Origin: Microbacteriaceae bacterium
GTDB lineage: Bacteria; Actinomycetota; Actinomycetes; Actinomycetales; Microbacteriaceae
Reading direction: 5' to 3'
Assembly: GCA_031177985.1 (NCBI GenBank)
Contig: JAPSJW010000002.1
Span: 62,001 to 126,000 of the forward strand
DNA length: 64,000 nucleotides
Under the pieces are notes generated by a model. It was not told where the DNA came from, searched no databases, and worked only from the letters and a program-made list of their open reading frames with translations. Of this stretch, positions 1 through 64,000 are shown piece after piece (position 1 is the first letter of the stretch; each line of letters begins with the position of its first letter). A program made the position numbers and the translations under genes.

Positions 1-141
1 CACCTCGCCGACGTTGGCGCCGACGCCGTCGCTGGGGTCGTACTCGAGCAGCGTGGCCGGCGGGGTGATGAAGTTGCACCCCGCGGTGCCGACGAGAATG
101 GCGGCCGCCAAGACGACGGATGCGGCACGACGTGCCCTCAC
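1..141 (-). CDS. LpqE-like lipoprotein, N-terminal part (gene runs off the window)
   Basis: The visible 47 codons begin with GTG at 141, six bases after a GGAGG ribosome binding site. They encode an arginine-rich n-region, a hydrophobic stretch and a lipobox ending TAGC, with Cys22 as the lipidation site, so the product should be a secreted lipoprotein. The mature part starts with a YDPSDGVGANVGEV-like segment. In mycobacteria the lipoprotein gene lpqE lies next to carD in the same divergent arrangement, which supports an LpqE-like assignment. The function of that family is not well established. The C-terminal part lies outside the window, so domain content cannot be checked. Confidence 0.75.
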   Translation of the reverse strand, partial: MRARRAASVVLAAAILVGTAGCNFITPPATLLEYDPSDGVGANVGEV

Positions 142-294
142 GAGTAGCCTCCAGGAGCGTTCGACTGCTCCGCGGAACACGGCGGAGCCTCTTTCGGAGC
201 CTAGCGTAGCCGCGCGGCGCGGGCCTCTGAGTTAGGACACCCTTACTCGAAAGGCCCTGTGGTAAGCTAGTTCCCCTTGGAAGGGGCACAATCC

Positions 295-777
295 ATGCAG
301 TTTGAGGTCGGAGAGACCGTCGTCTACCCCCACCACGGTGCGGCGACAATCACCGAGGTGAAGACCCGGACCATCAAGGGCGAAGAGAAGATCTATCTCA
401 AGCTCAACGTCACGCAGGGTGATCTGACGATCGAGGTCCCGGCTGAGAACGTCGACCTGGTCGGCGTGCGCGACGTGATCGGCAAGGAGGGTCTCGACCG
501 CGTGTTCGAGGTGCTCCGCGCTCCTTTCACCGAGGAGCCCACCAACTGGAGCCGTCGCTACAAGGCGAACCTCGAGAAGCTCGCCTCGGGCGATGTCATC
601 AAGGTCTCCGAGGTCGTGCGCGACCTGTGGCGTCGCGACCAGGACCGCGGACTCTCCGCGGGCGAGAAGCGGATGCTCGCGAAGGCGCGGCAGATCCTGA
701 TCTCCGAGCTGGCTCTGGCTGAGAAGACCGACGAGGAGAAGGCGTCGACCGTCCTCGACGAGGTCCTCGCGTCCTGA
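295..777 (+). CDS. carD: CarD-family RNA polymerase-binding transcription regulator
   Basis: A 160-residue protein that starts [17 protein letters not shown], the hallmark of the N-terminal RNA polymerase-interacting (Tudor-like) domain of CarD. The helical C-terminal domain (about residues 70-160) contacts the upstream edge of the promoter bubble in characterised homologues and stabilises open complexes. ATG at 295 is chosen because the family starts at this methionine and a GGAAGGGG Shine-Dalgarno-like sequence lies just upstream; a TTG at 277 would add six non-conserved residues. Length is normal. The neighbours (lpqE-like gene divergent, ispDF and cysS downstream) match the conserved actinobacterial order. 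Confidence 0.97.
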
Positions 778-818
778 ACCCCTCGACGCGAGTCGGCGTC
801 TTGATCCGCTGACGCGGT

Positions 819-824
819 TAGCCT
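819..824 (+). promoter_or_regulatory. -10 box (TAGCCT) for ispDF, leaderless type
   Basis: TAGCCT ends six bases before the ATG at 831, too close for a Shine-Dalgarno sequence, so the start codon should be at or next to the transcription start. The same spacing recurs at many genes of this window. A weak GACGC/GCGTC hairpin at 784-799 lies between carD and this site. Confidence 0.55.
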
Positions 825-830
825 GAGGGC

Positions 831-2003
831 ATGACCGACGTCACGCCTTCCACGGCCGTCGTGCTCGTGGCCGCGGGAAGCGGCACCCGGCTGGGTGAGC
901 GCATGCCGAAGGCCTTCGTGCGCCTCGGCGACCGCACCATCCTCGAGCACGCCGTCGATCGCGTGCTCGGCATGACCGACCCCGTGCAGCTCATCGTCGT
1001 CGTGCCCGCGCAGGAGCTGGCGCGCGCCCGCGAGCTCGTGGAGCGGCGCACCGGGCGCGTGCGCGAGCTCGCGACGGTAATTGCGGGTGGATCGTCGCGG
1101 CAGGCGTCCGTCGCGGCGGGGCTCGCCGCTCTCGGCCCCACGGTGAGGACGGTGCTGGTGCACGACGCAGCCCGGGCGCTCACGCCGTCCGAGCAGCTCG
1201 ACGCCGTGGCCCGCGCCGCGGCCACCGCATCCGTCGTGCCGGGGCTCCCGGTGACCGACACCATCAAGCGGATCGCCGAGGACGTCGTGCTCGAGACGGT
1301 CGACCGCTCGGAGCTACTCGCGGTGCAGACGCCGCAGGGCTTCCCGCGGGACGTGCTCGTCGACGCCTACGCCAGCGCGCAGGAGGAGTACACCGACGAC
1401 GCTGCGGTCGTCGCCGCCGCGGGACACGATGTGCACGGCGTTCCGGGCGACCCGCTCGCCTTCAAGATCACCACCCCGTGGGACCTGCAGCGGGCCGAGC
1501 GCCTGGTGGCAGGTCCCCCCGCGAGCTCGCTGCGCACGGGCATCGGCGTCGACGTGCACGCCTTCTCACCCGATGTGCCGCTGTGGCTGGGCGGTCTGCA
1601 CTGGCCCGACGAGCCGGGGCTCGCCGGTCACAGCGACGGCGACGCCATCGCGCATGCCATTTGCGATGCGGTGCTGAGCGCCGCGGGTCTCGGCGACATC
1701 GGCTCGCGGTTCGGCACCGCCGACCCCGGCTATGCGGGGGCGCGCGGCGAGGTGTTCCTGCGGGAGACCGTGCGCCTCGTCACCGGCGCCGGCTACTCGA
1801 TCGTGAGCGTCGCCGTGCAGGTCGTCTCGCAGCGCCCGAAGCTCTCCAAGCGCAGGGCCGAGGTCGAGGCGGTGCTCGAGGGCATCGTCGGAGCGCCCGT
1901 CTCCGTCGCGGGCACGACGACCGACGGGCTCGGATTCCCCGGACGAGGGGAGGGGCTCACCGCGATCGCGTCGGCTCTCGTCGAGCGGCTGCCTGGTCGC
2001 TGA
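831..2003 (+). CDS. ispDF: Bifunctional 2-C-methyl-D-erythritol 4-phosphate cytidylyltransferase / 2,4-cyclodiphosphate synthase
   Basis: One 390-residue chain carries two consecutive MEP-pathway enzymes of isoprenoid synthesis. Residues 1-230 are IspD: the CTP-binding loop AAGSGTRLGERMPKAF lies near residues 12-28, with a later VHDAARAL segment. Residues from about 235 are IspF: GIGVDVHAF supplies metal ligands Asp241 and His243, followed by GHSDGDAIAHA. The enzymes convert MEP to CDP-ME and CDP-ME 2-phosphate to the cyclodiphosphate; the intervening IspE kinase must be encoded elsewhere. In mycobacteria ispD and ispF are separate genes at the same locus. Start ATG 831 is supported by the leaderless -10 box. 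Confidence 0.96.
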   Translation: MTDVTPSTAVVLVAAGSGTRLGERMPKAFVRLGDRTILEHAVDRVLGMTDPVQLIVVVPAQELARARELVERRTGRVRELATVIAGGSSRQASVAAGLAALGPTVRTVLVHDAARALTPSEQLDAVARAAATASVVPGLPVTDTIKRIAEDVVLETVDRSELLAVQTPQGFPRDVLVDAYASAQEEYTDDAAVVAAAGHDVHGVPGDPLAFKITTPWDLQRAERLVAGPPASSLRTGIGVDVHAFSPDVPLWLGGLHWPDEPGLAGHSDGDAIAHAICDAVLSAAGLGDIGSRFGTADPGYAGARGEVFLRETVRLVTGAGYSIVSVAVQVVSQRPKLSKRRAEVEAVLEGIVGAPVSVAGTTTDGLGFPGRGEGLTAIASALVERLPGR

Positions 2004-2063
2004 CCAGGCTCAACGCCCGTCATCTCCCCGGTCCCCGAACCCGGCGAAGATACACTGGGCCGG

Positions 2064-3479
2064 GTGACCGTCCGGCTCTACGACACCAAGGCGCAGGCCC
2101 TCGTCGACTTCGTCCCGCTCGTGCCGGGCAAGGTCGGCATGTACGTCTGCGGACCCACGGTGCAGTCCTCCCCGCACATCGGCCACCTCCGCTCGGCGCT
2201 CGTCTACGACCTCTGGCGCCGCTGGCTCACCTACCGGGGCTTCGACGTGACTCTCGTGCGCAACGTCACCGACATCGACGACAAGATCCTCGCGAATGCC
2301 ACGGGAGGCGAACCGTGGTGGGCCCTCGCCTACCGCTACGAGCTCGAGTTCACCGCGGGCTACACCAAGCTCGGCATCCAGGCCCCCACCTACGAGCCGC
2401 GCGCCACCGCATCCGTCACCGAGATGCAGGAGATCGTGCAGCGGCTGATCGACCGCGGGCACGCGTATCCCGCGCCGGACGGCTCGGGCGACGTGTACTT
2501 CGACGTGAAGACCTGGCCCGCCTACGGCGAGCTCACCCGCCAGGCGCTGGACAACATGGAGGCCGCGGCGGATGCGGACCCCCGCGGCAAGCGGGACCCC
2601 CGCGACTTCGCGCTGTGGAAGGGCCACAAACCCGGCGAGCCCGAGTCGGCGGCCTGGCAGTCGCCGTGGGGTCCCGGACGCCCCGGCTGGCACATCGAGT
2701 GCTCCGCGATGTCGCGGCGCTACCTGGGTGCGGAGTTCGACATCCACGGCGGCGGGCTCGACCTGCGGTTCCCGCACCATGAGAACGAGCTCGCCCAGTC
2801 CACCGCCGCCGGCGACGGGTTCGCGCGGCACTGGGTGCACAACGGCCTCGTGAACGTCGACGGGCAGAAGATGTCCAAGTCGCTCGGCAACTCCGTCTTC
2901 GCCGCCGACCTGCTCGCTGCGGCCCGCCCGGTCGTCGTGCGCTACTTCCTCGGCAGCGCCCACTACCGGTCGACGATCGACTTTCACGACGGCTCGCTGC
3001 GCGAGGCCGAGGCGGCGCTCGAGCGGATCGAGGGCTTCCTCGAGCGCGCCGAGCGGCGACTCGAGGGAACCCGGTTCGCCTCGGCGGGCGTGACGGTGCT
3101 GCCCGACGAATTCGCGGCCGAGATGGACGACGACCTCGGCGTGCCTGGCGCGATCGCGGTGCTGCACGAGCGGGTGCGCGCGGGCAACGCCGCGCTCGAC
3201 GCAGCAGACCTCGGCGAGGTCGCGCGCATCCGAGGCGAGGTGCAGGCGATGACCGAGGTGCTCGGCATCGCGCCCTCCGCCTCCGACTGGGCCGGCTCCG
3301 ACGCCGCCCCCACCCACCAGGCCCTTGCGGCGCTCGTCGAGCGTCTCATCGCGGCCCGCGACGCTGCGCGTCGGGAGCGGGACTTCGCCGCAGCCGACCG
3401 CATTCGCGACGACCTCACCGCCGCGGGCATCCGTATCGAGGACAGCCCGCACGGATCGCATTGGAGCATCGAACAGTGA
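2064..3479 (+). CDS. cysS: Cysteinyl-tRNA synthetase
   Basis: A 471-residue class I aminoacyl-tRNA synthetase that charges tRNA-Cys in the cytoplasm. It has the HIGH signature as PHIGHL (around residues 37-42) after the zinc-ligand segment YVCGPTVQ, the WHIECSAMS zinc and substrate region, and the KMSKS loop (Lys269 in [11 protein letters not shown]). The C-terminal part holds the helical anticodon-binding region with [15 protein letters not shown]. Length is typical. Start is GTG 2064; a TACACT -10 element ends seven bases upstream, suggesting a leaderless mRNA. Its stop codon overlaps the start of rlmB (GTGA), so the two are translationally coupled. Confidence 0.97.
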
Positions 3480-4492
3480 AGAACCCAGGCAACAAGCCGC
3501 GTCCGGGCGCCGTGCGCAAGTCGCGCAAAGGCCCCCAGGTCGGTTCGGGAGGACAGGGCCGGCAGGCGCTCGAGGGCCGCGGCCCGACGCCGAAGGCCGA
3601 GGAGCGCCCGTACCACCCCGCCGCGAAGCGCAAGGCGTCGCAGGAGCGGCTCGACGCTGCACGCGCCCGCCGCGGCGGCAAGCAGCCGCAGCAGCCCCAG
3701 CAGGCCGAGCAGCAGCGGATGCGCAAGCCCAAGTCGAGCGACGACAGCGAGATGGTCACCGGCCGCAACTCCGTGGTGGAGGCCCTGAGGGCGCGCATCC
3801 CCGCGACCGCGCTCTACCTCGCGTCGAAGATCGAGTTCGACGACCGCATCAAGGAGGCGCTCAACCTCGCCAACAAGCGCGGCATCCCGGTGCTCGAGGT
3901 GATGCGGCCCGAGCTCGACCGGCTCTCGGGGCCGGACTCGGTGCACCAGGGCATCGCCCTCAAGGTGCCGCCGTACGAGTACGCGCACCCGCTCGAGCTG
4001 CTCGACACCGTGGAGCGCCGCGGCCAGGTGCCACTGCTGGTCGCCCTCGACGGGGTGACCGATCCCCGCAACCTGGGCGCCATCATCCGATCGGTCGCCG
4101 CGTTCGGCGGGCAGGGCGTCATCGTGCCGCAGCGCCGGTCGGTCGGCATGACCGCCGCCGCGTGGAAGACGTCGGCCGGTGCGGCCGCCCGCACGCCGGT
4201 CGCGATGGCGGCGAACCTCACCCAGACGATCAAGGCGCTCAAGGAGCGCGGCGTCTTCGTGCTCGGGCTGGACGGCGGGGGAGACGTGCAGCTGCCCGAT
4301 CTCGCCCTGGCAACCGAGCCCGTGCTGCTGGTCGTCGGCAGTGAGGGCAAGGGTCTCTCGCGCCTCGTCACGGAGACCTGCGACGCGGTGGTCTCGATCC
4401 CGATCAGCTCCTCGACCGAGTCGCTCAACGCCGGTATCGCGGCGAGCGTCGCGCTGTACGAGATCTCGCGGCTGCGGTCGCAGCGGGGGTAG
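3476..4492 (+). CDS. rlmB: 23S rRNA 2'-O-ribose methyltransferase, RlmB/TrmH (SpoU) family
   Basis: A 338-residue SPOUT methyltransferase. Residues 1-80 are a basic, Gln/Pro-rich, low-complexity extension that is common in actinobacterial members. Then come the SpoU_sub_bind domain ([15 protein letters not shown] onward) and the knotted catalytic domain with motif 1 ([14 protein letters not shown]), motif 2 ([10 protein letters not shown]) and motif 3 ([14 protein letters not shown]). The family methylates the 2'-OH of G2251 in 23S rRNA (E. coli numbering); the exact target here is inferred. GTG 3476 overlaps the cysS stop. The last gene of the conserved carD-rlmB run. Confidence 0.93.
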
Positions 4493-4536
4493 CGCACGAC
4501 CTGCGGGATGTCGGTGGCGCGTCGCACCCTGGAAAT

Positions 4537-5409
4537 ATGACGATCGCTATCACTACCCCGACGGGGAACGTGGGGCGCGAGCTCGCGACGTTCCTCCTTC
4601 GAGCGGGCGAACGCCCGCGAGTCCTCGTGCGCGACGCCGCACGACTCGACCCCGCCGTGCGCGACGCCTCCGACGTGCGTGAAGTCGACCTGACGGATGC
4701 CGACGCGGTGCTCGAGGCGACGCGCGGTGTCGAGGCTCTCTACTGGGTCGCGCCGACCTTCGGGGCGCCCGATCCGCTCGCCGCCTACGAGCACCTCGGG
4801 CAGGTGGCCGCCTCCGCTGTGCGTGAGAACCGCATCGAGCGGGTCGTGTTCCAGAGCAGCGTCGGTGCGGAGGCGCGGGGCGGCTTCGGCGACATCGACG
4901 GGCTGGGCCGCGTCGAGGAGCTCCTCGACGGCACCGGAGCCTCAGTGGCCCACCTGCGCTGCGGGTACTTCTTCACGAATCTGCTGATGGACCCCGACAG
5001 CCTCGCCGAGGGTCGCCTGACGACCACGGTGCCGCTCGACCTGCGCTTCCCCTGGGTCGCGCCGGACGACATCGCGGCGACCGCAGCTGGACGGCTCCTC
5101 TCCCGCAGCTGGTCGGGTCGGGTCACCCAGGGGGTGTACGGCCCCGAGGACCTGTCATGGGCCGACGTGGCGCGGGTGCTCGGCGAGGTGCTCGGGCGAA
5201 CGATCGAGGCCGTGCAGGTCACCGACGACGAGGTCGCGGCCGGCCTGCGCGCGTTCGGCATGAACGAGAAGCAGGTCGACGCGATCATCGGGATGTCGCG
5301 CGGACTCCGGCAGCCCGGCTACCTGCCCGGCGATCCCCGCGACGTGACCAGCACGACGCCGACGACCCTGCGGGCGTGGGCGACGGAGGCGCTCACCGTG
5401 GCGAGGTAG
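4537..5409 (+). CDS. NmrA-like NAD(P)-binding protein (atypical SDR)
   Basis: 290 residues with an N-terminal Rossmann start MTIAITTPTGNVGRELATFL, a TGxxG-type dinucleotide-binding loop, then an acidic DLTDADAVLEATRG segment typical of NmrA/HSCARG-like proteins. Family members act as NAD(P)H sensors or quinone/azo reductases. No catalytic Tyr-x-x-x-Lys pair is evident, as is usual for NmrA-like atypical SDRs. The gene is a single unit between rlmB and the convergent DUF4032 gene. The substrate cannot be read from the sequence. Confidence 0.8.
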   Translation: MTIAITTPTGNVGRELATFLLRAGERPRVLVRDAARLDPAVRDASDVREVDLTDADAVLEATRGVEALYWVAPTFGAPDPLAAYEHLGQVAASAVRENRIERVVFQSSVGAEARGGFGDIDGLGRVEELLDGTGASVAHLRCGYFFTNLLMDPDSLAEGRLTTTVPLDLRFPWVAPDDIAATAAGRLLSRSWSGRVTQGVYGPEDLSWADVARVLGEVLGRTIEAVQVTDDEVAAGLRAFGMNEKQVDAIIGMSRGLRQPGYLPGDPRDVTSTTPTTLRAWATEALTVAR

Positions 5410-5455
5410 CTCGGCGGCTCGAGGCGCTGCGCGCTCAGGGCGTGATGCCCGAGCG

Positions 5456-6730
5456 TCACACCTTGTCGCGCCAGTCCTCCACGGCCTCGGTCGGCACCGT
5501 GATCGCCGACGTGATCGGAGCGACCAGGGTCGCCTCGTCGCGCCGGTGGCGCAGCACCGTGTCGATGTAGCTGCTGACCGCTTCGGCCAGCGGCACGTCG
5601 CGGTTCTCGTTCTGCGAGAGGTACCAGCGGTGGTCGAGCAGCTGGTGGAACACCTCGGCCGGTTCCAGGCGGCCCTTGAGCTCCCTGGGGATGGCGCGGA
5701 TCACCGGCTCGAAGACGCGGGCCACCCACTCGTGGGCGATCATCTCCTCGTCCTCGTCGCCCGGGTACACGGTCGCACTGTACGAGTCGAGGTCGTTGAG
5801 CAGGCGTCTGGCCTGGTTCTCCTGCGCGTCGATCCCGGTGAGCCGCAGCAGCCGCCGCTGGTGATGACCGGCGTCGACGACCTTCGGCTGGATGCGCACC
5901 TTCGTGCCCGTGTCATCCGTGCGGATCGCGAGCTCGTCGACGTCGAAACCGAGGTCGTTGAGCCGCTGCACGCGCTGGTTGATGCGCCAGCGCTCGGACT
6001 GGGCGAACGTCTCCGACCCGGTCAGCTCCTTCCAGAGCGAACGGTAGGCGGCGACGATGCCGTTGCTGATCTCGACCGGGTCGAGCGTCTCGTCGAGGCG
6101 GCCGCCCGCTTGCAGGTCGAGCAGCTCACCGGCGATGTTGACGCGGGCGATCTCGAGGTCGTTCTCGCGCTGCCCGTTCGAGAGCCCGCCGTCGTAGAGC
6201 TGGCCGGTCTCGGCATCCACCAGGTAGGCGGCGAAGGCACCGGCGTCGCGGCGGAAGAGGGTGTTCGAGAGCGACACGTCGCCCCAGAAGAACCCGACGA
6301 TGTGCAGCCGCACGAGCAGCACCGCGAGGGCGTCCACGAGCCTGGTCGCGGTGTCGGGCCGCAGGGTCTGCGAGTAGAGGGCGCGGTAGGGGAGCGAGAA
6401 CTTGAGGTGCCGGGTGACGAGCACCGGCTCCAGCGGATCGCCCTGGTCGCTCTGCCGGTTCGTGATGACCGCGACCGGCTCGACGCACGGGATCTCGAGA
6501 CGCTGCAGCATCCGCAGCATGTCGTACTCGCGGCGGGCGAGCTCAGCGCTCGTCTCCTTGATCGCGACGATGTATCCGCTCAGGTGCACGAAGCGCACCA
6601 GGTGACGGGAGATGCCCTTGGGCAGGGCGGCGATCGAGTCCTCGGGCCATACGTCGAGCGGGAGCTCCCACGGCAGGTCGAGCAGCGCGGGGTCGACCGT
6701 GGCCGAGGTGATGTTCAGCGAAGCACTCAT
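5456..6730 (-). CDS. DUF4032 protein with kinase-like fold
   Basis: A 424-residue protein that matches actinobacterial DUF4032 proteins in its overall pattern. The first ~280 residues resemble a lipopolysaccharide-kinase/protein-kinase-like fold. There is a VAIKETSAE-type lysine strand, a catalytic-loop-like segment FFWGDVSLSNTLFRR and a metal-loop-like VDAETGQLYDG. The C-terminal ~110 residues are the DUF4032 domain proper. Kinase activity is inference from these motifs; no substrate is known to me. ATG 6730 fits the conserved MSASLNIT start. A TAGGCT element lies 11 bases upstream on the coding strand. The gene is convergent with the NmrA-like gene. Confidence 0.8.
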   Translation of the reverse strand: MSASLNITSATVDPALLDLPWELPLDVWPEDSIAALPKGISRHLVRFVHLSGYIVAIKETSAELARREYDMLRMLQRLEIPCVEPVAVITNRQSDQGDPLEPVLVTRHLKFSLPYRALYSQTLRPDTATRLVDALAVLLVRLHIVGFFWGDVSLSNTLFRRDAGAFAAYLVDAETGQLYDGGLSNGQRENDLEIARVNIAGELLDLQAGGRLDETLDPVEISNGIVAAYRSLWKELTGSETFAQSERWRINQRVQRLNDLGFDVDELAIRTDDTGTKVRIQPKVVDAGHHQRRLLRLTGIDAQENQARRLLNDLDSYSATVYPGDEDEEMIAHEWVARVFEPVIRAIPRELKGRLEPAEVFHQLLDHRWYLSQNENRDVPLAEAVSSYIDTVLRHRRDEATLVAPITSAITVPTEAVEDWRDKV

Positions 6731-6759
6731 GTCAGCGGATCAGCCTACGCGGGAACGGC

Positions 6760-6792
6760 GAGAGCCCGCCTCCCCAGGGGAGACGGGCTCTC
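6760..6792 (-). terminator. Intrinsic terminator after the ABC ATPase gene
   Basis: Perfect 9-bp stem GAGAGCCCG/CGGGCTCTC with a 15-base internal loop that itself can pair (CTCCCC/GGGGAG). It lies just downstream of the stop codon at 6808 of the minus-strand ATPase gene and upstream of the DUF4032 start. Confidence 0.8.
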
Positions 6793-6807
6793 GTGGACCG
6801 GAAGGGG

Positions 6808-7902
<1,095 letters not shown>

Positions 7903-7918
7903 TGCAGATTCTCCTTCA

Positions 7919-7936
7919 CCGGCAGGTACGTGCCGG
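7919..7936 (-). promoter_or_regulatory. 5'-UTR hairpin directly upstream of the ABC ATPase ribosome binding site
   Basis: On the coding strand CCGGCA-CGTACC-TGCCGG forms a perfect 6-bp hairpin that ends next to the GAAGGAG Shine-Dalgarno sequence. A structured 5'-UTR motif called msiK RNA is known in front of MsiK ATPase genes of actinobacteria; position and gene context fit, but I cannot confirm membership from the primary sequence. A CATAAT -10-like element lies about 90 bases upstream. Confidence 0.4.
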
Positions 7937-8114
7937 ACGATCCGTAGTGAATGGATGTGGGCCTTCGCACCGCGGGAAGCGCGACGTCGGGCACCGTTGC
8001 TCATTATGTCACTCGTTCGCGGGCCGCACACACCCCGCCGGAGAAGTGGTACGGATGCCGCTCGCAGTCCGCTTCGATCGTGCTTTCAGGGTCGCGACGT
8101 AGCCTCGCCCAGGC

Positions 8115-8861
8115 ATGGACACCACGGAGCAGCGGAAGACGGGACGACGCGTCGTCGTTCTCGTCACCGTCGGCCTCCTCGCGGCGGCGACGATCATCGG
8201 CATCGTGGCGATGGCGACACAGGCTGCGGACCGCCCCGTCCCGCGCAACGTCTCCGACGGCGCCATCACCATCTCGTCGGCTCGCGGCTCAGATGACGCG
8301 TCGCTCGACATCCGCATCTACCTCGACTACTCGTGCCCCTACTGCGCCGAGTTCGACGAGGCGAACGGAGCGCTGCTCGGTGAGCTGGTCGCGGACGGCA
8401 CCGCCGTCGTGCACGTGCACCCGGTCGCGATCTTCGACAGCGCGTCGGGCGGCGCCGAGTACTCCACCCGGTCGGCGAACGCCGCGGTGTGCGTCGTCGA
8501 CGGGGCCCCGACGGCCTACCTGTCGTTCCACGAGCTGCTGTTCCGGCATCAGCCGCCGCAGGACGGGCCGGGGCTCGACGACGACACCCTCGTCGCTCTC
8601 GCGTCGCAGGCGGGCGCCGGCGAACCCGCCGTCGCCGACTGCATCCGCGGGCAGAAGTTCGAGGAGTGGCTGCGCACCGCGACCGACGAGGCACTCAGCT
8701 CGCCGGTGCCCGACTCCGACGTCGGCCACATCATGGGCACGCCCACGATCGTGGTGAACGGCCAGGAGTACGACTACCGGCTCGGGTCGGACGGCAGCTT
8801 CGATCCGGACGAGTTCGAGGCGTTCCTGCGCGAGATCGCGGGAGAGACGGTCGCTCCCTAG
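8115..8861 (+). CDS. Membrane-anchored DsbA/thioredoxin-like disulfide oxidoreductase (paralogue 1)
   Basis: 248 residues: a short cytoplasmic N-terminus, one transmembrane segment (about residues 13-34) and an extracytoplasmic thioredoxin-like DsbA domain. The active-site motif is CPYC in YLDYSCPYCAEFDEAN, and a cis-proline loop follows as MGTPTIVVNG. It should oxidise or isomerise disulfides in exported proteins. It lies directly upstream of a longer paralogue of the same architecture; the two probably arose by tandem duplication. A TAGCCT element lies nine bases before ATG 8115. It is divergent from the ABC ATPase gene. Confidence 0.9.
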   Translation: MDTTEQRKTGRRVVVLVTVGLLAAATIIGIVAMATQAADRPVPRNVSDGAITISSARGSDDASLDIRIYLDYSCPYCAEFDEANGALLGELVADGTAVVHVHPVAIFDSASGGAEYSTRSANAAVCVVDGAPTAYLSFHELLFRHQPPQDGPGLDDDTLVALASQAGAGEPAVADCIRGQKFEEWLRTATDEALSSPVPDSDVGHIMGTPTIVVNGQEYDYRLGSDGSFDPDEFEAFLREIAGETVAP

Positions 8862-8980
8862 GCGGCCCCAGCGCCCAGCCGCCGTTTGGAGATTTCCCAG
8901 AGACCCTCTTTACTATCCCTGGTGGCTCGCCGCGACTGGTTGACGCCTCACCCACTGCATCCCCTACCAGACGAGGTTCC

Positions 8981-9913
8981 ATGTCCAACGCCAGATCGGG
9001 CGACCGCCTGACGAAGAACGAGCGTCGGGAGGCGGCCCGCGAGAAGGCCCGCATCCTGCGCGAGGAGCAGCGGAAGCGCGAGAAGCGCAACAAGATCTTC
9101 CTGCAGGGAGGCATCGCGCTCGCCGCGATCGCCATCGTCGCGATCGTCGCCGTCATCATCGTCAACGCGATCCGTCCCCCCGGTCCTGGGCCCCGCAACA
9201 TGCTCGCGGACGGCATCAAGATCGGGCAGGACCTCGTCGCCGAGCGCACCCCCGCGCTCGAAGCCGACGACGAGCCGGTCGCGAACCCCCGCACCGAGGA
9301 CGTGCTCGACATCCAGATCTGGGTCGACTACCAGTGCCCGATCTGCAAGGCCTTCGAAGAGGCCAACACCACGCAGCTCGAGGAGCTGATCAACAACGGC
9401 AACGCGACCGTCGAGATCCACCCGCTGTCGTTCCTCGACCGCACCTCGCTCGGAGCCCGCTACTCCAGCCGTTCCGCCAACGCAGCCGCCTGCGTGGCCG
9501 ACTACTCGCCCGACAGCTTCTGGGCGTGGAACAGCCTGATGTTCGACAACCAGCCGGCTGAGGGCACCACGGGCCTCACGAACGAGGAGCTCATCGACAT
9601 CGCCGAGCAGGCCGAGGTCGAGTCGCTCGACGACATCACCTCGTGCATCAACGACGAGGAGTTCAAGGGCTGGGTCGAGAACGCGAGCAACCGGGCGCAG
9701 AACGTCCCCGTCGAGGGGGCGGAGGACGAGAATCTCGTCATCCAGGGCACCCCGACCGTGCTCGTGAACGGCGTGCGCTACAACCCGCAGCTCAACCAGG
9801 ACGGCTCGTTCAGCCCCGAGGACTTCGCGAACTTCATCCTCACGGTGGCGGGCAACGAGTTCACCGAGGAGTCGACCTCGACGCCCACTCCGACGCCCGA
9901 GCCGGAGAGCTGA
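8981..9913 (+). CDS. Membrane-anchored DsbA/thioredoxin-like disulfide oxidoreductase (paralogue 2)
   Basis: 310 residues: a charged cytoplasmic coiled-coil-like N-terminus (residues 8-38, rich in Arg/Lys/Glu), a transmembrane helix (about 42-65), then a DsbA-like domain with CPIC in VDYQCPICKAF and a cis-Pro loop QGTPTVLVNG. The last ~15 residues are a Thr/Pro/Glu-rich tail. It shares with its upstream neighbour the SRSANAA segment and the general layout. ATG 8981 is the first methionine before the conserved basic region. A likely TACTAT -10 lies about 70 bases upstream. A strong hairpin follows the stop codon. Confidence 0.9.
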   Translation: MSNARSGDRLTKNERREAAREKARILREEQRKREKRNKIFLQGGIALAAIAIVAIVAVIIVNAIRPPGPGPRNMLADGIKIGQDLVAERTPALEADDEPVANPRTEDVLDIQIWVDYQCPICKAFEEANTTQLEELINNGNATVEIHPLSFLDRTSLGARYSSRSANAAACVADYSPDSFWAWNSLMFDNQPAEGTTGLTNEELIDIAEQAEVESLDDITSCINDEEFKGWVENASNRAQNVPVEGAEDENLVIQGTPTVLVNGVRYNPQLNQDGSFSPEDFANFILTVAGNEFTEESTSTPTPTPEPES

Positions 9914-9930
9914 TCCGCAGCTGATCCTCG

Positions 9931-9960
9931 AAGGGGCGCGACCGTCTGGTCGCGTCCCTT
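9931..9960 (+). terminator. Intrinsic terminator after DsbA-like paralogue 2
   Basis: 13-bp stem AAGGGGCGCGACC/GGTCGCGTCCCTT (one G-T wobble) around a GTCT loop, 17 bases after the stop codon. Confidence 0.85.
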
Positions 9961-10044
9961 CGTCGTTTCCGGGTGCGGCCTAGCCCGCGGAGCGCGGGGA
10001 CGCCGGCGGCGGCAGCGAGGCGGCCGAGGTGGCGCGCCCCCATT

Positions 10045-10114
10045 GACGTGGCTGCCCCGTGACATCGATCGCGCGATCCGGGGCACCCGTTCGATGTCGC
10101 AAGGCAGCCACGTC
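10045..10114. repeat. Long two-step inverted repeat in intergenic DNA
   Basis: Outer arms GACGTGGCTGCC (10045-10056) and GGCAGCCACGTC (10103-10114) are perfect complements. Inner arms GACATCGA (10061-10068) and TCGATGTC (10091-10098) are also perfect. The arms are separated by symmetrical 4-base internal bulges, and the apex is a 22-base loop containing the palindrome TCGCGCGA. It lies in the ~260 bp between two convergent genes, apart from the terminators on each side, so it is not needed for termination. It could be a dispersed palindromic element or a protein-binding site. No second copy was seen in the window. Confidence 0.75.
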
Positions 10115-10177
10115 GAGAGCGGATGCCGTGGAGCGCCGGGTGCGGAGGCGCCGGCCAGAGTGCGAGGGCATGAAGAA

Positions 10178-10204
10178 GGGGCCCGACCGGATCGGTCGAG
10201 CCCC
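10178..10204 (-). terminator. Intrinsic terminator after the SPFH gene
   Basis: 11-bp stem with one mismatch (GGGGCcCGACC against GGTCGaGCCCC) around a GGATC loop, just downstream of the minus-strand stop codon at 10221. Confidence 0.75.
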
Positions 10205-10220
10205 TCTCTCACAACTCAGG

Positions 10221-11966
10221 TCAGCGCTGCAGGCCGTCGCGGAAGCCGTCCGCTGCCTGACGCGCCGCAGCCGCGGCCTCGCGGGCGGCGGCGGTCGCCT
10301 CGCGAGCCGCGTCGAGTCCCTCACGTGCGGTGCGGACCCCGTCGCGCGCGACGTCGATCGCCTCGTCGACGCGACGGCCGTCATCCGTCGCCGCCTCGCG
10401 CGCGCGGGCGGCGTCGTACTCGGGCAGGCTCGAGCTGATGCCGCTCGTGAGTCCCGCGGTCGACGGCACGGATGCCGTCGCGACGCTCGGGGCGGGAGCG
10501 GCGGGCGGAGTGGACGCGCTGCGGCGCGGGGGAGCGACCGTGGTGGGGGCGGCGGCGGCCGGCGCGGCCTTCGGCGCACCGTTGCCGCTCGCGGCCCGTC
10601 CGGCGGCTGCCCCTGCTGCGGCGCCGCTGACGAATCCGCCGAGGAGGTCCTTCACGCCGACTCCGAGCGTCGAGGTGAGCATGGCGTCGACCTCGGTGAC
10701 CCCGCTGACGACGTTCTTGCCGAGCTGGCCCGCGCCATCCGTCGACACGACCGTGAGGCTGTCGATCGAGGCCATCGGCGCGGCGATGCGGCCGGCGAGC
10801 TCGGGCAGCGACTCGACGAGACGCAGGCGGATGAGCGCCTCCGACTCGTTCGCGAGCGCCTCGGCACGCAGGCGGGTCGACTCCGCCTCCGCCTGACCCT
10901 TGGCGAGGATCGACGCGGCCTGCGCCGAACCCTCCTCGCGCACGGCCTGCGCCTCGGCGATACGACGGTCGCGCTCGGCGTTCGCGGCGAGCACCGCGGC
11001 CTGGGCGTCGGCCTCGGCGAGCTGACGGATGCGGTAGGCCTCGGCGTCGGCGACGACGCGGATCTCCGACTGCAGCTCCGCCTCGCGCAGCTGCGCCTGG
11101 CGCTGGGCGGTGAGCTCGCGCTCGGCGATGATGCCCTGCTGGGCCTTCGCGTCGGCGAGCGGCTTGGCGGCATCCGCCTCGGCCTTCGCGCGGTCGGTCT
11201 CCAGCTGGATCGCGGCGTTCTTCAGCGCGAGCTGGCGGTTCGCCTCGGCGATCGCCTCGTCGGCGGCGATGCGGGCCTGCTGAGCGCGCTTGTCGGCCTC
11301 GGCCTCCGCGATCTCGGCAGCCTGCCGCACGAGCGCCTGCTCGGGGCGGCCGAGGTCGGCGATGTAGTTGAGCGCGTCGCTGATTTCCTTGATCTGGAAG
11401 GAGTCGACGTCGAGACCCTGGTTCGCGAGCGACTCGCGGGCTCCGCTGAGCACGGCGTCACCGAGGGCCGCGCGGTCTTCGATGATCTGCTTGACCGTCG
11501 AGCCACCGATGCTCGACCGGAGCGAACCCGAGAGCACCTCCTGCGTGAACTGGTCGATCTGCTTGTCCTGCTCGAGGAAGCGCTGGGCGGCGGCGCGGAT
11601 CGCGTCGTCGCTGTCGCCGATCTTGACGACCGCCACCGCATCCACCTGGATCGTGATGCCGTTGGAGGTCTGCGCGACGCCCTGGATAGAGATCGCGCGG
11701 CTGCGCAGCGAGACTTTGAACGCCTTCTGGAAGAAGGGGGCGACGAAGACGCCCTGGCCGTGCACGACGCGCTGGCCGGACCGGCTGGTGGCGGTGCCGT
11801 CGGCGGCGACGGACCGCCGCGAGCGGCGTCCGGCGACGATGATCGCCTCATCGGGGGCGGCGACCCGGTACATGCGGCGCACGGTCAGGAAGATGAGGAA
11901 GAGGAAGACGACCGCGAGGAGGATGAGCATCCCCGCGCCGCTGAACAGGAAGCCGAAGAAGTCCAT
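10221..11966 (-). CDS. Flotillin-like SPFH-domain membrane protein
   Basis: 581 residues. An N-terminal transmembrane helix (about residues 10-30) is followed by an SPFH/Band-7 domain (about 38-220; APDEAIIVAGR, GVFVAPFFQK, LRSRAISIQGV). A long Ala/Glu/Arg heptad region (about 225-400) is typical of flotillins. The tail is Ala/Pro-rich (about 440-510) and ends in an Ala/Arg-rich helix. Flotillins scaffold ordered membrane domains as cytoplasmic-face oligomers. No NfeD partner gene is adjacent. ATG 11966 follows a CAGACT element at seven bases, so it may be leaderless. A terminator follows. Confidence 0.9.
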   Translation of the reverse strand: MDFFGFLFSGAGMLILLAVVFLFLIFLTVRRMYRVAAPDEAIIVAGRRSRRSVAADGTATSRSGQRVVHGQGVFVAPFFQKAFKVSLRSRAISIQGVAQTSNGITIQVDAVAVVKIGDSDDAIRAAAQRFLEQDKQIDQFTQEVLSGSLRSSIGGSTVKQIIEDRAALGDAVLSGARESLANQGLDVDSFQIKEISDALNYIADLGRPEQALVRQAAEIAEAEADKRAQQARIAADEAIAEANRQLALKNAAIQLETDRAKAEADAAKPLADAKAQQGIIAERELTAQRQAQLREAELQSEIRVVADAEAYRIRQLAEADAQAAVLAANAERDRRIAEAQAVREEGSAQAASILAKGQAEAESTRLRAEALANESEALIRLRLVESLPELAGRIAAPMASIDSLTVVSTDGAGQLGKNVVSGVTEVDAMLTSTLGVGVKDLLGGFVSGAAAGAAAGRAASGNGAPKAAPAAAAPTTVAPPRRSASTPPAAPAPSVATASVPSTAGLTSGISSSLPEYDAARAREAATDDGRRVDEAIDVARDGVRTAREGLDAAREATAAAREAAAAARQAADGFRDGLQR

Positions 11967-12027
11967 GGCGCACAGTCTGGCAGAGCGCGAGGTCTTCTCG
12001 GCGAACGGATTCGCAGAGGCGGAGGAG

Positions 12028-12101
12028 AGCCTCCTGTCGGGTTCGAACCGACGACCCCCGCTTTACAAGAGCGGTGCTCTGGCCAACTGAGCTAAGGAGG
12101 C
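12028..12101 (-). tRNA. tRNA-Thr (anticodon TGT)
   Basis: 74-nt cloverleaf on the minus strand: acceptor GCCTCCT/AGGAGGC, D-stem GCTC/GAGC, anticodon stem CCGCT/AGCGG with loop CTTGTAA (anticodon TGT at 34-36, reading ACA), T-arm GTCGG TTCGAAC CCGAC, discriminator T. CCA is not encoded. Confidence 0.95.
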
Positions 12102-12264
12102 GTTGGCACCCATGGTAACGGGGGTCTTGCCCGGCGGATGCGGCAGGGCTAGCCTCGAAAACAGGTGGGGTGCCAGTGAATCGGCTTCTGGTCCACAGGA
12201 ACCGACCGCCACACTGCGGTGCGGTCACCGGCCGAGCGATTTCGAACCTCGGCACCCGCTGTTG

Positions 12265-12290
12265 ACTGGCCCGGCCCCGGCCGGGCCAGT
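12265..12290. repeat. Perfect 26-bp palindrome upstream of the DMT transporter gene
   Basis: Arms ACTGGCCCGGCC and GGCCGGGCCAGT flank two central bases, so the element is fully self-complementary. It lies between tRNA-Thr and the transporter gene. No T-tract follows and no upstream plus-strand gene needs a terminator, so an operator or cruciform-type site is at least as likely. The remaining ~240 bp here show no gene. Confidence 0.6.
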
Positions 12291-12347
12291 TCCACGTCCG
12301 CCTCCGGCGCCAGCCCACGACGACGGATGCCGGTAGCGTCGAATCCC

Positions 12348-13322
12348 GTGACTTCCGCAGGTGCCCCTCCCGCCCACTCCCGCGCCGCCGTGGCGCTCGC
12401 GGTGAGCGTCGCCGTGGCGTGCGGCGGCCTCGTCGCCTTCCAGGCCCGCATCAACGGGGAGCTGGGACGTCAGCTGGACGACGGATACGTCGCCGCGGTG
12501 TTCTCGTTCGGCGGCGGGCTCGTGCTGCTCGCGATCGCGATGGCGTTCTCCGCGAGCGGCCGCCGCGGTTTCGGACGCACCGTGACCGCGTTGCGCACGC
12601 GGTCGCATCCGTGGTGGTTCTTCTTCGGCGGTGCCGCCGGAGCGCTGCTCGTGCTGACGCAGGGGCTCACCGCCGCGGTGCTCGGCGTCGCGCTGTTCAC
12701 CGTGGCCGTCGTCGCTGGTCAGACGCTGACCGGGCTGGTCATCGACCGGCGCGGCCTCGGCTCGCTGCCCGCGAAGCCGGTCACCTGGGCGAGGCTCGTC
12801 GGGGCGATCCTGATGCTCGCGGCGGTGGTGCTCGCGGTGAGCGCGCAGCTGCGCGGCGACATCCCGGTGTGGATGGTCGTGCTGCCGTTCCTCGCCGGTC
12901 TCGGCATCGGCTGGCAGCAGGCCGTGAACGGGCAGGTGCGCATCATCACCGAATCGGTGCTGACGGCCACCTTCTCGAACTTCGTCGTCGGCACCGCGGT
13001 GCTCGTGATCGCGATGCTCGTGCACAGCCTCTTCGCGGGTTGGCCTTCGACGCTGCCGACCGACCCGTGGCTCTACATCGGCGGGCCGATGGGCATCGTC
13101 TTCATCGCCGGCGCCGCCGTCATCGTGCGGATCACCGGAGTGCTGCTGCTCGGCCTCGCGACGACCGCGGGGCAGCTGCTCGCGTCGCTGGCGCTCGATC
13201 TCGTGGCGCCCGTGCCGGGGCACGAGCTCGTCGCCACGACGGTCATCGGAACGGCGCTGACCCTCGTCGCCGTCGTCGTGACGACGCTGCCGTCGCGGCG
13301 CATCGCTACTCCAGCACGCTGA
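12348..13322 (+). CDS. DMT-family transporter, YdcZ/DUF606 type
   Basis: About 324 residues forming ten hydrophobic helices in two repeats of five; segments such as VALAVSVAVACGGLVAFQAR and the NGxLGRxL-like NGELGRQL match the DUF606/YdcZ branch of the drug/metabolite transporter superfamily, which sits in the cytoplasmic membrane. The substrate is unknown. GTG 12348 is preferred because TAGCGT ends eight bases upstream (leaderless); an in-frame ATG at 12327 would add seven residues. The 3' end overlaps the convergent nitroreductase gene by 17 bp. Confidence 0.85.
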   Translation: MTSAGAPPAHSRAAVALAVSVAVACGGLVAFQARINGELGRQLDDGYVAAVFSFGGGLVLLAIAMAFSASGRRGFGRTVTALRTRSHPWWFFFGGAAGALLVLTQGLTAAVLGVALFTVAVVAGQTLTGLVIDRRGLGSLPAKPVTWARLVGAILMLAAVVLAVSAQLRGDIPVWMVVLPFLAGLGIGWQQAVNGQVRIITESVLTATFSNFVVGTAVLVIAMLVHSLFAGWPSTLPTDPWLYIGGPMGIVFIAGAAVIVRITGVLLLGLATTAGQLLASLALDLVAPVPGHELVATTVIGTALTLVAVVVTTLPSRRIATPAR

Positions 13323-13872
13323 GGAACGCCTCCGGGTCGATGGCGCCGGTGCGCTCCTGGCGGTAGTCGGCGGGAATGCCGCCCACGTAGAGCCAGCCGA
13401 GCAGCTCCTCGTTGTCGGCGAGGCCGTGCATCCGCTTCACCGCCGGATGCCGCACGTGACCTCCGGTGCGCCACATGACGCCCCAACCCGCCTCGTTGAG
13501 CAGCAGGCTGAGCACGTGCGCGACACCCGCGGCGACGGCGTCCTGCTCCCAGTCGGGCACCTTGAAGCTGGGCTTCCGGCTCGCGACGACGGCGATGAGC
13601 AGCGACGCGCGAAAGGGCTTGCTGGCGAGCTTCGCCGCCGCATGGTGGTGCAGCACGGCGTCGCCGGTGAGTCCGCTCGCCTCGACGAGCGCCTCGCCTA
13701 GCCGACGGCGGGCCTCCCCGCGCAGCTCGATCAGCCGCCACGGCTTGAGCGACGCATGGTCGGCGACGGAGGCCGCCGCCGCGACGAGCGGCAGCAGCTC
13801 CTCGTGGGTCGGCGCGTCCGCCGTGACGGAGGAGTACGACCTCCTGCGCGCCACGGCGTCGCGGATGCTCAC
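13306..13872 (-). CDS. Nitroreductase-family FMN-dependent oxidoreductase
   Basis: 188 residues with features of the small nitroreductase (NfsB/PnbA-like) family: an N-terminal RRRSYSSVT segment in the position of the flavin-phosphate-binding Arg-Arg-Ser motif, KPWRLIELRG in place of the usual PSxxNxQPW loop, and a C-terminal ELLGWLYVGGIP stretch that packs on FMN. It would reduce nitro or quinone compounds with NAD(P)H. GTG 13872 overlaps the msrB stop (GTGA), so it is co-transcribed and translationally coupled with msrB, suggesting a role in redox stress. An upstream extension in this frame would run inside msrB. Confidence 0.85.
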   Translation of the reverse strand: MSIRDAVARRRSYSSVTADAPTHEELLPLVAAAASVADHASLKPWRLIELRGEARRRLGEALVEASGLTGDAVLHHHAAAKLASKPFRASLLIAVVASRKPSFKVPDWEQDAVAAGVAHVLSLLLNEAGWGVMWRTGGHVRHPAVKRMHGLADNEELLGWLYVGGIPADYRQERTGAIDPEAFLSVLE

Positions 13873-14267
13873 TCCGGCTTGAACTCCAGGGCGAGCGAGT
13901 TCATGCAGTACCGGTCGCCCGTGGGCGTCTGGTACGCGTCGTCGAACAGGTGCCCGAGGTGCGAGCCGCAGTTCGCGCACTTCACCTCGGTGCGCACCAT
14001 GCCGAGGGCGCGGTCCTCGACGAGCTCGACCGAGTCGGGCGTCGCCGTCTTCCAGAAGCTCGGCCAGCCGGAGCCGGAGTCGAACTTCGAGTCGCTCGTG
14101 TAGAGCTCAGCGCCACACGCCGCACAGACGTAGACACCCTCGCGCTTCTCGTCGAGCAGGGCGCCCGACCACGGGCGCTCGGTGGCGGCCTCGCGCAGCA
14201 CCGCGAACTTCTGCGGGTCGAGCTCCGACTGCCACTCCTGGTCGCTCTTCTCCACCTTGTACGTCAT
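13869..14267 (-). CDS. msrB: Peptide-methionine (R)-S-oxide reductase
   Basis: 132 residues, full-length SelR domain. Two structural zinc CxxC pairs are visible (VCAACG and CANCG), the substrate-pocket segment GSGWPSFW, and the catalytic cysteine in RYCMNSLAL near the C-terminus. It repairs oxidised methionine using thioredoxin-type reductants. ATG 14267 begins MTYKVEKSD and has AGGAG upstream. First gene of a two-gene unit with the nitroreductase. Confidence 0.97.
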   Translation of the reverse strand: MTYKVEKSDQEWQSELDPQKFAVLREAATERPWSGALLDEKREGVYVCAACGAELYTSDSKFDSGSGWPSFWKTATPDSVELVEDRALGMVRTEVKCANCGSHLGHLFDDAYQTPTGDRYCMNSLALEFKPE

Positions 14268-14380
14268 GACATCTCCTGACCGGAAGCTCTGCGCTTCCAC
14301 CTCATTAAACTCGCGGGCGGGCGTGGATGTTCCGTCTCATGTCGGTTCGTGACCGAGCACTCAGCGGATGGGGAGGTGCC

Positions 14381-15370
14381 ATGGTCGACGACGAAGTCGC
14401 CTGGACCCGCGCCTGGTACGAGCGCTTCGCCGAGCACGAGGCCCGCGGGCAGAGCGCGATGTACGAGGAGTGGGCGCTCGGAGTGGCGTCCGACGAGCGG
14501 ATGCTGCAGCTGCTGACGACGCTGCCTCGCCCCAAGCGCCAGCCCAACCTGCTGTTCGCGTGCTCCCGCCTGGCGGGAGCTCCGCTCGGCGCGTACGCCG
14601 ACTGGTCGGCGTGGGTCTCCTCGACCTGGGCGGGCGTCCACCCCGAGATGCTCGCCCGCTCCACGCAGACGAACGAGCCGCGGCGCGCCGGCGTGCTGCT
14701 CGCGGCGCTCGCCGGCATCCCCGGTCCCATTGCGCTCGTCGAGGTCGGAGCATCCGCGGGACTCTGCCTCTACCCCGACCGCTACTCGTGGGTGCTCTCC
14801 GACGGGCGCCGTCTCGATCCGATCGGCGGGCCCTCCGCGCTCGAGCTCGCCGTGGACGTCGAGGGGGAGGTGCCGTTCCCCGACACGATGCCGCAGGTCG
14901 TCGAACGGGTCGGCATCGACCTGAACCCCCTCGACGTGCGGTCGCCCGACGACAGGGCCTGGCTCGAGACGCTGATCTGGCCGGAGCAGGAGGAGCGCCG
15001 CGTCCGTCTGCGCACGGCCATCGACCTCGTGCGAGTCGATCCCCCGCGCATCCTCACCGGCGACGCCGTCGACGGGCTCGAAGGTGCGGTCGCCGCCGTC
15101 GGAAGCGGTGCGACCGTCGTGGTGGTCGCGATGGGGGTGCTTGCCTACCTCGATCCGCCGCGGCGCAGTGCTCTCCTCGCCGAGACGCGTCGCCTCGGCG
15201 CCCGCACGGTGACCAACGAGGGGCTGGCCGTGCTGCCCGAAGTGCGCGAGCGGCTGCCCGGCCCGCCGCCGGACGCCGGCCGCTTCGTGCTCGCGCTCGA
15301 CGGGCATCCGCTCGCCTGGACCGGGCCGCACGGCCAGTCGATCGCGTGGCTGCGGCCGCCGATCCCCTGA
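14381..15370 (+). CDS. DUF2332 family protein
   Basis: A 329-residue protein that matches the actinobacterial DUF2332 family from WYERFAEHEARGQSAMYEEWA through PNLLFACSR, a GASAGLCLYPDRY loop and a terminal GPHGQSIAWL. The VEVGASAGL loop looks like a glycine-rich nucleotide/AdoMet-type turn, but no activity is established. ATG 14381 is chosen because GGGAGG lies at ideal distance; the 18 codons upstream are not conserved. Divergent from msrB. Confidence 0.85.
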   Translation: MVDDEVAWTRAWYERFAEHEARGQSAMYEEWALGVASDERMLQLLTTLPRPKRQPNLLFACSRLAGAPLGAYADWSAWVSSTWAGVHPEMLARSTQTNEPRRAGVLLAALAGIPGPIALVEVGASAGLCLYPDRYSWVLSDGRRLDPIGGPSALELAVDVEGEVPFPDTMPQVVERVGIDLNPLDVRSPDDRAWLETLIWPEQEERRVRLRTAIDLVRVDPPRILTGDAVDGLEGAVAAVGSGATVVVVAMGVLAYLDPPRRSALLAETRRLGARTVTNEGLAVLPEVRERLPGPPPDAGRFVLALDGHPLAWTGPHGQSIAWLRPPIP

Positions 15371-15422
15371 AACCGGGCGTCGCTGCCGGAGTCGCGCCCG
15401 CGACGGTCGTACCGTGGGCGGA

Positions 15423-15722
15423 ATGGACGCGGCCGAGGTGCACCCCGAGCCCGCCGAAGGCGTGCCCGGACTTCCTGCACGGCATGTGCGCGTGCTCGAG
15501 TTCGAGCGCGAGTGGTGGCGCCACGCGGGGGCCAAGGAGGAGGCGATCCGCTCAGAGTTCTCCCTGTCGCCTGCCCGCTACTATCAGTTGCTGAACGTCG
15601 TGATCGACTCGCCCGACGCCGTGCGCTACGACCCGATGCTCGTGCGGCGGCTGCAACGGGCGAGGGAGGCACGCACGAGGGCGAGAGCCGCCCGCACGTT
15701 CACGGATCCCGACGCCCGCTGA
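15423..15722 (+). CDS. DUF3263 protein, small putative DNA-binding protein
   Basis: 99 residues. The core RVLEFEREWWRHAGAKEEAI...SPARYYQLLNVVID is the DUF3263 signature of actinobacteria: a short helical protein predicted to form a helix-turn-helix (the SPARYYQLLN helix). The C-terminus is rich in Arg/Ala. In many actinobacteria this gene precedes a LytR_C-domain gene, exactly as here. TACCGT ends seven bases before ATG 15423, a leaderless start. Confidence 0.85.
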   Translation: MDAAEVHPEPAEGVPGLPARHVRVLEFEREWWRHAGAKEEAIRSEFSLSPARYYQLLNVVIDSPDAVRYDPMLVRRLQRAREARTRARAARTFTDPDAR

Positions 15723-15746
15723 GCGCGGCGCGCACCTCTGGAAGAC

Positions 15747-16304
15747 ATGGCCGAGTTCCCCAAGGACCAGTTCGACGACCTGCCTGACGACCTCGAGCGG
15801 GTCGGCGCCCACCGGGCTCCCGCCCGTCGCGGCCGCGGCTGGATCGCTCTCGGCTGGGCCGCGCTCGCCACGGGGGTCCTCGTCGCCGTCGGTCTGTTCG
15901 CGCTGTCCCGGCTCGGTGCTGGCATCGACCTCGAGCTGCCCGGGGCCGGCGGCTCCAGCGCGACGCCCGTGCCGACCCCAAGCTCCACGGTCGCGCCCAT
16001 CACCGACCCGAGCACGATCGACCAGGCCCGCCAGGCCACCATCACCGTGCTGAACGGCACCGCCACCGAGGGTCTGCAGACCGAGGTCACGACGATCCTG
16101 CAGACGGCCGGCTGGCCCGTCGGCAGCGCGCTCCCGGCATCCTCGACGGATGTGCAGATGAGCGCCGTCTACTACAGCGACCCCCTCAACGAGGACATCG
16201 CGCGGGGCGTCGCGCTGGAGCTCGGGATCGAGCGGGTGCTGCTCGACGAGCAGTTCGCGGCGACCGCGACGGTCGTGCTCGGAGCCGATTACACCGCGGG
16301 CTGA
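15747..16304 (+). CDS. Membrane-anchored LytR C-terminal-domain protein
   Basis: 185 residues: cytoplasmic N-terminus, one transmembrane helix (about residues 31-54), a Ser/Thr/Pro linker and a LytR_C domain (about 92-180; [18 protein letters not shown] then [19 protein letters not shown]). The domain occurs alone or at the end of LCP ligases, extracytoplasmically, probably linked to cell-wall polymers; its precise role is unclear. Located 24 bases after the DUF3263 gene with GGAAG before the ATG, so the pair is likely an operon. Confidence 0.85.
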
Positions 16305-16420
16305 CCGCCGGGTGTTACGGCCGTGTTTCGGCCGTGTTGATTCTCGGGAACACTGCGACATTTCGCGGAAAACGCCTCTCATCGGGCGCATTCCTGCCGC
16401 TAGCATCTGGCAGTGGTCGC

Positions 16421-16464
16421 CCCATCCGGGCCCCGCAGACGCCTGCGGCGCCGGGTCGGATGGG
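16421..16464 (+). promoter_or_regulatory. Hairpin in the long 5' UTR of the cold-shock gene
   Basis: CCCATCCG (16421-16428) pairs with CGGATGGG (16457-16464), and inside it CGCAG pairs with CTGCG around an ACGC loop. A TAGCAT -10-like element at about 16400 would give a ~135-nt leader. Long structured leaders are usual for cold-shock mRNAs. The preceding bases contain a tandem CGGCCGTGTT (about 16319-16339). No gene is seen in 16305-16539. Confidence 0.5.
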
Positions 16465-16539
16465 CGGGGTGCGCCCCGTCGGACGACCCGGCTCAGGCAC
16501 CGGCACGAGTCGAAGCGGCACAGCAGGGAGTACCTCACC

Positions 16540-16743
16540 ATGGCCAACGGCACCGTGAAGTGGTTCAACGCGGAGAAGGGCTACGGCTTCATCACGGTGG
16601 AGGGTGGCGCACAGGACGTGTTCGTGCACTACTCCGCGATCGACATGTCGGGCTACAAGGTGCTCGAAGAGGGTCAGCAGGTGACCTTCGAGGTGGGCAC
16701 CGGCAACAAGGGTCCACAGGCGGAGTCCGTGCGGCTCGCGTAG
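16540..16743 (+). CDS. Cold-shock protein, CspA family
   Basis: 67 residues, a single cold-shock domain with both RNA-binding motifs intact: RNP1 as KGYGFITV and RNP2 as VFVHYSAI. It binds single-stranded RNA/DNA as an RNA chaperone. ATG 16540 follows a GCAGGGAG ribosome binding site. The preceding leader is long and structured. Confidence 0.96.
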
Positions 16744-16801
16744 CGCGCACCGCCTTCTTCCGCCCTCCTCCGACCGGCGCTCGTGCGACCGGTCACGCTG
16801 G

Positions 16802-16828
16802 CTTGCACTCCCCACGGGTGAGTGCCAA
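16802..16828 (+). promoter_or_regulatory. CIRCE element 1 upstream of groEL
   Basis: CTTGCACTC-N9-GAGTGCCAA, a slightly degenerate copy of the HrcA-binding inverted repeat TTAGCACTC-N9-GAGTGCTAA. It indicates heat-shock control of groEL by HrcA, which is encoded elsewhere. Confidence 0.9.
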
Positions 16829-16836
16829 GATTGGTC

Positions 16837-16863
16837 CTGGCACTCGCTCCGGCTGAGTGCTAA
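16837..16863 (+). promoter_or_regulatory. CIRCE element 2 upstream of groEL
   Basis: CTGGCACTC-N9-GAGTGCTAA; the right arm is a perfect CIRCE half. It lies eight bases after the first copy (35-bp centre spacing), giving a double HrcA operator about 40 bases before the groEL start. Confidence 0.92.
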
Positions 16864-18554
<1,691 letters not shown>

Positions 18555-18560
18555 GCACAC

Positions 18561-18596
18561 GAAGGGCGGTCCCTCCTCGCGGAGGGGCCGCCCTTC
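18561..18596 (+). terminator. Strong intrinsic terminator after groEL
   Basis: 16-bp stem GAAGGGCGGTCCCTCC/GGAGGGGCCGCCCTTC with a TCGC loop, one T-G wobble. It lies between convergent groEL and the esterase gene and may stop transcription from both sides. Confidence 0.92.
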
Positions 18597-18619
18597 GTCG
18601 TATCCCGGCGGTGCCGTGA

Positions 18620-20302
18620 CTACTGCTCCACGAAGTAGAGCTCCCCGGTCGCAGCATCGCGACGATACCCCTCGAAGAACTCCCAGATGTCGGCGGCCGA
18701 CGGCGCGAAGCTCACGTGTCCCAGGCCGTCGACGGCCGCGAGCTTGATCACGACGCCGCGATCGTTCGACAGGGTCCCGACCAGCGCCTCGTTCGTGCCC
18801 ATGGTCTCCCAGCGCTGGTCGTCGAGCGCGATGCCGTAGTAAGCGTTCGCCGCCAGGTCCGGCGTCACGGGAACATCCACGCCATTGAGTGCGCCGTATG
18901 CGCGGATCGTCGTGTACACGCTCCGCGAGCTGGCCGTGACCGGGAGCTGACGGATCCCGTCCTCGACGCCCTGCAGCATGTAGAACGGCACTTCCTGGTT
19001 CGGCTTCGCTGCGGCAGCCGCCTGAGCGATCTGGGCATCGCCTCCGCCGAACGGCGCCCCCACGCCCGACACCGCGGTGAAGAGCGTCGGGTGCGCGATG
19101 CCCCACGACTGAGAGTTCGCGCCACCCAGAGAGAATCCGGTGGCGTAGACGCGACTCGTGTCGATCTGCGGGTACTTCTCCGCGAGCAGCGCGACGAGGC
19201 GTTCGGTCGCCGGACCATCGAAGTTCGCGAAACCGAATCGCGTTCCCTGGTTCTCCACCGAGACCATCATGGCGCCCACCTCGGCGATCTGCTCGACCCA
19301 CCCTCCGCGCTCCGCGATGTGCTGCGGCATGTCGGTCGTGCCGTGCATCGCGACGAGCAGAGGCACACTGCCGGGCTCGGCATCGTGAACGGATGCGGGG
19401 ATGTACTCCTGCCACATGTATTCGGAGTCCGTGCCGAGCGGGTCGGTCACCGGGGTCTGCGTGACGGCCCCTTCGCCGATGCGCGGGTACGCGATAAGGG
19501 GGAAACCTTCGCGGGTCACCGCGGGATCCACCCGTCCGCGAGGGAAATGCGGCCGATAGACGTGGCTGAGCACGTCGTCCCAGGCCGCGTCGAACGCCTC
19601 GGCGAGCGACTCGTTGCCGCTGGGATCGACGACGACGCGTGCGAGCGGCTCCTCCGGATTCGCGAACACCGTGACGCCGCGCTCCCTGCTGACGGGTACG
19701 GCGCCGTTGGCGGCGACGTACTGCTTGCCGGCCCTCGCATCGCCGTGGATGTAGGCCGGGCTGGGGCCGTAGGGCGTCACGGACGGGCTCATCTTCCCGC
19801 CGTAGGTGAAGATCCCCGCGAGCGACCAGGAGTTCTGCGACACGACGTTGTTGACGAACGTGGCGCCGTCGCCGACGCCGATGACCTTCAGGTTGGTGTG
19901 TTGATGATCCGCCAAGGTGGGCAGCAGAGACATGAAGGAGAAGTACGACGCAAGGTCGGCTTCCGCGTGGTAGTCGACGCCATTCGTCGGATTGATGATC
20001 CACGCGCGGGTCGCGTACTCGGTGAGATGGTCCCCGATGCCGAGTTCCTCGATCAGCTGCTTCGCTCCTTCCGCGTCGACGGCGCGATCGGGATAGATCA
20101 GGTACCGCGGAGCGATCGTGGGCTCGCGTTTCGTGAAGTCGTACGCGTCACGCTCGTCGAACAGCCATACGTCGGTGCCTACGCCAGGGAATGCCACCGG
20201 TTCCAGGTCGGATTCGGCCGCGCTCGCCTGGCTGGTCAGCCCCGCAGCGAGCAGCGCCCCTATCGCGATCGATCCGGCCCAGCGGGAAGTTCTTCGTTTC
20301 AT
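18620..20302 (-). CDS. Secreted alpha/beta-hydrolase (PHB-depolymerase/feruloyl-esterase-like)
   Basis: 560 residues with an N-terminal signal peptide (MKRRTSRWAGSIAIGALLAA..., cleavage near ASAAES). The C-terminal half is a Ser hydrolase: oxyanion strand PLLVAMHGTTD, nucleophile GFSLGG within YATGFSLGGANS, and a late GLGHVSFAP that could supply the catalytic His. The N-terminal ~230 residues form a lid or accessory region I do not recognise. Homologous folds include polyhydroxybutyrate depolymerases and carbohydrate esterases. Its position after lacZ, under a promoter matching that of the sugar-binding protein, suggests it de-esterifies a galactose-containing polysaccharide outside the cell. 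Confidence 0.75.
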   Translation of the reverse strand: MKRRTSRWAGSIAIGALLAAGLTSQASAAESDLEPVAFPGVGTDVWLFDERDAYDFTKREPTIAPRYLIYPDRAVDAEGAKQLIEELGIGDHLTEYATRAWIINPTNGVDYHAEADLASYFSFMSLLPTLADHQHTNLKVIGVGDGATFVNNVVSQNSWSLAGIFTYGGKMSPSVTPYGPSPAYIHGDARAGKQYVAANGAVPVSRERGVTVFANPEEPLARVVVDPSGNESLAEAFDAAWDDVLSHVYRPHFPRGRVDPAVTREGFPLIAYPRIGEGAVTQTPVTDPLGTDSEYMWQEYIPASVHDAEPGSVPLLVAMHGTTDMPQHIAERGGWVEQIAEVGAMMVSVENQGTRFGFANFDGPATERLVALLAEKYPQIDTSRVYATGFSLGGANSQSWGIAHPTLFTAVSGVGAPFGGGDAQIAQAAAAAKPNQEVPFYMLQGVEDGIRQLPVTASSRSVYTTIRAYGALNGVDVPVTPDLAANAYYGIALDDQRWETMGTNEALVGTLSNDRGVVIKLAAVDGLGHVSFAPSAADIWEFFEGYRRDAATGELYFVEQ

Positions 20303-20358
20303 CAGAGACCTCTTTCACCATTGAAAATTGCCCGAGGCGCGCCAGTGCGCCGCGGCCC

Positions 20359-20412
20359 ACGCTAGCGAAGTCACATGGCTATTGCCAGATTTTGCGCCCA
20401 AAAGACATACTT
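20359..20412 (-). promoter_or_regulatory. Promoter and CATACTT-type site of the esterase gene
   Basis: Coding strand: -35 TGGCAA (20382-20387), 17-base spacer, -10 TAGCGT (20359-20364). An AAGTATG site (plus strand CATACTT, 20406-20412) begins 48 bases before the -10. The promoter of the binding-protein gene at 26.8 kb has the same three elements at identical distances, and both leaders contain GGGCAA...TTCAATGG. This points to common control by one regulator, probably the FadR-type protein of the cluster. Confidence 0.65.
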
Positions 20413-20490
20413 AACGGCTCGGGCGACGAGGGGCGCTTTCGGGCACCCCTGCAGGGGGCTCCGTCGATCCGGGAGCCTCCTCGGCGCGAC

Positions 20491-23400
20491 TCAGCCGATA
20501 CCGCGGAATGCGAAGCGGAACTCGAGGTCTCCGGTCGGCAGGCGGTACTCAGGGTGAGTGAGGGCGCCCCACGAGTTGTCACCGCCGACCCCGCGCCGCA
20601 TGAGCGCTGGCCGCAGGACGGTCCGCCGGATCGGGGGCAGGTCGACCGGATACTCGGCGTTCTCGAGCTCGAAGGGGGTCCACGGCAATGCCGAGAACTC
20701 CATGTCCGGCGCTCCGACGAAGCGGAGCCCGCGACCGCGGTCGTCGAGCACTTCCGCCCACCGCACACCCGTGCGACTGCCGGACTCCTGCGGGCGCAGG
20801 TACGGCGGCAGCTGGCTTGCGACCTCGCCGGTGTAGACGCCGAGCCGCGCGCCGAGGCGACGGTCGGCGTAGGACTCGTCGGGCCCCTCGCCGAAATATC
20901 GCAGACGATGCAGATCGGCGCTCGTGACGAACTGCATGCCGAACTCCGGCGGATCCGTCAGCCCGCTGCCGGGACGGAGGCTCACGATCACCTCGATCAG
21001 CCCATCCTCGAACACCTCGTAGACGACCTCCGCTTCGCCCGCCGGCACGGTGGGCAGGTCATAGGTGAACGCGACCTCGACGCTGTGGTCGAGCGATCGC
21101 ACCCTCGGCAGGTGCACCCCGAGTCGCGGCACCGCGTACCGACTGGCGATGAGCCATTGCGCATCGACCGCAGGCATGCCCCAGCCCCGCTCATTCGAGG
21201 TCGGCGCGTGCCAGAACGACGGCATCGGCATGGTCGTGAGCATCTCGTGGCCGCCGTGTCCGGACAGTCCGTAGCGATAGGAGGTGAGGCCGCCCTTCAG
21301 GCGAGAGAACAATGCGGTGAAGTGCGGCCCGCGCACTCCGACGTTGTGGATGCCGTCGACGATCTCCGGACGCGGCCGCGGTGGACGTGCGGAACGAGGC
21401 TGCGCGAAGACGCGCTGCGCCCACGCCACTTCATAGCCGGCGTCGGCCCAGCTGGTCGCCGCATCGAGTCGGAACGACACATCGACCGCGACGTCGCCGG
21501 GAAGCGTGGGCACATCGAACGGGAGAGGGACATCGGCTGAGGCCCCCGGCTCGACGGAGACGCGCACGGTGTGGCGGCGCAACTCGACCCCCTCGTGCGA
21601 GAGCGTCACCACGCACTCGTACGCTTCGGCGTTCGTGGCCAGGAGCCGGTTCTCGACGGTGAACGCCTCGCGCCGGATGGTGATGGCGAGACCCTGATAG
21701 AGGTGCCGGAGCTCCTGCACCAGGGGCTTGGGCGTGCGATCGGCGAAGACGATCCCATTCCCGCTGAAGTCGCCGTCATGCGGGGCGTCACCGAAGCTGC
21801 CGCCGTATCCGAAGTACTCCCGACCGAATCGGTCTCGCAACGGGAGCGCCTGGTCGGCGAAGTCCCAGATGAACCCTCCTTGGAAGAGCTCTTCTCGATA
21901 GGCGAGCTCGAGGTACTTGTGCACCGCACCGAAGGAGTTGCCCATCGCGTGGGCGTACTCGCACAGGATGTACGGCTTGCTGCGATGATCATGCAGCCAG
22001 CGCTCGACCTCATCCGCGGGCGTGTACATCGTGCTCACGACGTCCGTGGTCTCCAGGTAACGCTGGTCGCGTGAGACCCCCTCGTAGTGCACAGGCCGGT
22101 CATCCTGCGACCGGAAGTAGTCGGCGACCGCGAGGATCGTGCTGCCCGAGAACGACTCGTTGCCGCACGACCACATGACGACGCTGGCGTGATTCTTGTC
22201 CCGCTGCAGCATGTTCGCCGCGCGGTCCAGGAGCACCGCCTGCCACTCGAGCCGGTCGCCGGGAAGCGCCTGCTCGGGCGTCCAGACGCCGTTGGCGACA
22301 CGGTCCCACAGCCCGTGCGACTCGAGGTTCATCTCGTCGATGACCAGCAGGCCGTACGCATCGCAGAGCTCATAGAAGTGCGAGCTGTTCGGGTAGTGAC
22401 TCGTTCGCACCGCGTTCACGCCGAAGCGCTTGAGCAGCTTCAGGTCGGCATCCGTCTCTTCGCGGCTGACGACACGCCCGTTCCGTCCGAACTCGTGGCG
22501 ATTCACGCCCTTGAAGACGACTCGCGAGCCGTTCAGCTTCAGGAGGCCGTCGCGCAGTTCGAACCGCCTGACGCCGACACGCTGCGGAATGACCTCGAGC
22601 ACTCGTCCCGATGGGTCCAGTACTTCGATCGTGAGGTCGTAGAGGTGCGGCGACTCCGGGCTCCACAGCCGCGGCTCGGGGATCACTGCGGCGAACACAC
22701 CGTCAGGGCGCCGTGTCAACGGCCCCACCCCGTCGAGGTGCGCGCGAACCTCTCCCTCACCCTGCAGCTCGACCTCGACCGTGACCTCGGCCGAGTCGAG
22801 CGCATCGGAGAGGTCAGTGCGCACCCGCACGTCCTCGACATGCACTGGCGGCCGTCTGAGCAGGACGACGTCGCGGAACAGACCTGAGAACCGGAAGAAG
22901 TCCTGGTCCTCGATCCACGACCCGCTGGTGAACCGGAACACCTGGGCCGCGAGGACGTTCTCACCGGGCGTCACGTGTGCGGTGAGGTCGAACTCGGACG
23001 GTGTGAACGAGTCCGCCGCGTACCCGATGTATCGACCGTTCAGCCACACGGCGACCGCGCTCTCAGCACCGTTGAAGCACACCGCCAGCCGCTCGCCGTC
23101 CTCGAGATCTCGATCGAGGGTGAATCGCCGCACGTAGCTGCCGACCGGGTTGAACCGGGTCGGCACCTCACCGGGCTCGATCCCTTCCAATCCGTCCCAC
23201 GGGTACTGCACGTTGACGTACTGCGGCCGGTCGTAGCCCTGGAGCTGGATGTGCGCGGGTACGGGGATGTCGTCCCACGACGAGGTGTCGAACTCGGGCT
23301 GCTCGAACCCCGCGATCGTCGAGGCGATGTTCTTCGCGTAGTGGAACTTCCAGAGTCCGCCGAGCTCCTGCTCGTAGCGGCTGCGCCCTGATTGCGACTC

Positions 23401-23496
23401 TTCTGCGGATCCGAACCAGCGATGGTCCGAATGGGGCGCGAGCCGGTTCTCGGCGAAGTACTCGGGATCCGCGAGGCGGCTCGGGTCGAAGCTCAT
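20491..23496 (-). CDS. lacZ: Beta-galactosidase, glycoside hydrolase family 2 (LacZ type)
   Basis: 1001 residues, the usual size of LacZ. Domain order: jelly-roll sugar-binding domain (about 45-220; RFTSGSWIEDQDFFRFSGLF corresponds to the EDQDMWR region of E. coli LacZ), Ig-like domain, TIM barrel (about 330-630), second Ig domain and C-terminal beta-galactosidase small-chain domain. The acid/base is Glu447 (SCGNES) and the nucleophile Glu513 (LCEYAHAMGNS). No signal peptide, so cytoplasmic: it should split beta-galactosides imported by the adjacent ABC permeases. ATG 23496 overlaps the permease stop (ATGA). A related GH2 specificity cannot be excluded. Confidence 0.92.
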   Translation of the reverse strand: MSFDPSRLADPEYFAENRLAPHSDHRWFGSAEESQSGRSRYEQELGGLWKFHYAKNIASTIAGFEQPEFDTSSWDDIPVPAHIQLQGYDRPQYVNVQYPWDGLEGIEPGEVPTRFNPVGSYVRRFTLDRDLEDGERLAVCFNGAESAVAVWLNGRYIGYAADSFTPSEFDLTAHVTPGENVLAAQVFRFTSGSWIEDQDFFRFSGLFRDVVLLRRPPVHVEDVRVRTDLSDALDSAEVTVEVELQGEGEVRAHLDGVGPLTRRPDGVFAAVIPEPRLWSPESPHLYDLTIEVLDPSGRVLEVIPQRVGVRRFELRDGLLKLNGSRVVFKGVNRHEFGRNGRVVSREETDADLKLLKRFGVNAVRTSHYPNSSHFYELCDAYGLLVIDEMNLESHGLWDRVANGVWTPEQALPGDRLEWQAVLLDRAANMLQRDKNHASVVMWSCGNESFSGSTILAVADYFRSQDDRPVHYEGVSRDQRYLETTDVVSTMYTPADEVERWLHDHRSKPYILCEYAHAMGNSFGAVHKYLELAYREELFQGGFIWDFADQALPLRDRFGREYFGYGGSFGDAPHDGDFSGNGIVFADRTPKPLVQELRHLYQGLAITIRREAFTVENRLLATNAEAYECVVTLSHEGVELRRHTVRVSVEPGASADVPLPFDVPTLPGDVAVDVSFRLDAATSWADAGYEVAWAQRVFAQPRSARPPRPRPEIVDGIHNVGVRGPHFTALFSRLKGGLTSYRYGLSGHGGHEMLTTMPMPSFWHAPTSNERGWGMPAVDAQWLIASRYAVPRLGVHLPRVRSLDHSVEVAFTYDLPTVPAGEAEVVYEVFEDGLIEVIVSLRPGSGLTDPPEFGMQFVTSADLHRLRYFGEGPDESYADRRLGARLGVYTGEVASQLPPYLRPQESGSRTGVRWAEVLDDRGRGLRFVGAPDMEFSALPWTPFELENAEYPVDLPPIRRTVLRPALMRRGVGGDNSWGALTHPEYRLPTGDLEFRFAFRGIG

Positions 23497-24305
23497 TTCC
23501 CCACTCCGACGATGCCCTCACGGAAGCTCCGTTGGAGCATCAGGAAGATGATCATCGTCGGCAGCGAGGTGAGCGTGACCGCGAGCATGAGCACGCCGTA
23601 GTCGGTGACGTAGCCGGCGGTGAGGTTCGAGATGAGCATCGGCATGGTCATCGAGTCGCTGTTGATCAGAATGACCTTCGGCCACAGGAAGTTGTTCCAC
23701 GCGTTCATGAAGGCGACGACCGCGGCCGCCGCGTAGGTCGCCTTCATCGTGGGGATGTACATGCGGAAGAAGATGCCGAGCTCGCTGACACCATCGATCC
23801 GCGCCGCCTCGATCATCTCTCGCGGGAACGCCCGCGACGACTGCCGGAAGAGCAGGATGAGGAACGGAGTCGACAGCGTCGGAAGGATGACGGCGAGGGC
23901 CGTGCTCGTGAGCCCGGCATCCGCGAACACCTGGAACAGGGGGATCATGGTCGCCGCGAACGGGATCATGATCGCGAGAAGCAGGATCCCCATCAGAGCG
24001 TCCTTGCGCTTCGAGTGATAGACCTCGAAGCCGTAGCCCGCGATCGAGCAGATCAGCAGCGACAGCACGGTCGTGCCGACGGCGATCACCGTCGAATTCC
24101 ACATCGCCTGGCCGAGCGGCTGCGCGCTGGCGAGCTTGAAGAAGTTGTTGAGAAGCTCCCCGCCGGGGATGAGTCGGGAACCGAGCACGGCCTGACTCGT
24201 GTTCGTCGCTGAGACGAGCATGAAGTACAGCGGGAACACCGAGAAGAGGGCGAAGAGGGCCAGGAATACGCGAGCCGGCAGCGCGCGCAGCGTCCGCCTA
24301 GTCAC
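23493..24305 (-). CDS. Carbohydrate ABC transporter permease, MalG family
   Basis: 270 residues with six predicted membrane helices, starting with VFLALFALFSVFPLYFMLV. The cytoplasmic EAA loop reads IEAARIDGVSELGIFFRMYI and contacts the ATPase. GTG 24305 overlaps the preceding permease stop by eight bases, and its own stop overlaps the lacZ start. It forms the import channel with the MalF-type partner for sugar delivered by the lipoprotein at 25.3-26.6 kb. Confidence 0.93.
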   Translation of the reverse strand: MTRRTLRALPARVFLALFALFSVFPLYFMLVSATNTSQAVLGSRLIPGGELLNNFFKLASAQPLGQAMWNSTVIAVGTTVLSLLICSIAGYGFEVYHSKRKDALMGILLLAIMIPFAATMIPLFQVFADAGLTSTALAVILPTLSTPFLILLFRQSSRAFPREMIEAARIDGVSELGIFFRMYIPTMKATYAAAAVVAFMNAWNNFLWPKVILINSDSMTMPMLISNLTAGYVTDYGVLMLAVTLTSLPTMIIFLMLQRSFREGIVGVGK

Positions 24306-25251
24306 GCTTGTCTCCGATCTTGAGCTGAGCAGCCGCGAGGACCGCGATGATGAACAGGATCACGTACGACACCGCCGCGGCATAGCCGAAGTTCGGGCTG
24401 CCCTCGAACGAGACCGAGTAGAGGTAGTGCGAGACGGTCATCGTCGTGTACGCGGGTCCGCCCTGGGTCAGGTTGTACGACTCGTCGAACAGCTGGATGG
24501 TGCCGTTGGTGGACATGATCGCCGTGAGCAGGATCATCGGGCGCAGCTGCGGCAGAGTCACGTACCAGAAGGTCTGCAGAGCGCTGGCACCGTCGACTCG
24601 GGCGGCCTCGATGCTCGACCGATCGATCGTCTGCAGGGCCGCCAGGTAGAAGATCATGTTGAAGCCCGTCCACCGCCAGAGGAGGCCGAGGACGAGCACG
24701 AACTGAGCCGTGTCGGTCTGACCGAGCCAGTTGATCGGACCGTCGGCGAGATTGAGCGCGACGAGCCAGTCGTTGACGATCCCGTCGTTGGAGAACATCG
24801 TGCGGAACACGAGCGCGTACGAGACGAGCGACACCGCGCACGGCAGGAAGATGGCCGTGCGCCAGAGCCCCTTGAAGCGGAGGTTCGGGTTGTTGAGGAT
24901 GTTGGCCAGGATCAGCGCCAGGATGAGCATGATCGGCACCTGGACGATCAGGTACGTCATCGTCGTCCGCAGCGTCATCCAGAACAACTGGTCCGACATC
25001 AGACGCTCGTAGTTGTACCAGAGGGGCTCGGCGAAGCCGAGGCGAGCTCCGCGGCCTGTCTGCAGCGACAGGATGAACGCCTGCAGCATGGGCCAGAAGT
25101 TCATCGCCACGATGAGCAGCGAAGCGGGGAGCAGGAACGTCCATCCGGTCAGAGACCGTCGTCGGCTCATCGGCGACGTGTGCTGCTCGGGCTTGGGCTG
25201 CTTGGGGGACTCCCGCCGCGGTGGCGCGGCGGCTTCGGTGCGCAACGACAT
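24298..25251 (-). CDS. Carbohydrate ABC transporter permease, MalF/UgpA family
   Basis: 317 residues: a Pro/Gln-rich cytoplasmic N-terminus, then six helices (first at LTGWTFLLPASLLIVAMNFW). The EAA loop is IEAARVDGASALQTFWYVTL. Pairs with the downstream MalG-type permease. It is separated from the binding-protein gene by a strong hairpin, so it is probably expressed at a lower level than that gene. Confidence 0.93.
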   Translation of the reverse strand: MSLRTEAAAPPRRESPKQPKPEQHTSPMSRRRSLTGWTFLLPASLLIVAMNFWPMLQAFILSLQTGRGARLGFAEPLWYNYERLMSDQLFWMTLRTTMTYLIVQVPIMLILALILANILNNPNLRFKGLWRTAIFLPCAVSLVSYALVFRTMFSNDGIVNDWLVALNLADGPINWLGQTDTAQFVLVLGLLWRWTGFNMIFYLAALQTIDRSSIEAARVDGASALQTFWYVTLPQLRPMILLTAIMSTNGTIQLFDESYNLTQGGPAYTTMTVSHYLYSVSFEGSPNFGYAAAVSYVILFIIAVLAAAQLKIGDKRD

Positions 25252-25283
25252 GTGGGTCCTGTTCTCGATGGGTGGCGTTCGCT

Positions 25284-25310
25284 GGGGGGCCGGCGTCCTA
25301 CCGGCCCCCC
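25284..25310 (-). terminator. Intra-operon hairpin between binding-protein and permease genes
   Basis: Perfect 10-bp stem GGGGGGCCGG/CCGGCCCCCC with a 7-base loop, in the 72-bp gap after the binding-protein stop. In many binding-protein-dependent systems such a structure attenuates read-through and protects the upstream mRNA, giving excess binding protein. Confidence 0.8.
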
Positions 25311-25323
25311 GTGGTCGAAAGCG

Positions 25324-26631
25324 TCAGTTCATCGCGAACTCGACGGCGGCCTGAGCGTTCTCCAGCTCCGCCTCGGGATCGGCACCGTTCATGATGTTGG
25401 TGATCGCGGCGCCTACCGCATCGCGACCCTCGTAGAAATACGCGCCGGTGTTGACGCTCGGCACGTTCGTGGCGTACTCGACGACCTGCTGATAGACCGG
25501 CTGGCCGCCGAAGAACTCCTGAGGCTCCGCATACACGTCGGACTCGCCCGCGGGCGTCCAGTTCGCGAGCGCACCGGCCGCCGGGAGGATCGTGTCGTAG
25601 AACTCCGTCGACCCGGCGAACGTGCTGGCGAGGAAGTCGGCCGCAAGCTCCACGTTCGCGTTGCTGCTGATGGCCCACGACGAACCGCCGTTGGCGGTGT
25701 AGTTGGTCGCGTCACCCACGCCCTCGAGACGCGGGAAGTTCGTCACCTGCCAGAGCCCGGACTGGTCCTCGGCGGTCTGCACCGAGCCGAGGATCCAGAC
25801 GCCCTGCGTGGTGCCTGCCACGTTGCTGTTCACGAAGGAGCCGATGTACTCATCCCAGGAGTTGACCTGCACCAGGATTCCGGCGTCCACCAGGCGGGTG
25901 TACACGTCGATCGCCTCGAGAAGCGCCTCATTGCCCGCGATGCTCGGGTTGCCTTCGTCGTCGAAGAGGCTGGAACCTGTGCTCTGCAGGATCATCGTGA
26001 CCAGGTCGACGGACTGCGCCTGCCCGGACAGCAGCGGCATTCCGGTCTTCTCGAGCACATCCGTCCCGAGGGTGATGTACTCGTCCCAGGTGATGTCTGT
26101 GAAGTCGTCGACGGTGTAGCCGGCCTCTTCGAGGACGTCCGTGCGCAGCGCCATGACGGCGGTGCCGTTGTCGAACGGAACGCCGTAGTGGACTCCGTCG
26201 ACCGTCGAATAGTTGACGACGGCGTCGGGGAACTCGCTGAAGTCAACTCCCGAATCGGTGATGTCGGTGAACAGCTCGGGGTAGTTGATGACGTTCTTCT
26301 GGAACGCGTTGTTCTGCATCAGGAAGATGTCCGGGAGCTCGTCGGTCTGCCCCGACTGCGCGAGCGTGGTGAGCTTGGTCTGCAGGTCCTCCCAGGGAGT
26401 CTCGACCACGTTCAGCTCGAAGTCGGGGTTCTCCTCCTGGTAGACCTTGGCCGCCTCCTCCATCGCGTACACGTTGAACGCCGGGTCCCAGGCCCAGACG
26501 GTCAAGGTGTTGCCGTCTCCGCCTGCACCATTGCCGCCGCCGCCGCCGTTGCCGCCGCCGGTGCATGCGGCGAGGCCGAGTCCCAGCGTGATCACGCCCG
26601 CGATCGCGGATATCTTCGTCAGCTTGCGCAT
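25324..26631 (-). CDS. Sugar ABC transporter substrate-binding lipoprotein
   Basis: 435 residues of the extracellular solute-binding protein family 1 (MalE/UgpB type). The signal peptide ends in a lipobox LAAC with Cys23, followed by a Gly/Asn linker (TGGGNGGGGG). Mature-part landmarks are TLTVWAWDPAFN, YGVPFDNGTAVMALRTDVL and the ligand-face WDEY segments. It captures the substrate for the two permeases downstream. Ligand unknown; the cluster (beta-galactosidase, galactonate pathway) suggests a galactoside. ATG 26631 starts MRKLTKISAIAG. Confidence 0.92.
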   Translation of the reverse strand: MRKLTKISAIAGVITLGLGLAACTGGGNGGGGGNGAGGDGNTLTVWAWDPAFNVYAMEEAAKVYQEENPDFELNVVETPWEDLQTKLTTLAQSGQTDELPDIFLMQNNAFQKNVINYPELFTDITDSGVDFSEFPDAVVNYSTVDGVHYGVPFDNGTAVMALRTDVLEEAGYTVDDFTDITWDEYITLGTDVLEKTGMPLLSGQAQSVDLVTMILQSTGSSLFDDEGNPSIAGNEALLEAIDVYTRLVDAGILVQVNSWDEYIGSFVNSNVAGTTQGVWILGSVQTAEDQSGLWQVTNFPRLEGVGDATNYTANGGSSWAISSNANVELAADFLASTFAGSTEFYDTILPAAGALANWTPAGESDVYAEPQEFFGGQPVYQQVVEYATNVPSVNTGAYFYEGRDAVGAAITNIMNGADPEAELENAQAAVEFAMN

Positions 26632-26834
26632 TTGCTCTACGTCCTTCGTTGGCCGTTTTCACATCGAGGTTCGGGTCGATGTCCCCGGGAAGCTGCAGGC
26701 TCCCATTGGTCAGCGACGTGCAGTCAGTCGTGCGGGCGACTGAGGGCCACTCTTGCCCCGATGAATCCTCTTCGTCTCATGAATGCCTCTGCCCCATTGA
26801 AGTTGCCCATGATGCGGCTACGTCGCCGCCGCCC

Positions 26835-26894
26835 ACCATAGTGGAATGAGATGCCCCGTGCCATAGATGCGGATCACAAAACATACTTTTGTGA
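26835..26894 (-). promoter_or_regulatory. Promoter and palindromic operator of the sugar-uptake operon
   Basis: Coding strand: -35 TGGCAC (26858-26863), 17-base spacer, -10 TATGGT (26835-26840). Upstream, TCACAAAA (26874-26881) and TTTTGTGA (26887-26894) form a perfect inverted repeat around CATAC, centred near position -60. The AAGTATG inside it begins 48 bases before the -10, exactly as at the esterase promoter. Position -60 suits an activator more than a classical repressor. The rest of 26632-27015 holds the ~200-base leader and no gene; a small AAGCCG/CGGCTT hairpin (27000-27016) ends the regulator gene. Confidence 0.7.
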
Positions 26895-27015
26895 CCCATC
26901 CGGGCAGACCGGTGGCGTGGCGTGTCTTGAGCGGAGGATTGAAACGTTGTGTCTGACGACGGATGCGGTGGTCGAGCCTCGTGGCGGCGACATGAAGTCA
27001 AGCCGACAAGCGGCT

Positions 27016-27774
27016 TCAGGCGTTCCCGTTCTCGGAAGCCCGGGCGCGAGGCTGGATCGACAGGACGTCGATCTCACCGAGCACAGCGACCAGGATCGAG
27101 CGCATGATCGCGTACGCGCCTTCAGGGTCGCGGCGCTGGATTGCGCTCGCGACGTCGAGATGCAGCTGCAGCGCGGAGTCCGCGGGGTGATCCGGCACCA
27201 GCCCGTGCTCCGTGCGACTGACCAGCGCCTGCCCGATGAGTCCGTCGAGGCGCGAGAACATGGCGTTTCCCGATAGCTCGAGGATCCGTGCATGGAACTC
27301 GACATCGAGCTCGAGGAATCGCGCGTCGTCGCCCTGCTCGCCGGCGGCCCAGAGCTGGGCTGAGAGGGCGATCAGCTCGCTGACCTGCTCGGATGACGCC
27401 CGCGTAGCGGCTAATCGCGCCGCTTCGGGCTCGATCGCGGCGCGCAGCTCCACCAGAGTGGCGATCTGCTCGGCACGGTCGGGCGAAGAGAGCCGCCAAC
27501 GAATCACCTGCGGGTCATAGAGGTTCCACTCCACCTCAGGGAGTACCACGACGCCGATTCTCCGGCGAGAGGCGACGAGGCGCATCGACTCGAGCACCCG
27601 CACGGTCTCCCGAGCGACCGAACGCGAGATCCCGCACCGCTCTTCGATGTTTTCGAGCGTGAGGCTCGACCCGGGGGCGAGAGAACCACCGCAGATGAGC
27701 TGGCCGAGCTCGTCGAGCGCGCGAGAGTGCTGTCCGGCGAGCGAAGTGAGAGCGGAAGCGGCTGCGGGTGGCAC
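27016..27774 (-). CDS. GntR-family transcription regulator, FadR subfamily (candidate DgoR)
   Basis: 252 residues. N-terminal winged helix (about 12-80; LENIEERCGISRSVARETVRVLESM is interrupted here only by naming) and an all-helical FCD effector domain (about 100-235) with conserved metal/ligand-type residues in LDVEFHARILELSGN. FadR-type regulators of sugar-acid operons respond to the pathway acid or its 2-keto-3-deoxy derivative. It is divergent from dgoD-dgoA-dgoK, so it probably controls both sides of the cluster. GTG 27774 begins MPPAAASAL; no better start is seen. Confidence 0.88.
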   Translation of the reverse strand: MPPAAASALTSLAGQHSRALDELGQLICGGSLAPGSSLTLENIEERCGISRSVARETVRVLESMRLVASRRRIGVVVLPEVEWNLYDPQVIRWRLSSPDRAEQIATLVELRAAIEPEAARLAATRASSEQVSELIALSAQLWAAGEQGDDARFLELDVEFHARILELSGNAMFSRLDGLIGQALVSRTEHGLVPDHPADSALQLHLDVASAIQRRDPEGAYAIMRSILVAVLGEIDVLSIQPRARASENGNA

Positions 27775-27790
27775 TGAAATATGTTATCAG

Positions 27791-27819
27791 CGGCAACGGG
27801 CCGAAAAAAATCATACGTT
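27791..27819 (+). promoter_or_regulatory. Putative dgoD promoter with CATAC-containing site
   Basis: CGGCAA (27791-27796), 17-base spacer with an A7 run, and TACGTT (27814-27819) give a plausible promoter for dgoD. The AAAnCATAC pattern matches the sites at the other two cluster promoters but here overlaps the -10. The 149-bp divergent region also has a CCGCAAT/ATTGCGG inverted pair (27832-27866). No gene fits between. Confidence 0.4.
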
Positions 27820-27923
27820 AGGATCCGATCACCGCAATATGGTCCGGCAGATGCGGCTGATTGCGGCCTGTCGCCCATCGCGCGCCCGACGTCCGCCTCC
27901 GACCGCCGACTGGAAAGGGACCA

Positions 27924-29069
27924 ATGCAGATCGAACGTGTGGAGACCTTTCTCGTGCCGCCGCGCTGGCTCTTCGTCCGAGTGGAGACCGACACCGGGGT
28001 CGTCGGCTGGGGCGAGCCGGTCGTCGAGGGCCGCGCCGAGACCGTGCGCACCGCGGTCGAGCAGCTGTCCGAGCTGCTGATCGGCGCGGATCCGCTGCGC
28101 ATCCAGGATCACTGGCAGGTCATGACCAAGGGGTCCTTCTATCGCGGCGGGCCGATCCTCTCGAGCGCCGTCGCCGGCTTGGACCAGGCGCTGTGGGATA
28201 TCGCGGGCAAGACCGCGGGTCTCCCGGTCCATGTTCTCCTCGGCGGCCCGGTGCGCGACCGGATCCGCATGTACGGATGGGTGGGTGGCGACGAGCCCGC
28301 CGAGGTCGCCGACTCGATCGCGGCGAGGATCGCCCAAGGGCTCACGGCGGTCAAGATGAACGCGAGCGGCAGGTTCGACCGCATCTCCAATGGCAGGGAC
28401 ATCGACGGCATCGTGTCGCGCCTTGCGGCCGCGCGAGCCGTGCTCGGCGACACCGGTGACGTCGGGATCGACTTCCATGGGCGCATCAGCCTCCCCGACG
28501 CGCGCCGCATCCTTCCCGAGCTCGAACATCTGCGCCCCATGTTCGTCGAGGAGCCGACTACCCCCGAGAACAGTCACCTTCTGCGGCGACTCACCGAGAG
28601 CACTCCCATCCCGATCGCGACCGGGGAGCGCCTCTACAGCCGACAGGAGTTCCTGCCGGTCTTCGAAGCGGGCATCGGGATCGCACAGCCGGACCTCTCG
28701 CATGCGGGCGGTATCTCAGAGGTGCACCGGATCGCGAGTCTTGCGGAGATCTACGACGTGCAGCTCGCTCCGCACTGTCCGCTCGGGCCCATCGCCCTCG
28801 CCGCCAGTCTGCAGGTCGGATTCGCCGTGCCCAACTACTTCATCCAGGAGCACAGCATCGGCATCCATTACAACGGAGACGCCGAGGTGCTCGACTACGT
28901 CGTCGACACCTCGGTGTTCGACTTCTCCTCGGGATACATCGAGCGGCTCACCGCACCGGGCCTCGGCATTGAGGTCGACGAGGTCGCCGTGCGTGACGCG
29001 GCGTCCCGCGGTCACGCCTGGCGCGGTCCGATCTGGCGACACGACGACGGAAGCTTCGCCGAATGGTGA
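27924..29069 (+). CDS. dgoD: D-galactonate dehydratase
   Basis: 381 residues, enolase superfamily (mandelate racemase subgroup), collinear with E. coli DgoD. Catalytic and metal residues occur at the same numbers: Asp183 and His185 in DFHGR, Glu209 in VEEP, Glu235 in TGER, and the general-base His in APHCPLGP; DLSHAGG precedes it. It dehydrates D-galactonate to 2-keto-3-deoxy-D-galactonate in the cytoplasm. ATG 27924 follows GGAAAGGGA. It overlaps dgoA by seven bases, the first gene of a three-gene De Ley-Doudoroff operon. Confidence 0.95.
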   Translation: MQIERVETFLVPPRWLFVRVETDTGVVGWGEPVVEGRAETVRTAVEQLSELLIGADPLRIQDHWQVMTKGSFYRGGPILSSAVAGLDQALWDIAGKTAGLPVHVLLGGPVRDRIRMYGWVGGDEPAEVADSIAARIAQGLTAVKMNASGRFDRISNGRDIDGIVSRLAAARAVLGDTGDVGIDFHGRISLPDARRILPELEHLRPMFVEEPTTPENSHLLRRLTESTPIPIATGERLYSRQEFLPVFEAGIGIAQPDLSHAGGISEVHRIASLAEIYDVQLAPHCPLGPIALAASLQVGFAVPNYFIQEHSIGIHYNGDAEVLDYVVDTSVFDFSSGYIERLTAPGLGIEVDEVAVRDAASRGHAWRGPIWRHDDGSFAEW

Positions 29070-29692
29070 CCTGCGACGAGTTCCTCGCGCTCGTCTCGTC
29101 CGAGCGCATCATGCCGATCATCCGCAGCGACGATCGGGACAAGGCCGTGATGATCGGCCGCACGCTCATCGAGGTCGGCCACCGGGTATTCGAGGTGTCG
29201 CTCACCACCGCCGACGCGCTCGGTGTGATCGCCGAGCTCAACGAGGTGGGGTCGGCGCGGGTCGGCGCCGGCACGGTGCTGACGGCAGGGGATGCAGAGG
29301 CCGCCCGCGCCGCGGGGGCCGCCTTCATCGTCACTCCGGCCGTGACCCCGTCGATCGCCGCAGCGGTCGACCTGGGTCTACCCGTGCTGGCAGGGGCGCT
29401 GACGCCGACCGAGATCCTCTCCGCACGCGATGCGGGTGCAGCTGCTGTGAAGCTCTTCCCCGCCGAGCTGGGCGGTCCGGCGTACCTGGCCGCGCTGCGC
29501 GCCCCCTTCCCCGACATACCGCTGATCCCCGTGGGAGGGGTCACACTGGCGGCAGGCCGCGAGTATCTCGAGCACGGGGCGATCGCCGTCGGGGTGGGGT
29601 CACCGCTCACGGGGCCCTCGTCGCAGCCGCTCGATGCTGCGGCACTCGCCCGACGTGCGGAGGATTTCCGGCGGATGGCGCGGGGCGTCTGA
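29063..29692 (+). CDS. dgoA: 2-dehydro-3-deoxy-6-phosphogalactonate aldolase
   Basis: 209 residues, class I KDPG/KDPGal aldolase fold. Landmarks: MPIIRSDDRDKAV, VGAGTVLTAGDAEAA, TPAVTPSI and the Schiff-base lysine (Lys130) in AVKLFPAELGG, then PVGGVTLAAGREYLE. It cleaves 2-keto-3-deoxy-6-phosphogalactonate to pyruvate and glyceraldehyde 3-phosphate. Specificity for the galacto compound is inferred from coupling to dgoD. The start overlaps the dgoD end and its stop overlaps the next gene (TGATG). Confidence 0.92.
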   Translation: MVTCDEFLALVSSERIMPIIRSDDRDKAVMIGRTLIEVGHRVFEVSLTTADALGVIAELNEVGSARVGAGTVLTAGDAEAARAAGAAFIVTPAVTPSIAAAVDLGLPVLAGALTPTEILSARDAGAAAVKLFPAELGGPAYLAALRAPFPDIPLIPVGGVTLAAGREYLEHGAIAVGVGSPLTGPSSQPLDAAALARRAEDFRRMARGV

Positions 29693-30627
29693 TGGCCGAC
29701 GTCGTCACGCTCGGCGAGGCCATGCTCGCGGTGCGGGCACAGGGACGCCTGAGCCTCGGAGCTCCGCTGTCGGCGTCGATGGCCGGTGCGGAGGCCAACG
29801 TCGCGATCGGGTTGGCGCGCCTCGATCATGACGTCACCTGGGTCGGGGTGGTGGGGGAGGACCCTCCTGGTGACCTCATCAAGCGCACCCTTCGCGGCGA
29901 GCGTGTCGACACCTCCCGCGTGCGAAGCGTGCCGGAAGCGCCGACCGGGCTGATGCTCGTCGACCTGCCGCCGGGCCTTCCACCGGTCGTGACGTACCAT
30001 CGCCGGGACTCCGCGGGGGCCCGACTGAGCACCCTCGACGTCGCGCCAGCGCCCTCGGCACGGTTGTGGCACCTCAGCGGCATCACGCCCGCGTTGTCAG
30101 CCTCGGCGCAGGATGCCGTCCGGGCGGCCATCGCGGCCGCGCGAGCCGCTGGCGCGCTCGTCTCCTTCGACGTGAACTACCGTTCGAAGCTGTGGAGTCG
30201 CGCGGATGCCGCAGCTGCGCTCGAGCCTCTCGCTCGCCAAGCCGACATCCTCATCGCATCCGAAGGCGAGCTCGACCTCGTCGCCGCTGGTTCCGACGAG
30301 GGTGAACGCGTCGGATCGCTGCTCGCGGGTGGCGTCCGCGAGGTCGTCATCAAACGCGGTCGCGACGGTGTCGAGCACCACGATGTCGACGGCTCGACCA
30401 GGTCCCCGGCGCATCCGGTAAATGAGGTGAGCAGCATCGGCGCAGGCGACGCCTTCACCGCCGGGTACCTCTCCGGGCTCCTTGACGACCTGCCCGTGGC
30501 GGAGCGGTTGCGACGCGGCGTGCTGTGCGGCGCGTTGGCTGTCACCGGGAACGGCGACTGGGAGCAGGCCCCGACGCGCGCCGAGCTGCACCTGCTGACT
30601 AGTGGCGAGGCCGACGTCAGGAGGTGA
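29692..30627 (+). CDS. 2-keto-3-deoxy-galactonate/gluconate kinase, PfkB (ribokinase) family
   Basis: 311 residues. PfkB signature 1 is AGAEANVAIGLARLDHDVTW, and signature 2 with the catalytic Asp is SIGAGDAFTAGYLSG; FDVNYRSKLW is typical of KDG kinases. It phosphorylates the 2-keto-3-deoxy acid made by DgoD to feed DgoA. It is not of the E. coli DgoK (DgoK/CoaX-like) type but of the KdgK type, so it fills the dgoK role with a different fold. ATG 29692 overlaps the aldolase stop. Confidence 0.9.
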   Translation: MADVVTLGEAMLAVRAQGRLSLGAPLSASMAGAEANVAIGLARLDHDVTWVGVVGEDPPGDLIKRTLRGERVDTSRVRSVPEAPTGLMLVDLPPGLPPVVTYHRRDSAGARLSTLDVAPAPSARLWHLSGITPALSASAQDAVRAAIAAARAAGALVSFDVNYRSKLWSRADAAAALEPLARQADILIASEGELDLVAAGSDEGERVGSLLAGGVREVVIKRGRDGVEHHDVDGSTRSPAHPVNEVSSIGAGDAFTAGYLSGLLDDLPVAERLRRGVLCGALAVTGNGDWEQAPTRAELHLLTSGEADVRR

Positions 30628-30665
30628 CGATCGAGCCGGGCGAACCGGGGCCGCGCGCCCACCGC

Positions 30666-30953
30666 CTACCGCGCGAAGAGCCGCGCGTTCGACGCCTCGA
30701 CGTCCGCATAGGACTGGCCCGCCTGCCCGAGTGCCGCATTGAGCGCCGCGAGGTTCTCCTCCACGCGCTGCTCGGTCGCCTTCCAGTCGGTCACCGCCGC
30801 CTGGAACGCGGTCGAGGCCTGGCCGCTCCACGAGCCCTGCAGGCCGATGAGCTGCCCGTGGAATCCGCTCACCTCGGCCTGAAGCCGGGAGATCGAGGCG
30901 CGCACCGACGCGGTCGCGCTGAGCACCGCCTCGCTGTCGATCTGGTACCGCAT
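30666..30953 (-). CDS. WXG100-family (ESAT-6-like) protein
   Basis: 95 residues, helix-turn-helix hairpin with the WSG (W-x-G) turn in LQGSWSGQASTAF, and a C-terminal YADVEASNARLF that fits the YxxxD/E export signal. WXG100 proteins leave the cell through type VII (ESX) systems. Here it stands alone, with no paired WXG partner or EccC gene nearby, downstream of a histidine kinase gene. ATG 30953 starts MRYQIDSEAVL; a longer upstream reading would be inside the kinase region and is not conserved. Confidence 0.9.
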   Translation of the reverse strand: MRYQIDSEAVLSATASVRASISRLQAEVSGFHGQLIGLQGSWSGQASTAFQAAVTDWKATEQRVEENLAALNAALGQAGQSYADVEASNARLFAR

Positions 30954-30996
30954 GTCCGTCCCTTCCGCCCGACTCCGCCGGGCCACATCGGGAACG

Positions 30997-32781
30997 CTAC
31001 GGAGCAGGCGTCGGCGCTGCCTCCGGCTCGGGCAGTTCGGTGGAGGACGCTCCGGTCGTCGCCCTGTTGACGAGGGGAAGGGACACCCGGAAGGTCGCCC
31101 CGCCGCCCGGCGTCTCGACCACGTCGACCGTGCCGTTGTGCGCCCGCACGATGGCCGCGACGATCGCGAGCCCGAGCCCGCTGCCGCCGGTCTCGCGGGT
31201 GCGCGAGGTGTCGGCGCGCCAGAACCGCTGGAAGATCTTCTCCCGCACTTGAGGCGGGATGCCCTCGCCGTGGTCGATGATCGAGATGATCGCGACGCCG
31301 CGGGCGGCATCCGCCTCGACCCCGATCTCGATCGGGCTGCCGGGGTTCGTGAACCGCAGGGCGTTGCCGAGCAGGTTCGTCACGACCTGTCGGATCTTGT
31401 TCTCGGTGGCCCAGACGACGGCGTGGGCGTCGACGGGCTGGGTCTGGATGGCGGGGTCGAGCGACACCTCCTCCACCTTCTGGCCGCGACCGCGACGAGT
31501 GCGCAGACGTGCGAGCGTGGCCCCCGCGAGCGCGATCGGCGAGGGTGCTGCGCGTCCGCCGATGCGGGATGCGGTGCGTCCGCCGCCACGCCCCCCGCGC
31601 GCCTGCGAAGCCGGCTCCTCGCTCGGCGGGGGCTCCTCGATCGGGCCGGTCGCGGCATCCGTCTCGGAGGGGGGAAGCGCGTCGTCAGGCAGCGATGCGT
31701 CGAGCGTGATCGTGACGTCGATCTGGCGGTCGGGTGCCTGGGCCATCGCATCCAGCGCGGCGTCGCGGGCGATCGGCACCAGGTCGACCTCGGTGAACTG
31801 CATGGGGCGCGCCTCGTCGAGTCGGGCGAGCTCGAGCAGGTCCTCGACCAGCTCGCCCATCCGCACCGCCTCCTTCTCGATGCGCTGCATCGCCTGGGCG
31901 ACGTCCTCGTCCTTCTGCAGGGCGCCCATCCGGTACAGCTCGGCGTAGCCGCGCACCGAGACGAGGGGCGTGCGCAGCTCGTGCGAGGCGTCGCCGACGA
32001 AGCGGCGCATCTGCTCGATCGTGCGCGCGCGGTCGGCGAAGGCCGTGTCGATGCGGGCGAGCATCGCGTTGAGCGAGCGGTTGAGGCGGCCGACCTCGGT
32101 GTTGGGCGGCGCGCCGCTCATCCGCTGACTGAAGTCGCCCTCGGCGAAGCGGGCCGCGGTCGCCTCGACCTCACGCAGGGGGCCGAAGGTCGTCGTGACG
32201 AGGAGGCGGGTCAGGGCGCCGCCGAGCACGACCACCGTGAAGGCGAAGAAGAGGAAGATCGCGATGAACCGGGCGATCGTCGAATCGGAGTCCTTGAGCG
32301 AGTAGCCGACGATGAGGTTGTAGCTGTCGGGCAGCCCCTCGATCGTGAAGACGGTCGCCGCGACCCGCCACTCCGCGCTCGTCATGACGTCGTCGACCGT
32401 CATGGGGTTCTGCTGCTTGGCGACGTCGAGCAGACTGATGCCCTGCACGTCCGGCCTCGGGATCCCCCCGCCGCGGTTCGCGCACTGCGGCTCGCCCAGC
32501 GCATCCGTGATGCCGATGAAGTAGTCGGTCGGCACCGAGGCGAAGACGCAGGTGACGGTGTTCGTCGAGCGATTGACGTCGATGAAGTCCTGGTCCTTGC
32601 GCAGCTCCGCGAGCTGGGTGGAGATCTTCGCGTCGACCTCCTCGACGAGGTAGGCGCGCAGGAACGAGGTCGTGCCGACGCCGGCGACCATCAACCCGAA
32701 GGTCAGCAGCAGCACGGTGACGCCGGTGACCTTGGTGCGGAGCGAGACGCCGTCCCACCAGGTCGCGAGCTTGTCGTGCAT
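30997..32781 (-). CDS. Sensor histidine kinase (OmpR-system partner, TcrY/PrrB-like)
   Basis: 594 residues: transmembrane helix (about 15-38), extracytoplasmic sensor region (about 39-170), second helix (about 172-195), HAMP, DHp with the phospho-acceptor His267 in DASHELRTPL, and an HATPase domain with N box (NLLGNALRF), G1 (DHGEGIPP), F and G2 (GGSGLGLAIV). About 80 residues of Pro/Arg/Gly-rich low complexity (roughly 362-445) interrupt the start of the ATPase domain. ATG 32781 begins MHDKLATWWDG. Follows its response regulator gene by 38 bases. Confidence 0.92.
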   Translation of the reverse strand: MHDKLATWWDGVSLRTKVTGVTVLLLTFGLMVAGVGTTSFLRAYLVEEVDAKISTQLAELRKDQDFIDVNRSTNTVTCVFASVPTDYFIGITDALGEPQCANRGGGIPRPDVQGISLLDVAKQQNPMTVDDVMTSAEWRVAATVFTIEGLPDSYNLIVGYSLKDSDSTIARFIAIFLFFAFTVVVLGGALTRLLVTTTFGPLREVEATAARFAEGDFSQRMSGAPPNTEVGRLNRSLNAMLARIDTAFADRARTIEQMRRFVGDASHELRTPLVSVRGYAELYRMGALQKDEDVAQAMQRIEKEAVRMGELVEDLLELARLDEARPMQFTEVDLVPIARDAALDAMAQAPDRQIDVTITLDASLPDDALPPSETDAATGPIEEPPPSEEPASQARGGRGGGRTASRIGGRAAPSPIALAGATLARLRTRRGRGQKVEEVSLDPAIQTQPVDAHAVVWATENKIRQVVTNLLGNALRFTNPGSPIEIGVEADAARGVAIISIIDHGEGIPPQVREKIFQRFWRADTSRTRETGGSGLGLAIVAAIVRAHNGTVDVVETPGGGATFRVSLPLVNRATTGASSTELPEPEAAPTPAP

Positions 32782-32819
32782 TCCGCCAGGGTAAGCCCTG
32801 CCGCCTGGAGGGATCCCGG

Positions 32820-33512
32820 TCAGACCTTGGTCGCCTTGAGCATGTAGCCGAAGCCGCGCTTGGTCTGGATGACCGGCTCGCTCGAGTACTGGTCGAGCTT
32901 GCGGCGCAGGTAGGAGATGTAGCTCTCGACGATGCCGGCGTCGCCGTTGAAGTCGTACTCCCACACGTGGTCGAGGATCTGCGCCTTCGACAGCACCCGG
33001 TTGGGGTTGAGCATGAGGTAGCGCAGCAGCTTGAACTCGGTGGGGCTGAGCTCGACCGGGGTGTCGCCCACTGTGACCTCGTGGGTGTCCTGGTCCATCG
33101 TCAGCTCGCCGGCACGGATGATCGCGTCGTCCTCGTCGTGCATCGTGCGGCGCAGGATCGCCTTGATGCGCGCGACGATCTCGTCGAGGCTGAACGGCTT
33201 GGTGACGTAGTCATCGCCGCCGACGGTGAGGCCGGTGATCTTGTCCTCGGTGTCGTCCTTCGCGGTGAGGAAGAGGATGGGCGCCGTGTACCCGGATGCG
33301 CGCAGCCGCTTAGTGACGCCGAAGCCGTTCATGTCGGGCAGCATGACGTCGAGGATGATGAGGTCGGGCTCCTCCTCCAGCACGGCCGAAATGGCCTGGG
33401 CCCCGTTGCCGACCGCACGGACCGCGAAGCCCGCGAAGCGCAGGCTGGTGGTGAGCAGGTCGCGGATGTTCGGTTCGTCATCAACGATGAGGATGCGAGG
33501 GCCTTCGGTCAT
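32820..33512 (-). CDS. OmpR/PhoB-family response regulator (TcrX-like)
   Basis: 230 residues. Receiver domain with acidic pocket VDDEPNI and phospho-acceptor Asp55 (ILDVMLPDMNG), Thr in FLTAK, Lys in VTKPFSLDE; then an OmpR-type winged helix (ELSPTEFKLLRYLM, recognition helix VESYISYLRRKLD). It should bind direct-repeat DNA when phosphorylated by the downstream kinase. ATG 33512 starts MTEGPRILIVDDE. Confidence 0.95.
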   Translation of the reverse strand: MTEGPRILIVDDEPNIRDLLTTSLRFAGFAVRAVGNGAQAISAVLEEEPDLIILDVMLPDMNGFGVTKRLRASGYTAPILFLTAKDDTEDKITGLTVGGDDYVTKPFSLDEIVARIKAILRRTMHDEDDAIIRAGELTMDQDTHEVTVGDTPVELSPTEFKLLRYLMLNPNRVLSKAQILDHVWEYDFNGDAGIVESYISYLRRKLDQYSSEPVIQTKRGFGYMLKATKV

Positions 33513-33593
33513 GCGCACCAGTATCTGCGCGTCCGCTGGGAGCTGGCTGGACGGCACGTTGGTGATGCCGGTGGCCCTCGATAGCGTCTGGGC

Positions 33594-34289
33594 ATGGACA
33601 TCGTTCTCATCCCTGGTTTCTGGCTCAATGCGTCTTCGTGGGACGCCGTCCTCCCGCCGCTCGTCGCGGCCGGCCACTCGGTGCACCCGCTGACCCTGCC
33701 TGGCAAGGAGTCCACGGATGCCGACCGCAGCGGCATCGGGCTGCGCACCCACATCGGTGCGGTCGTCGACCTCGTGGACCGGCTCGAGGGGAAAGTCGTG
33801 CTCGTCGGGCACAGCGGCGGCGGCGTGATCGCCCACGGTGTCGTCGACGCGCGGCCCGAGCGGATCGCGCGGGTGGTCTACGTCGACGCGGGCCCGCTCG
33901 GCGACGGAGGCGTGATCAACGACGAGATCCCGACCGAGGGCCCCGACGCGCCGCTGCCGCCGTGGGAGTTCTTCGAAGAGGAGGACCTCGTCGACCTCAC
34001 GGAGGAGCTCCGAGCGCGATTCCGGGAGCAGGCGGTCATCGAGCCGGCCGAGGTCACGCGGGAGAAGGTGGTGCTGTCGAACCCGGCGCGGTACACCGTG
34101 CCCGCGACCGTGATCTGCTGCGAGTTCCCGGGCGCGCTGCTGAAGCAGTGGATCGAGGCGGGCAGCCCGTTCGTGGCCGAGCTGGTGAAGATGGAGAAGT
34201 ACGAGATCGTCGATCTGCCGACCGGCCACTGGCCGCAGTTCACCAAGCCGCGCGAGCTGGGGGAGCTGCTGGTCTCGATCGTGGGCTAA
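33594..34289 (+). CDS. Alpha/beta-hydrolase
   Basis: 231 residues, compact esterase-type alpha/beta fold: LIPGFWLNASSWDAVLPPL (oxyanion region), nucleophile elbow GHSGGG, acid in the DLTEEL/PATVICC region and catalytic His in TGHWPQFT. Most similar in layout to small actinobacterial hydrolases of the EstA/MES type; substrate unknown. TAGCGT ends six bases before ATG 33594, a leaderless start. Its stop codon overlaps that of the convergent helicase gene by four bases. Confidence 0.85.
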   Translation: MDIVLIPGFWLNASSWDAVLPPLVAAGHSVHPLTLPGKESTDADRSGIGLRTHIGAVVDLVDRLEGKVVLVGHSGGGVIAHGVVDARPERIARVVYVDAGPLGDGGVINDEIPTEGPDAPLPPWEFFEEEDLVDLTEELRARFREQAVIEPAEVTREKVVLSNPARYTVPATVICCEFPGALLKQWIEAGSPFVAELVKMEKYEIVDLPTGHWPQFTKPRELGELLVSIVG

Positions 34290-35938
34290 GCCGCCACCGT
34301 CTCCACCGCATCCGCGTCGAGGATCGTGTAGCTGTAGCCCTGCTCGGCGAGGAACCGCTGCCGGTTCTGAGCGAAGTCCTGGTCGACGGTGTCGCGGGCG
34401 ACGAGCGTGTAGAAGTTGGCGGGGAGCCCGGACTCCTTCGGGCGCAGCAGGCGTCCGAGGCGCTGGGCCTCCTCCTGACGCGACCCGAACGATCCGGAGA
34501 CCTGGATCGCCACGGTCGCCTCGGGCAGGTCGACCGAGAAGTTCGCGACCTTCGAGACGACGAGCACCTTCGTCACGCCGTCGCGGAACTCCTGGTACAG
34601 CCGCTCGCGCTCGGAGACCGGTGTCGAGCCGTTCAGCTGTGGGGCGTCGAGCGCCTCGGCGAGGTCGTCGAGTTGGTCGAGGTACTGCCCGATGACGAGG
34701 ATGCGCTCGCCCTCGTGCTTCTCGATGAGCCGCTGCACGACGCGGATCTTCTCGGGGGCCGAGGCGGCGATGCGGTAGCGGTCGTCATCCGCTGATGCCG
34801 CGTACTCCAGGCGCTCCTGCTGCGGCAGGTCGATCCGCACCTCGTAGCAGGAGGCGGGGGAGATGTAGCCCTGACCCTCGAGCTCTTTCCACGGGGCGTC
34901 GAAGCGCTTGGGTCCGATGAGGCTGAAGACGTCGCCCTCGCGGCCGTCCTCGCGCACGAGGGTCGCGGTGAGGCCGAGGCGGCGGCGCGCCTGCAGGTCT
35001 GCGGTGAGCTTGAACACCGGCGCGGGCAGCAGGTGCACCTCGTCGTAGACGATGAGGCCCCAGTCGAGGGCGTCGAGCACGGAGAGGTGGGCGTATTCGC
35101 CCTTCCGGCGTGCGGTGAGGATCTGGTAGGTCGCGATCGTGACCGGCTTGATCTCCTTCACCTGGCCGGAGTACTCGCCGATCTCCTCTTCGGTGAGCGA
35201 GGTGCGGCGCAGCAGCTCCGAGCGCCACTGCCGGGCCGAGACGGTGTTGGTGACGAGGATGAGCGTCGTCGCTCCGACCTCGGCCATGGCGCCCGCGCCG
35301 ACGAGGGTCTTGCCGGCGCCGCAGGGGAGCACCACGACGCCTGAGCCGGCCTCGGCGAAGCGCTCGACCGCCTCGCGCTGGTAGGGGCGCAGGCTCCAGT
35401 CCCTCTCGTCGAGGTCGATCTCGTGCGGGGTGCCGGGGGTGAAGCCGGCGCGGTCCTCGGCGGGCCAGCCGAGCTTCAGCAGCTCCTGCTTCAGCTCGCC
35501 GCGCGCCCACGGCTGCACGACCACGGTGTTCTCGCCGCGGCTCTCGAAGAGCAGCCCGGCGATCTTCTTCGCGCGGCGGATCTCCGCGAGCACGGCGCGG
35601 TCGGTCGCCGTCAGGGTCAGCACGCCGTCGTCGTCGCGCTCGATGACGAGCCGTCCGTACCGGCCGACCGTCTCCTGGATGTCCACCGCGACCGTCTGCG
35701 GCACTGGGAACTTCGACCACCGGTCGAGCGTCGCCGCCATCTCCTCGACGGTGTGACCGGCGGCGCGGGCGTTCCAGAGCCCCAGGCGGGTGATGCGGTA
35801 GGTGTGCACGTGCTCGGGCGCGCGCTCGAGTTCGGCGAAGACGGCGAGCTCGTGGCGGGCCTCCTCGGCCTGCGGATGGGCGACCTCGAGCAGGACCGTG
35901 CGGTCGCTCTGAACGATGAGCGGTCCGGGCGTGGGCAT
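34286..35938 (-). CDS. XPB-type DNA repair helicase
   Basis: 550 residues, bacterial XPB/Rad25 superfamily 2 helicase. N-terminal damage-recognition-like domain (1-180), helicase domain 1 with RPYQREAVE, Walker A PCGAGKT, motif II DEVH, motif III LTATLVRED, and domain 2 with motif VI QRLGRLLRPK. It translocates on DNA 3'-5' with ATP; the biological role in actinobacteria is not settled. TAGACT ends six bases before ATG 35938 (leaderless). The adjacent upstream gene encodes the usual helicase-associated partner. Confidence 0.93.
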   Translation of the reverse strand: MPTPGPLIVQSDRTVLLEVAHPQAEEARHELAVFAELERAPEHVHTYRITRLGLWNARAAGHTVEEMAATLDRWSKFPVPQTVAVDIQETVGRYGRLVIERDDDGVLTLTATDRAVLAEIRRAKKIAGLLFESRGENTVVVQPWARGELKQELLKLGWPAEDRAGFTPGTPHEIDLDERDWSLRPYQREAVERFAEAGSGVVVLPCGAGKTLVGAGAMAEVGATTLILVTNTVSARQWRSELLRRTSLTEEEIGEYSGQVKEIKPVTIATYQILTARRKGEYAHLSVLDALDWGLIVYDEVHLLPAPVFKLTADLQARRRLGLTATLVREDGREGDVFSLIGPKRFDAPWKELEGQGYISPASCYEVRIDLPQQERLEYAASADDDRYRIAASAPEKIRVVQRLIEKHEGERILVIGQYLDQLDDLAEALDAPQLNGSTPVSERERLYQEFRDGVTKVLVVSKVANFSVDLPEATVAIQVSGSFGSRQEEAQRLGRLLRPKESGLPANFYTLVARDTVDQDFAQNRQRFLAEQGYSYTILDADAVETVAA

Positions 35939-35966
35939 CCGGAAAGTCTAGGCCGGGCTCCTGCCG

Positions 35967-37814
35967 CTATGCCGGGTGGACGGCGGTGATCGACTTCAGC
36001 GGCAGGGTGCGCTCGATGTCGGCCGCCCGGTCGCGGGCGCGCAGGCGGCCGGCCGCGACGCTCGCGGGTTCGAGCAGGTAGTCGGCGGTGGTGCCGTTCG
36101 GCAGGGCCACCGTCACGATGAGGGTGGCCTTCGCGCGGATGGCGACCTCGAGCTGCCGGCTCAGCCAGGCGAGCTCGGTCTGCTCCGGCGCCTGGTCGTC
36201 CGCCGCCTTCAGGCGCGCGACGAGCTCGGCGAGCGGATCTCGATCGGGCTCGAGTCGGCGGGGTCGTGGCCGCTCCCGTTCGATCCCGACGACTCGTCCG
36301 TCGTCGTCCTCGGCGACCACCGGGTAGCGGGCGTCGACGAGGCTCCAGTAGACGACATCCCGCTCGAAGCGGCTGACCAGCCGGTGCTCACCTGACCGCA
36401 TGAGGTGCAGGCTCACGAGGGTCTGGTCGACAGCGATGGTGTCGAGCAGTGTCGCGTCGTCCGAGCGCACCGCCGACCGCAGGCCGTGCGGATCGTCGCG
36501 GAGAGTGCTCACGCGCACCGACCCGAACCGCGACTCGGTCTCGTTGACCAGGTACTCGAGCGGCTGCGGGATGCCGGTGAGCGAGATCGACTCGAGGAAG
36601 GCGAGCAGGTCGCCTGCGCTCCGCCCGTCGGCGAACGCCCGGCTGAGAAGCCCCGGATCGATGCGGTAGCTCGCGGCGATCCCGTGGCCCTCCAGGGTCG
36701 CCAGCTCCCGCAGCTTGCGGTCGAGGTCGGGGCGCAGCGGACCGGGTGAGATGACGGTCAGGTCGTGCTGCAGGTAGACCCGGTCGACGGATGCGGGCAG
36801 CAGCTCCGCCATCCGCTCGCGCGCCGCTTCGGCGCCGTCGGCGAGCAGGACGCGCCCCGGAGTGCTCGGCACCTGCTGGGCGCTGAGCCCCAGGCGCACG
36901 GCGGTGTCGCGGGTCTCGTCGATGCGCTGCTGCAGCGCGCCGTCGGCTGCGGGGTAGAGCCAGGCGACGAACTCCTGCAGCCCCGTGCCCCAGGTGGCGT
37001 GACGTCTCGCGGAGAGGAGCCGGCACACAGGCTCGGGCAGCCAGTCGCGCCAGGCGGCGGCCAGCCGCTGCCAGCGCTCGGCCGGGGACGAGTCGAGCCA
37101 GCCCTCCGCGTCGGGGGCGGCACGCCATCCGTCGCCTTCGCGCACCAGCAGTGCGGAGCGGGCGGCGATGCCGTGCAGCGCGGCGATCTCCTCCTGCGGT
37201 GCGCCGGTCGCGGCGGCGAGGCGACGAGCGTCGGGGAGAGCGAGGCCGCCGCGTCCCAGCTCCCGAGCGGGCACACGGCGCAGCTCGAGCACCAGCTCCG
37301 CGACGGCGCCGACGGTCTCGAAGGCGGTCTCGGCGGCGAGGCGGTCGGTGCTGTCCTGGTCGGCGGAGTCGACCGGGGCGAGGTTCGCGGGCGGCGGCGC
37401 GGACGCCAGGTCGCCGAGGCCGAACAGCCCGAGGACAGCAGTCACGCCGTCGAGCGCCCGGGCGGCGCCGTTCTCGCGTTCGAGCAGCGCCAGGGAATCG
37501 AGCTCGTCGACCGTGGTCGCGGCGTCGCGTCCGGCGATCAGGTCGGGCTCGGTGCCCCGCAGCGCCTCCTCGAGAGCCTGGATGTCGAGCGCCTCGGACG
37601 CCAGCCGTTGGAGGACCAGCAGCGAGTAGCGGTCGAGCAGCCGCAGTCGCTGCTCCAGTGACGACGGATCGAGGAGCGCCTCGGCGAGGTCGAAGAAGTC
37701 GGCGATGCGGCCGGCTCGCACCTCGCGCACGCGCAGCAGGGCGAGGAGATCCGACTCTGTGAGGGTGCGCAGCCGGCTCGCGAGAGCGAGCGTGTCGCCG
37801 CTACCGGCGGGCAT
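35967..37814 (-). CDS. Helicase-associated protein (XPB/Ssl2 N-terminal-like, Helicase_C_3)
   Basis: 615 residues, a conserved neighbour of XPB-type helicases in actinobacteria. The N-terminus begins with winged-helix-like repeats (LTESDLLALLRVREVRAG; LDRYSLLVLQRL). The middle segment VYLQHDLTVISPGPLRPDL is the XPB/Ssl2 N-terminal-like (Helicase_C_3) signature. No Walker motifs, so not itself an ATPase. It may recruit or regulate the helicase. 28 bases separate it from the helicase gene, so they form an operon. ATG 37814 overlaps the preceding small membrane gene. Confidence 0.85.
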   Translation of the reverse strand: MPAGSGDTLALASRLRTLTESDLLALLRVREVRAGRIADFFDLAEALLDPSSLEQRLRLLDRYSLLVLQRLASEALDIQALEEALRGTEPDLIAGRDAATTVDELDSLALLERENGAARALDGVTAVLGLFGLGDLASAPPPANLAPVDSADQDSTDRLAAETAFETVGAVAELVLELRRVPARELGRGGLALPDARRLAAATGAPQEEIAALHGIAARSALLVREGDGWRAAPDAEGWLDSSPAERWQRLAAAWRDWLPEPVCRLLSARRHATWGTGLQEFVAWLYPAADGALQQRIDETRDTAVRLGLSAQQVPSTPGRVLLADGAEAARERMAELLPASVDRVYLQHDLTVISPGPLRPDLDRKLRELATLEGHGIAASYRIDPGLLSRAFADGRSAGDLLAFLESISLTGIPQPLEYLVNETESRFGSVRVSTLRDDPHGLRSAVRSDDATLLDTIAVDQTLVSLHLMRSGEHRLVSRFERDVVYWSLVDARYPVVAEDDDGRVVGIERERPRPRRLEPDRDPLAELVARLKAADDQAPEQTELAWLSRQLEVAIRAKATLIVTVALPNGTTADYLLEPASVAAGRLRARDRAADIERTLPLKSITAVHPA

Positions 37815-38055
37815 GCCCCGAGTCGCGACGGCGGCGGGCGGCGCTGAGGATCACCAGGGCGATGATCAGCAGGGCCCCGATCGGGAAGCCGACGAGCGGC
37901 AGGACCGTGATGAAGTACGGCGGCGCGCCGCCGCCGAGGGCCCAGAAGAGCACGATGAAGACCGCGATGAGCGACACGCCGACCACCGCGGCCGCCATGT
38001 AGGCGAGAAGACGCTCGGGTCGCCCGTCGCTTCCGGAGGGGGTTCGCTGGGCCAT
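37801..38055 (-). CDS. Small membrane protein with two transmembrane helices
   Basis: 84 residues: helix 1 about 19-41 (AAAVVGVSLIAVFIVLFWAL), helix 2 about 52-70, positively charged C-terminus RRRRDSGHARR. No domain name recognised. Its 3' end overlaps the helicase-partner gene by 14 bases, so it heads that operon. TATTCT ends six bases before ATG 38055 (leaderless). Confidence 0.7.
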   Translation of the reverse strand: MAQRTPSGSDGRPERLLAYMAAAVVGVSLIAVFIVLFWALGGGAPPYFITVLPLVGFPIGALLIIALVILSAARRRRDSGHARR

Positions 38056-38131
38056 TCGTCAAGAATACGGTGCCGACGGGGGCCGGTAGGCTGGATGCAC
38101 GCGTGAACGGTGCGCGTGGAAGAGGTTTCAG

Positions 38132-38512
38132 ATGCCAACCGGCAAGGTCAAGTTCTACGACGAGGAGAAGGGTTTCGGCTTCATCAGCGGCGATGACGGC
38201 GTCGAGGTCTTCCTCCACGCCTCTGCGCTTCCGGCGGGTGCGGTCGTCAAGGCCGGGTCGCGTCTCGAGTACGGAATCGCCGATGGCCGCAAGGGTGCTC
38301 AGGCTCTGTCAGTTCGGGTGCTGGACACTCCGCCGAGCCTCGCGAAGCTGAACCGCAAGCCCGCCGACGACATGGCGATCATCGTCGAGGACCTCGTGAA
38401 GCTCCTCGACGGGATGGGCGCGGGCCTCAAGCGGGGCCGCTACCCGGAGAGCAGCCACAGCCGGAAGATCGCAGCGCTGCTTCGGCGGGTCGCGGACGAA
38501 CTGGATGTCTGA
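38132..38512 (+). CDS. Cold-shock-domain protein with C-terminal extension
   Basis: 126 residues. Residues 1-65 are a cold-shock domain (VKFYDEEKGFGFIS RNP1-like, VEVFLHASAL RNP2-like); residues 70-126 are an added helical region (DDMAIIVEDLVKLLDGMG, HSRKIAALLRRVADEL) found in many actinobacterial long Csp proteins. Likely an RNA-binding regulator. ATG 38132 follows GGAAGAGG. It overlaps the DUF3027 gene by eight bases, so the two are co-translated. Confidence 0.93.
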   Translation: MPTGKVKFYDEEKGFGFISGDDGVEVFLHASALPAGAVVKAGSRLEYGIADGRKGAQALSVRVLDTPPSLAKLNRKPADDMAIIVEDLVKLLDGMGAGLKRGRYPESSHSRKIAALLRRVADELDV

Positions 38513-39650
38513 GCCGGACCGCGGGAACGCGGACGAGGCGGCTGACGATGCGCTGACCGGCGGGCTGGACGACTCTGTGACGTCAGAGTCCGTCGACTCC
38601 GCGAGTGCGATCGATGAGGCGTCCGTCGCTGGGACCGACTCCGGTGCGGACTCGGATGCCGACTCCGACGTTGCGCCCCCTGACGTTGCGGATCTCCCCG
38701 CCGAGCCGGCCGACGACCTGCCGGAGGTCGAGGTGGGCGAGCAGCACTGGCAGCTCGCGCACGCGGCGCTCGTCGAGACCACCCCTGAATCGACGGTCGG
38801 TGCCCGCGGCGAGGTGCTGCAGGAGGGGCGTGGCGTCGTCACGCTCGCCTTCGGCGCGATCCTCGCCGGCTACCCCGGTTGGCGCTGGACCGTGAGTGTC
38901 GCGCACCTGCCCGACTCCGACCCCACGGTCGTCGAGGTGCAGCTCACGCCCTTCCAGGGTGCCCTGCTCGCGCCCGACTGGGTGCCGTGGGTGGATCGTC
39001 TCGCGGACTACCAGGCGGCCCAGGCGATCGCCGAAGCCGACGGGGAGGATGACGTCGAGGACGACGGCTCCGAGACCGGCACCGACGTCGAGGGGCAGGA
39101 CTCCGCCGCGGAAGCAGCGAGCGCTGAGCCCGCGGACTCCGACGGCCCGTCGGACTCCGAGCAGCAGCCGCGACGCCGCAAGCGCCGCCGGGGTCGCCGC
39201 AAGGCGTCGTCCGTGCTCGGGTCGGAGGAGAACGACAGCGACGATCTCGAGCCGATCGGCGAGGGCGCCGAAGCTGCGGCGGAAGGCTCCGACGACGCCG
39301 ACGGTCGCGGCACCGACGACGACGAGGATGACGACGACCCCGACGAGGCCGCCGACTTCGACGAGGACGAGTCGGACGATGACGACGACGACGACTCCGA
39401 CGATGAGGACGACTCGGACGACGACGAGTCCGATTCCGAGGATGACGACGACCCGTTCGGGAGCGACGTGCTTCACGGCGGCGACGTCGACGGCGTCGAC
39501 ATCGACGAACTCCTCGAGTACCAGGGCGACGCGGAGTCAGACGACGACGACTCCGACGACGATTCGGATGACTCCGACGACGACTCCGAGGACGACGAAG
39601 AGTCAGACGACGAAGACTCCGACGGCGACGAGGGCCAGCGCTCCTACTAG
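38505..39650 (+). CDS. DUF3027 protein with hyperacidic C-terminal tail
   Basis: 381 residues. The folded part is short: EQHWQLAHAALVE...GWRWTVSVAHLP...LLAPDWVPWVDRL (about 78-170), the core of DUF3027. Around it is low complexity: an acidic Ser/Asp N-terminus, a basic patch RRRKRRRGRRK (about 225-235) and a long Asp/Glu/Ser tail (about 265-378). Function unknown; the coupling to a cold-shock protein and the charge pattern suggest nucleic-acid or ribonucleoprotein association, which is only inference. The acidic codons make the DNA strongly repetitive (GAC/GAT/TCC). Confidence 0.85.
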   Translation: MSEPDRGNADEAADDALTGGLDDSVTSESVDSASAIDEASVAGTDSGADSDADSDVAPPDVADLPAEPADDLPEVEVGEQHWQLAHAALVETTPESTVGARGEVLQEGRGVVTLAFGAILAGYPGWRWTVSVAHLPDSDPTVVEVQLTPFQGALLAPDWVPWVDRLADYQAAQAIAEADGEDDVEDDGSETGTDVEGQDSAAEAASAEPADSDGPSDSEQQPRRRKRRRGRRKASSVLGSEENDSDDLEPIGEGAEAAAEGSDDADGRGTDDDEDDDDPDEAADFDEDESDDDDDDDSDDEDDSDDDESDSEDDDDPFGSDVLHGGDVDGVDIDELLEYQGDAESDDDDSDDDSDDSDDDSEDDEESDDEDSDGDEGQRSY

Positions 39651-39655
39651 GCGTG

Positions 39656-39883
39656 TCAGTGCCGGCGGATGCTCGTGTAGATGAGGCCGAGCACGCCGAG
39701 GGCGATTCCGGCGACGCAGCTCCACAGCGCCCAGCCGTTGCTGTCCGCGAGGGTCGGAACGAGCAGCAGCGCGACGAGGGCGACGATCCAGAGCACGAGT
39801 CCCACGAGCACCGCTGTGCGGTCGTCGGTCTTCATCGGTTCGGGGTCGGGGCGGCGATCGCGCACCGGCTGCCTCCGTCTCAC
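39656..39883 (-). CDS. DUF2530 small membrane protein
   Basis: 75 residues: RPDPEPMKTDDRTAV lead, helix 1 (VLVGLVLWIVALVALLLV) and helix 2 (LWSCVAGIALGVLGLIYT), ending IRRH. This fits the actinobacterial DUF2530 family; function unknown. GTG 39883 is preceded six bases upstream by TAGGCT, indicating leaderless translation. Convergent with the DUF3027 gene. Confidence 0.8.
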   Translation of the reverse strand: MRRRQPVRDRRPDPEPMKTDDRTAVLVGLVLWIVALVALLLVPTLADSNGWALWSCVAGIALGVLGLIYTSIRRH

Positions 39884-39966
39884 GCCGTCAGCCTAGCGAG
39901 GCCGAGGTGCGGCCCGGCAGATCGAACCGAGGAAAACCCGGAGTCGGCGCGGTCGAGACGGAGCCC

Positions 39967-41088
<1,122 letters not shown>

Positions 41089-41260
41089 CTAGGGCCGGGT
41101 GGAAACACGCCCGGCGGCTGTGGACATCCGCTGACCGAAACGCCCCTGGTGAGGAGGAATACCGCGCCCCCGCGGCGGCTTGACCCTCCAATGACAACGC
41201 TTCTCAAACGCTAGGCTGAAGCGGGCTGATTTTGGGCGCCGAATCTGGGCAGGAGGACCG

Positions 41261-41953
41261 ATGACCGACCTCGTCGATACGACGGAGATGTATCTGCGGA
41301 CGATCCTCGATCTCGAGGAGGAGCACATCGTGCCCCTGCGTGCGCGCATCTCCGAGCGGCTCGGTCACTCGGGTCCGACGGTGTCGCAGACGATCGCTCG
41401 CATGGAGCGCGACGGCCTGGTGCGCGTCGAAGGCGACCGCCACCTCGAGCTCACCGAGGACGGCCGCCGCAAGGCCGTGCACGTCATGCGCAAGCACCGC
41501 CTCGCCGAGCGTCTGCTCGCCGACGTGATCGGCCTCGACTGGGCGTACGTGCACGAGGAGGCGTGCCGCTGGGAGCACGTCATGAGCGAGCAGGTCGAGC
41601 GCCGTCTGCTCGAGATGCTCGACCACCCGACCGAGTCGCCGTACGGCAACCCGATCCCGGGCCTTGAAGAGCTGGGGGATGCTCCGGCCGGCGCTTTCAT
41701 GGACGGCGTCGTCAACATCGTGCAGGTCGCGCGCGAGTCCGAGGGGCAGTCGAAGGGCGTCATCCGTCGCCTCGGCGAGCCCGTCCAGTTCGAGCCCGAA
41801 CTGCTCGAGCAGCTGCAGAACGCGGGCGTGCTTCCGGGCGCCGAGGCGACCATCGGAGCCGCCGGTTCGTACGTGTTCCTGCAGGTCGAAGGGCACGGCG
41901 AAGGGCTCGAACTGCCCAACGAAGTAGCCGTCCACATCTTCGTCTCACGCTGA
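41261..41953 (+). CDS. ideR: Iron-dependent repressor, DtxR/IdeR family
   Basis: 230 residues collinear with DtxR/IdeR. The N-terminal winged helix (LVDTTEMYLRTILDL; recognition SGPTVSQTIARMERDGL) is followed by the dimerisation/metal domain with MRKHRLAERLL and HEEACRWEHVMSEQVERRL, which carries the Cys/Glu/His ligands of the two metal sites, and an SH3-like C-terminal domain. With Fe(II) it represses iron uptake genes. A TAGGCT -10-like element lies about 45 bases upstream. The 181-bp gap from serC holds promoters only. Confidence 0.95.
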   Translation: MTDLVDTTEMYLRTILDLEEEHIVPLRARISERLGHSGPTVSQTIARMERDGLVRVEGDRHLELTEDGRRKAVHVMRKHRLAERLLADVIGLDWAYVHEEACRWEHVMSEQVERRLLEMLDHPTESPYGNPIPGLEELGDAPAGAFMDGVVNIVQVARESEGQSKGVIRRLGEPVQFEPELLEQLQNAGVLPGAEATIGAAGSYVFLQVEGHGEGLELPNEVAVHIFVSR

Positions 41954-41981
41954 CCTGTCCCCATAAAGGCGGACACTCAAC

Positions 41982-42010
41982 GTGACATCCGGGTAACAGA
42001 TGTGTAACGT
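41982..42010 (+). promoter_or_regulatory. Promoter of the NlpC/P60 gene with three GTnAC repeats (MtrA-box-like)
   Basis: -35 GTGACA (41982-41987), 17-base spacer, -10 TAACGT (42005-42010). Three pentamers lie exactly 11 bp apart, one helical turn, on the same face: GTGAC (41982), GTAAC (41993), GTAAC (42004), each separated by six bases. They cover the whole core promoter. Direct GTnAC repeats with six-base spacing resemble binding sites of MtrA, which controls cell-wall hydrolase genes in actinobacteria. The CHAP gene promoter has the same pattern. Confidence 0.7.
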
Positions 42011-42016
42011 CATGGG

Positions 42017-42146
42017 GTCTTCGACTCCGCTCCCGAGGGGCGAGGACGCGGCCCGGGACGTCTCGTGAACCCGTCTCCCGGCCCGCCGAAACGAAACCCT
42101 GAGACGGGGCAGCAACCCTAGGCTGCCGAGGCGCAGGAGGTAACTC
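42017..42146 (+). promoter_or_regulatory. Structured ~130-nt 5' leader of the NlpC/P60 gene with exclusive hairpins
   Basis: CCCGTCTC (42070-42077) can pair perfectly with GAGACGGG (42101-42108), but its last bases are also needed for CCGGGA (42053-42058) with TCCCGG (42076-42081), so two folds compete. GGCAGC/GCTGCC (42108-42127) forms a third hairpin just before the AGGAGG ribosome binding site (42135-42140). This is the layout of a translational switch. Cyclic di-AMP (ydaO) riboswitches precede such hydrolase genes in actinobacteria, but I could not match their conserved core here. Confidence 0.55.
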
Positions 42147-42941
42147 TTGTCCTTAATAGCGACCAAACCCAAGGTAGGAAACCAGCACGACGAGCTTCCC
42201 GCGGCGTTCACCAAGCGCCCGTCACGCGGTCTGCACGGAGCCGCGCTCAACCTCTCCGTCCTCGCAGCCTCGGCCGGCATGATCGCCGCCGTGGCCCTCC
42301 CCTCCTACGCGCTCGACGCGCAGGACCCCACCGCCTCGAACGGCGTCCCCGCTGCAGTCGACCTGCCCGCGGCCCAGCCGCAGACCGTCGAGCTGGCTGC
42401 GGACATCGCGGCACCGACCGTGCAGCGCGACAGCTTCGCCGCCACCACCGAGGACGAGCTCGCCGCCATCCGCGCGGAGGAGCAGCGTCAGCGCGAGGCC
42501 GCAGAGGCTGCCGCAGCGGCGGAGGCCGAAGCCGAGGCTGCAGCGGCCGCCAGCGCGACCGCCACCGCAGCGCCCGCGTCGAGCGGAGCATCCGTCGACG
42601 TCGGCACCCTCGGTGGGATCGCCGGCATCGCGATGCAGTACCAGGGCGTGCCGTACGTCTTCGGCGGCGCTACGCCGGCCGGCTTCGACTGCTCGGGCTT
42701 CACCATGTACGTGTACGCCCAGGCGGGCATCTCGCTGCCGCACTCCTCGAGCGCGCAGGCCGCGATGGGCACCCCGGTGTCGACCGCTGAGGCAGTGCCT
42801 GGCGACCTCGTCATCATGGAGGGCGGCGGTCACGTCGGCATCTACCTCGGCAACGGGATGATGATCGACGCGCCGTACCCCGGCAAGACGGTGCAGGCTC
42901 GGGCGATCTACTCCTCGAACTACTACATCGTGCGGATCTGA
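42147..42941 (+). CDS. Secreted NlpC/P60 peptidoglycan endopeptidase
   Basis: 264 residues. Long basic n-region, hydrophobic export segment (about 35-52, ASAGMIAAVALPSYAL), an RDSFAATTEDEL motif, an Ala/Glu-rich linker, and a C-terminal NlpC/P60 domain (about 155-264) with catalytic Cys in FDCSGFTMYVY and His in GGGHVGIYLG. It should cut peptidoglycan stem peptides (D-Glu to diamino acid). Start is TTG 42147, six bases after AGGAGG. A structured leader and MtrA-like boxes precede it; a strong terminator follows. Confidence 0.92.
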   Translation: MSLIATKPKVGNQHDELPAAFTKRPSRGLHGAALNLSVLAASAGMIAAVALPSYALDAQDPTASNGVPAAVDLPAAQPQTVELAADIAAPTVQRDSFAATTEDELAAIRAEEQRQREAAEAAAAAEAEAEAAAAASATATAAPASSGASVDVGTLGGIAGIAMQYQGVPYVFGGATPAGFDCSGFTMYVYAQAGISLPHSSSAQAAMGTPVSTAEAVPGDLVIMEGGGHVGIYLGNGMMIDAPYPGKTVQARAIYSSNYYIVRI

Positions 42942-42951
42942 ACCGCAGCGA

Positions 42952-42991
42952 CGGATGCGGGGCCGGCTTGATAGCGCCGGCCCCGCATCCG
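42952..42991 (+). terminator. Strong intrinsic terminator after the NlpC/P60 gene
   Basis: Perfect 16-bp stem CGGATGCGGGGCCGGC/GCCGGCCCCGCATCCG around an 8-base loop, 11 bases after the stop codon. Confidence 0.93.
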
Positions 42992-43082
42992 AGAGCGTGA
43001 GCGATAAGGCGTCCGGTGAACGCCCAGTTAACCGGCGTGCCTTGACCCGGGCGGACGCGGCGAAGTGGGATACCCTGTAGCC

Positions 43083-43242
43083 CTTGGAGTCCTGACGAAC
43101 TCGGGAGAGCCGATGTCGAGAGAGCGCACCTGCCCCACCAGGGTCGGACGCGCCCACTTCTACATACGGCACAGCCACCGGCAGCACGCGGGAATCCGCA
43201 TGCTCTCAAGCAAGGCACTGTCCTCGTGACAGTGCCTTTTTT
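43083..43242 (+). ncRNA. Candidate terminator-bounded small RNA or attenuated leader (~160 nt)
   Basis: A TACCCT -10-like box (43071-43076) and a poly-T terminator at 43212-43242 enclose about 160 nt between the NlpC/P60 terminator and the HNH gene. Possible stems are GAGAGC (about 43118-43125) with GCTCTC (about 43202-43207), ACCTG/CAGGGT, and GCGG-GAAT-CCGC. The same DNA holds a 38-codon frame starting ATG 43113 after GGGAGAG and ending TGA 43229 inside the terminator stem; it is rich in His and Arg (RAHFYIRHSHRQH). It could be a free small RNA, a small protein gene, or an attenuator. I recognise no known RNA family. Confidence 0.5.
43212..43242 (+). terminator. Canonical intrinsic terminator (stem plus six T)
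   Basis: Perfect 11-bp stem AAGGCACTGTC/GACAGTGCCTT with CTCGT loop, then TTTTTT. It is the only terminator here with a full T-tract, and no annotated gene ends before it, which argues for a dedicated short transcript upstream. Confidence 0.93.
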
Positions 43243-43326
43243 GTTGCCCGGCAGCTCCCGATGAGGACGTACTCCAAGGAACTCGCCCGCCTGCAAGCCG
43301 TGCAGGCGCCGTCGGAGAGGAGTGCC

Positions 43327-43824
43327 ATGCGCACGCTCGTTCTGAATGCCGGATACGAACCGCTCGCGGTCGTGTCGTTCAAAAGGGCCCTCGTGCTGGT
43401 GATGAACGGCAAGGCGGCGATCCTGGCCGCCGATCCGGCGCATCCGGTGTGGGGGTCGACCCGCTCCTGGGATCGCCCGTCGGTCATCGTGCTGCGCCGC
43501 TACGTGCGGGTGCCGAACGGCCGAGCCGTGCCGGTGTCACGCCGCGGAGTGCTGCGCCGCGACGGCAACCGCTGCGCCTACTGCGGGTCGTCTGCGACGA
43601 CGATCGACCACGTGCTGCCGAGGTCGCGCGGAGGCAAGGACAGCTGGGAGAACCTGGTCGCCTGCTGCCTCAAGTGCAACAACCTCAAAGGGGATCGCAC
43701 GCCGGAGGAGATGTCGTGGAGCCTGCGGATCACGCCGAAGGCACCGTATGGTTCTTCGTGGCTTGTGCGCGGAATCGAGCGCACCCAGCCGCAGTGGGAG
43801 GAGTATCTCGCCGCTGCGGCGTGA
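43327..43824 (+). CDS. HNH endonuclease-domain protein (conserved actinobacterial type)
   Basis: 165 residues. N-terminal MRTLVLNAGYEPLAVVSFKRA is the conserved start of this ubiquitous actinobacterial family; the HNH core is IDHVLPRSRGG...NLVACCLKCNNLKG, with zinc pairs CAYC and CLKC. Nuclease activity is likely from the motif, but the role is not known; it is a chromosomal core gene, not a homing element. ATG 43327 follows GAGAGGAG; an ATG 66 bases earlier would add non-conserved residues. Sits after the candidate RNA. Confidence 0.88.
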   Translation: MRTLVLNAGYEPLAVVSFKRALVLVMNGKAAILAADPAHPVWGSTRSWDRPSVIVLRRYVRVPNGRAVPVSRRGVLRRDGNRCAYCGSSATTIDHVLPRSRGGKDSWENLVACCLKCNNLKGDRTPEEMSWSLRITPKAPYGSSWLVRGIERTQPQWEEYLAAAA

Positions 43825-43842
43825 TGACAAGCCCCTAGCGTC

Positions 43843-43894
43843 GTAACCGATTCGTGACAATCAGGCCGAAATGGCCTAGGGTCGAACAGGTTAC
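43843..43894 (+). promoter_or_regulatory. Promoter of the CHAP gene with GTnAC repeats (MtrA-box-like)
   Basis: GTAAC (43843) and GTGAC (43854) are 11 bp apart with a six-base spacer; a further GTTAC lies at 43890. -35 TGACAA (43855-43860) overlaps the second repeat, -10 TAGGGT is at 43877-43882. The spacer contains the palindrome AGGCC-GAAAT-GGCCT. The arrangement mirrors the NlpC/P60 promoter, where a GTGAC also coincides with the -35. Confidence 0.65.
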
Positions 43895-43913
43895 AAACCC
43901 GGAGGTATACAGC

Positions 43914-44774
43914 GTGCACTACCCCTCGAGGCGTGAGCTTCGTGAGGCGGAGAAGGCAAGCAGTCGGTCCCGGAGCCGACTTCCTGAGTCCCGATCTGTC
44001 TCGCGTGCGGCCCGCAAGCCGCTCACGGAGCTGACGAAGACCGAGCGGTCCCCTGAGACTCCCCGTTCCAAGCCGAAGCGCCGACTGCGCGAGAAGCTGA
44101 GCGGCGTCACCACGATCGCGGCCGTCACCGGCATCTTCGCGACCGTCGTCATCCCGGCCTACGCCTCGGCGCCGCTCATGACCGAGCAGCAGCCGCAGGC
44201 GTCGTCGCCGATGGAGGTGCAGTCGATCGCCCTTGCGGCCGATGCTGTTCCGCCGGCCATCGAGCGCGATGACTACAAGGCGACGACTCAGGAGGAGCTC
44301 GACAGCCTCCGCGCCTACAACGAGCAGCTCGCCGCGACCGCCGCGTACTCCGTCACCATCACGGCCGCTCGCGCCGAGGGCGACGACTACCCGTGGCCGA
44401 CGGCTGGACACTCGTTGTCGCCGCTCAACTACTACTACCGCCAGTGCGTCGACTTCGTCGCGTGGCGCCTCAACCGCGACGCCGGCTCGTACGAGGCTCC
44501 GTTCAAGTACGTCTGGTCGAACCTGACCCCCGGTGGTGGCAACGCCTCGCAGTGGAAGGCCGCCTGGGAGGCCAAGGGCTGGCCCGTCAGCATGGACCCG
44601 GTCATCGGTGCGGTCGCCTGGTTCCCCGGCAACCACGTCGCCTACGTGAAGAGCGTGAACGGCGACGGCACGGTGACGATCGAGGAGTACAACGGCATGG
44701 GCACGCGTGTGTACTCGCAGCGCGACATCCCGGTCGGCTCGGTCGGCGCGTACCTGTACCCGCCGCCCCGCTGA
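43914..44774 (+). CDS. Secreted CHAP-domain cell-wall amidase/endopeptidase
   Basis: 286 residues. It starts MHYPSRRELREAEKAS, a long basic cytoplasmic lead (about 60 residues), then a hydrophobic export segment (TTIAAVTGIFATVVIPAYA), an RDDYKATTQEEL motif also present in the NlpC/P60 protein, and a CHAP domain with catalytic Cys in YYRQCVDFVAWR and His in GNHVAYVKSV. It should cleave peptidoglycan cross-bridges or stem peptides. GTG 43914 follows CCGGAGG. A terminator follows. Confidence 0.92.
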   Translation: MHYPSRRELREAEKASSRSRSRLPESRSVSRAARKPLTELTKTERSPETPRSKPKRRLREKLSGVTTIAAVTGIFATVVIPAYASAPLMTEQQPQASSPMEVQSIALAADAVPPAIERDDYKATTQEELDSLRAYNEQLAATAAYSVTITAARAEGDDYPWPTAGHSLSPLNYYYRQCVDFVAWRLNRDAGSYEAPFKYVWSNLTPGGGNASQWKAAWEAKGWPVSMDPVIGAVAWFPGNHVAYVKSVNGDGTVTIEEYNGMGTRVYSQRDIPVGSVGAYLYPPPR

Positions 44775-44790
44775 TCCTCAGCTTCTGAAC

Positions 44791-44822
44791 GAGACCCCCT
44801 GTGCGAAAGCGCAGGGGGTCTC
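44791..44822 (+). terminator. Intrinsic terminator after the CHAP gene
   Basis: 14-bp stem GAGACCCCCTGTGC/GCGCAGGGGGTCTC with GAAA tetraloop and one T-G wobble. Confidence 0.93.
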
Positions 44823-44833
44823 GTCGTGTCAGG

Positions 44834-44870
44834 GCTCGTGGCCGGTATCGGCGCTCGTGACCGGTATCGG
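44834..44870 (+). repeat. Tandem 18-bp repeat upstream of the rhamnogalacturonan lyase
   Basis: GCTCGTGGCCGGTATCGG (44834-44851) and GCTCGTGACCGGTATCGG (44853-44870) differ at one base and are separated by one base, a 19-bp period. Located about 170-200 bp before the lyase start, it may be a regulator binding array. The remainder of 44823-45033 has no gene. Confidence 0.75.
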
Positions 44871-44906
44871 ACCTTGCGGACCACCCCCGTTCGGGGGATC
44901 ATGTCG

Positions 44907-44920
44907 GAAAGCGGTTACCA
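44907..44920 (+). promoter_or_regulatory. Possible LacI-type operator before the lyase gene
   Basis: GGAAAGCGGTTACC is an imperfect palindrome with the central CG typical of LacI-family operators (AAAGCG/CGCTTT-like). Isolated and short, so tentative. Confidence 0.3.
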
Positions 44921-45033
44921 GCCGCAGCATCGCCCCGCGATCAACGCCGTCGAGCGGAGTGCCTCGTGCACCCGCCCGCCACCACCGGATCGTCACCTCG
45001 CAGGCACCGAACACTCAATGATGAGGAGAAACT

Positions 45034-48000
45034 GTGCGACAGAGATCGAGATCTCTCGCGACGCTCGCCCTGGCCGGCGCGCTGACGGTGGGCCTGACCG
45101 GCTACGCCATCACCCCCGTGGCCGCGGCCGACGAGCCCACCAGCTCGGAGAACCTGCGGCCGGTCGAGTACCTCACTCGAGGTCTCGTCGCGGCCCAGAC
45201 TGGGGACGGCATCTTCCTGAGCTGGCGCTTCCTCGGCGATGAGCCCGACGGGCTGTCGTGGAACGTCTACCGCAAGGACGGCAAGGCGTCCTGGAAGAAG
45301 ATCGCGACGGTCGACCCGCGCGACGTGCAGCCCGAGAGCGACTACGCCGAGAACCCCGGCGTCGTGAAGGAGAACTCGACCCCCTCCAATTACACCGACC
45401 CGGATGGCCAGCTCACCTCGATCTACGAGGTCGCGCCGGTCGTCGATGGGGAGGAAGGCATGCGCCAGGGCATGGATGCGCCGATGCTGTCGGCCCTGCC
45501 GGGCGCAGCCGGGCAGGAGAACCGCGGCGCGGTGCACTACGTGCCGCTGAAGCCCGCGCCCGCGCCCGTGCCGCTCGCGCAGTTCACCTACCGCGGCCAA
45601 AAGTTCGGCGGCAGCCAGGGCATTACCGCGGCCAACATGGTGATCCCCGACACTGGCGGGCAGCACTGGTACCAGGTCGACATGGAGCTGCTCAAGAGCT
45701 TCCGGGTTCCCTTCGAGCAGCAGACGACCGTGACGCAGACCGACCTCGACGGCTGGCTTGCCGCGCTCAACGCGAAGAACGTGACGCCCAACGCGATGGG
45801 GGTCGCCACCTACACGACGCCGTACGTGCTCGAGAACGGGCTCGTCGACGGCAAGGTCACCGAGGCGCTCTTCAAGGAGCTCGAGGGCGAGTTCATCAAG
45901 TACCTGAAGAACCTCGACTCGGGGGAGTCGCTGCCCTACGCGCTGACCGCCGAGGGTGCCGTGTCGACCACCATGAGCGGCAACTACAACACGCACGACA
46001 TGACGGTCGGAGACTTCGACGGTGACGGCGTGTACGAGATCGTCGTGAAGTGGCGAGCCGGCAGCCCCGACCCGATGTACTCCGAGCCGATCTTCGGGGG
46101 CAACAACACCACCTCGGCGCCCGAGTACATCGACGTCTACAAGCAGGACGGCACGCTGCTGTTCCGCGTGGACATGGGCTACAACATCCGTTCGGCCAAC
46201 GACCACGAGACGACGCTGTTCGCCGAGGACTTCGACGGCGACGGGAAGTCGGAGCTCATGCTCAAGACCGGTCTCGGCACCCGCGTCGGCAACTGGGACG
46301 AGGCATCCGGTTCGGTCGTCTACTCCGACTCCGGGGTCGTCGGCGGTGCGGATGGGCTCGCCTCGACCACGCCGAAGTTCCAGGAGTACTTCGCCACGGG
46401 CAACACCGAGGCGCTGGACACCTACTGGGCGCTGCTCAACAGCTTCACGATCTCGTACCGGAGCCCCACCGTGGGCGGCGGCAACGACGGCCCGAACGAC
46501 ATGAACCTCAAGCGCTGGATCAAGACGTATCACGTCGGCCCGATCGGCCCCGCGAAGAACGACCAGGAGTTCTTCTCCGCGTTCGAGTGGGACGCCGAGG
46601 CGGGCGCGGGCGTGCTCATCGACAGCGAGCTGTATCCGCATCCGTATCGGGGCAGCGTCGACGGCGACAATTGGGCCATGAGCCCGACCACCCAGCGCGG
46701 CAACTTCGCCTACCTGGCGTTCCCCGGCCCGGGTGCCGGCACCTCGTCGAGTGACTACAAGGCGCAGGTGATGCATCCGTCGCAGGCCTACTGGCTCACG
46801 AACCCGTGGAAGGCGGCGTCGTTCGGCGACGCGCAGGGCAACCGGGCGAACCGCTACGTCGGCGTCGTCGCGGCGCTCGACGGAGTGAACCAGTACGCGG
46901 TGTCGCAGCGTGGGTACTACCAGCGCACGACGCTCGCGGCGTTCAACCTTGTCAACAGAGAGGTCAACCTGCAGGCGACCTTCGACTCGGCCGACCCGCA
47001 GTTCCACACGCTCGGCGGCACCGCCTACGACTACCAGAACCGCGGCAACCACGACACGAAATCCGCCGACCTCGACGGAGACGGCTGGGATGAGGTGGTG
47101 CTGAAGGCGATGGTGCTCGGGCTCAACGAGGACAAGACCAAGATCCTGCCGAAGGTACTCAACGGCGACGTCATGGCGACCATCGACGGGCTCAACGGAG
47201 TGCCGCCGGTCGCCAACCAGTTCGAGTTCGGCACGGAGGAGATCCGGAACAACCCGCTCAACGAGTGGGCGCCGTTCCGTCACGGTGACCGCGGAGCGCT
47301 GCTTCCGGTCGACAAGACCAACCACATCGCGGCGTGGTCGGGCATGGAGGAGCACCTCTACGACGACCAGCGCACCGGTATCCATCACGGCTGGATGCCG
47401 GGGCCGATGGGCTACGAGCCGATGGAGGGCCGCAAGCTCGACGAGAACGGCGAGATCGTGGAGACGAACTCGCTGATCTACGGCGTCTACGCCGGCTCCG
47501 ACGCGGAGGGCGCCGTGGCGGGCAACTTCTCGAACCGCTGGCCTGGCGCTCAGGGTCACTCGGGCAATGGCGCGCGCAGCATGCTCACCGGCGACCTGCT
47601 GAACGGCAGCAGCAACCTGGGCAGCGGCAACAACGCGATCTGGTTCGGTGGCGGCCTCACGCACATGGCGGTCAACGGCGCGAACATCCTCAGCGTCAAC
47701 GACCTCACGTTCGCGACGACCGGCTACCTCAACACCGGCCTGACCTCCACGGGGAACAAGAGCACCCCGACGCTCAAGGCCGACATGTTCGGCGACTGGC
47801 GCGAGGAGATCATCCTGCGGGGCAGCAACAACCGGCTGGGGATCGTGACCACCCTCGCGCCGACCGAATACGGCATCCGCACGCTGATGCACGACCCGAT
47901 GTACCGCATGGGTGTCGCCAACAAGAACAACGGATACGACCAGCTGGGGTTCGCGAGCTTCTACCTCGGTGACGAGGCGGAGCTGCCGGGTCAGCGGGAC

Positions 48001-48318
48001 GACATTCTGGTTCCTCAGGCGCCGTACGACCTGAACGTGACGGCTGAGGCGACCGTGCGGTGCGTCGCCGGCAAGGGGCAGGTCGTCCTGCGGGTGTCGA
48101 ACGATGACATCGCTCCGGTCGAGCTCGAGGTGACCAGTTCGTTCGGGGCGAAGTCCGTCGAGGAGCTCAGGGCGGGGAAAAAGGTCTCGATGACCTTCGC
48201 GACGCGTCAGAGTGAGGTGGCGGCTGGCACGGTGACGGTCGATGTTTCGGCGGTGGTCTATGGGAATCCGCAGTCGGAGACGTTGACCGTGGCGTACGAC
48301 GGGCGTAGCTGCCGCTGA
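45034..48318 (+). CDS. Secreted rhamnogalacturonan lyase, polysaccharide lyase family 11
   Basis: 1094 residues. Signal peptide (about 1-32, ending PVAAADEP). The mature start RPVEYLTRGLVAAQTGDGIFLSWRFL matches PL11 enzymes (B. subtilis YesW/YesX). An N-terminal beta-sandwich precedes an eight-bladed propeller with calcium loops GDFDGDGVYEI, EDFDGDGKSEL and ADLDGDGWDEV. A final ~90-residue Ig-like domain ends in YDGRSCR. It cleaves the rhamnose-galacturonate backbone of pectin by beta-elimination. The segment around residues 165-320 seems longer than in bacillary enzymes. GTG 45034 follows GAGGAG. Confidence 0.9.
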   Translation: MRQRSRSLATLALAGALTVGLTGYAITPVAAADEPTSSENLRPVEYLTRGLVAAQTGDGIFLSWRFLGDEPDGLSWNVYRKDGKASWKKIATVDPRDVQPESDYAENPGVVKENSTPSNYTDPDGQLTSIYEVAPVVDGEEGMRQGMDAPMLSALPGAAGQENRGAVHYVPLKPAPAPVPLAQFTYRGQKFGGSQGITAANMVIPDTGGQHWYQVDMELLKSFRVPFEQQTTVTQTDLDGWLAALNAKNVTPNAMGVATYTTPYVLENGLVDGKVTEALFKELEGEFIKYLKNLDSGESLPYALTAEGAVSTTMSGNYNTHDMTVGDFDGDGVYEIVVKWRAGSPDPMYSEPIFGGNNTTSAPEYIDVYKQDGTLLFRVDMGYNIRSANDHETTLFAEDFDGDGKSELMLKTGLGTRVGNWDEASGSVVYSDSGVVGGADGLASTTPKFQEYFATGNTEALDTYWALLNSFTISYRSPTVGGGNDGPNDMNLKRWIKTYHVGPIGPAKNDQEFFSAFEWDAEAGAGVLIDSELYPHPYRGSVDGDNWAMSPTTQRGNFAYLAFPGPGAGTSSSDYKAQVMHPSQAYWLTNPWKAASFGDAQGNRANRYVGVVAALDGVNQYAVSQRGYYQRTTLAAFNLVNREVNLQATFDSADPQFHTLGGTAYDYQNRGNHDTKSADLDGDGWDEVVLKAMVLGLNEDKTKILPKVLNGDVMATIDGLNGVPPVANQFEFGTEEIRNNPLNEWAPFRHGDRGALLPVDKTNHIAAWSGMEEHLYDDQRTGIHHGWMPGPMGYEPMEGRKLDENGEIVETNSLIYGVYAGSDAEGAVAGNFSNRWPGAQGHSGNGARSMLTGDLLNGSSNLGSGNNAIWFGGGLTHMAVNGANILSVNDLTFATTGYLNTGLTSTGNKSTPTLKADMFGDWREEIILRGSNNRLGIVTTLAPTEYGIRTLMHDPMYRMGVANKNNGYDQLGFASFYLGDEAELPGQRDDILVPQAPYDLNVTAEATVRCVAGKGQVVLRVSNDDIAPVELEVTSSFGAKSVEELRAGKKVSMTFATRQSEVAAGTVTVDVSAVVYGNPQSETLTVAYDGRSCR

Positions 48319-48322
48319 CTCT

Positions 48323-48351
48323 GGTGGGCCCGCCTTGATGGCGGGCCCACC
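48323..48351 (+). terminator. Intrinsic terminator after the lyase gene
   Basis: Perfect 12-bp stem GGTGGGCCCGCC/GGCGGGCCCACC with TTGAT loop, five bases after the stop codon. Confidence 0.92.
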
Positions 48352-48485
48352 ATCCGGCTTCAGCACTAGGGCTCGGAGATGCGACGGGCGTCGGCTTTCT
48401 CGCCGACACGCTAGCGGTCGCTGATATGCCAAGAATCTTCGGATGCGGCGTCGCCTTCTGAGAGTCGACTGGCGTAGCTCTTCGT

Positions 48486-48920
48486 CTACTTGTTTCGGTT
48501 GGCGAAGGGGCGCCTTCCACCGTGTGCTGCCTTGAACGATGCGATCCAGGCAGTCTCGATTGCATCGATCTCATCAGCGGTCGCGTTCGGGTGCGTCTGC
48601 CAGCACACGAGGAGCGTCTCGGCCTCCGCGAGCTGCCAGATCGATCGCCCCCCTGAGTGATTGATCTTCTTCCTGCTGAAGGGTCTCAGGCGTTGACGAA
48701 GGCCGCCTGCGCCCCCAGCCTTGCCGATGTAGACGACTGTCGCGCCGACATGCCAGCGGCTTTCGAGGTCGTCGAGCGGGTAGGGCGCCCTCTTCTCGAT
48801 GGGGCTGACAACTAGGAGTTCGTACGTGCTGCTCGGGTCCGCCCGCAACACAACGTAGATTCCCCTGTCGCTTGGAACCTGCTTCATGTCCATGGCAGCG
48901 AGCGGCAGGAATCCCCTCAA
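48486..48920 (-). CDS. GIY-YIG-like nuclease-domain protein
   Basis: 144 residues from TTG 48920. The GIY and YIG elements are GIYVVLRAD and VVYIGKAGG, followed by LRQRLRPF (the conserved Arg) and an acidic helix DEIDAIETAWIASF with the Glu of the family. Likely a small stand-alone nuclease of unknown role. The reading frame continues upstream as LDTPAGWTREDLEHAGL, which looks like genuine protein, with no ATG/GTG/TTG but a CTG at 48968 lying six bases after TAGCGT. The true start may therefore be that CTG. It borders the tRNA-Arg island. Confidence 0.75.
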   Translation of the reverse strand: MRGFLPLAAMDMKQVPSDRGIYVVLRADPSSTYELLVVSPIEKRAPYPLDDLESRWHVGATVVYIGKAGGAGGLRQRLRPFSRKKINHSGGRSIWQLAEAETLLVCWQTHPNATADEIDAIETAWIASFKAAHGGRRPFANRNK

Positions 48921-49023
48921 GCCAGCGTGTTCGAGGTCTTCGCGTGTCCATCCCGCCGGCGTATCCAGGGCTAGACGCTAGCGACGAGCGCCGACACCAC
49001 CCTCGGCTAGAATCGGTGCGCCA

Positions 49024-49095
49024 GCCTCTGTAGCTCAATGGAAGAGCAGTTCCGTCCTAAGGAAACGGTTGGGGGTTCGAGTCCCTCCAGGGGCA
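49024..49095 (+). tRNA. tRNA-Arg (anticodon CCT)
   Basis: 72-nt cloverleaf: acceptor GCCTCTG/CAGGGGC, D-stem GCTC/GAGC, anticodon loop GTCCTAA (anticodon CCT, reading AGG), T-loop TTCGAGT, discriminator A. Rare-codon tRNA-Arg genes are frequent integration sites, and an integrase relic lies 1.5 kb downstream. Confidence 0.93.
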
Positions 49096-49126
49096 CTGTC
49101 AGGTATAACGCGACGACGCGGGCTGA

Positions 49127-50443
49127 TCACGCGGCAACTGCCGGGAACACCACCAGAGCCCCGTCCTTGCCCCGCTCGATCTCGATCGCCACATCTCCGA
49201 CCGCTCCCGTAGCCGACACCTCGTCGCCCAGAGCGCGCACGCGGTACGCAGCTTGTAGCAACGCGTCAACTTCTCCAGGGGTGAACGTCGGAAGACGGAG
49301 CCCGCCTTGTCGCTTCAGTTTGAGAGTCGACAGCCTCATCAATACAGAGTCGATCGACGAACTCAGCTCTTCGAGGCGACGCTCGTCGGCGCGCAGCGCG
49401 TCGACAAAGCGAAGGAATGGGTTGCCTGTGTCCTGCTGGGCGTGCTCCACCGCCTGCAGGACGAGGACACGCCTCTTCAATGCGATGGCGAGGCGGGCCA
49501 GCTCGAGGTGCGCCCGGAACAGTCCGCCCTCCTCATTGACGCCCGGGAAGGATTTGCCTAGTTCGCTCACCTCAACCGGTCCGTCCTGCAATGAGTCAAG
49601 CGCGAGCGTCCATTTCTTGACGCGCCGCTTGGCGCTTTCGAACGCCTTGTTGATCTCATAGGCGGACGAATCGAGCCCGAGCGAATGGCCAGGGCGGCCC
49701 TGGTCGAGGAGAATCGATGTCGCCTTGTCGATCGCATCTCGGGAGCCGTCAAGCTGGTTTCGTTCATTGTCGAGGGTCTGCTCATGCAGCTGCTCGAGGA
49801 GGGTGGTGATTCTCTCGATCGCCTTCTGTCTTTCGTGGTCGGCATAGGCGGCAGCAGCAACGGCCACCGCCATCAGGACGAGGGGTGCGGCCACAGTGAG
49901 CGCACCCGCTGTAGCGGCGGTTGCGCCGGCCGTAACGGCCGAGCCGGCCGCCGCGCCAGCGCCGGTCGCCGCTGCCTTTCCTGCGACCGGCACGAAGGCC
50001 GCGTTGGCCACGATGCCCGTGGCGCCTCTCAGGCCTCCGTAGATGCCTCCTGCGACGGTCTTCGCGGCCATGGGCTGCACGAGCCCCTTCCCGACCTGAG
50101 CAGCCACCTTCGCCGGAATCACCATGCGGTACAACACTTCGCCCTGGGAAGCGACAGTCATGGTTCGAGGTGAAGCCTTCGCTGTGTCGGAGACGAGCCG
50201 TGCCAGCTGCTGGGCGAGCGGGCTGGCGGCGTTGAGCGCGATCCCTCCGCTTGGGTCGCGGCGCGCCTGAATGGGGTGGCATTCCAGGGTGGCGATTGGC
50301 GACTCGGCGAGAGTCGCGAGGGCAGTCCGCAACTCAGCGAGGCGCGCAGCAGTCAAACCTTCAATGCCGTCGAGCAAGTTCGGCACTGCGACCTCTTGAG
50401 TCGCAAGCGTCCAGACGGGTACCGCCTCTTCGTGGTTCGACAT
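49127..50443 (-). CDS. Uncharacterised protein with Gly/Ala-rich membrane segment and coiled coils
   Basis: 438 residues; family not recognised. Residues 1-110 are mixed alpha/beta. Residues 120-190 are Gly/Ala-rich with glycine-zipper spacing (GGIYGGLRGATG; GAGAAAGSAVTAGATA) leading into a clear membrane helix (LTVAAPLVLMAVAVAAAAYA). Then a charged helical region (HERQKAIERITTLLEQLHEQ and later helices, about 195-370) and a small C-terminal domain ending IEIERGKDGALVVFPAV. No signal peptide. Start ATG 50443 follows GAGGGG. It sits between tRNA-Arg and the integrase relic, the usual place for island cargo; a membrane-acting effector is possible but unproven. Confidence 0.7.
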   Translation of the reverse strand: MSNHEEAVPVWTLATQEVAVPNLLDGIEGLTAARLAELRTALATLAESPIATLECHPIQARRDPSGGIALNAASPLAQQLARLVSDTAKASPRTMTVASQGEVLYRMVIPAKVAAQVGKGLVQPMAAKTVAGGIYGGLRGATGIVANAAFVPVAGKAAATGAGAAAGSAVTAGATAATAGALTVAAPLVLMAVAVAAAAYADHERQKAIERITTLLEQLHEQTLDNERNQLDGSRDAIDKATSILLDQGRPGHSLGLDSSAYEINKAFESAKRRVKKWTLALDSLQDGPVEVSELGKSFPGVNEEGGLFRAHLELARLAIALKRRVLVLQAVEHAQQDTGNPFLRFVDALRADERRLEELSSSIDSVLMRLSTLKLKRQGGLRLPTFTPGEVDALLQAAYRVRALGDEVSATGAVGDVAIEIERGKDGALVVFPAVAA

Positions 50444-50544
50444 CGTTCCCCTCACCTTGAGCACACACTGTAAACGCCCGAGGCGACATCGCAGTGCTTC
50501 AGCGTCGGCTGGTCCTGCCGAGACTGGGACATGCCTCCATGCCG

Positions 50545-51050
50545 GGGGACGATGATCAGGCATCGATCGCTTCTCGTGCGTCTTGGGCATGCCGACCTCG
50601 ATCTCGTACGCGATAAACACCGCGTTGTCCTCGATGACGAAGCGCCGACGGAGGCGGTTCACCCTCCGCACCCGCAGCCCGGTCGCCTCGCCCCAGCGCA
50701 AGCCGGTGTGCGCCAGCGTCAGGACGAGCGTCGAATACGCGGAGCACTCCGCCAGCGTCGCCACCTGGTCGTGCGAGAGGTAGACGCGACGCTTGCCCAC
50801 ACAAGGGCTTCGGCATCGGCGGCTGCTTGGACCGCAGCCAGGTGTCCGCGAACATCCGGACCGGAAGCCGCGACGAAGACGGGTCGATGTACTCGCCCTT
50901 CGGCTTCGACACCGTGACCATGGAGAGGTCGAGCTTCGCCTCACGCATCGTCGTGAAGCCGCGCTTCTCCGCCTCGGTGCGATCGGGCTTGCGATAGCGC
51001 ACACGGTAGCGGCGGCCCTTCGCCGATTCGTATGGGGTCATGCTGCCCAT
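50545..51050 (-). pseudogene. Tyrosine recombinase (phage-type integrase) remnant
   Basis: From ATG 51050 (after GGAGG) one frame reads MTPYESAKGRRYRVRYRKPD...EYIDPSSSRL...FADTWLRSKQ, the AP2-like arm-binding start of an actinophage-type integrase. Near 50805 the homology jumps to another frame: GKRRVYLSHDQVATLAE...TLAHTGLRWGEATGLRV, which holds the first catalytic Arg, then stops around MPKTHEKRSMP. About 100 residues of the core-binding domain and the whole C-terminal half with the His-x-x-Arg and Tyr are missing. It cannot be functional. 50444-50544 shows nothing else. Confidence 0.85.
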
Positions 51051-51602
51051 CTCGACCTCCGCTCATGCCGGTTCGATGGCCAGTATTGGACCGGTGTCGG
51101 ACACTGGTCAGCCGCCGTCAACGCGGCAGATCACAGATATGGGACAGATGTCGAAAGACGTCCTCAACTGGTGTTGGGTCGCGCCTCCTTCCGACGCCGA
51201 GGGCGTAGAGATCGGTCGCGCCTCCGTTCTCGCCGCTCACTCCTTGCATTCCGCGCTGGCGCGCTCCGCTTAGCAGCCGTTCGCCGTCGAGCACTGCGCC
51301 GCGCCCGATCGCTGTCTGGGTTGGATGCGGAGGAAACTTGATTCTGGTCGCGCGCCGTTTCTTCGGACCCGCAGCCGTGTCGCCGTCGCCGCGACAGCGC
51401 GCGTCGGATGACGCCGTTGGTTGCGTCTCCATCGTCACAGGAGCTCGGTCGGGCCGAACCTCGGCAAGGACACCAGACGTGTTGGTCCGATCCGCGCGGT
51501 GAGGCGGGGAGTCGCTGCTCCAGGGCCGCCCGCAATAGGCCAGGATGGGAGCGTTCGCGGCTCTGCCGTCGCTTGTTCGCTCTATAGCAGGAGTGCCCAC
51601 CT
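51051..51602. other. Gene-poor 552-bp stretch before the restriction operon
   Basis: No convincing coding sequence: the open frames have no recognisable motif, no ribosome binding site and no consistent codon pattern. A CCAGT/ACTGG pair at about 51080-51106 is weak. A TATAGC element with TTGTTC upstream (about 51570-51586) is a plausible promoter for hsdM. The stretch may contain decayed mobile DNA. Confidence 0.6.
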
Positions 51603-53552
51603 GTGGTGAATCACGTCGCCTTCATCTGGAACATTGCGGAGTCCCTTCGCGGGCCTTTCAAGCCCTCAGAGTACGGCTCGGTCGTCCTCCCGTTCACCGT
51701 GCTTCGCCGGCTCGACGCCGTGCTGGCGGACACGAAGCCGGACGTGCTGGAGGCCGCGAAGACCACGGAGAACGTGCCGGACAAGCTTCGGGAGATTAAG
51801 CTGACTGAGGCATCGGGCCACCAGTTCTACAACACGAGCCCGTTCGACTTCGGCAAGCTCGTCGCCGACCCGCAGGACCTCCGCGCGAACCTCTTCGCGT
51901 ATCTCGCCGGGTTCTCGCCGAATGTGCGGGACATCTTCGAACGGTTCGAGTTCGACAAGACCCTGAACAAGCTCGCGGAGAAGAACAAACTGTTCGCGGT
52001 GACAGAGAAGTTCGCGCAGGCCGATTTCCACCCCCGCACGGTCAGCAACATCCAGATGGGCCTCGTATTCGAGGAACTCATCCGGTTCGCGAACGAGCGC
52101 TCGAACGAGACCGCCGGCGACCACTACACGCCCCGCGAGGTGATCGCGCTGATGGTGCAGCTGCTGTTCGTGCTCGACGACGACGCGTTGTCGAAGTCGG
52201 GTGTGGTGCGCTCGATCTACGACCCGACCGCTGGCACCGGCGGCATGCTGTCGGTCGCGGACGAGTACCTCCGGAGGATGAACCCGGGCATCCAGCTCAG
52301 CCTGTACGGGCAGGACTACAACGACGCCTCTTACGCGATCTGCAAAGCCGACATGGTCATCAAGGGCCAGGACGTCGACAACATCGCACTCGGCGACACC
52401 CTCACCGACGACCGCTTCGACGACAAGAAGTTCGACTACGGCCTGTCAAACCCGCCGTTCGGCGTGGACTGGAAAGACCAGCGCGCGTACGTGGATGACG
52501 AGCACACGAAGCTCGGCTTCAACGGCCGCTTCGGCCCGGGAACCCCCGCCGTCAGCGACGGCGCGATGCTGTTCCTGCTGCACCTGGTGTCAAAGATGCG
52601 CAGGCCCGAAGACGGCGGCTCCCGTATGGCCATCGTGCTCAACGGGTCACCGCTGTTCTCCGGCGGTGCTGGCGGCGGGGAGTCGAACATCCGCAAGTGG
52701 TTGCTCGACAACGACCTCGTCGAGGCGATCATCGGGCTGCCCAAGGACATGTTCTACAACACCGGCATCTCCACCTATATCTGGGTGCTCACCAACCGCA
52801 AGACTCACGACCGCAAGGGCCGCGTGCAACTCATCGACGCCCGCGAGATGTTCACCAAGCTCCGCAAAGGCCTCGGATCCAAACGCAACGAACTCTCACC
52901 GAAGGACATCGAGACCATTGTCGGCCTGTACGCAGGATTCGAGAACGGCGAGCACTCGAAGACCTTCCGCAACGAGGATTTCCTCTACCGCACCATCACC
53001 GTCGAACGCCCGTTCAAGCTCAACTGGCAGGCAACCTCCGAGCGAATCGACGCCGTCTTCGAGGCGAAGGCGGTTCAGAAGCTGAACGACACGGATGCCG
53101 CAGCCTTGCGCGCCGCGCTTGACCGGCTCGGCGCCGAGACAGTGTGGAAGAATCGTGCGGAGTTTCAGAAGGCGCTCAAGGATGCCGCGAAGGCGGAGGG
53201 TCTCACCCTCCCCGCACCGCTTCTGAAGACGGTGACCACCGAGCTCGGCGAGCAGGACGACACCGCCGACACCTGCACGGACCCGAAGGGGAACCCGGAG
53301 CCGGACACATCGCTCCGTGACACCGAGAACGTGCCGTGGGACGAGGACATCAACGTCTACGTCGCCCGCGAGGTCCTTCCGTACGCGCCCGACGCGTGGG
53401 TCGACCACTCCAAGATCAAGGAGGGCGCGGAGATCCCCTTCACCCGCCACTTCTACCGGCACATCCCACCCCGCCCGCTCGAAGAGATCGACCGCGATCT
53501 CGACGCCGTCATGGACCAACTCCGCGCAATGCTCGTCGAGGTCGAAAAGTGA
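51603..53552 (+). CDS. hsdM: Type I restriction-modification system methyltransferase subunit
   Basis: 649 residues, N6-adenine methyltransferase. Helical HsdM N-terminal domain (about 5-140), AdoMet motif I DPTAGTGGML (Asp207) and catalytic motif IV NPPFG (Asn283). The C-terminal ~180 residues (WDEDINVYVAREVLPYAPDAW...) match the usual end of this subfamily. With HsdS it methylates the recognition site; with HsdR it forms the restriction complex. GTG 51603 has no strong Shine-Dalgarno (AGGAG 14 bases upstream). Its stop overlaps hsdS (GTGA). Confidence 0.96.
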   Translation: MVNHVAFIWNIAESLRGPFKPSEYGSVVLPFTVLRRLDAVLADTKPDVLEAAKTTENVPDKLREIKLTEASGHQFYNTSPFDFGKLVADPQDLRANLFAYLAGFSPNVRDIFERFEFDKTLNKLAEKNKLFAVTEKFAQADFHPRTVSNIQMGLVFEELIRFANERSNETAGDHYTPREVIALMVQLLFVLDDDALSKSGVVRSIYDPTAGTGGMLSVADEYLRRMNPGIQLSLYGQDYNDASYAICKADMVIKGQDVDNIALGDTLTDDRFDDKKFDYGLSNPPFGVDWKDQRAYVDDEHTKLGFNGRFGPGTPAVSDGAMLFLLHLVSKMRRPEDGGSRMAIVLNGSPLFSGGAGGGESNIRKWLLDNDLVEAIIGLPKDMFYNTGISTYIWVLTNRKTHDRKGRVQLIDAREMFTKLRKGLGSKRNELSPKDIETIVGLYAGFENGEHSKTFRNEDFLYRTITVERPFKLNWQATSERIDAVFEAKAVQKLNDTDAAALRAALDRLGAETVWKNRAEFQKALKDAAKAEGLTLPAPLLKTVTTELGEQDDTADTCTDPKGNPEPDTSLRDTENVPWDEDINVYVAREVLPYAPDAWVDHSKIKEGAEIPFTRHFYRHIPPRPLEEIDRDLDAVMDQLRAMLVEVEK

Positions 53553-54850
53553 GTACTAGCAGAAGGTATCCGCTATATCGCCCAAGTGGACTTCAGTGGA
53601 ATCCTGAAGTCCCTAACCATTGGCAAGTCATGCCGTCCTGGGCAATTGCTCGACAGGTCCGTCGCCCGCCTGCGGCAAGTGACGGTGTCGTCACGGCCTT
53701 CCGCGACGGGCAGGTGACCCTTCGCAGCAACCGACGCACCGAAGGTTTTACCGAGGCTTTCCAGGAGCACGGGTACCAGGGAGTGCGGCGGGGTGAATTG
53801 GTCATTCACAGCATGGATGGCTTCGCTGGTGCCATCGGCGTGTCCGACTCCGATGGCAAGATGTCACCCGTCGCTCACATTTACTCAATACGCGGCGGCG
53901 AACCGCGGTTTTTTGCTCTCTTGTTGCGAGTGATGGCACTGAGCGGCTTCGTAGAGAGCCTAGCTAAGGGAATTCGCGAGCGGTCGACCGCCTTTGACAG
54001 GGGCGCGTTCAGGGCGCTTTCGATTCCGGTGCCGCCAGCCAACGAGCAAAGAAGCATCCTCGACTTCCTGGATCGGGAGACGGCGCAGATCGACGCGTTC
54101 ATCGCGAAGAACGAGGAACTCGTCGCGCTCCTCACCGAACGCCGCTCGAGCCAAGTCGCTGAAGCAGTATCGCGCGGGCTCGGAACCGCGCCCCGACTTG
54201 TCGACGCTCCCAGGCTTGCACTGGGGGCAATGCCAGCACATTGGTCCTTGATGCCGCTAAAGCGGGCCGTGAGCTACCAGGAAGGACCGGGGATCATGGC
54301 GGCGGACTTTCGTGAGTCGGGAGTGCCATTGCTCCGGATCTCGTCCGTCAGTACTGCTGTCGCGACCCTCCACGGCTGCAACTATTTGGACCCAGATCTC
54401 GTTAGAAGTCGGTGGTCGCATTTTCAGGTTGCAATGGGTGACTTGCTCATTAGTGCTAGCGCAAGTATGGGAACAATCGCCGAGGTTGGTACGGACGACG
54501 TTGTGGGCGCGGTGCCGTACACGGGCATCATCCGTATCAGCGAGGGGAAGATGTTGCGCGACTTCGCTAAGTGGTTCTTCGTTTCGGAAGAGTTCCTGAT
54601 GCAGGTGGAAGCTCTGAAGACGGGATCAACGATTGAGCACTTTGGGCCGTCACACCTTGGACGAATGTGGGTTGCCCTTCCGCCGGAATCGGAGCAGCGA
54701 GAGATCGCGGCTCACATCCAACACGCGACGAAACGAATCGACGAGTCGATTCGGATCGCGAAGCGCGGAGTTGAGCTAGCCAGGGAGCGACGAGCTGCGC
54801 TGATTTCGGCCGCGGTGACGGGGAAGATCGATGTGGGGGTGACGGCGTGA
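53549..54850 (+). CDS. hsdS: Type I restriction system specificity subunit
   Basis: 433 residues with the two-half pattern of HsdS: target-recognition domain 1 (about 15-150), conserved coiled-coil 1 (PPANEQRSILDFLDRETAQI...), TRD2 (about 215-360), coiled-coil 2 (PPESEQREIAAHIQHATKRI...) and the terminal ALISAAVTGKIDV. Each TRD reads one half of a bipartite site. The TRD-coding DNA is visibly more AT-rich than its neighbours (for example 53560-54000 and 54300-54700), as expected of exchanged TRDs. The target sequence cannot be predicted. GTG 53549 overlaps hsdM; the stop overlaps hsdR. Confidence 0.95.
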   Translation: MSTSRRYPLYRPSGLQWNPEVPNHWQVMPSWAIARQVRRPPAASDGVVTAFRDGQVTLRSNRRTEGFTEAFQEHGYQGVRRGELVIHSMDGFAGAIGVSDSDGKMSPVAHIYSIRGGEPRFFALLLRVMALSGFVESLAKGIRERSTAFDRGAFRALSIPVPPANEQRSILDFLDRETAQIDAFIAKNEELVALLTERRSSQVAEAVSRGLGTAPRLVDAPRLALGAMPAHWSLMPLKRAVSYQEGPGIMAADFRESGVPLLRISSVSTAVATLHGCNYLDPDLVRSRWSHFQVAMGDLLISASASMGTIAEVGTDDVVGAVPYTGIIRISEGKMLRDFAKWFFVSEEFLMQVEALKTGSTIEHFGPSHLGRMWVALPPESEQREIAAHIQHATKRIDESIRIAKRGVELARERRAALISAAVTGKIDVGVTA

Positions 54851-57800
54851 GTGGTGTTGCGGGGGCGCATCTGGAGTCGGTGCTCGAGAACGAGATCGCC
54901 GAGCATCTCGCCGCGAATGGCTGGCTGTACTCGCCGACTGATGCTGGCTACGACCGCGAGCTCGCCCTGTTTTCCGAGGACGTGCTTGGCTGGCTCGAGG
55001 ACTCGCAGCCGACCGAGTTCACGAAGGTGGTCCGCCCCGAGGACACCGAGTCGCAGCGTGACGCGGCGGCTCGCGGCATCCTGTCCCGTCTAGCGAAGGC
55101 GTTGGACAATGACCCGTTGAAGAACGGTGGCACGATCCGGATCCTGCACGAGGGGTTCTCGATGGTGCCTTTGCACGGTGGTGCGGTGAAGTTCAAGCTG
55201 GCGCAGTTCCGGCCGGCAACGACGAACAACCCGAACACGCTCGCGGCGTATGGGAAGATGCGCGTGCGGGTGATGCGTCAGGTTCACTACTCGGTGAAGC
55301 ATCCGAACAAGGCGTTGGATCTGGTGCTGTTCGTGAACGGGATCCCGGTCGCGACGGTCGAGTTGAAGACGGACTTCACGCAGCCGATCAGCAACGCGGT
55401 GGCGCAGTATCAGTTCGACCGGACCCCGGCGGGCGAGCCGTTGTTCGGGTTCGCTCGGCGGTCGCTGGTGCATTTCGTGGTGTCGAACAGTGCCGTGCAG
55501 ATGACGGCGAAGCTCGCCGGCGCGGCGACCCGTTTCTTGCCGTTCAACCGGGGCTACGACGAGGGGGCGGGGAACCCGCCGAACCCGAACGGATCGGCAT
55601 CTTCGTACTTCTGGGAGGAGATCCTGCAGCGGGACACCTGGCTGCAGCTGCTGGGATCGTTCGCTCATCTGCAGGTCGAGGTCGATGTGCACCCCGACAC
55701 CGGCAAGAAGACCCGTACTGAGAAAGTGCTGTTCCCCCGCTACCACCAGTGGCGGGCCGTCACGCGGCTGGTCGACGCGGCACGGGCGGAGGGGCCGGGG
55801 AACCGATATCTGGTGCAGCATTCGGCGGGGTCGGGCAAGACGAACTCGATCTCGTGGCTGGCGCACCGGCTGTCGCAGCTGCACGACCAGCAGAACGAGC
55901 GGGTGTTCGACACGGTCGTGGTGGTGACGGACAGGACGGTGCTGGACAAGCAGCTGCAGGACGCCATCGCACAGTTCGAGAAGCAGGCCGGGGTAGTGCA
56001 GTCGATCACCAAGGACGCCGGCGAGTCGAAGTCGAAGCAGCTGGCTGCCGCGCTGACCGGCGGCAAGAACATCGTGATCGTGACGATCCAGTCGTTCGAG
56101 GCGCTGATCACCGCGATCCAGACAATCCCCGAACTACAGGGCCGTCGTTTCGCGGTGATCGCGGACGAGGCGCACTCGTCGCAGACCGGGTCGACCGCCG
56201 GGGCACTGACGAAGGTGCTGTCCCCGGCAGAGCAGGCGGCGGTCGCCGAGGGTGCGCCCGTCGATTCGGAGGCGTATCTGCAGTGGGCGATGGAGGTCAC
56301 GGCGTCCGCCCCGAACATCTCCTACTTCGCGTTCACCGCCACCCCGAAGGCGAAGACGCTGGAGCTGTTCGGGCGGGTCTCTGCCGGAGGAGCGCTGCCG
56401 GAGCCGTTCGACCTGTACTCGATGCAGCAGGCCATCGAGGAGGGGTTCATCCTCGACGTGCTGCAGAACTACACGCCGTACAAGGTGGCGTGGAAGCTGC
56501 AGCATCCCGGTGACGACTACGACGGCGACGGCGAGGTCGACGAGTCGACCGCGGTGAAGGCACTGGTCCGGTACGTGCGGTTGCATTCGACGAACATCAG
56601 TCAGAAGGCGAAGATCGTCGTCGACCACTTCCGCACCTTCGTGCAGCCTCTGCTGGACGGCAGGGCGAAGGCGATGGTGGTCACCGGGTCGCGTCTGGAG
56701 GCGGCGAGGTGGAAGAAGTACCTCGACGATTACATCGCGGATGCCGGAGTGCAGGGGGTGCGGTCGCTGGTCGCGTTCTCGGGCACCGTGGACGACCCCG
56801 AGCTGCTCGGCGACGGACTCACGGAGCGGACACAGAATCCTGGGGTGCAGTCGGACCTCGCAGAAGCGTTCAAGCCGGCTACGTACAACGTGATGATCGT
56901 GGCCGAGAAGTTCCAGACCGGGTTCGACCAGCCCCGGCTGGTCGCGATGTACGTCGACAAGAAGCTCGGCGGCGTGCAGGCGGTGCAGACGCTGTCCCGG
57001 CTCAACCGCACCTACCCGGGCAAGGACAAGACGTTCGTCCTCGACTTCGTCAACGATCCTCAGGAGGTTCTGGACGCCTTCCTGCCGTACTACCGCAAGG
57101 CGACGCTCACGTCGACGACCGACCCAAATCTCATCTACGACCTCGTCACGAAACTGGATTCGGCCGGGATCTACGAGATGGCAGAGGTCGAGCAGGCCTT
57201 CGACGCGGCCCTAGCCGGCGGAGTGAGCGCGAACTCGAGGGTGTCCGCGGCGACCGCGCCGGCGGTGGACCGGTTCCAGAAGCGGTGGGTCGCGGCGGTC
57301 CTCGACGACGACAAGTCCGAGCAGGACGAGTTGAAGCTGTTCAAGGCGGATGCCGGGCAGTTCGTGAAGTTCTACGACTTCATCTCCCAGGCCCGCAACC
57401 TCGAGGACACCGATCTGCCCCGTCGGCACTACTTCTTGCGTCGCATCCTGCCGCAGCTGTCGACCGCGACCTACGCGGAACCGGTGGACATCTCGCAGGT
57501 GCAGCTCGTCGGTTACAAGATCGACCCCGGCGACTCTGTCAAGCTCCACCTCGAGCAAGGGCCTGGCCTGGACCCGATTACTGCCATCGGGTCGGGCGCG
57601 ATCCACGAGAAGCATCGCAGCGCGCTCGAGGAGATCATCCAGAAACTCAACGAACGCCTCGGCGACAAGTACGGCGTCGGCGTCATCGACATCACCGTGA
57701 ACCACATCGTCGGCAAGCTCGCGCTGGACGTGGAGCTCGCAAAGCAGGCTGAGGTCAACACGCCTCAGCAATTCGCTGAGTCGCCGGCCCTGCCGAAGGC

Positions 57801-57972
57801 GTTCACCAAAGCAGTCGTTGAGGTGCGGGACGAGACGCCCGCGTTCATCGATGACCTTCTGGGCGATGGGGGGCTCTTCTCTGACCTGAGCAAGGCGCTG
57901 CCGGCGATGCTGTACGAGTACTTGAAGGTAAAGGGAACCTCGAGCCCGGCCACAGGGGGCGACGAGGCGTGA
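54847..57972 (+). CDS. hsdR: Type I restriction enzyme motor/nuclease subunit
   Basis: 1041 residues. The N-terminal PD-(D/E)XK nuclease has Asp158 and Glu172-Leu-Lys174 (VATVELKTD). The SF2 translocase has Walker A HSAGSGKTNS (Lys331), DEAH at Asp440 (VIADEAHSSQTG), TATP in FTATPKAKTLELFG, and motif VI QTLSRLNRTYPG. The C-terminal helical region binds HsdM. It translocates and cuts unmethylated DNA. Layout is of the EcoR124-like branch. All key residues are present, so it is probably active. GTG 54847 overlaps hsdS. Confidence 0.96.
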   Translation: MSGVAGAHLESVLENEIAEHLAANGWLYSPTDAGYDRELALFSEDVLGWLEDSQPTEFTKVVRPEDTESQRDAAARGILSRLAKALDNDPLKNGGTIRILHEGFSMVPLHGGAVKFKLAQFRPATTNNPNTLAAYGKMRVRVMRQVHYSVKHPNKALDLVLFVNGIPVATVELKTDFTQPISNAVAQYQFDRTPAGEPLFGFARRSLVHFVVSNSAVQMTAKLAGAATRFLPFNRGYDEGAGNPPNPNGSASSYFWEEILQRDTWLQLLGSFAHLQVEVDVHPDTGKKTRTEKVLFPRYHQWRAVTRLVDAARAEGPGNRYLVQHSAGSGKTNSISWLAHRLSQLHDQQNERVFDTVVVVTDRTVLDKQLQDAIAQFEKQAGVVQSITKDAGESKSKQLAAALTGGKNIVIVTIQSFEALITAIQTIPELQGRRFAVIADEAHSSQTGSTAGALTKVLSPAEQAAVAEGAPVDSEAYLQWAMEVTASAPNISYFAFTATPKAKTLELFGRVSAGGALPEPFDLYSMQQAIEEGFILDVLQNYTPYKVAWKLQHPGDDYDGDGEVDESTAVKALVRYVRLHSTNISQKAKIVVDHFRTFVQPLLDGRAKAMVVTGSRLEAARWKKYLDDYIADAGVQGVRSLVAFSGTVDDPELLGDGLTERTQNPGVQSDLAEAFKPATYNVMIVAEKFQTGFDQPRLVAMYVDKKLGGVQAVQTLSRLNRTYPGKDKTFVLDFVNDPQEVLDAFLPYYRKATLTSTTDPNLIYDLVTKLDSAGIYEMAEVEQAFDAALAGGVSANSRVSAATAPAVDRFQKRWVAAVLDDDKSEQDELKLFKADAGQFVKFYDFISQARNLEDTDLPRRHYFLRRILPQLSTATYAEPVDISQVQLVGYKIDPGDSVKLHLEQGPGLDPITAIGSGAIHEKHRSALEEIIQKLNERLGDKYGVGVIDITVNHIVGKLALDVELAKQAEVNTPQQFAESPALPKAFTKAVVEVRDETPAFIDDLLGDGGLFSDLSKALPAMLYEYLKVKGTSSPATGGDEA

Positions 57973-58994
57973 ACATCTGGGGAGTTCACAACAACACCCT
58001 CACGACCGAGCTCGTTGACGAGGGGTTCATCAGCCTCGGTTGGGATGACTTGGCGGATCTACGGTCCATCGGTGCAGGGCGCGAAGGCTTGAAGCACGCA
58101 CTTGCCGAAGCGGAGCCCGATGCCAAACCACGCTCCATCGCCGGGCAGGCCGGGGTCCTCACGCGTTTTCGTGACGAGATGCGTCCGGGCGACATCATCG
58201 TCGCCCCGTACAAGCCCGACTCGACTATCAATCTTGGTCTGGTGGAGGGCGACTACTACTTCGACCCGTCGGTGGAATCTCACAAGCACCGCCGCCGCGT
58301 CAAGTGGAAACGTGTCGGGCTTCCGCGAACGGTGTTCTCCCAAGCGGCGCTGTACGAAATTGGTTCCGTACTTGCGGTATTCCGCGTCCGTCGCCACGCC
58401 GACGAATTCCTTGCAGCCTTGGACAGTCCCGAGGAGTCGCTCGACGAGCTTGCCAAGACAATCGACCTCGCAGCCGATCAGTCGGCGAGCGACGATGAGG
58501 TCGATGAGCCGCGCGCATCTCGGATTGAGCGGCATACCCGTGACTTCGTGCTCGAGACTCTGCACAAGAAATTGACTCACCAGGACTTCGAAGAGTTCAC
58601 TGCTGCGCTTCTTCGCGCGCTCGGATACCAAGCTCGTGTGACCCAGTTCTCACAGGACGGAGGAGTCGACGTCATCGCGCATCGTGACCCTCTGGGCGTC
58701 GAACCGCCGCAGATCAAAGTCCAATGCAAGCACCGCACCGGCACGGTGGGTGCACCCGACGTGCAGCAGCTAATAGGCACGCAGGGCCCGGGAGAGCTCT
58801 CCCTGTTCGTGACTCTCGGCAGTTATTCGCGAGATGCCCTTGCAATCGAGCGGCAGCGCCCTGGCCTCCGGCTCTTGTCTGGTGAGGATGTCGTCACGAT
58901 GGTGCTCGAGAACTACACCGAACTACCGGAGTCCTGGCGTGCCGTGATTCCTTTGACACGAGTCCTCGTCGTGGCGGACATTGCCGAGCGCTGA
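57969..58994 (+). CDS. Mrr-like restriction endonuclease with N-terminal modified-base-reader-like domain
   Basis: 341 residues. Residues about 200-310 are an Mrr_cat PD-(D/E)XK domain: FEEFTAALLRALGY, DGGVDVIA (Asp234) and QCKH (Gln252, Lys254). The N-terminal ~150 residues (MNIWGVHNNTLTTELVDEGF; MRPGDIIVAPY; GLVEGDYYFDP) look like an EVE/PUA-type base-sensing domain found in modification-dependent enzymes. It would act as a type IV enzyme that cuts foreign methylated DNA. GTG 57969 overlaps the hsdR stop by four bases, so it is the fourth gene of the hsd operon. Confidence 0.85.
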   Translation: MNIWGVHNNTLTTELVDEGFISLGWDDLADLRSIGAGREGLKHALAEAEPDAKPRSIAGQAGVLTRFRDEMRPGDIIVAPYKPDSTINLGLVEGDYYFDPSVESHKHRRRVKWKRVGLPRTVFSQAALYEIGSVLAVFRVRRHADEFLAALDSPEESLDELAKTIDLAADQSASDDEVDEPRASRIERHTRDFVLETLHKKLTHQDFEEFTAALLRALGYQARVTQFSQDGGVDVIAHRDPLGVEPPQIKVQCKHRTGTVGAPDVQQLIGTQGPGELSLFVTLGSYSRDALAIERQRPGLRLLSGEDVVTMVLENYTELPESWRAVIPLTRVLVVADIAER

Positions 58995-59494
58995 TATCTG
59001 TACAAGGCCCAGCTGATCTCGATCGGAGTCAGGCTGCTCCCTGGTGACTTGGGCGTCGGTATGCCGCGAAGAGGACGGGGGCGGCAAGGGTCGCAACCTG
59101 GCGCTCGGAGATCTCGACGACTCAGAACAGGAAAAGCAAAAGGCTTTCTACTTCTCGCGCCGCCGCATGCGCTCGAGGGTCCGATCTGGGCTCGGCGCCC
59201 GCGGAACACCGGGCCGGTCCGTTGTAGTTGTGGCTGCGGGTTGCCACGGGCTCTACTGGGCGCCTTCGCTGCACCGCGATTCAGTAGGTGGACACGAGCA
59301 GATTCGTGCTCCACCTCGCCCTACCCCGATTTGACGCAAGCGCGCGACAAGGAATGCTGCCTCTCACGCGTCGTTGTTCAGGTTTACCATCCGTTCGTAC
59401 CGGGCGTGACCGACGCAGTTTCCTGAACGCAAATGGTTCGCTCCGCGTGACCCGCACGGAAGCTCGTCCGTCGCTGCTCTTAGAAAGCTTGAGT
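58995..59494. other. Gene-poor stretch between the restriction operon and the AbiE-type pair
   Basis: About 500 bp without a supportable gene. Open frames lack ribosome binding sites and motifs. A fragment near 59281-59320 on the minus strand faintly resembles the 3' part of a tRNA (GTCCACC end), but no cloverleaf forms. No terminator hairpin was recognised after the Mrr-like gene. Confidence 0.55.
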
Positions 59495-59547
59495 GTTCGG
59501 AAAATCCGAGTATTCATACCGCGAATGAACTAGACTGTTATCCGAAC
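59495..59547 (+). promoter_or_regulatory. Promoter/operator of the AbiE-type operon
   Basis: TCGGA-AAA-TCCGA (59497-59509) is a perfect palindrome. A further TCCGAAC (59541-59547) is the complement of GTTCGGA (59495-59501), so inverted half sites flank the TAGACT -10 (59531-59536). Antitoxins of the AbiEi group repress their own promoter by binding inverted repeats around the -10, which fits this layout. Confidence 0.6.
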
Positions 59548-59557
59548 GGAGGACGCG

Positions 59558-60622
59558 ATGCCCAACGAGAAGCCCCTGGCAAGCGAGTCCGAGGTGATCC
59601 GCGAAGTTGCGCAACGCCTAGCTAGCCTTCTGCCGGCAGGCTGGTCGGTCGAGGCGCTGGAAGACCGCAGTCACGCGACCATCCGCCGCGAGGATGCCGT
59701 ACTGCGCTTTCGTGCTCCCAGCGGCGTCGAGGCCGCCGTGCCGGTCGAGGCGAAGCGCATTGTTGAAGGAAGAGACGTCGCTGCGATAGCCGAACAGATG
59801 CGGTTTGGGCGGGAGGGTCTGATCGTGATGGCCAGATATCTTCCAGCGCCGGTCCGGGACAGGCTGAGCAAGGCAGGCATGTCATGGGCCGACGCAACCG
59901 GCAACATGCGGATCGCCGTGCCCTGGCCCGGCCTGTTCATTTTCGACCGCGGCGCTGACAGTGATCCCTGGCGCGGGCCGGGACGTCCCCGCGGCACGCT
60001 GAAGGGAGAGCCCGCCGCAAAGGTCGTACGCGCATTGGTCGATGTCCATCGAAAGTGGTCGATGCGCGACCTAGCCCAGTGCTCGCGTGCCTCGACTGGA
60101 GCAACCTACAGGGTGGTCCAGTTTCTTGAGGACGAGGGGCTAGTCGAGCGAGAAGGTGGGCGGGTTACCGTGCGCGATTGGAAAGCGATACTGCGAAGGT
60201 GGAGCGCCGACTACAGCTTCGTTCGCACAAACGTGACGACGCGATGGATTGCTCCGCGCGGAATCGATGACGTTCTCTTTCGAGCAAGAGGCGATTCGCC
60301 CCGATACGTAGTCACGAGCACTGTGGCTGCTGCCAGATGGGCACCTTACGCCCCGTCCCGTTCCCTCATGGCGTATGTCGACTCCGTTGACGACGCGGCA
60401 GAAGCCTGGGGACTTCGTGCCGCCGATAGTGGTGCCAATGTCGTGCTTGCCGTACCCAAATTTGACGTCGTATACGACCGTTCGGAGCTGTGGGACGGCA
60501 TCCAGATTGCTGCGCCATCACAGGTGGCGGTCGATCTGATGACCGGTCCCGGTAGGAACCCGTCTGAGGCTGAGGAGCTGATCCATTGGATGGAACGAAA
60601 TGAACCCGTCTGGCGTCGATAG
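59558..60622 (+). CDS. AbiEi-type antitoxin / transcription regulator
   Basis: 354 residues. A winged helix lies in the middle (about 148-205: AAKVVRALVDVHRKWSMRDLAQCSRASTGATYRVVQFLEDEGLV spans it), followed by a C-terminal domain ending APSQVAVDLMTGPGRNPSEA, characteristic of AbiEi-family antitoxins. The N-terminal ~110 residues contain AVPVEAKRIVEGRDV, an E-x-K pattern like a PD-(D/E)XK strand, so this is a long variant. It should repress the operon and neutralise the downstream nucleotidyltransferase. ATG 59558 follows GGAGG. Confidence 0.8.
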   Translation: MPNEKPLASESEVIREVAQRLASLLPAGWSVEALEDRSHATIRREDAVLRFRAPSGVEAAVPVEAKRIVEGRDVAAIAEQMRFGREGLIVMARYLPAPVRDRLSKAGMSWADATGNMRIAVPWPGLFIFDRGADSDPWRGPGRPRGTLKGEPAAKVVRALVDVHRKWSMRDLAQCSRASTGATYRVVQFLEDEGLVEREGGRVTVRDWKAILRRWSADYSFVRTNVTTRWIAPRGIDDVLFRARGDSPRYVVTSTVAAARWAPYAPSRSLMAYVDSVDDAAEAWGLRAADSGANVVLAVPKFDVVYDRSELWDGIQIAAPSQVAVDLMTGPGRNPSEAEELIHWMERNEPVWRR

Positions 60623-61463
60623 TCCTGGTCGCTCCGAGAGCCTGCTGGCCTCATCGCGTGCTGCGCTGCTGGATGCGCTCGAAGCGCTTGAAGCGCACCG
60701 AGACTCAGTCATCGTCATCGGAGCGCAGGCCATCTACCTTCGTGCGAGCTCCCGCCAGGTCGCACTCGCCGAGTTCACGAAGGACAGCGATCTCGCACTA
60801 GATCCACGCAGCCTAGGCGAGGATCCTCGAGTGGAGGAGGCGATGACCAACGCGGGGTTTCATCCCAACCTAACCTCGAGCAACCCTGGAGAGTGGGAGA
60901 GTCCGGCGGGCATACCTGTGGACTTAATGGTGCCAGAGGCCGTAGCGGGCCCCGCCCAAAAGGGGCGAAGGGGCGCGCGGATTCCTCCGCATAGCAGGGC
61001 GGCTGCGCGAAGAGCCGTCGGACTCGAAGCGGCGCTGATCGACAATGACGAGCTGGAGATCGTCGCCCTTGCTGAAGACGACACACGTGCCTACAAGGTG
61101 CGCGTAGCAGGGTTGGGAGCGCTCCTGGTCGCCAAGCTCCATAAGCTCGGGGACCGAGCCGCAGCAGATCGTCGCCGCCTCCATGACAAGGACGCACATG
61201 ACGTCTACCGGATCCTTCTAGCGAGTTCGACGCCCGACCTCGCATCGAAGCTCGCCGTTCTCTTGGCGGACCCCTTGTCCAGGGAGGTCGTTCTGCGGGC
61301 GATGGACATTTTGGGAGAGCTCTTCGCCCCTGGTCCGGACGCGCTCGGATCGGTCATGGCCGGACGGGCGGAAGAGGGCATTGGCGATCCCGAGAACGTT
61401 GCGCAATCGGTGGCGATTCTCGCCCACGATCTCCTCAGTGTGCTTGAGCCCGATCAGGGCTGA
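60600..61463 (+). CDS. AbiEii-type nucleotidyltransferase toxin
   Basis: 287 residues with a polymerase-beta-like nucleotidyltransferase core: VIVIGAQAIYLRASS and FTKDSDLALD supply the glycine turn and paired aspartates. KVRVAGLGALLVAKLHKLGDR is the following conserved helix, and DKDAHDVYRIL is typical of AbiEii/MenT-like proteins. Such toxins use NTPs to modify tRNA or other targets and cause abortive infection; the target here is unknown. ATG 60600 overlaps the antitoxin gene by 23 bases, so expression is coupled. Confidence 0.82.
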   Translation: MNPSGVDSPGRSESLLASSRAALLDALEALEAHRDSVIVIGAQAIYLRASSRQVALAEFTKDSDLALDPRSLGEDPRVEEAMTNAGFHPNLTSSNPGEWESPAGIPVDLMVPEAVAGPAQKGRRGARIPPHSRAAARRAVGLEAALIDNDELEIVALAEDDTRAYKVRVAGLGALLVAKLHKLGDRAAADRRRLHDKDAHDVYRILLASSTPDLASKLAVLLADPLSREVVLRAMDILGELFAPGPDALGSVMAGRAEEGIGDPENVAQSVAILAHDLLSVLEPDQG

Positions 61464-61558
61464 GAGTCGGTCGTCGACTCTCGCTAGCACCACCCTCGCC
61501 GACCGAATCGCCGTTTGGGCGCACGCAATGCGTAATGCACGAGACGCCGTGGGTGAGG

Positions 61559-62464
61559 TCACCGCCCCGCCGCGAACCTCCCATAGCTCTCTCTCGCCGC
61601 ATCACTCCCCGCGACGAGAACCACGACATCCGCCCCAGCCGCACCCCACCGCTCGGCCGCGCTCATTGCATCCTCGACGGTCCCCGCCGCCGCGACCGAC
61701 TGCACCACCTCATCCGTCACCTGGCGCGACGTGACCCCGCCGTTCGTCAGCAGCTCCTCGAACACCCCGAAGTCGACCACACGCTGCACTCGAGCCCGCA
61801 CCGGCTCCACGGCCAGGGATCGCGACGCCCCGATGGACGTCATCGCGAACACCACCGTGTACGGCGACCCACCAGCGGCCGACCGCGCCCAGGTCACCCC
61901 GGCCGGAGTCGCGACCTCGGGAAGGATGATCCCATCCGTGGCCCGTCCAGCCCGCGAAAGCCCGGCGGAGCCGGTCGTGCCGAGCAGGATCCGCGGCGCC
62001 ACCGCGGGCGGGTGCCCGAGCGTCACCCCGTCGAGCCGCACGTGCGTGCCCGACATCGTCACCGTCTCCCCGGCGAGCAGCCGCCGCAGCGCGACCGCGA
62101 CCTCCTCGACGGCGGAGAGGCGGCGGGGGACGCCCGCGCCGATCTGGTCCATCCAGTCGGGGATGCCATAGCCGAGGCCGACGGTGAGGCGTCCGGGGGC
62201 GATGCGGCAGAGCGTCGCGATCTCCATCGCCGTCGTCGCGACGTTACGGGTGACGACGGGGAGGAGTCCGAGACCGACGTGCAGGCGGGTGGTGTGCGCG
62301 AGCGCCGTGGCGGCGAAGGCGATGCCGCCCGACCAGGGGAGGTCCTCGCTGAACCAGAGCTCGTCGAAGCCGGCGTCCTCCGCCCAGCGGGCGAACTCGG
62401 GCAGCTGCTCCGGCGGCCAGTCGGGCTCGAAGCGGACGCCGATGCGGGGGAGCGAGGAGGCCAT
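61559..62464 (-). CDS. LLM-class flavin-dependent oxidoreductase
   Basis: 301 residues, luciferase-like monooxygenase barrel: WAEDAGFDELWFSED near the start, TTRLHVGLGLLPVVTRN, APGRLTVGLGYG and VAPRILLGTTGSAGLSRAGR, the F420/FMN-binding strands of this class. Substrate unknown. ATG 62464 begins MASSLPRIGVRFEPDWPPE. It returns to core-like composition after the island; convergent with the toxin gene (95 bp gap). Confidence 0.88.
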   Translation of the reverse strand: MASSLPRIGVRFEPDWPPEQLPEFARWAEDAGFDELWFSEDLPWSGGIAFAATALAHTTRLHVGLGLLPVVTRNVATTAMEIATLCRIAPGRLTVGLGYGIPDWMDQIGAGVPRRLSAVEEVAVALRRLLAGETVTMSGTHVRLDGVTLGHPPAVAPRILLGTTGSAGLSRAGRATDGIILPEVATPAGVTWARSAAGGSPYTVVFAMTSIGASRSLAVEPVRARVQRVVDFGVFEELLTNGGVTSRQVTDEVVQSVAAAGTVEDAMSAAERWGAAGADVVVLVAGSDAARESYGRFAAGR

Positions 62465-62550
62465 GAGGCCAGGCTAGTGAGAGGTGCCGCTGCCTCGACG
62501 CGCCGCGCGCTCGAGTCATGAGGGGACTGCTGTCGAAGTACCGTGACGTC

Positions 62551-62916
62551 ATGCCTGCTCGCCGATCCGTTCCCACGTCGGCGGCGGCACGCGCCCGGTA
62601 CGCGAAGCGCCGGCAGCGGAGGCTGGCACGCGTCGACAACGACCTCACCGCCGAGCAGTGGGGCGAGCTTCTCGAGGCCTGGGACGGATGCGCCTACTGC
62701 CAGGTCGAGGGGCCGGCACTGCAGCGCGACTGCGTCATGCCGATCTCCCGCGGCGGACGCTACACCCTGGGAAACGTCGTGCCGGCCTGCGCCTCCTGCA
62801 ATGCCAGCAAGCACAACGACGAGGTCACCGGGTGGCTGCGGCGCAAGCGGCTCGACGAGCGCGCGTTCCTACTCCGCCACGCGACGATCCTGCGTGCGCT
62901 GATCGCCGAGGAGTAG
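62551..62916 (+). CDS. Small HNH endonuclease-domain protein
   Basis: 121 residues. A basic N-terminus (AARARYAKRRQRRLARVDN) precedes an HNH-like core: CAYCQVEG, an MPISRGGRYTLGNVVPAC segment, and CASCNASKHND, with two CxxC pairs for zinc. The first His of the motif is replaced in CVMPISRGG (Met-Pro where His is usual), so activity is doubtful. TACCGT ends six bases before ATG 62551, a leaderless start, which is why the earlier ATG at 62518 is rejected. Confidence 0.8.
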   Translation: MPARRSVPTSAAARARYAKRRQRRLARVDNDLTAEQWGELLEAWDGCAYCQVEGPALQRDCVMPISRGGRYTLGNVVPACASCNASKHNDEVTGWLRRKRLDERAFLLRHATILRALIAEE

Positions 62917-62952
62917 CTAACCGCATCCCCCGCGGATGCGTCGGGCACACGC

Positions 62953-63402
62953 TCACGAGCGCCGCGACTCCTCCCAGCGCTCGAGCAGCCGCGGATACTC
63001 GGCGAGGAGGAAGCGGTAGAAGTCGCGCATCCGCTCGACGCGGGCCTGCGCCTCGGGGGCCAGGTCGCCCTGGTCGAGCACCCGCTCGGCGAGGTCGGCG
63101 AAGGCCCCGAGCTCGCCCTGCTTGCTGAAGAAGACGGACTCGAACAGCCCCTCGGTGAGGCGGTAGCGCTCGCGGCGGCTTGCGCCAGGCATCCGCTGCA
63201 CCAGGCCGTAGCGCTCGAGCAGGGCGACGGCGGCGCTGAGGGAGCTCTTGGCGACACCGAGCTGCTCGGTGAGGGTCGGGGCGTCGGCGGTCGCATCGGA
63301 AGCGAGCATGAGGGCACCGATCACCCGGCCACTCGTGCGGCTGAGGCCCAGCCGCTCCAGGTGGAACCCGATGTCATCGATCAGCTCGTTCGCGTTCGCC
63401 AC
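62953..63402 (-). CDS. GbsR/MarR-type transcription regulator
   Basis: 149 residues. Winged helix (about 20-80: SGRVIGALMLASD, LTEQLGVAKSSLSAAVALLERYGLV, RRERYRLTEG) and a C-terminal dimerisation helix region. The GbsR branch of the MarR superfamily controls adjacent transport or oxidoreductase genes. It is divergent from a dehydrogenase gene with a large palindrome between, so it probably represses both. GTG 63402 lies six bases after TAGCGT. Confidence 0.87.
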   Translation of the reverse strand: MANANELIDDIGFHLERLGLSRTSGRVIGALMLASDATADAPTLTEQLGVAKSSLSAAVALLERYGLVQRMPGASRRERYRLTEGLFESVFFSKQGELGAFADLAERVLDQGDLAPEAQARVERMRDFYRFLLAEYPRLLERWEESRRS

Positions 63403-63418
63403 CCCCTCACGCTAGTAT

Positions 63419-63445
63419 GTTCGGTATGTTCCGAACAAACCGAAC
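63419..63445. promoter_or_regulatory. 27-bp nested palindromic operator
   Basis: GTTCGGT-AT-GTTC-C-GAAC-AA-ACCGAAC: outer and inner arms are perfect complements about one central C, with one mismatched pair between. It fills the divergent region between the GbsR/MarR-type gene and the dehydrogenase gene and touches both -10 regions (TAGTAT at 63413 for the dehydrogenase), as expected for an autoregulatory operator. Confidence 0.8.
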
Positions 63446-63451
63446 TACGTC

Positions 63452-64000
63452 ATGAAGGTCGCGATCACCGGCGCCAACGCCGGCATCGGGCTCCGCGCCG
63501 CCCGTCTGCTCGCATCCGAGGGCCACCAGGTCATCGCCCTGTGCCGCAGCGTCGAGCGCGGGCGCTCCGCCCTCGGCGATGTCGAGAATGTCGAGGTGCG
63601 CCAGCTGGATCTGTCGTCCCGCGCAAGCGTGCAGGATGCAGCCGCCGCGATCGTCGCGGACGGCCCGCTCGACGCCCTCATCAACAACGCCGCCGTCTTC
63701 GACCAGTCACAGAGGCGCGCCGTCATCACCGCCGACGGGCACGAATCCTTCTGGCAGACCAACCATCTCGGTCCCTTCGAGTTCACCGCCCGCGTGAGCG
63801 GCGCGCTCGCCGCGGCCCGCTCGCCGCGAGTGCTGTTCGTCGGCAGCAAGGGCATCATCACGATGCCCCGCATCCGCATCCGTTATGAGGCGCTCGACTC
63901 GCCCGACTGGTACTCGCCGACCAGGGGCTACTATCACTCGAAGCTCGCCCAGACGATGACGGCGGTGCACCTCGCCGAGCTCGCCGGACCCGCGCTGAGC
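63452..64000 (+). CDS. Short-chain dehydrogenase/reductase, N-terminal part (cut by window end)
   Basis: 183 codons visible. Rossmann start MKVAITGANAGIGLRAARLL with the TGxxxGIG loop, NNAAVF after strand 4, a Ser-containing VLFVGSKGI strand and the catalytic YYHSK (Tyr-x-x-x-Lys). A typical classical SDR using NAD(P); substrate unknown. Probably controlled by the divergent GbsR/MarR-type repressor through the 27-bp palindrome. ATG 63452 lies directly after the operator. Confidence 0.88.
   Translation, partial: MKVAITGANAGIGLRAARLLASEGHQVIALCRSVERGRSALGDVENVEVRQLDLSSRASVQDAAAAIVADGPLDALINNAAVFDQSQRRAVITADGHESFWQTNHLGPFEFTARVSGALAAARSPRVLFVGSKGIITMPRIRIRYEALDSPDWYSPTRGYYHSKLAQTMTAVHLAELAGPALS

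Follow-up and report, generated by a model that had tools for sequence, protein, structure and literature searches.

The type IV system TgvAB of Vibrio cholerae VPI-2 is embedded in a type I restriction cluster; both activities have been reported, and it has been suggested that one complements the other, so that modified as well as unmodified phages are countered (PMC11411939). BREX combined with type IV restriction provides a further precedent (PMC8565348). EVE-PD(D/E)XK fusions were described as putative type IV enzymes by Bell, Wolf and Koonin in 2020, who predicted that type I systems associated with EVE proteins attack modified as well as unmodified DNA (PMC7641849), and VcaM4I is an EVE-HNH endonuclease that flips 5mC and 5hmC (PMC7897488).

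The 64,000-nucleotide stretch analyzed here (the window), from a bacterium of the Microbacteriaceae, contains at positions 51603-58994 (+) a four-gene restriction operon composed, in order, of hsdM, hsdS, hsdR, and an Mrr-like gene. As in V. cholerae, a type IV component, here a predicted one, lies inside a type I operon, but the V. cholerae component is a two-gene relative of GmrSD, whereas that of the window is one EVE-Mrr gene at the operon end (PMC11411939). The immigration control region of Escherichia coli, which contains hsdRMS with mrr and mcrBC, likewise places type I and Mrr-type restriction in one locus; the N terminus of E. coli Mrr is a winged helix, however, whereas the fourth protein of the window has a predicted EVE/YTH-like reader in place of Mrr_N (PMC12707154). 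The reader-nuclease layout is also that of the EVE-PD(D/E)XK enzymes, although in the main text of that study type I systems are linked to standalone EVE proteins (mostly archaeal) or PIN-GNAT-EVE proteins, whereas the window encodes an EVE-Mrr protein whose gene overlaps hsdR (PMC7641849). VcaM4I, too, has a reader fused to a nuclease, of the HNH type rather than the Mrr type. Among titles and the opening portions of abstracts, no account was found of an EVE-Mrr gene in fourth position within a type I operon, and an earlier description is possible. Type IV systems within type I operons and EVE-nuclease fusions are already known or predicted, so that novelty is limited and the window is best regarded as a clear example of a known pairing.

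The operon probably joins a type I system to an EVE-Mrr type IV nuclease, with the two giving complementary phage defense. HsdMSR would handle phages with ordinary DNA, and the fourth gene would make a single-chain type IV (modification-dependent) nuclease: its EVE/YTH-like N-terminal domain would flip a modified base to read it, and its C-terminal Mrr-type PD-QxK domain would then cut nearby. The 4-base overlap may let the fourth gene be translated along with hsdR, and its product would cover phages that block type I restriction through base modification. Within this explanation we infer the coupling, the cutting of DNA, the identity of the base, and the complementary defense. The operon would then be a compact example of layered restriction, predicted to act against both unmodified and modified phage DNA.

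Layout of the operon

By their domains and motifs, hsdM, hsdS, and hsdR of the window are assigned to a type I restriction-modification system (Table 1). HsdM has the motif NPPF at residue 283, the two target-recognition stretches of HsdS score 33.5 bits as Methylase_S (cutoff, 22), and HsdR carries the nuclease motif ELK, the Walker A motif GSGKT, and the motor motif DEAH. The match of HsdR to the NCBIfam hsdR model TIGR00348 (E 4.5e-51, 174.2 bits) falls under the curated cutoff of 284.55. All four open reading frames start with GTG; for hsdM, an alternative GTG start lies one codon downstream, at 51606. The pairwise four-base overlaps among the four genes in the original prediction can be read directly from the sequence, each of the three junctions being GTGA. 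From these overlaps we infer co-transcription and translational coupling of the four genes. Searches for promoter-like sites (1, versus 1.2 in shuffled sequence) and terminator-like sites (6 versus 5.9) showed no excess and are uninformative, and no direct repeat of at least 14 bases from the tRNA-Arg region was found elsewhere in the window.

Table 1. Features of the four-gene operon, with coordinates in the window
Feature	Coordinates	Strand	Evidence
hsdM, type I N6-adenine methyltransferase subunit, 649 aa	51603..53552	+	Pfam HsdM_N and N6_Mtase; PADLOC MTase_I PDLC03029, E 1.4e-274
hsdS, specificity subunit, 433 aa	53549..54850	+	Two Methylase_S stretches (Pfam); PADLOC Specificity_I, E 1.5e-76; 4-base overlap with hsdM
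hsdR, restriction/translocase subunit, 1041 aa	54847..57972	+	Pfam HSDR_N, SWI2_SNF2, T1R_D3-like; 4-base overlap with hsdS
GTGA overlap of hsdR and Mrr-like gene	57969..57972	+	Sequence; 4-base overlap also in L002, L003, L006, and L076
Predicted EVE-Mrr gene, 341 aa	57969..58994	+	PADLOC PDC-S02 match; Mrr_cat 85.8 bits (Pfam); 4-base overlap with hsdR
N-terminal reader domain, residues 1-155, predicted EVE/YTH (PUA-like) fold	57969..58433	+	AlphaFold2 model
Mrr catalytic domain, residues 200-311	58566..58901	+	Pfam Mrr_cat 85.8 bits; candidate active-site D234, Q252, K254

Architecture of the fourth protein

The fourth protein matches the PADLOC model PDLC04819 (PDC-S02) at full length (residues 2-335 of 341, model positions 4-329 of 334, E 5.6e-106); PDC-S02 carries no description in PADLOC, and the model does not include the type I context. 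The S in its name presumably denotes a single-gene candidate. A search of PDB sequences with the protein gave no match at E ≤0.001, and the structure predicted for the whole protein has modest confidence (pLDDT 76.3, pTM 0.48).

By its sequence, the C terminus is an Mrr-type PD-QxK nuclease domain with an intact motif. D234, Q252, and K254 are taken as catalytic because Mrr has a PD-QxK site (PMC12707154); they are invariant in an alignment of 13 sequences, and the GGVD...VQCK motif is intact in all five operons of this arrangement (see below). In the predicted model, the nuclease half lies structurally near MspJI (4f0p; VIA Z 10.5, 3.6 Å, 142 residues) and also near AspBHI, both of which are modification-dependent enzymes. 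The Pfam family NA-iREase1, which is named as inactive, also matches the nuclease, at 27.3 bits against a cutoff of 27 (Mrr_cat, 85.8 bits). Mrr_N was not found in the fourth protein at E 0.1 in Pfam, whereas three control proteins (L158, L163, and L164) have it.

For the N terminus, the prediction is a base reader of the EVE/YTH (PUA-like) type. An AlphaFold2 model of residues 1-155 (pLDDT 89.2, pTM 0.83) has VcaM4I (6yex) as its top VIA match (Z 9.7, 3.5 Å, 122 residues), and the EVE matches (6yex, 9.7; 1wmm, 9.6) are tied with YTH matches (6k6u, 9.4; 9szp, 9.2); by the tool's own guidance, models lacking a clear match typically reach 7-8, a level that Z scores of 8-10 exceed only moderately. 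PH1033 also lies near the predicted fold. With the reader alone, Foldseek gave no PDB match at E ≤0.001; YTH structures ranked first and 2eve fifth (4rdo, E 1.2e-3; 2eve, E 9e-3). Four invariant aromatic residues, W4, W25, Y96, and W113, are candidates for residues of a modified-base pocket such as P24, W82, and Y130 form in VcaM4I. The domain is also modular: relatives 42-47% identical to it head AAA proteins that adjoin a McrBC-family (PF10117) gene in three related loci (L107, L108, and L111), an established type IV layout.

Both halves of the protein thus bear out the original prediction of an Mrr-like nuclease with a base-reader-like N terminus, the nuclease through its Mrr_cat score and invariant catalytic residues and the reader at the level of a predicted fold, the modeled N terminus being nearest to EVE and YTH structures when compared with EVE/PUA folds. 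Reader and nuclease together, as modeled, have the layout of the EVE-PD(D/E)XK type IV enzymes.

Conservation of the unit and linkage to type I genes

The same gene order was found in four other loci (L002, L003, L006, and L076), which belong to three Microbacterium genomes and one genome of the window's family; going by the nearest named relatives, this example of layered restriction is apparently actinobacterial. Four-base overlaps occur at 12 of 12 junctions in these loci; once the window is counted in, the figure is 15 of 15. HsdR and the Mrr-like protein have similar nearest pairs among the five operons, L002 and L076 being the closest and L006 the most distant. In a protein tree, which left out L014, L015, L094, and L107-L111 as truncated, frame-broken, odd-length, or reader-only fusions, L006 was not firmly joined to the other four operons (82/65).

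The surroundings of related genes were surveyed for linkage to type I genes. Both hsdR and hsdM were nearby in 14 of 48 EVE-Mrr or reader loci and in 6 of 20 control loci with Mrr genes that lack this reader, although two of the six linked controls (L159 and L173) rest on weak matches; an hsd gene lay on the same strand within 150 bases in 10/48 and 4/20, respectively. These rates are to be read with the design of the comparison in mind: the hsd queries were drawn from the window and EVE-Mrr loci, a bias that favors the EVE-Mrr set, and the two sets are unmatched for taxonomy and for stretch length (4.2 to 21 kb). The controls are 20 of the 21 matches to the nuclease half only for which loci were available (G285 was left out), their lack of the reader being judged from the position of the family model match, with Mrr_N checked in three. 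L077 and L089, the same records as L007 and L014, were dropped before counting, and L016, a reader match only, was left out of the context survey. That linkage to type I genes is special to the EVE-Mrr family was rejected. The control rate is similar, and linkage is therefore weak evidence for partnership. The co-occurrence of hsdMSR and mrr in the original prediction holds as a four-gene unit in five loci, but the linkage is less special than was implied. Judging from the survey, type I operons seem to receive Mrr-type genes at more than one site (after hsdR, between hsdS and hsdM, and between hsdM and hsdS), often with 4-base overlaps.

It is possible that the fourth gene is an independent defense gene occupying a cargo slot of the type I operon, sharing its expression but having no functional link to HsdMSR. 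We give this close to an even chance, an estimate that overlaps with, and does not sum to one with, that for complementary defense, which needs complementary action only. The similar linkage of Mrr genes without this reader is in keeping with a cargo slot, as is the absence of both hsdR and hsdM from the fetched stretch in 30 of the 48 loci, some of these stretches being short. A sister operon (L134) has a Hypoth_Ymh (PF09509) gene 11 bases after hsdR, and the Mrr-like gene was found in none of the 18 fetched stretches that carry a related hsdR, one of which (L143) ends soon after hsdR. However, the overlaps in all five loci and the similar nearest pairs of HsdR and the Mrr-like protein suggest a unit that has been kept together.

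Target base and avoidance of host DNA

That the reader must discriminate self DNA is a logical need. Mean pairwise identity among the five operons is 37% for HsdS, 87% for HsdM, 86.5% for HsdR, and 80% for the Mrr-like protein, and the reader domain is 68-93% identical. HsdS has diverged while the nuclease has been conserved, and the nuclease therefore appears not to be matched to one methylation site. The same divergence of HsdS beside a conserved reader suggests that self-avoidance more likely occurs by base chemistry than by sequence context. Under complementary defense, the reader would most likely ignore N6-methyladenine and recognize a modified or hypermodified pyrimidine; the mark of the host HsdM would thereby not be a target.

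For the EVE-Mrr class, we found no tested base target in the literature. The genome of the window gave no match to cytosine-C5 methyltransferases (PF00145) at E 1e-15. Among the 14 genomes that match the family strongly (E <1e-70), 6 have PF00145, as do 10 of 15 other family-match genomes and 194 of 396 overall, counting genomes absent from the match list as being without it. Depletion in the core-family genomes is not clear (6/14 versus 194/396), and a general 5mC target therefore gains no support.

Alternatively, the reader may recognize N6-methyladenine in a context that HsdM and HsdS do not make, with the nuclease attacking foreign adenine-methylated DNA. The best fold matches include YTH structures (Z about 8 to 9.8), some of which contain m6A; these are tied with the EVE proteins. 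A YTH domain that senses 6mA occurs in the McrBC of Thermococcus gammatolerans (PMC7897488), and both 6mA and 5mC, in different contexts, trigger a response of E. coli Mrr (PMC12707154). We nevertheless consider adenine recognition unlikely: with HsdS so divergent and the reader conserved, a filter based on sequence context would risk colliding with the operon's own mark.

A toxin-antitoxin mode of action has been proposed for EVE proteins encoded next to type I systems (PMC7641849), but it is improbable that the fourth protein serves in abortive infection or as a fail-safe nuclease, killing the cell upon loss or alteration of the type I mark, as no anatomical feature pointing to the sensing of mark loss was seen and many relatives are without hsdM in the fetched stretch. 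It is similarly improbable that EVE-Mrr docks on HsdMSR and scans the DNA that HsdR reels in for modified bases, with the Mrr domain cutting when HsdR cannot; if true, the four proteins would form one integrated type I enzyme able to switch to modification-dependent cleavage.

A scan of viral contigs found one locus, matching the nuclease part only, and a single strong match came from a library of virus structures.

The four-gene operon and its fourth protein

The type I restriction operon of the window ends in a Mrr-like gene whose 341-amino-acid product, EVE-Mrr, combines an N-terminal putative reader (residues 1 to 155) with a C-terminal Mrr_cat nuclease. Reading of the open reading frames bore out the positions originally predicted for hsdM, hsdS, hsdR, and the Mrr-like gene, as well as their pairwise four-base overlaps; at each junction the upstream stop codon and the downstream GTG start codon both fall within the four bases GTGA. 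Pfam and PADLOC searches of the window proteins were in accord on the identities of the type I subunits, and the NCBIfam hsdM and hsdR models gave matches with scores under their curated cutoffs. The motifs found were NPPF in HsdM; ELK, GSGKT, and DEAH in HsdR; and GGVD...VQCK in the Mrr-like protein.

Positions in the window of the operon genes and of the upstream tRNA gene
Feature	Coordinates	Strand	Basis
tRNA-Arg (CCT)	49024-49096		
hsdM	51603-53552	+	ORF, Pfam, PADLOC
hsdS	53549-54850	+	ORF, Pfam, PADLOC
hsdR	54847-57972	+	ORF, Pfam, PADLOC
Mrr-like gene (EVE-Mrr)	57969-58994	+	ORF, Pfam Mrr_cat, PADLOC PDC-S02

Mrr_cat covers residues 200 to 311 of EVE-Mrr (85.8 bits in Pfam), and a marginal Pfam match to NA-iREase1 overlies the same region (27.3 bits against a cutoff of 27). 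No Pfam family exceeded its cutoff over residues 1 to 150; the PADLOC candidate family PDC-S02 (PDLC04819) spans the full length of the protein (E value, 5.6e-106). Because a sequence search of solved structures gave no significant match to EVE-Mrr, its structure was predicted from an alignment of 13 sequences (the window's and those of 12 loci). The full-length model was of modest confidence (pLDDT, 76.3; pTM, 0.48), and that of residues 1 to 155 was good (pLDDT, 89.2; pTM, 0.83). In structure alignments the reader model matched VcaM4I (6yex; Z of 9.7, 3.5 Å, 122 residues), PH1033 (1wmm; Z of 9.6, 3.1 Å, 114 residues), and MJECL36 (2p5d; Z of 9.4, 3.0 Å, 112 residues), and many YTH domains also aligned with it, such as that of YTHDC2 with m6A DNA (9szp; Z of 9.2, 3.0 Å, 118 residues). 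In a Foldseek search with the reader model the best-ranked row was YTHDF2 (1.2e-3), with 2eve, the EVE founder, in fifth place (9e-3); none was at or below 0.001. Since EVE and YTH rows tie, the domain is, by its predicted fold, EVE/YTH-like, without a choice between the two; the base-reader-like N terminus of the original prediction, for which structure prediction was the proposed check, is thus upheld at the level of the model. The C-terminal half of the full-length model aligned with MspJI (4f0p; Z of 10.5, 3.6 Å, 142 residues) and AspBHI (4oc8; Z of 10.3, 3.9 Å, 140 residues), both of which are modification dependent.

Linkage to type I operons

The survey of EVE-Mrr and reader loci covered 48 stretches, namely, 14 of 15 named loci and 34 distinct other regions (36 retrieved minus two duplicates). 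The order hsdM-hsdS-hsdR-mrr with four-base overlaps recurred in three Microbacterium loci (L002, L003, and L006) and in L076, from the window's family; with the window, this makes five operons and 15 of 15 overlapping junctions. An alternative order, R-S-mrr-M, was tight in four loci (L008, L009, L013, and L079) and less so in L083; the HsdR of L008, the one scanned among these, carries an EcoEI_R_C domain. Distant relatives (about 30% identical) lay 102 and 125 bases after a type I operon in L098 and L103 and farther from one or on the opposite strand in L092, L097, and L102. Both hsdR and hsdM were absent from 30 of the 48 stretches.

Type I linkage as a peculiarity of the reader-bearing family was rejected, given that hsdR and hsdM both lay within the stretch in 6/20 control loci (of 21 whose Mrr gene matched in its nuclease half only) versus 14/48 EVE-Mrr or reader loci, a comparison of unmatched sets with hsd queries taken from the window and EVE-Mrr loci and so biased toward EVE-Mrr. 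In each of four controls (L158, L162, L163, and L164), the Mrr gene lies between hsdM and hsdS and overlaps by four bases at its hsdS junction, and winged-helix Mrr_N was present in the three of these proteins scanned (L158, L163, and L164). These internal genes lack an EVE-like reader, and their position was absent from the original prediction. Because control loci show both linkage and in-operon placement, entry into type I operons looks like a trait of Mrr-type genes generally and not of the EVE/YTH-like reader.

HsdR matches with E values of 1e-100 or better were found in 21 of 299 genomes of the family. HsdR identity was about 80% or higher in three genomes; the Mrr-like gene was present in the window's genome and G092 and absent from G048. 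In G048 (L134; HsdR, 80%; HsdM, 85%) a Hypoth_Ymh (PF09509) gene (L134:8106-8846) lies 11 bases past hsdR, a position that may serve as a cargo slot. The Mrr-like gene was not seen in any of the 18 HsdR-match loci examined (the 21 minus the window, G092, and a broken match in G160), among which L143 ends shortly past hsdR and is little informative. Across the five operons, mean pairwise identity was 37% for HsdS, 87% for HsdM, 86.5% for HsdR, and 80% for the Mrr-like protein, whose reader was 68 to 93% and catalytic stretch 79 to 96% identical. The closest pair (L002/L076) and the most distant member (L006) were the same for HsdR and the Mrr-like protein, a sequence pattern that fits inheritance as a unit, the tree placement of L006 not being firm.

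Proposed division of labor and its precedents

We consider it probable that the four genes form a type I system joined to a reader-nuclease type IV enzyme in complementary defense; our confidence is tempered by fold scores whose margin is modest and by the borderline match to NA-iREase1. The most likely division of labor is that the type I part would mark adenines at its site and cut unmarked DNA, while EVE-Mrr would scan for a modified base, flip it into the reader pocket, as modeled on VcaM4I (PMC7897488), and cut nearby. Since HsdS varies freely and the reader varies less, self-avoidance through sequence context seems unlikely. A better fit would be a reader that ignores m6A and reads a pyrimidine modification. 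Recognition of m6A by the reader itself seems improbable to us, although the McrBC of T. gammatolerans has been described as having a YTH domain that senses 6mA (PMC7897488). Avoidance of a cytosine methyltransferase was unsupported, with one present in 6/14 core-family genomes (EVE-Mrr match with an E value below 1e-70) versus 194/396 overall and none found in the window's genome.

The core idea of a type I and type IV pairing is already in print. On V. cholerae VPI-2, a two-gene type IV system is embedded in a type I operon; both were reported to be active, and their activities were suggested to be complementary (PMC11411939). EVE-PD(D/E)XK type IV enzymes were predicted by Bell, Wolf, and Koonin in 2020, as was restriction of unmodified and modified DNA by EVE-linked type I systems (PMC7641849), and mrr lies together with hsdRMS in the E. 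coli immigration control region (PMC12707154). Whereas the VPI-2 type IV part has two genes, the window has one EVE-Mrr gene overlapping hsdR. That overlap, conserved across five operons, is added here, along with a second placement of EVE-Mrr, next to a type I system of another class, and a control comparison that points to the joining of type I operons as general.

Genomic surroundings and the reader elsewhere

A minus-strand open reading frame past tRNA-Arg (within 49024-51050) matches phage integrases over residues 70 to 141 (phrog_1; E value, 1.1e-6); in another frame, a stretch at 50556-51050 resembles an integrase start by eye, with no family match. This is probably a decayed integrase, and the operon may therefore be on a former island; no repeats of the tRNA-Arg region of 14 bases or more were found within the window. 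Downstream (59558-61463) are two overlapping genes, of 354 and 287 amino acids, with weak helix-turn-helix and NTP_transf_8 matches, respectively, all below the Pfam cutoff; from their layout we guess at an AbiE-type toxin-antitoxin pair. In L003 a SIR2-like (PF13289) gene of 1,015 amino acids lies on the other strand 230 bases past the Mrr-like gene (L003:11257-14304), consistent with a defense island.

The reader domain is a module used in more than one protein architecture. In L107, L108, and L111, a relative (42 to 47% identical) heads a protein of 853 to 1,116 amino acids with an AAA_5 motor, adjoined by a McrBC-family (PF10117) gene, the same layout as McrB-McrC of established type IV systems. 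Mrr_N sits between reader and motor in L107 and L108, perhaps giving two readers per protein. Three Rhodococcus plasmid records contain a stretch 37% identical to reader residues 3 to 154, annotated as an AAA family ATPase. A similar reader protein may occur on a phage record, as suggested by the match of the reader model to BFVD model A0A8S5NVT7, an uncharacterized 336-amino-acid protein of Myoviridae sp. ctEBR14 (E value, 3.2e-9; query TM, 0.81).
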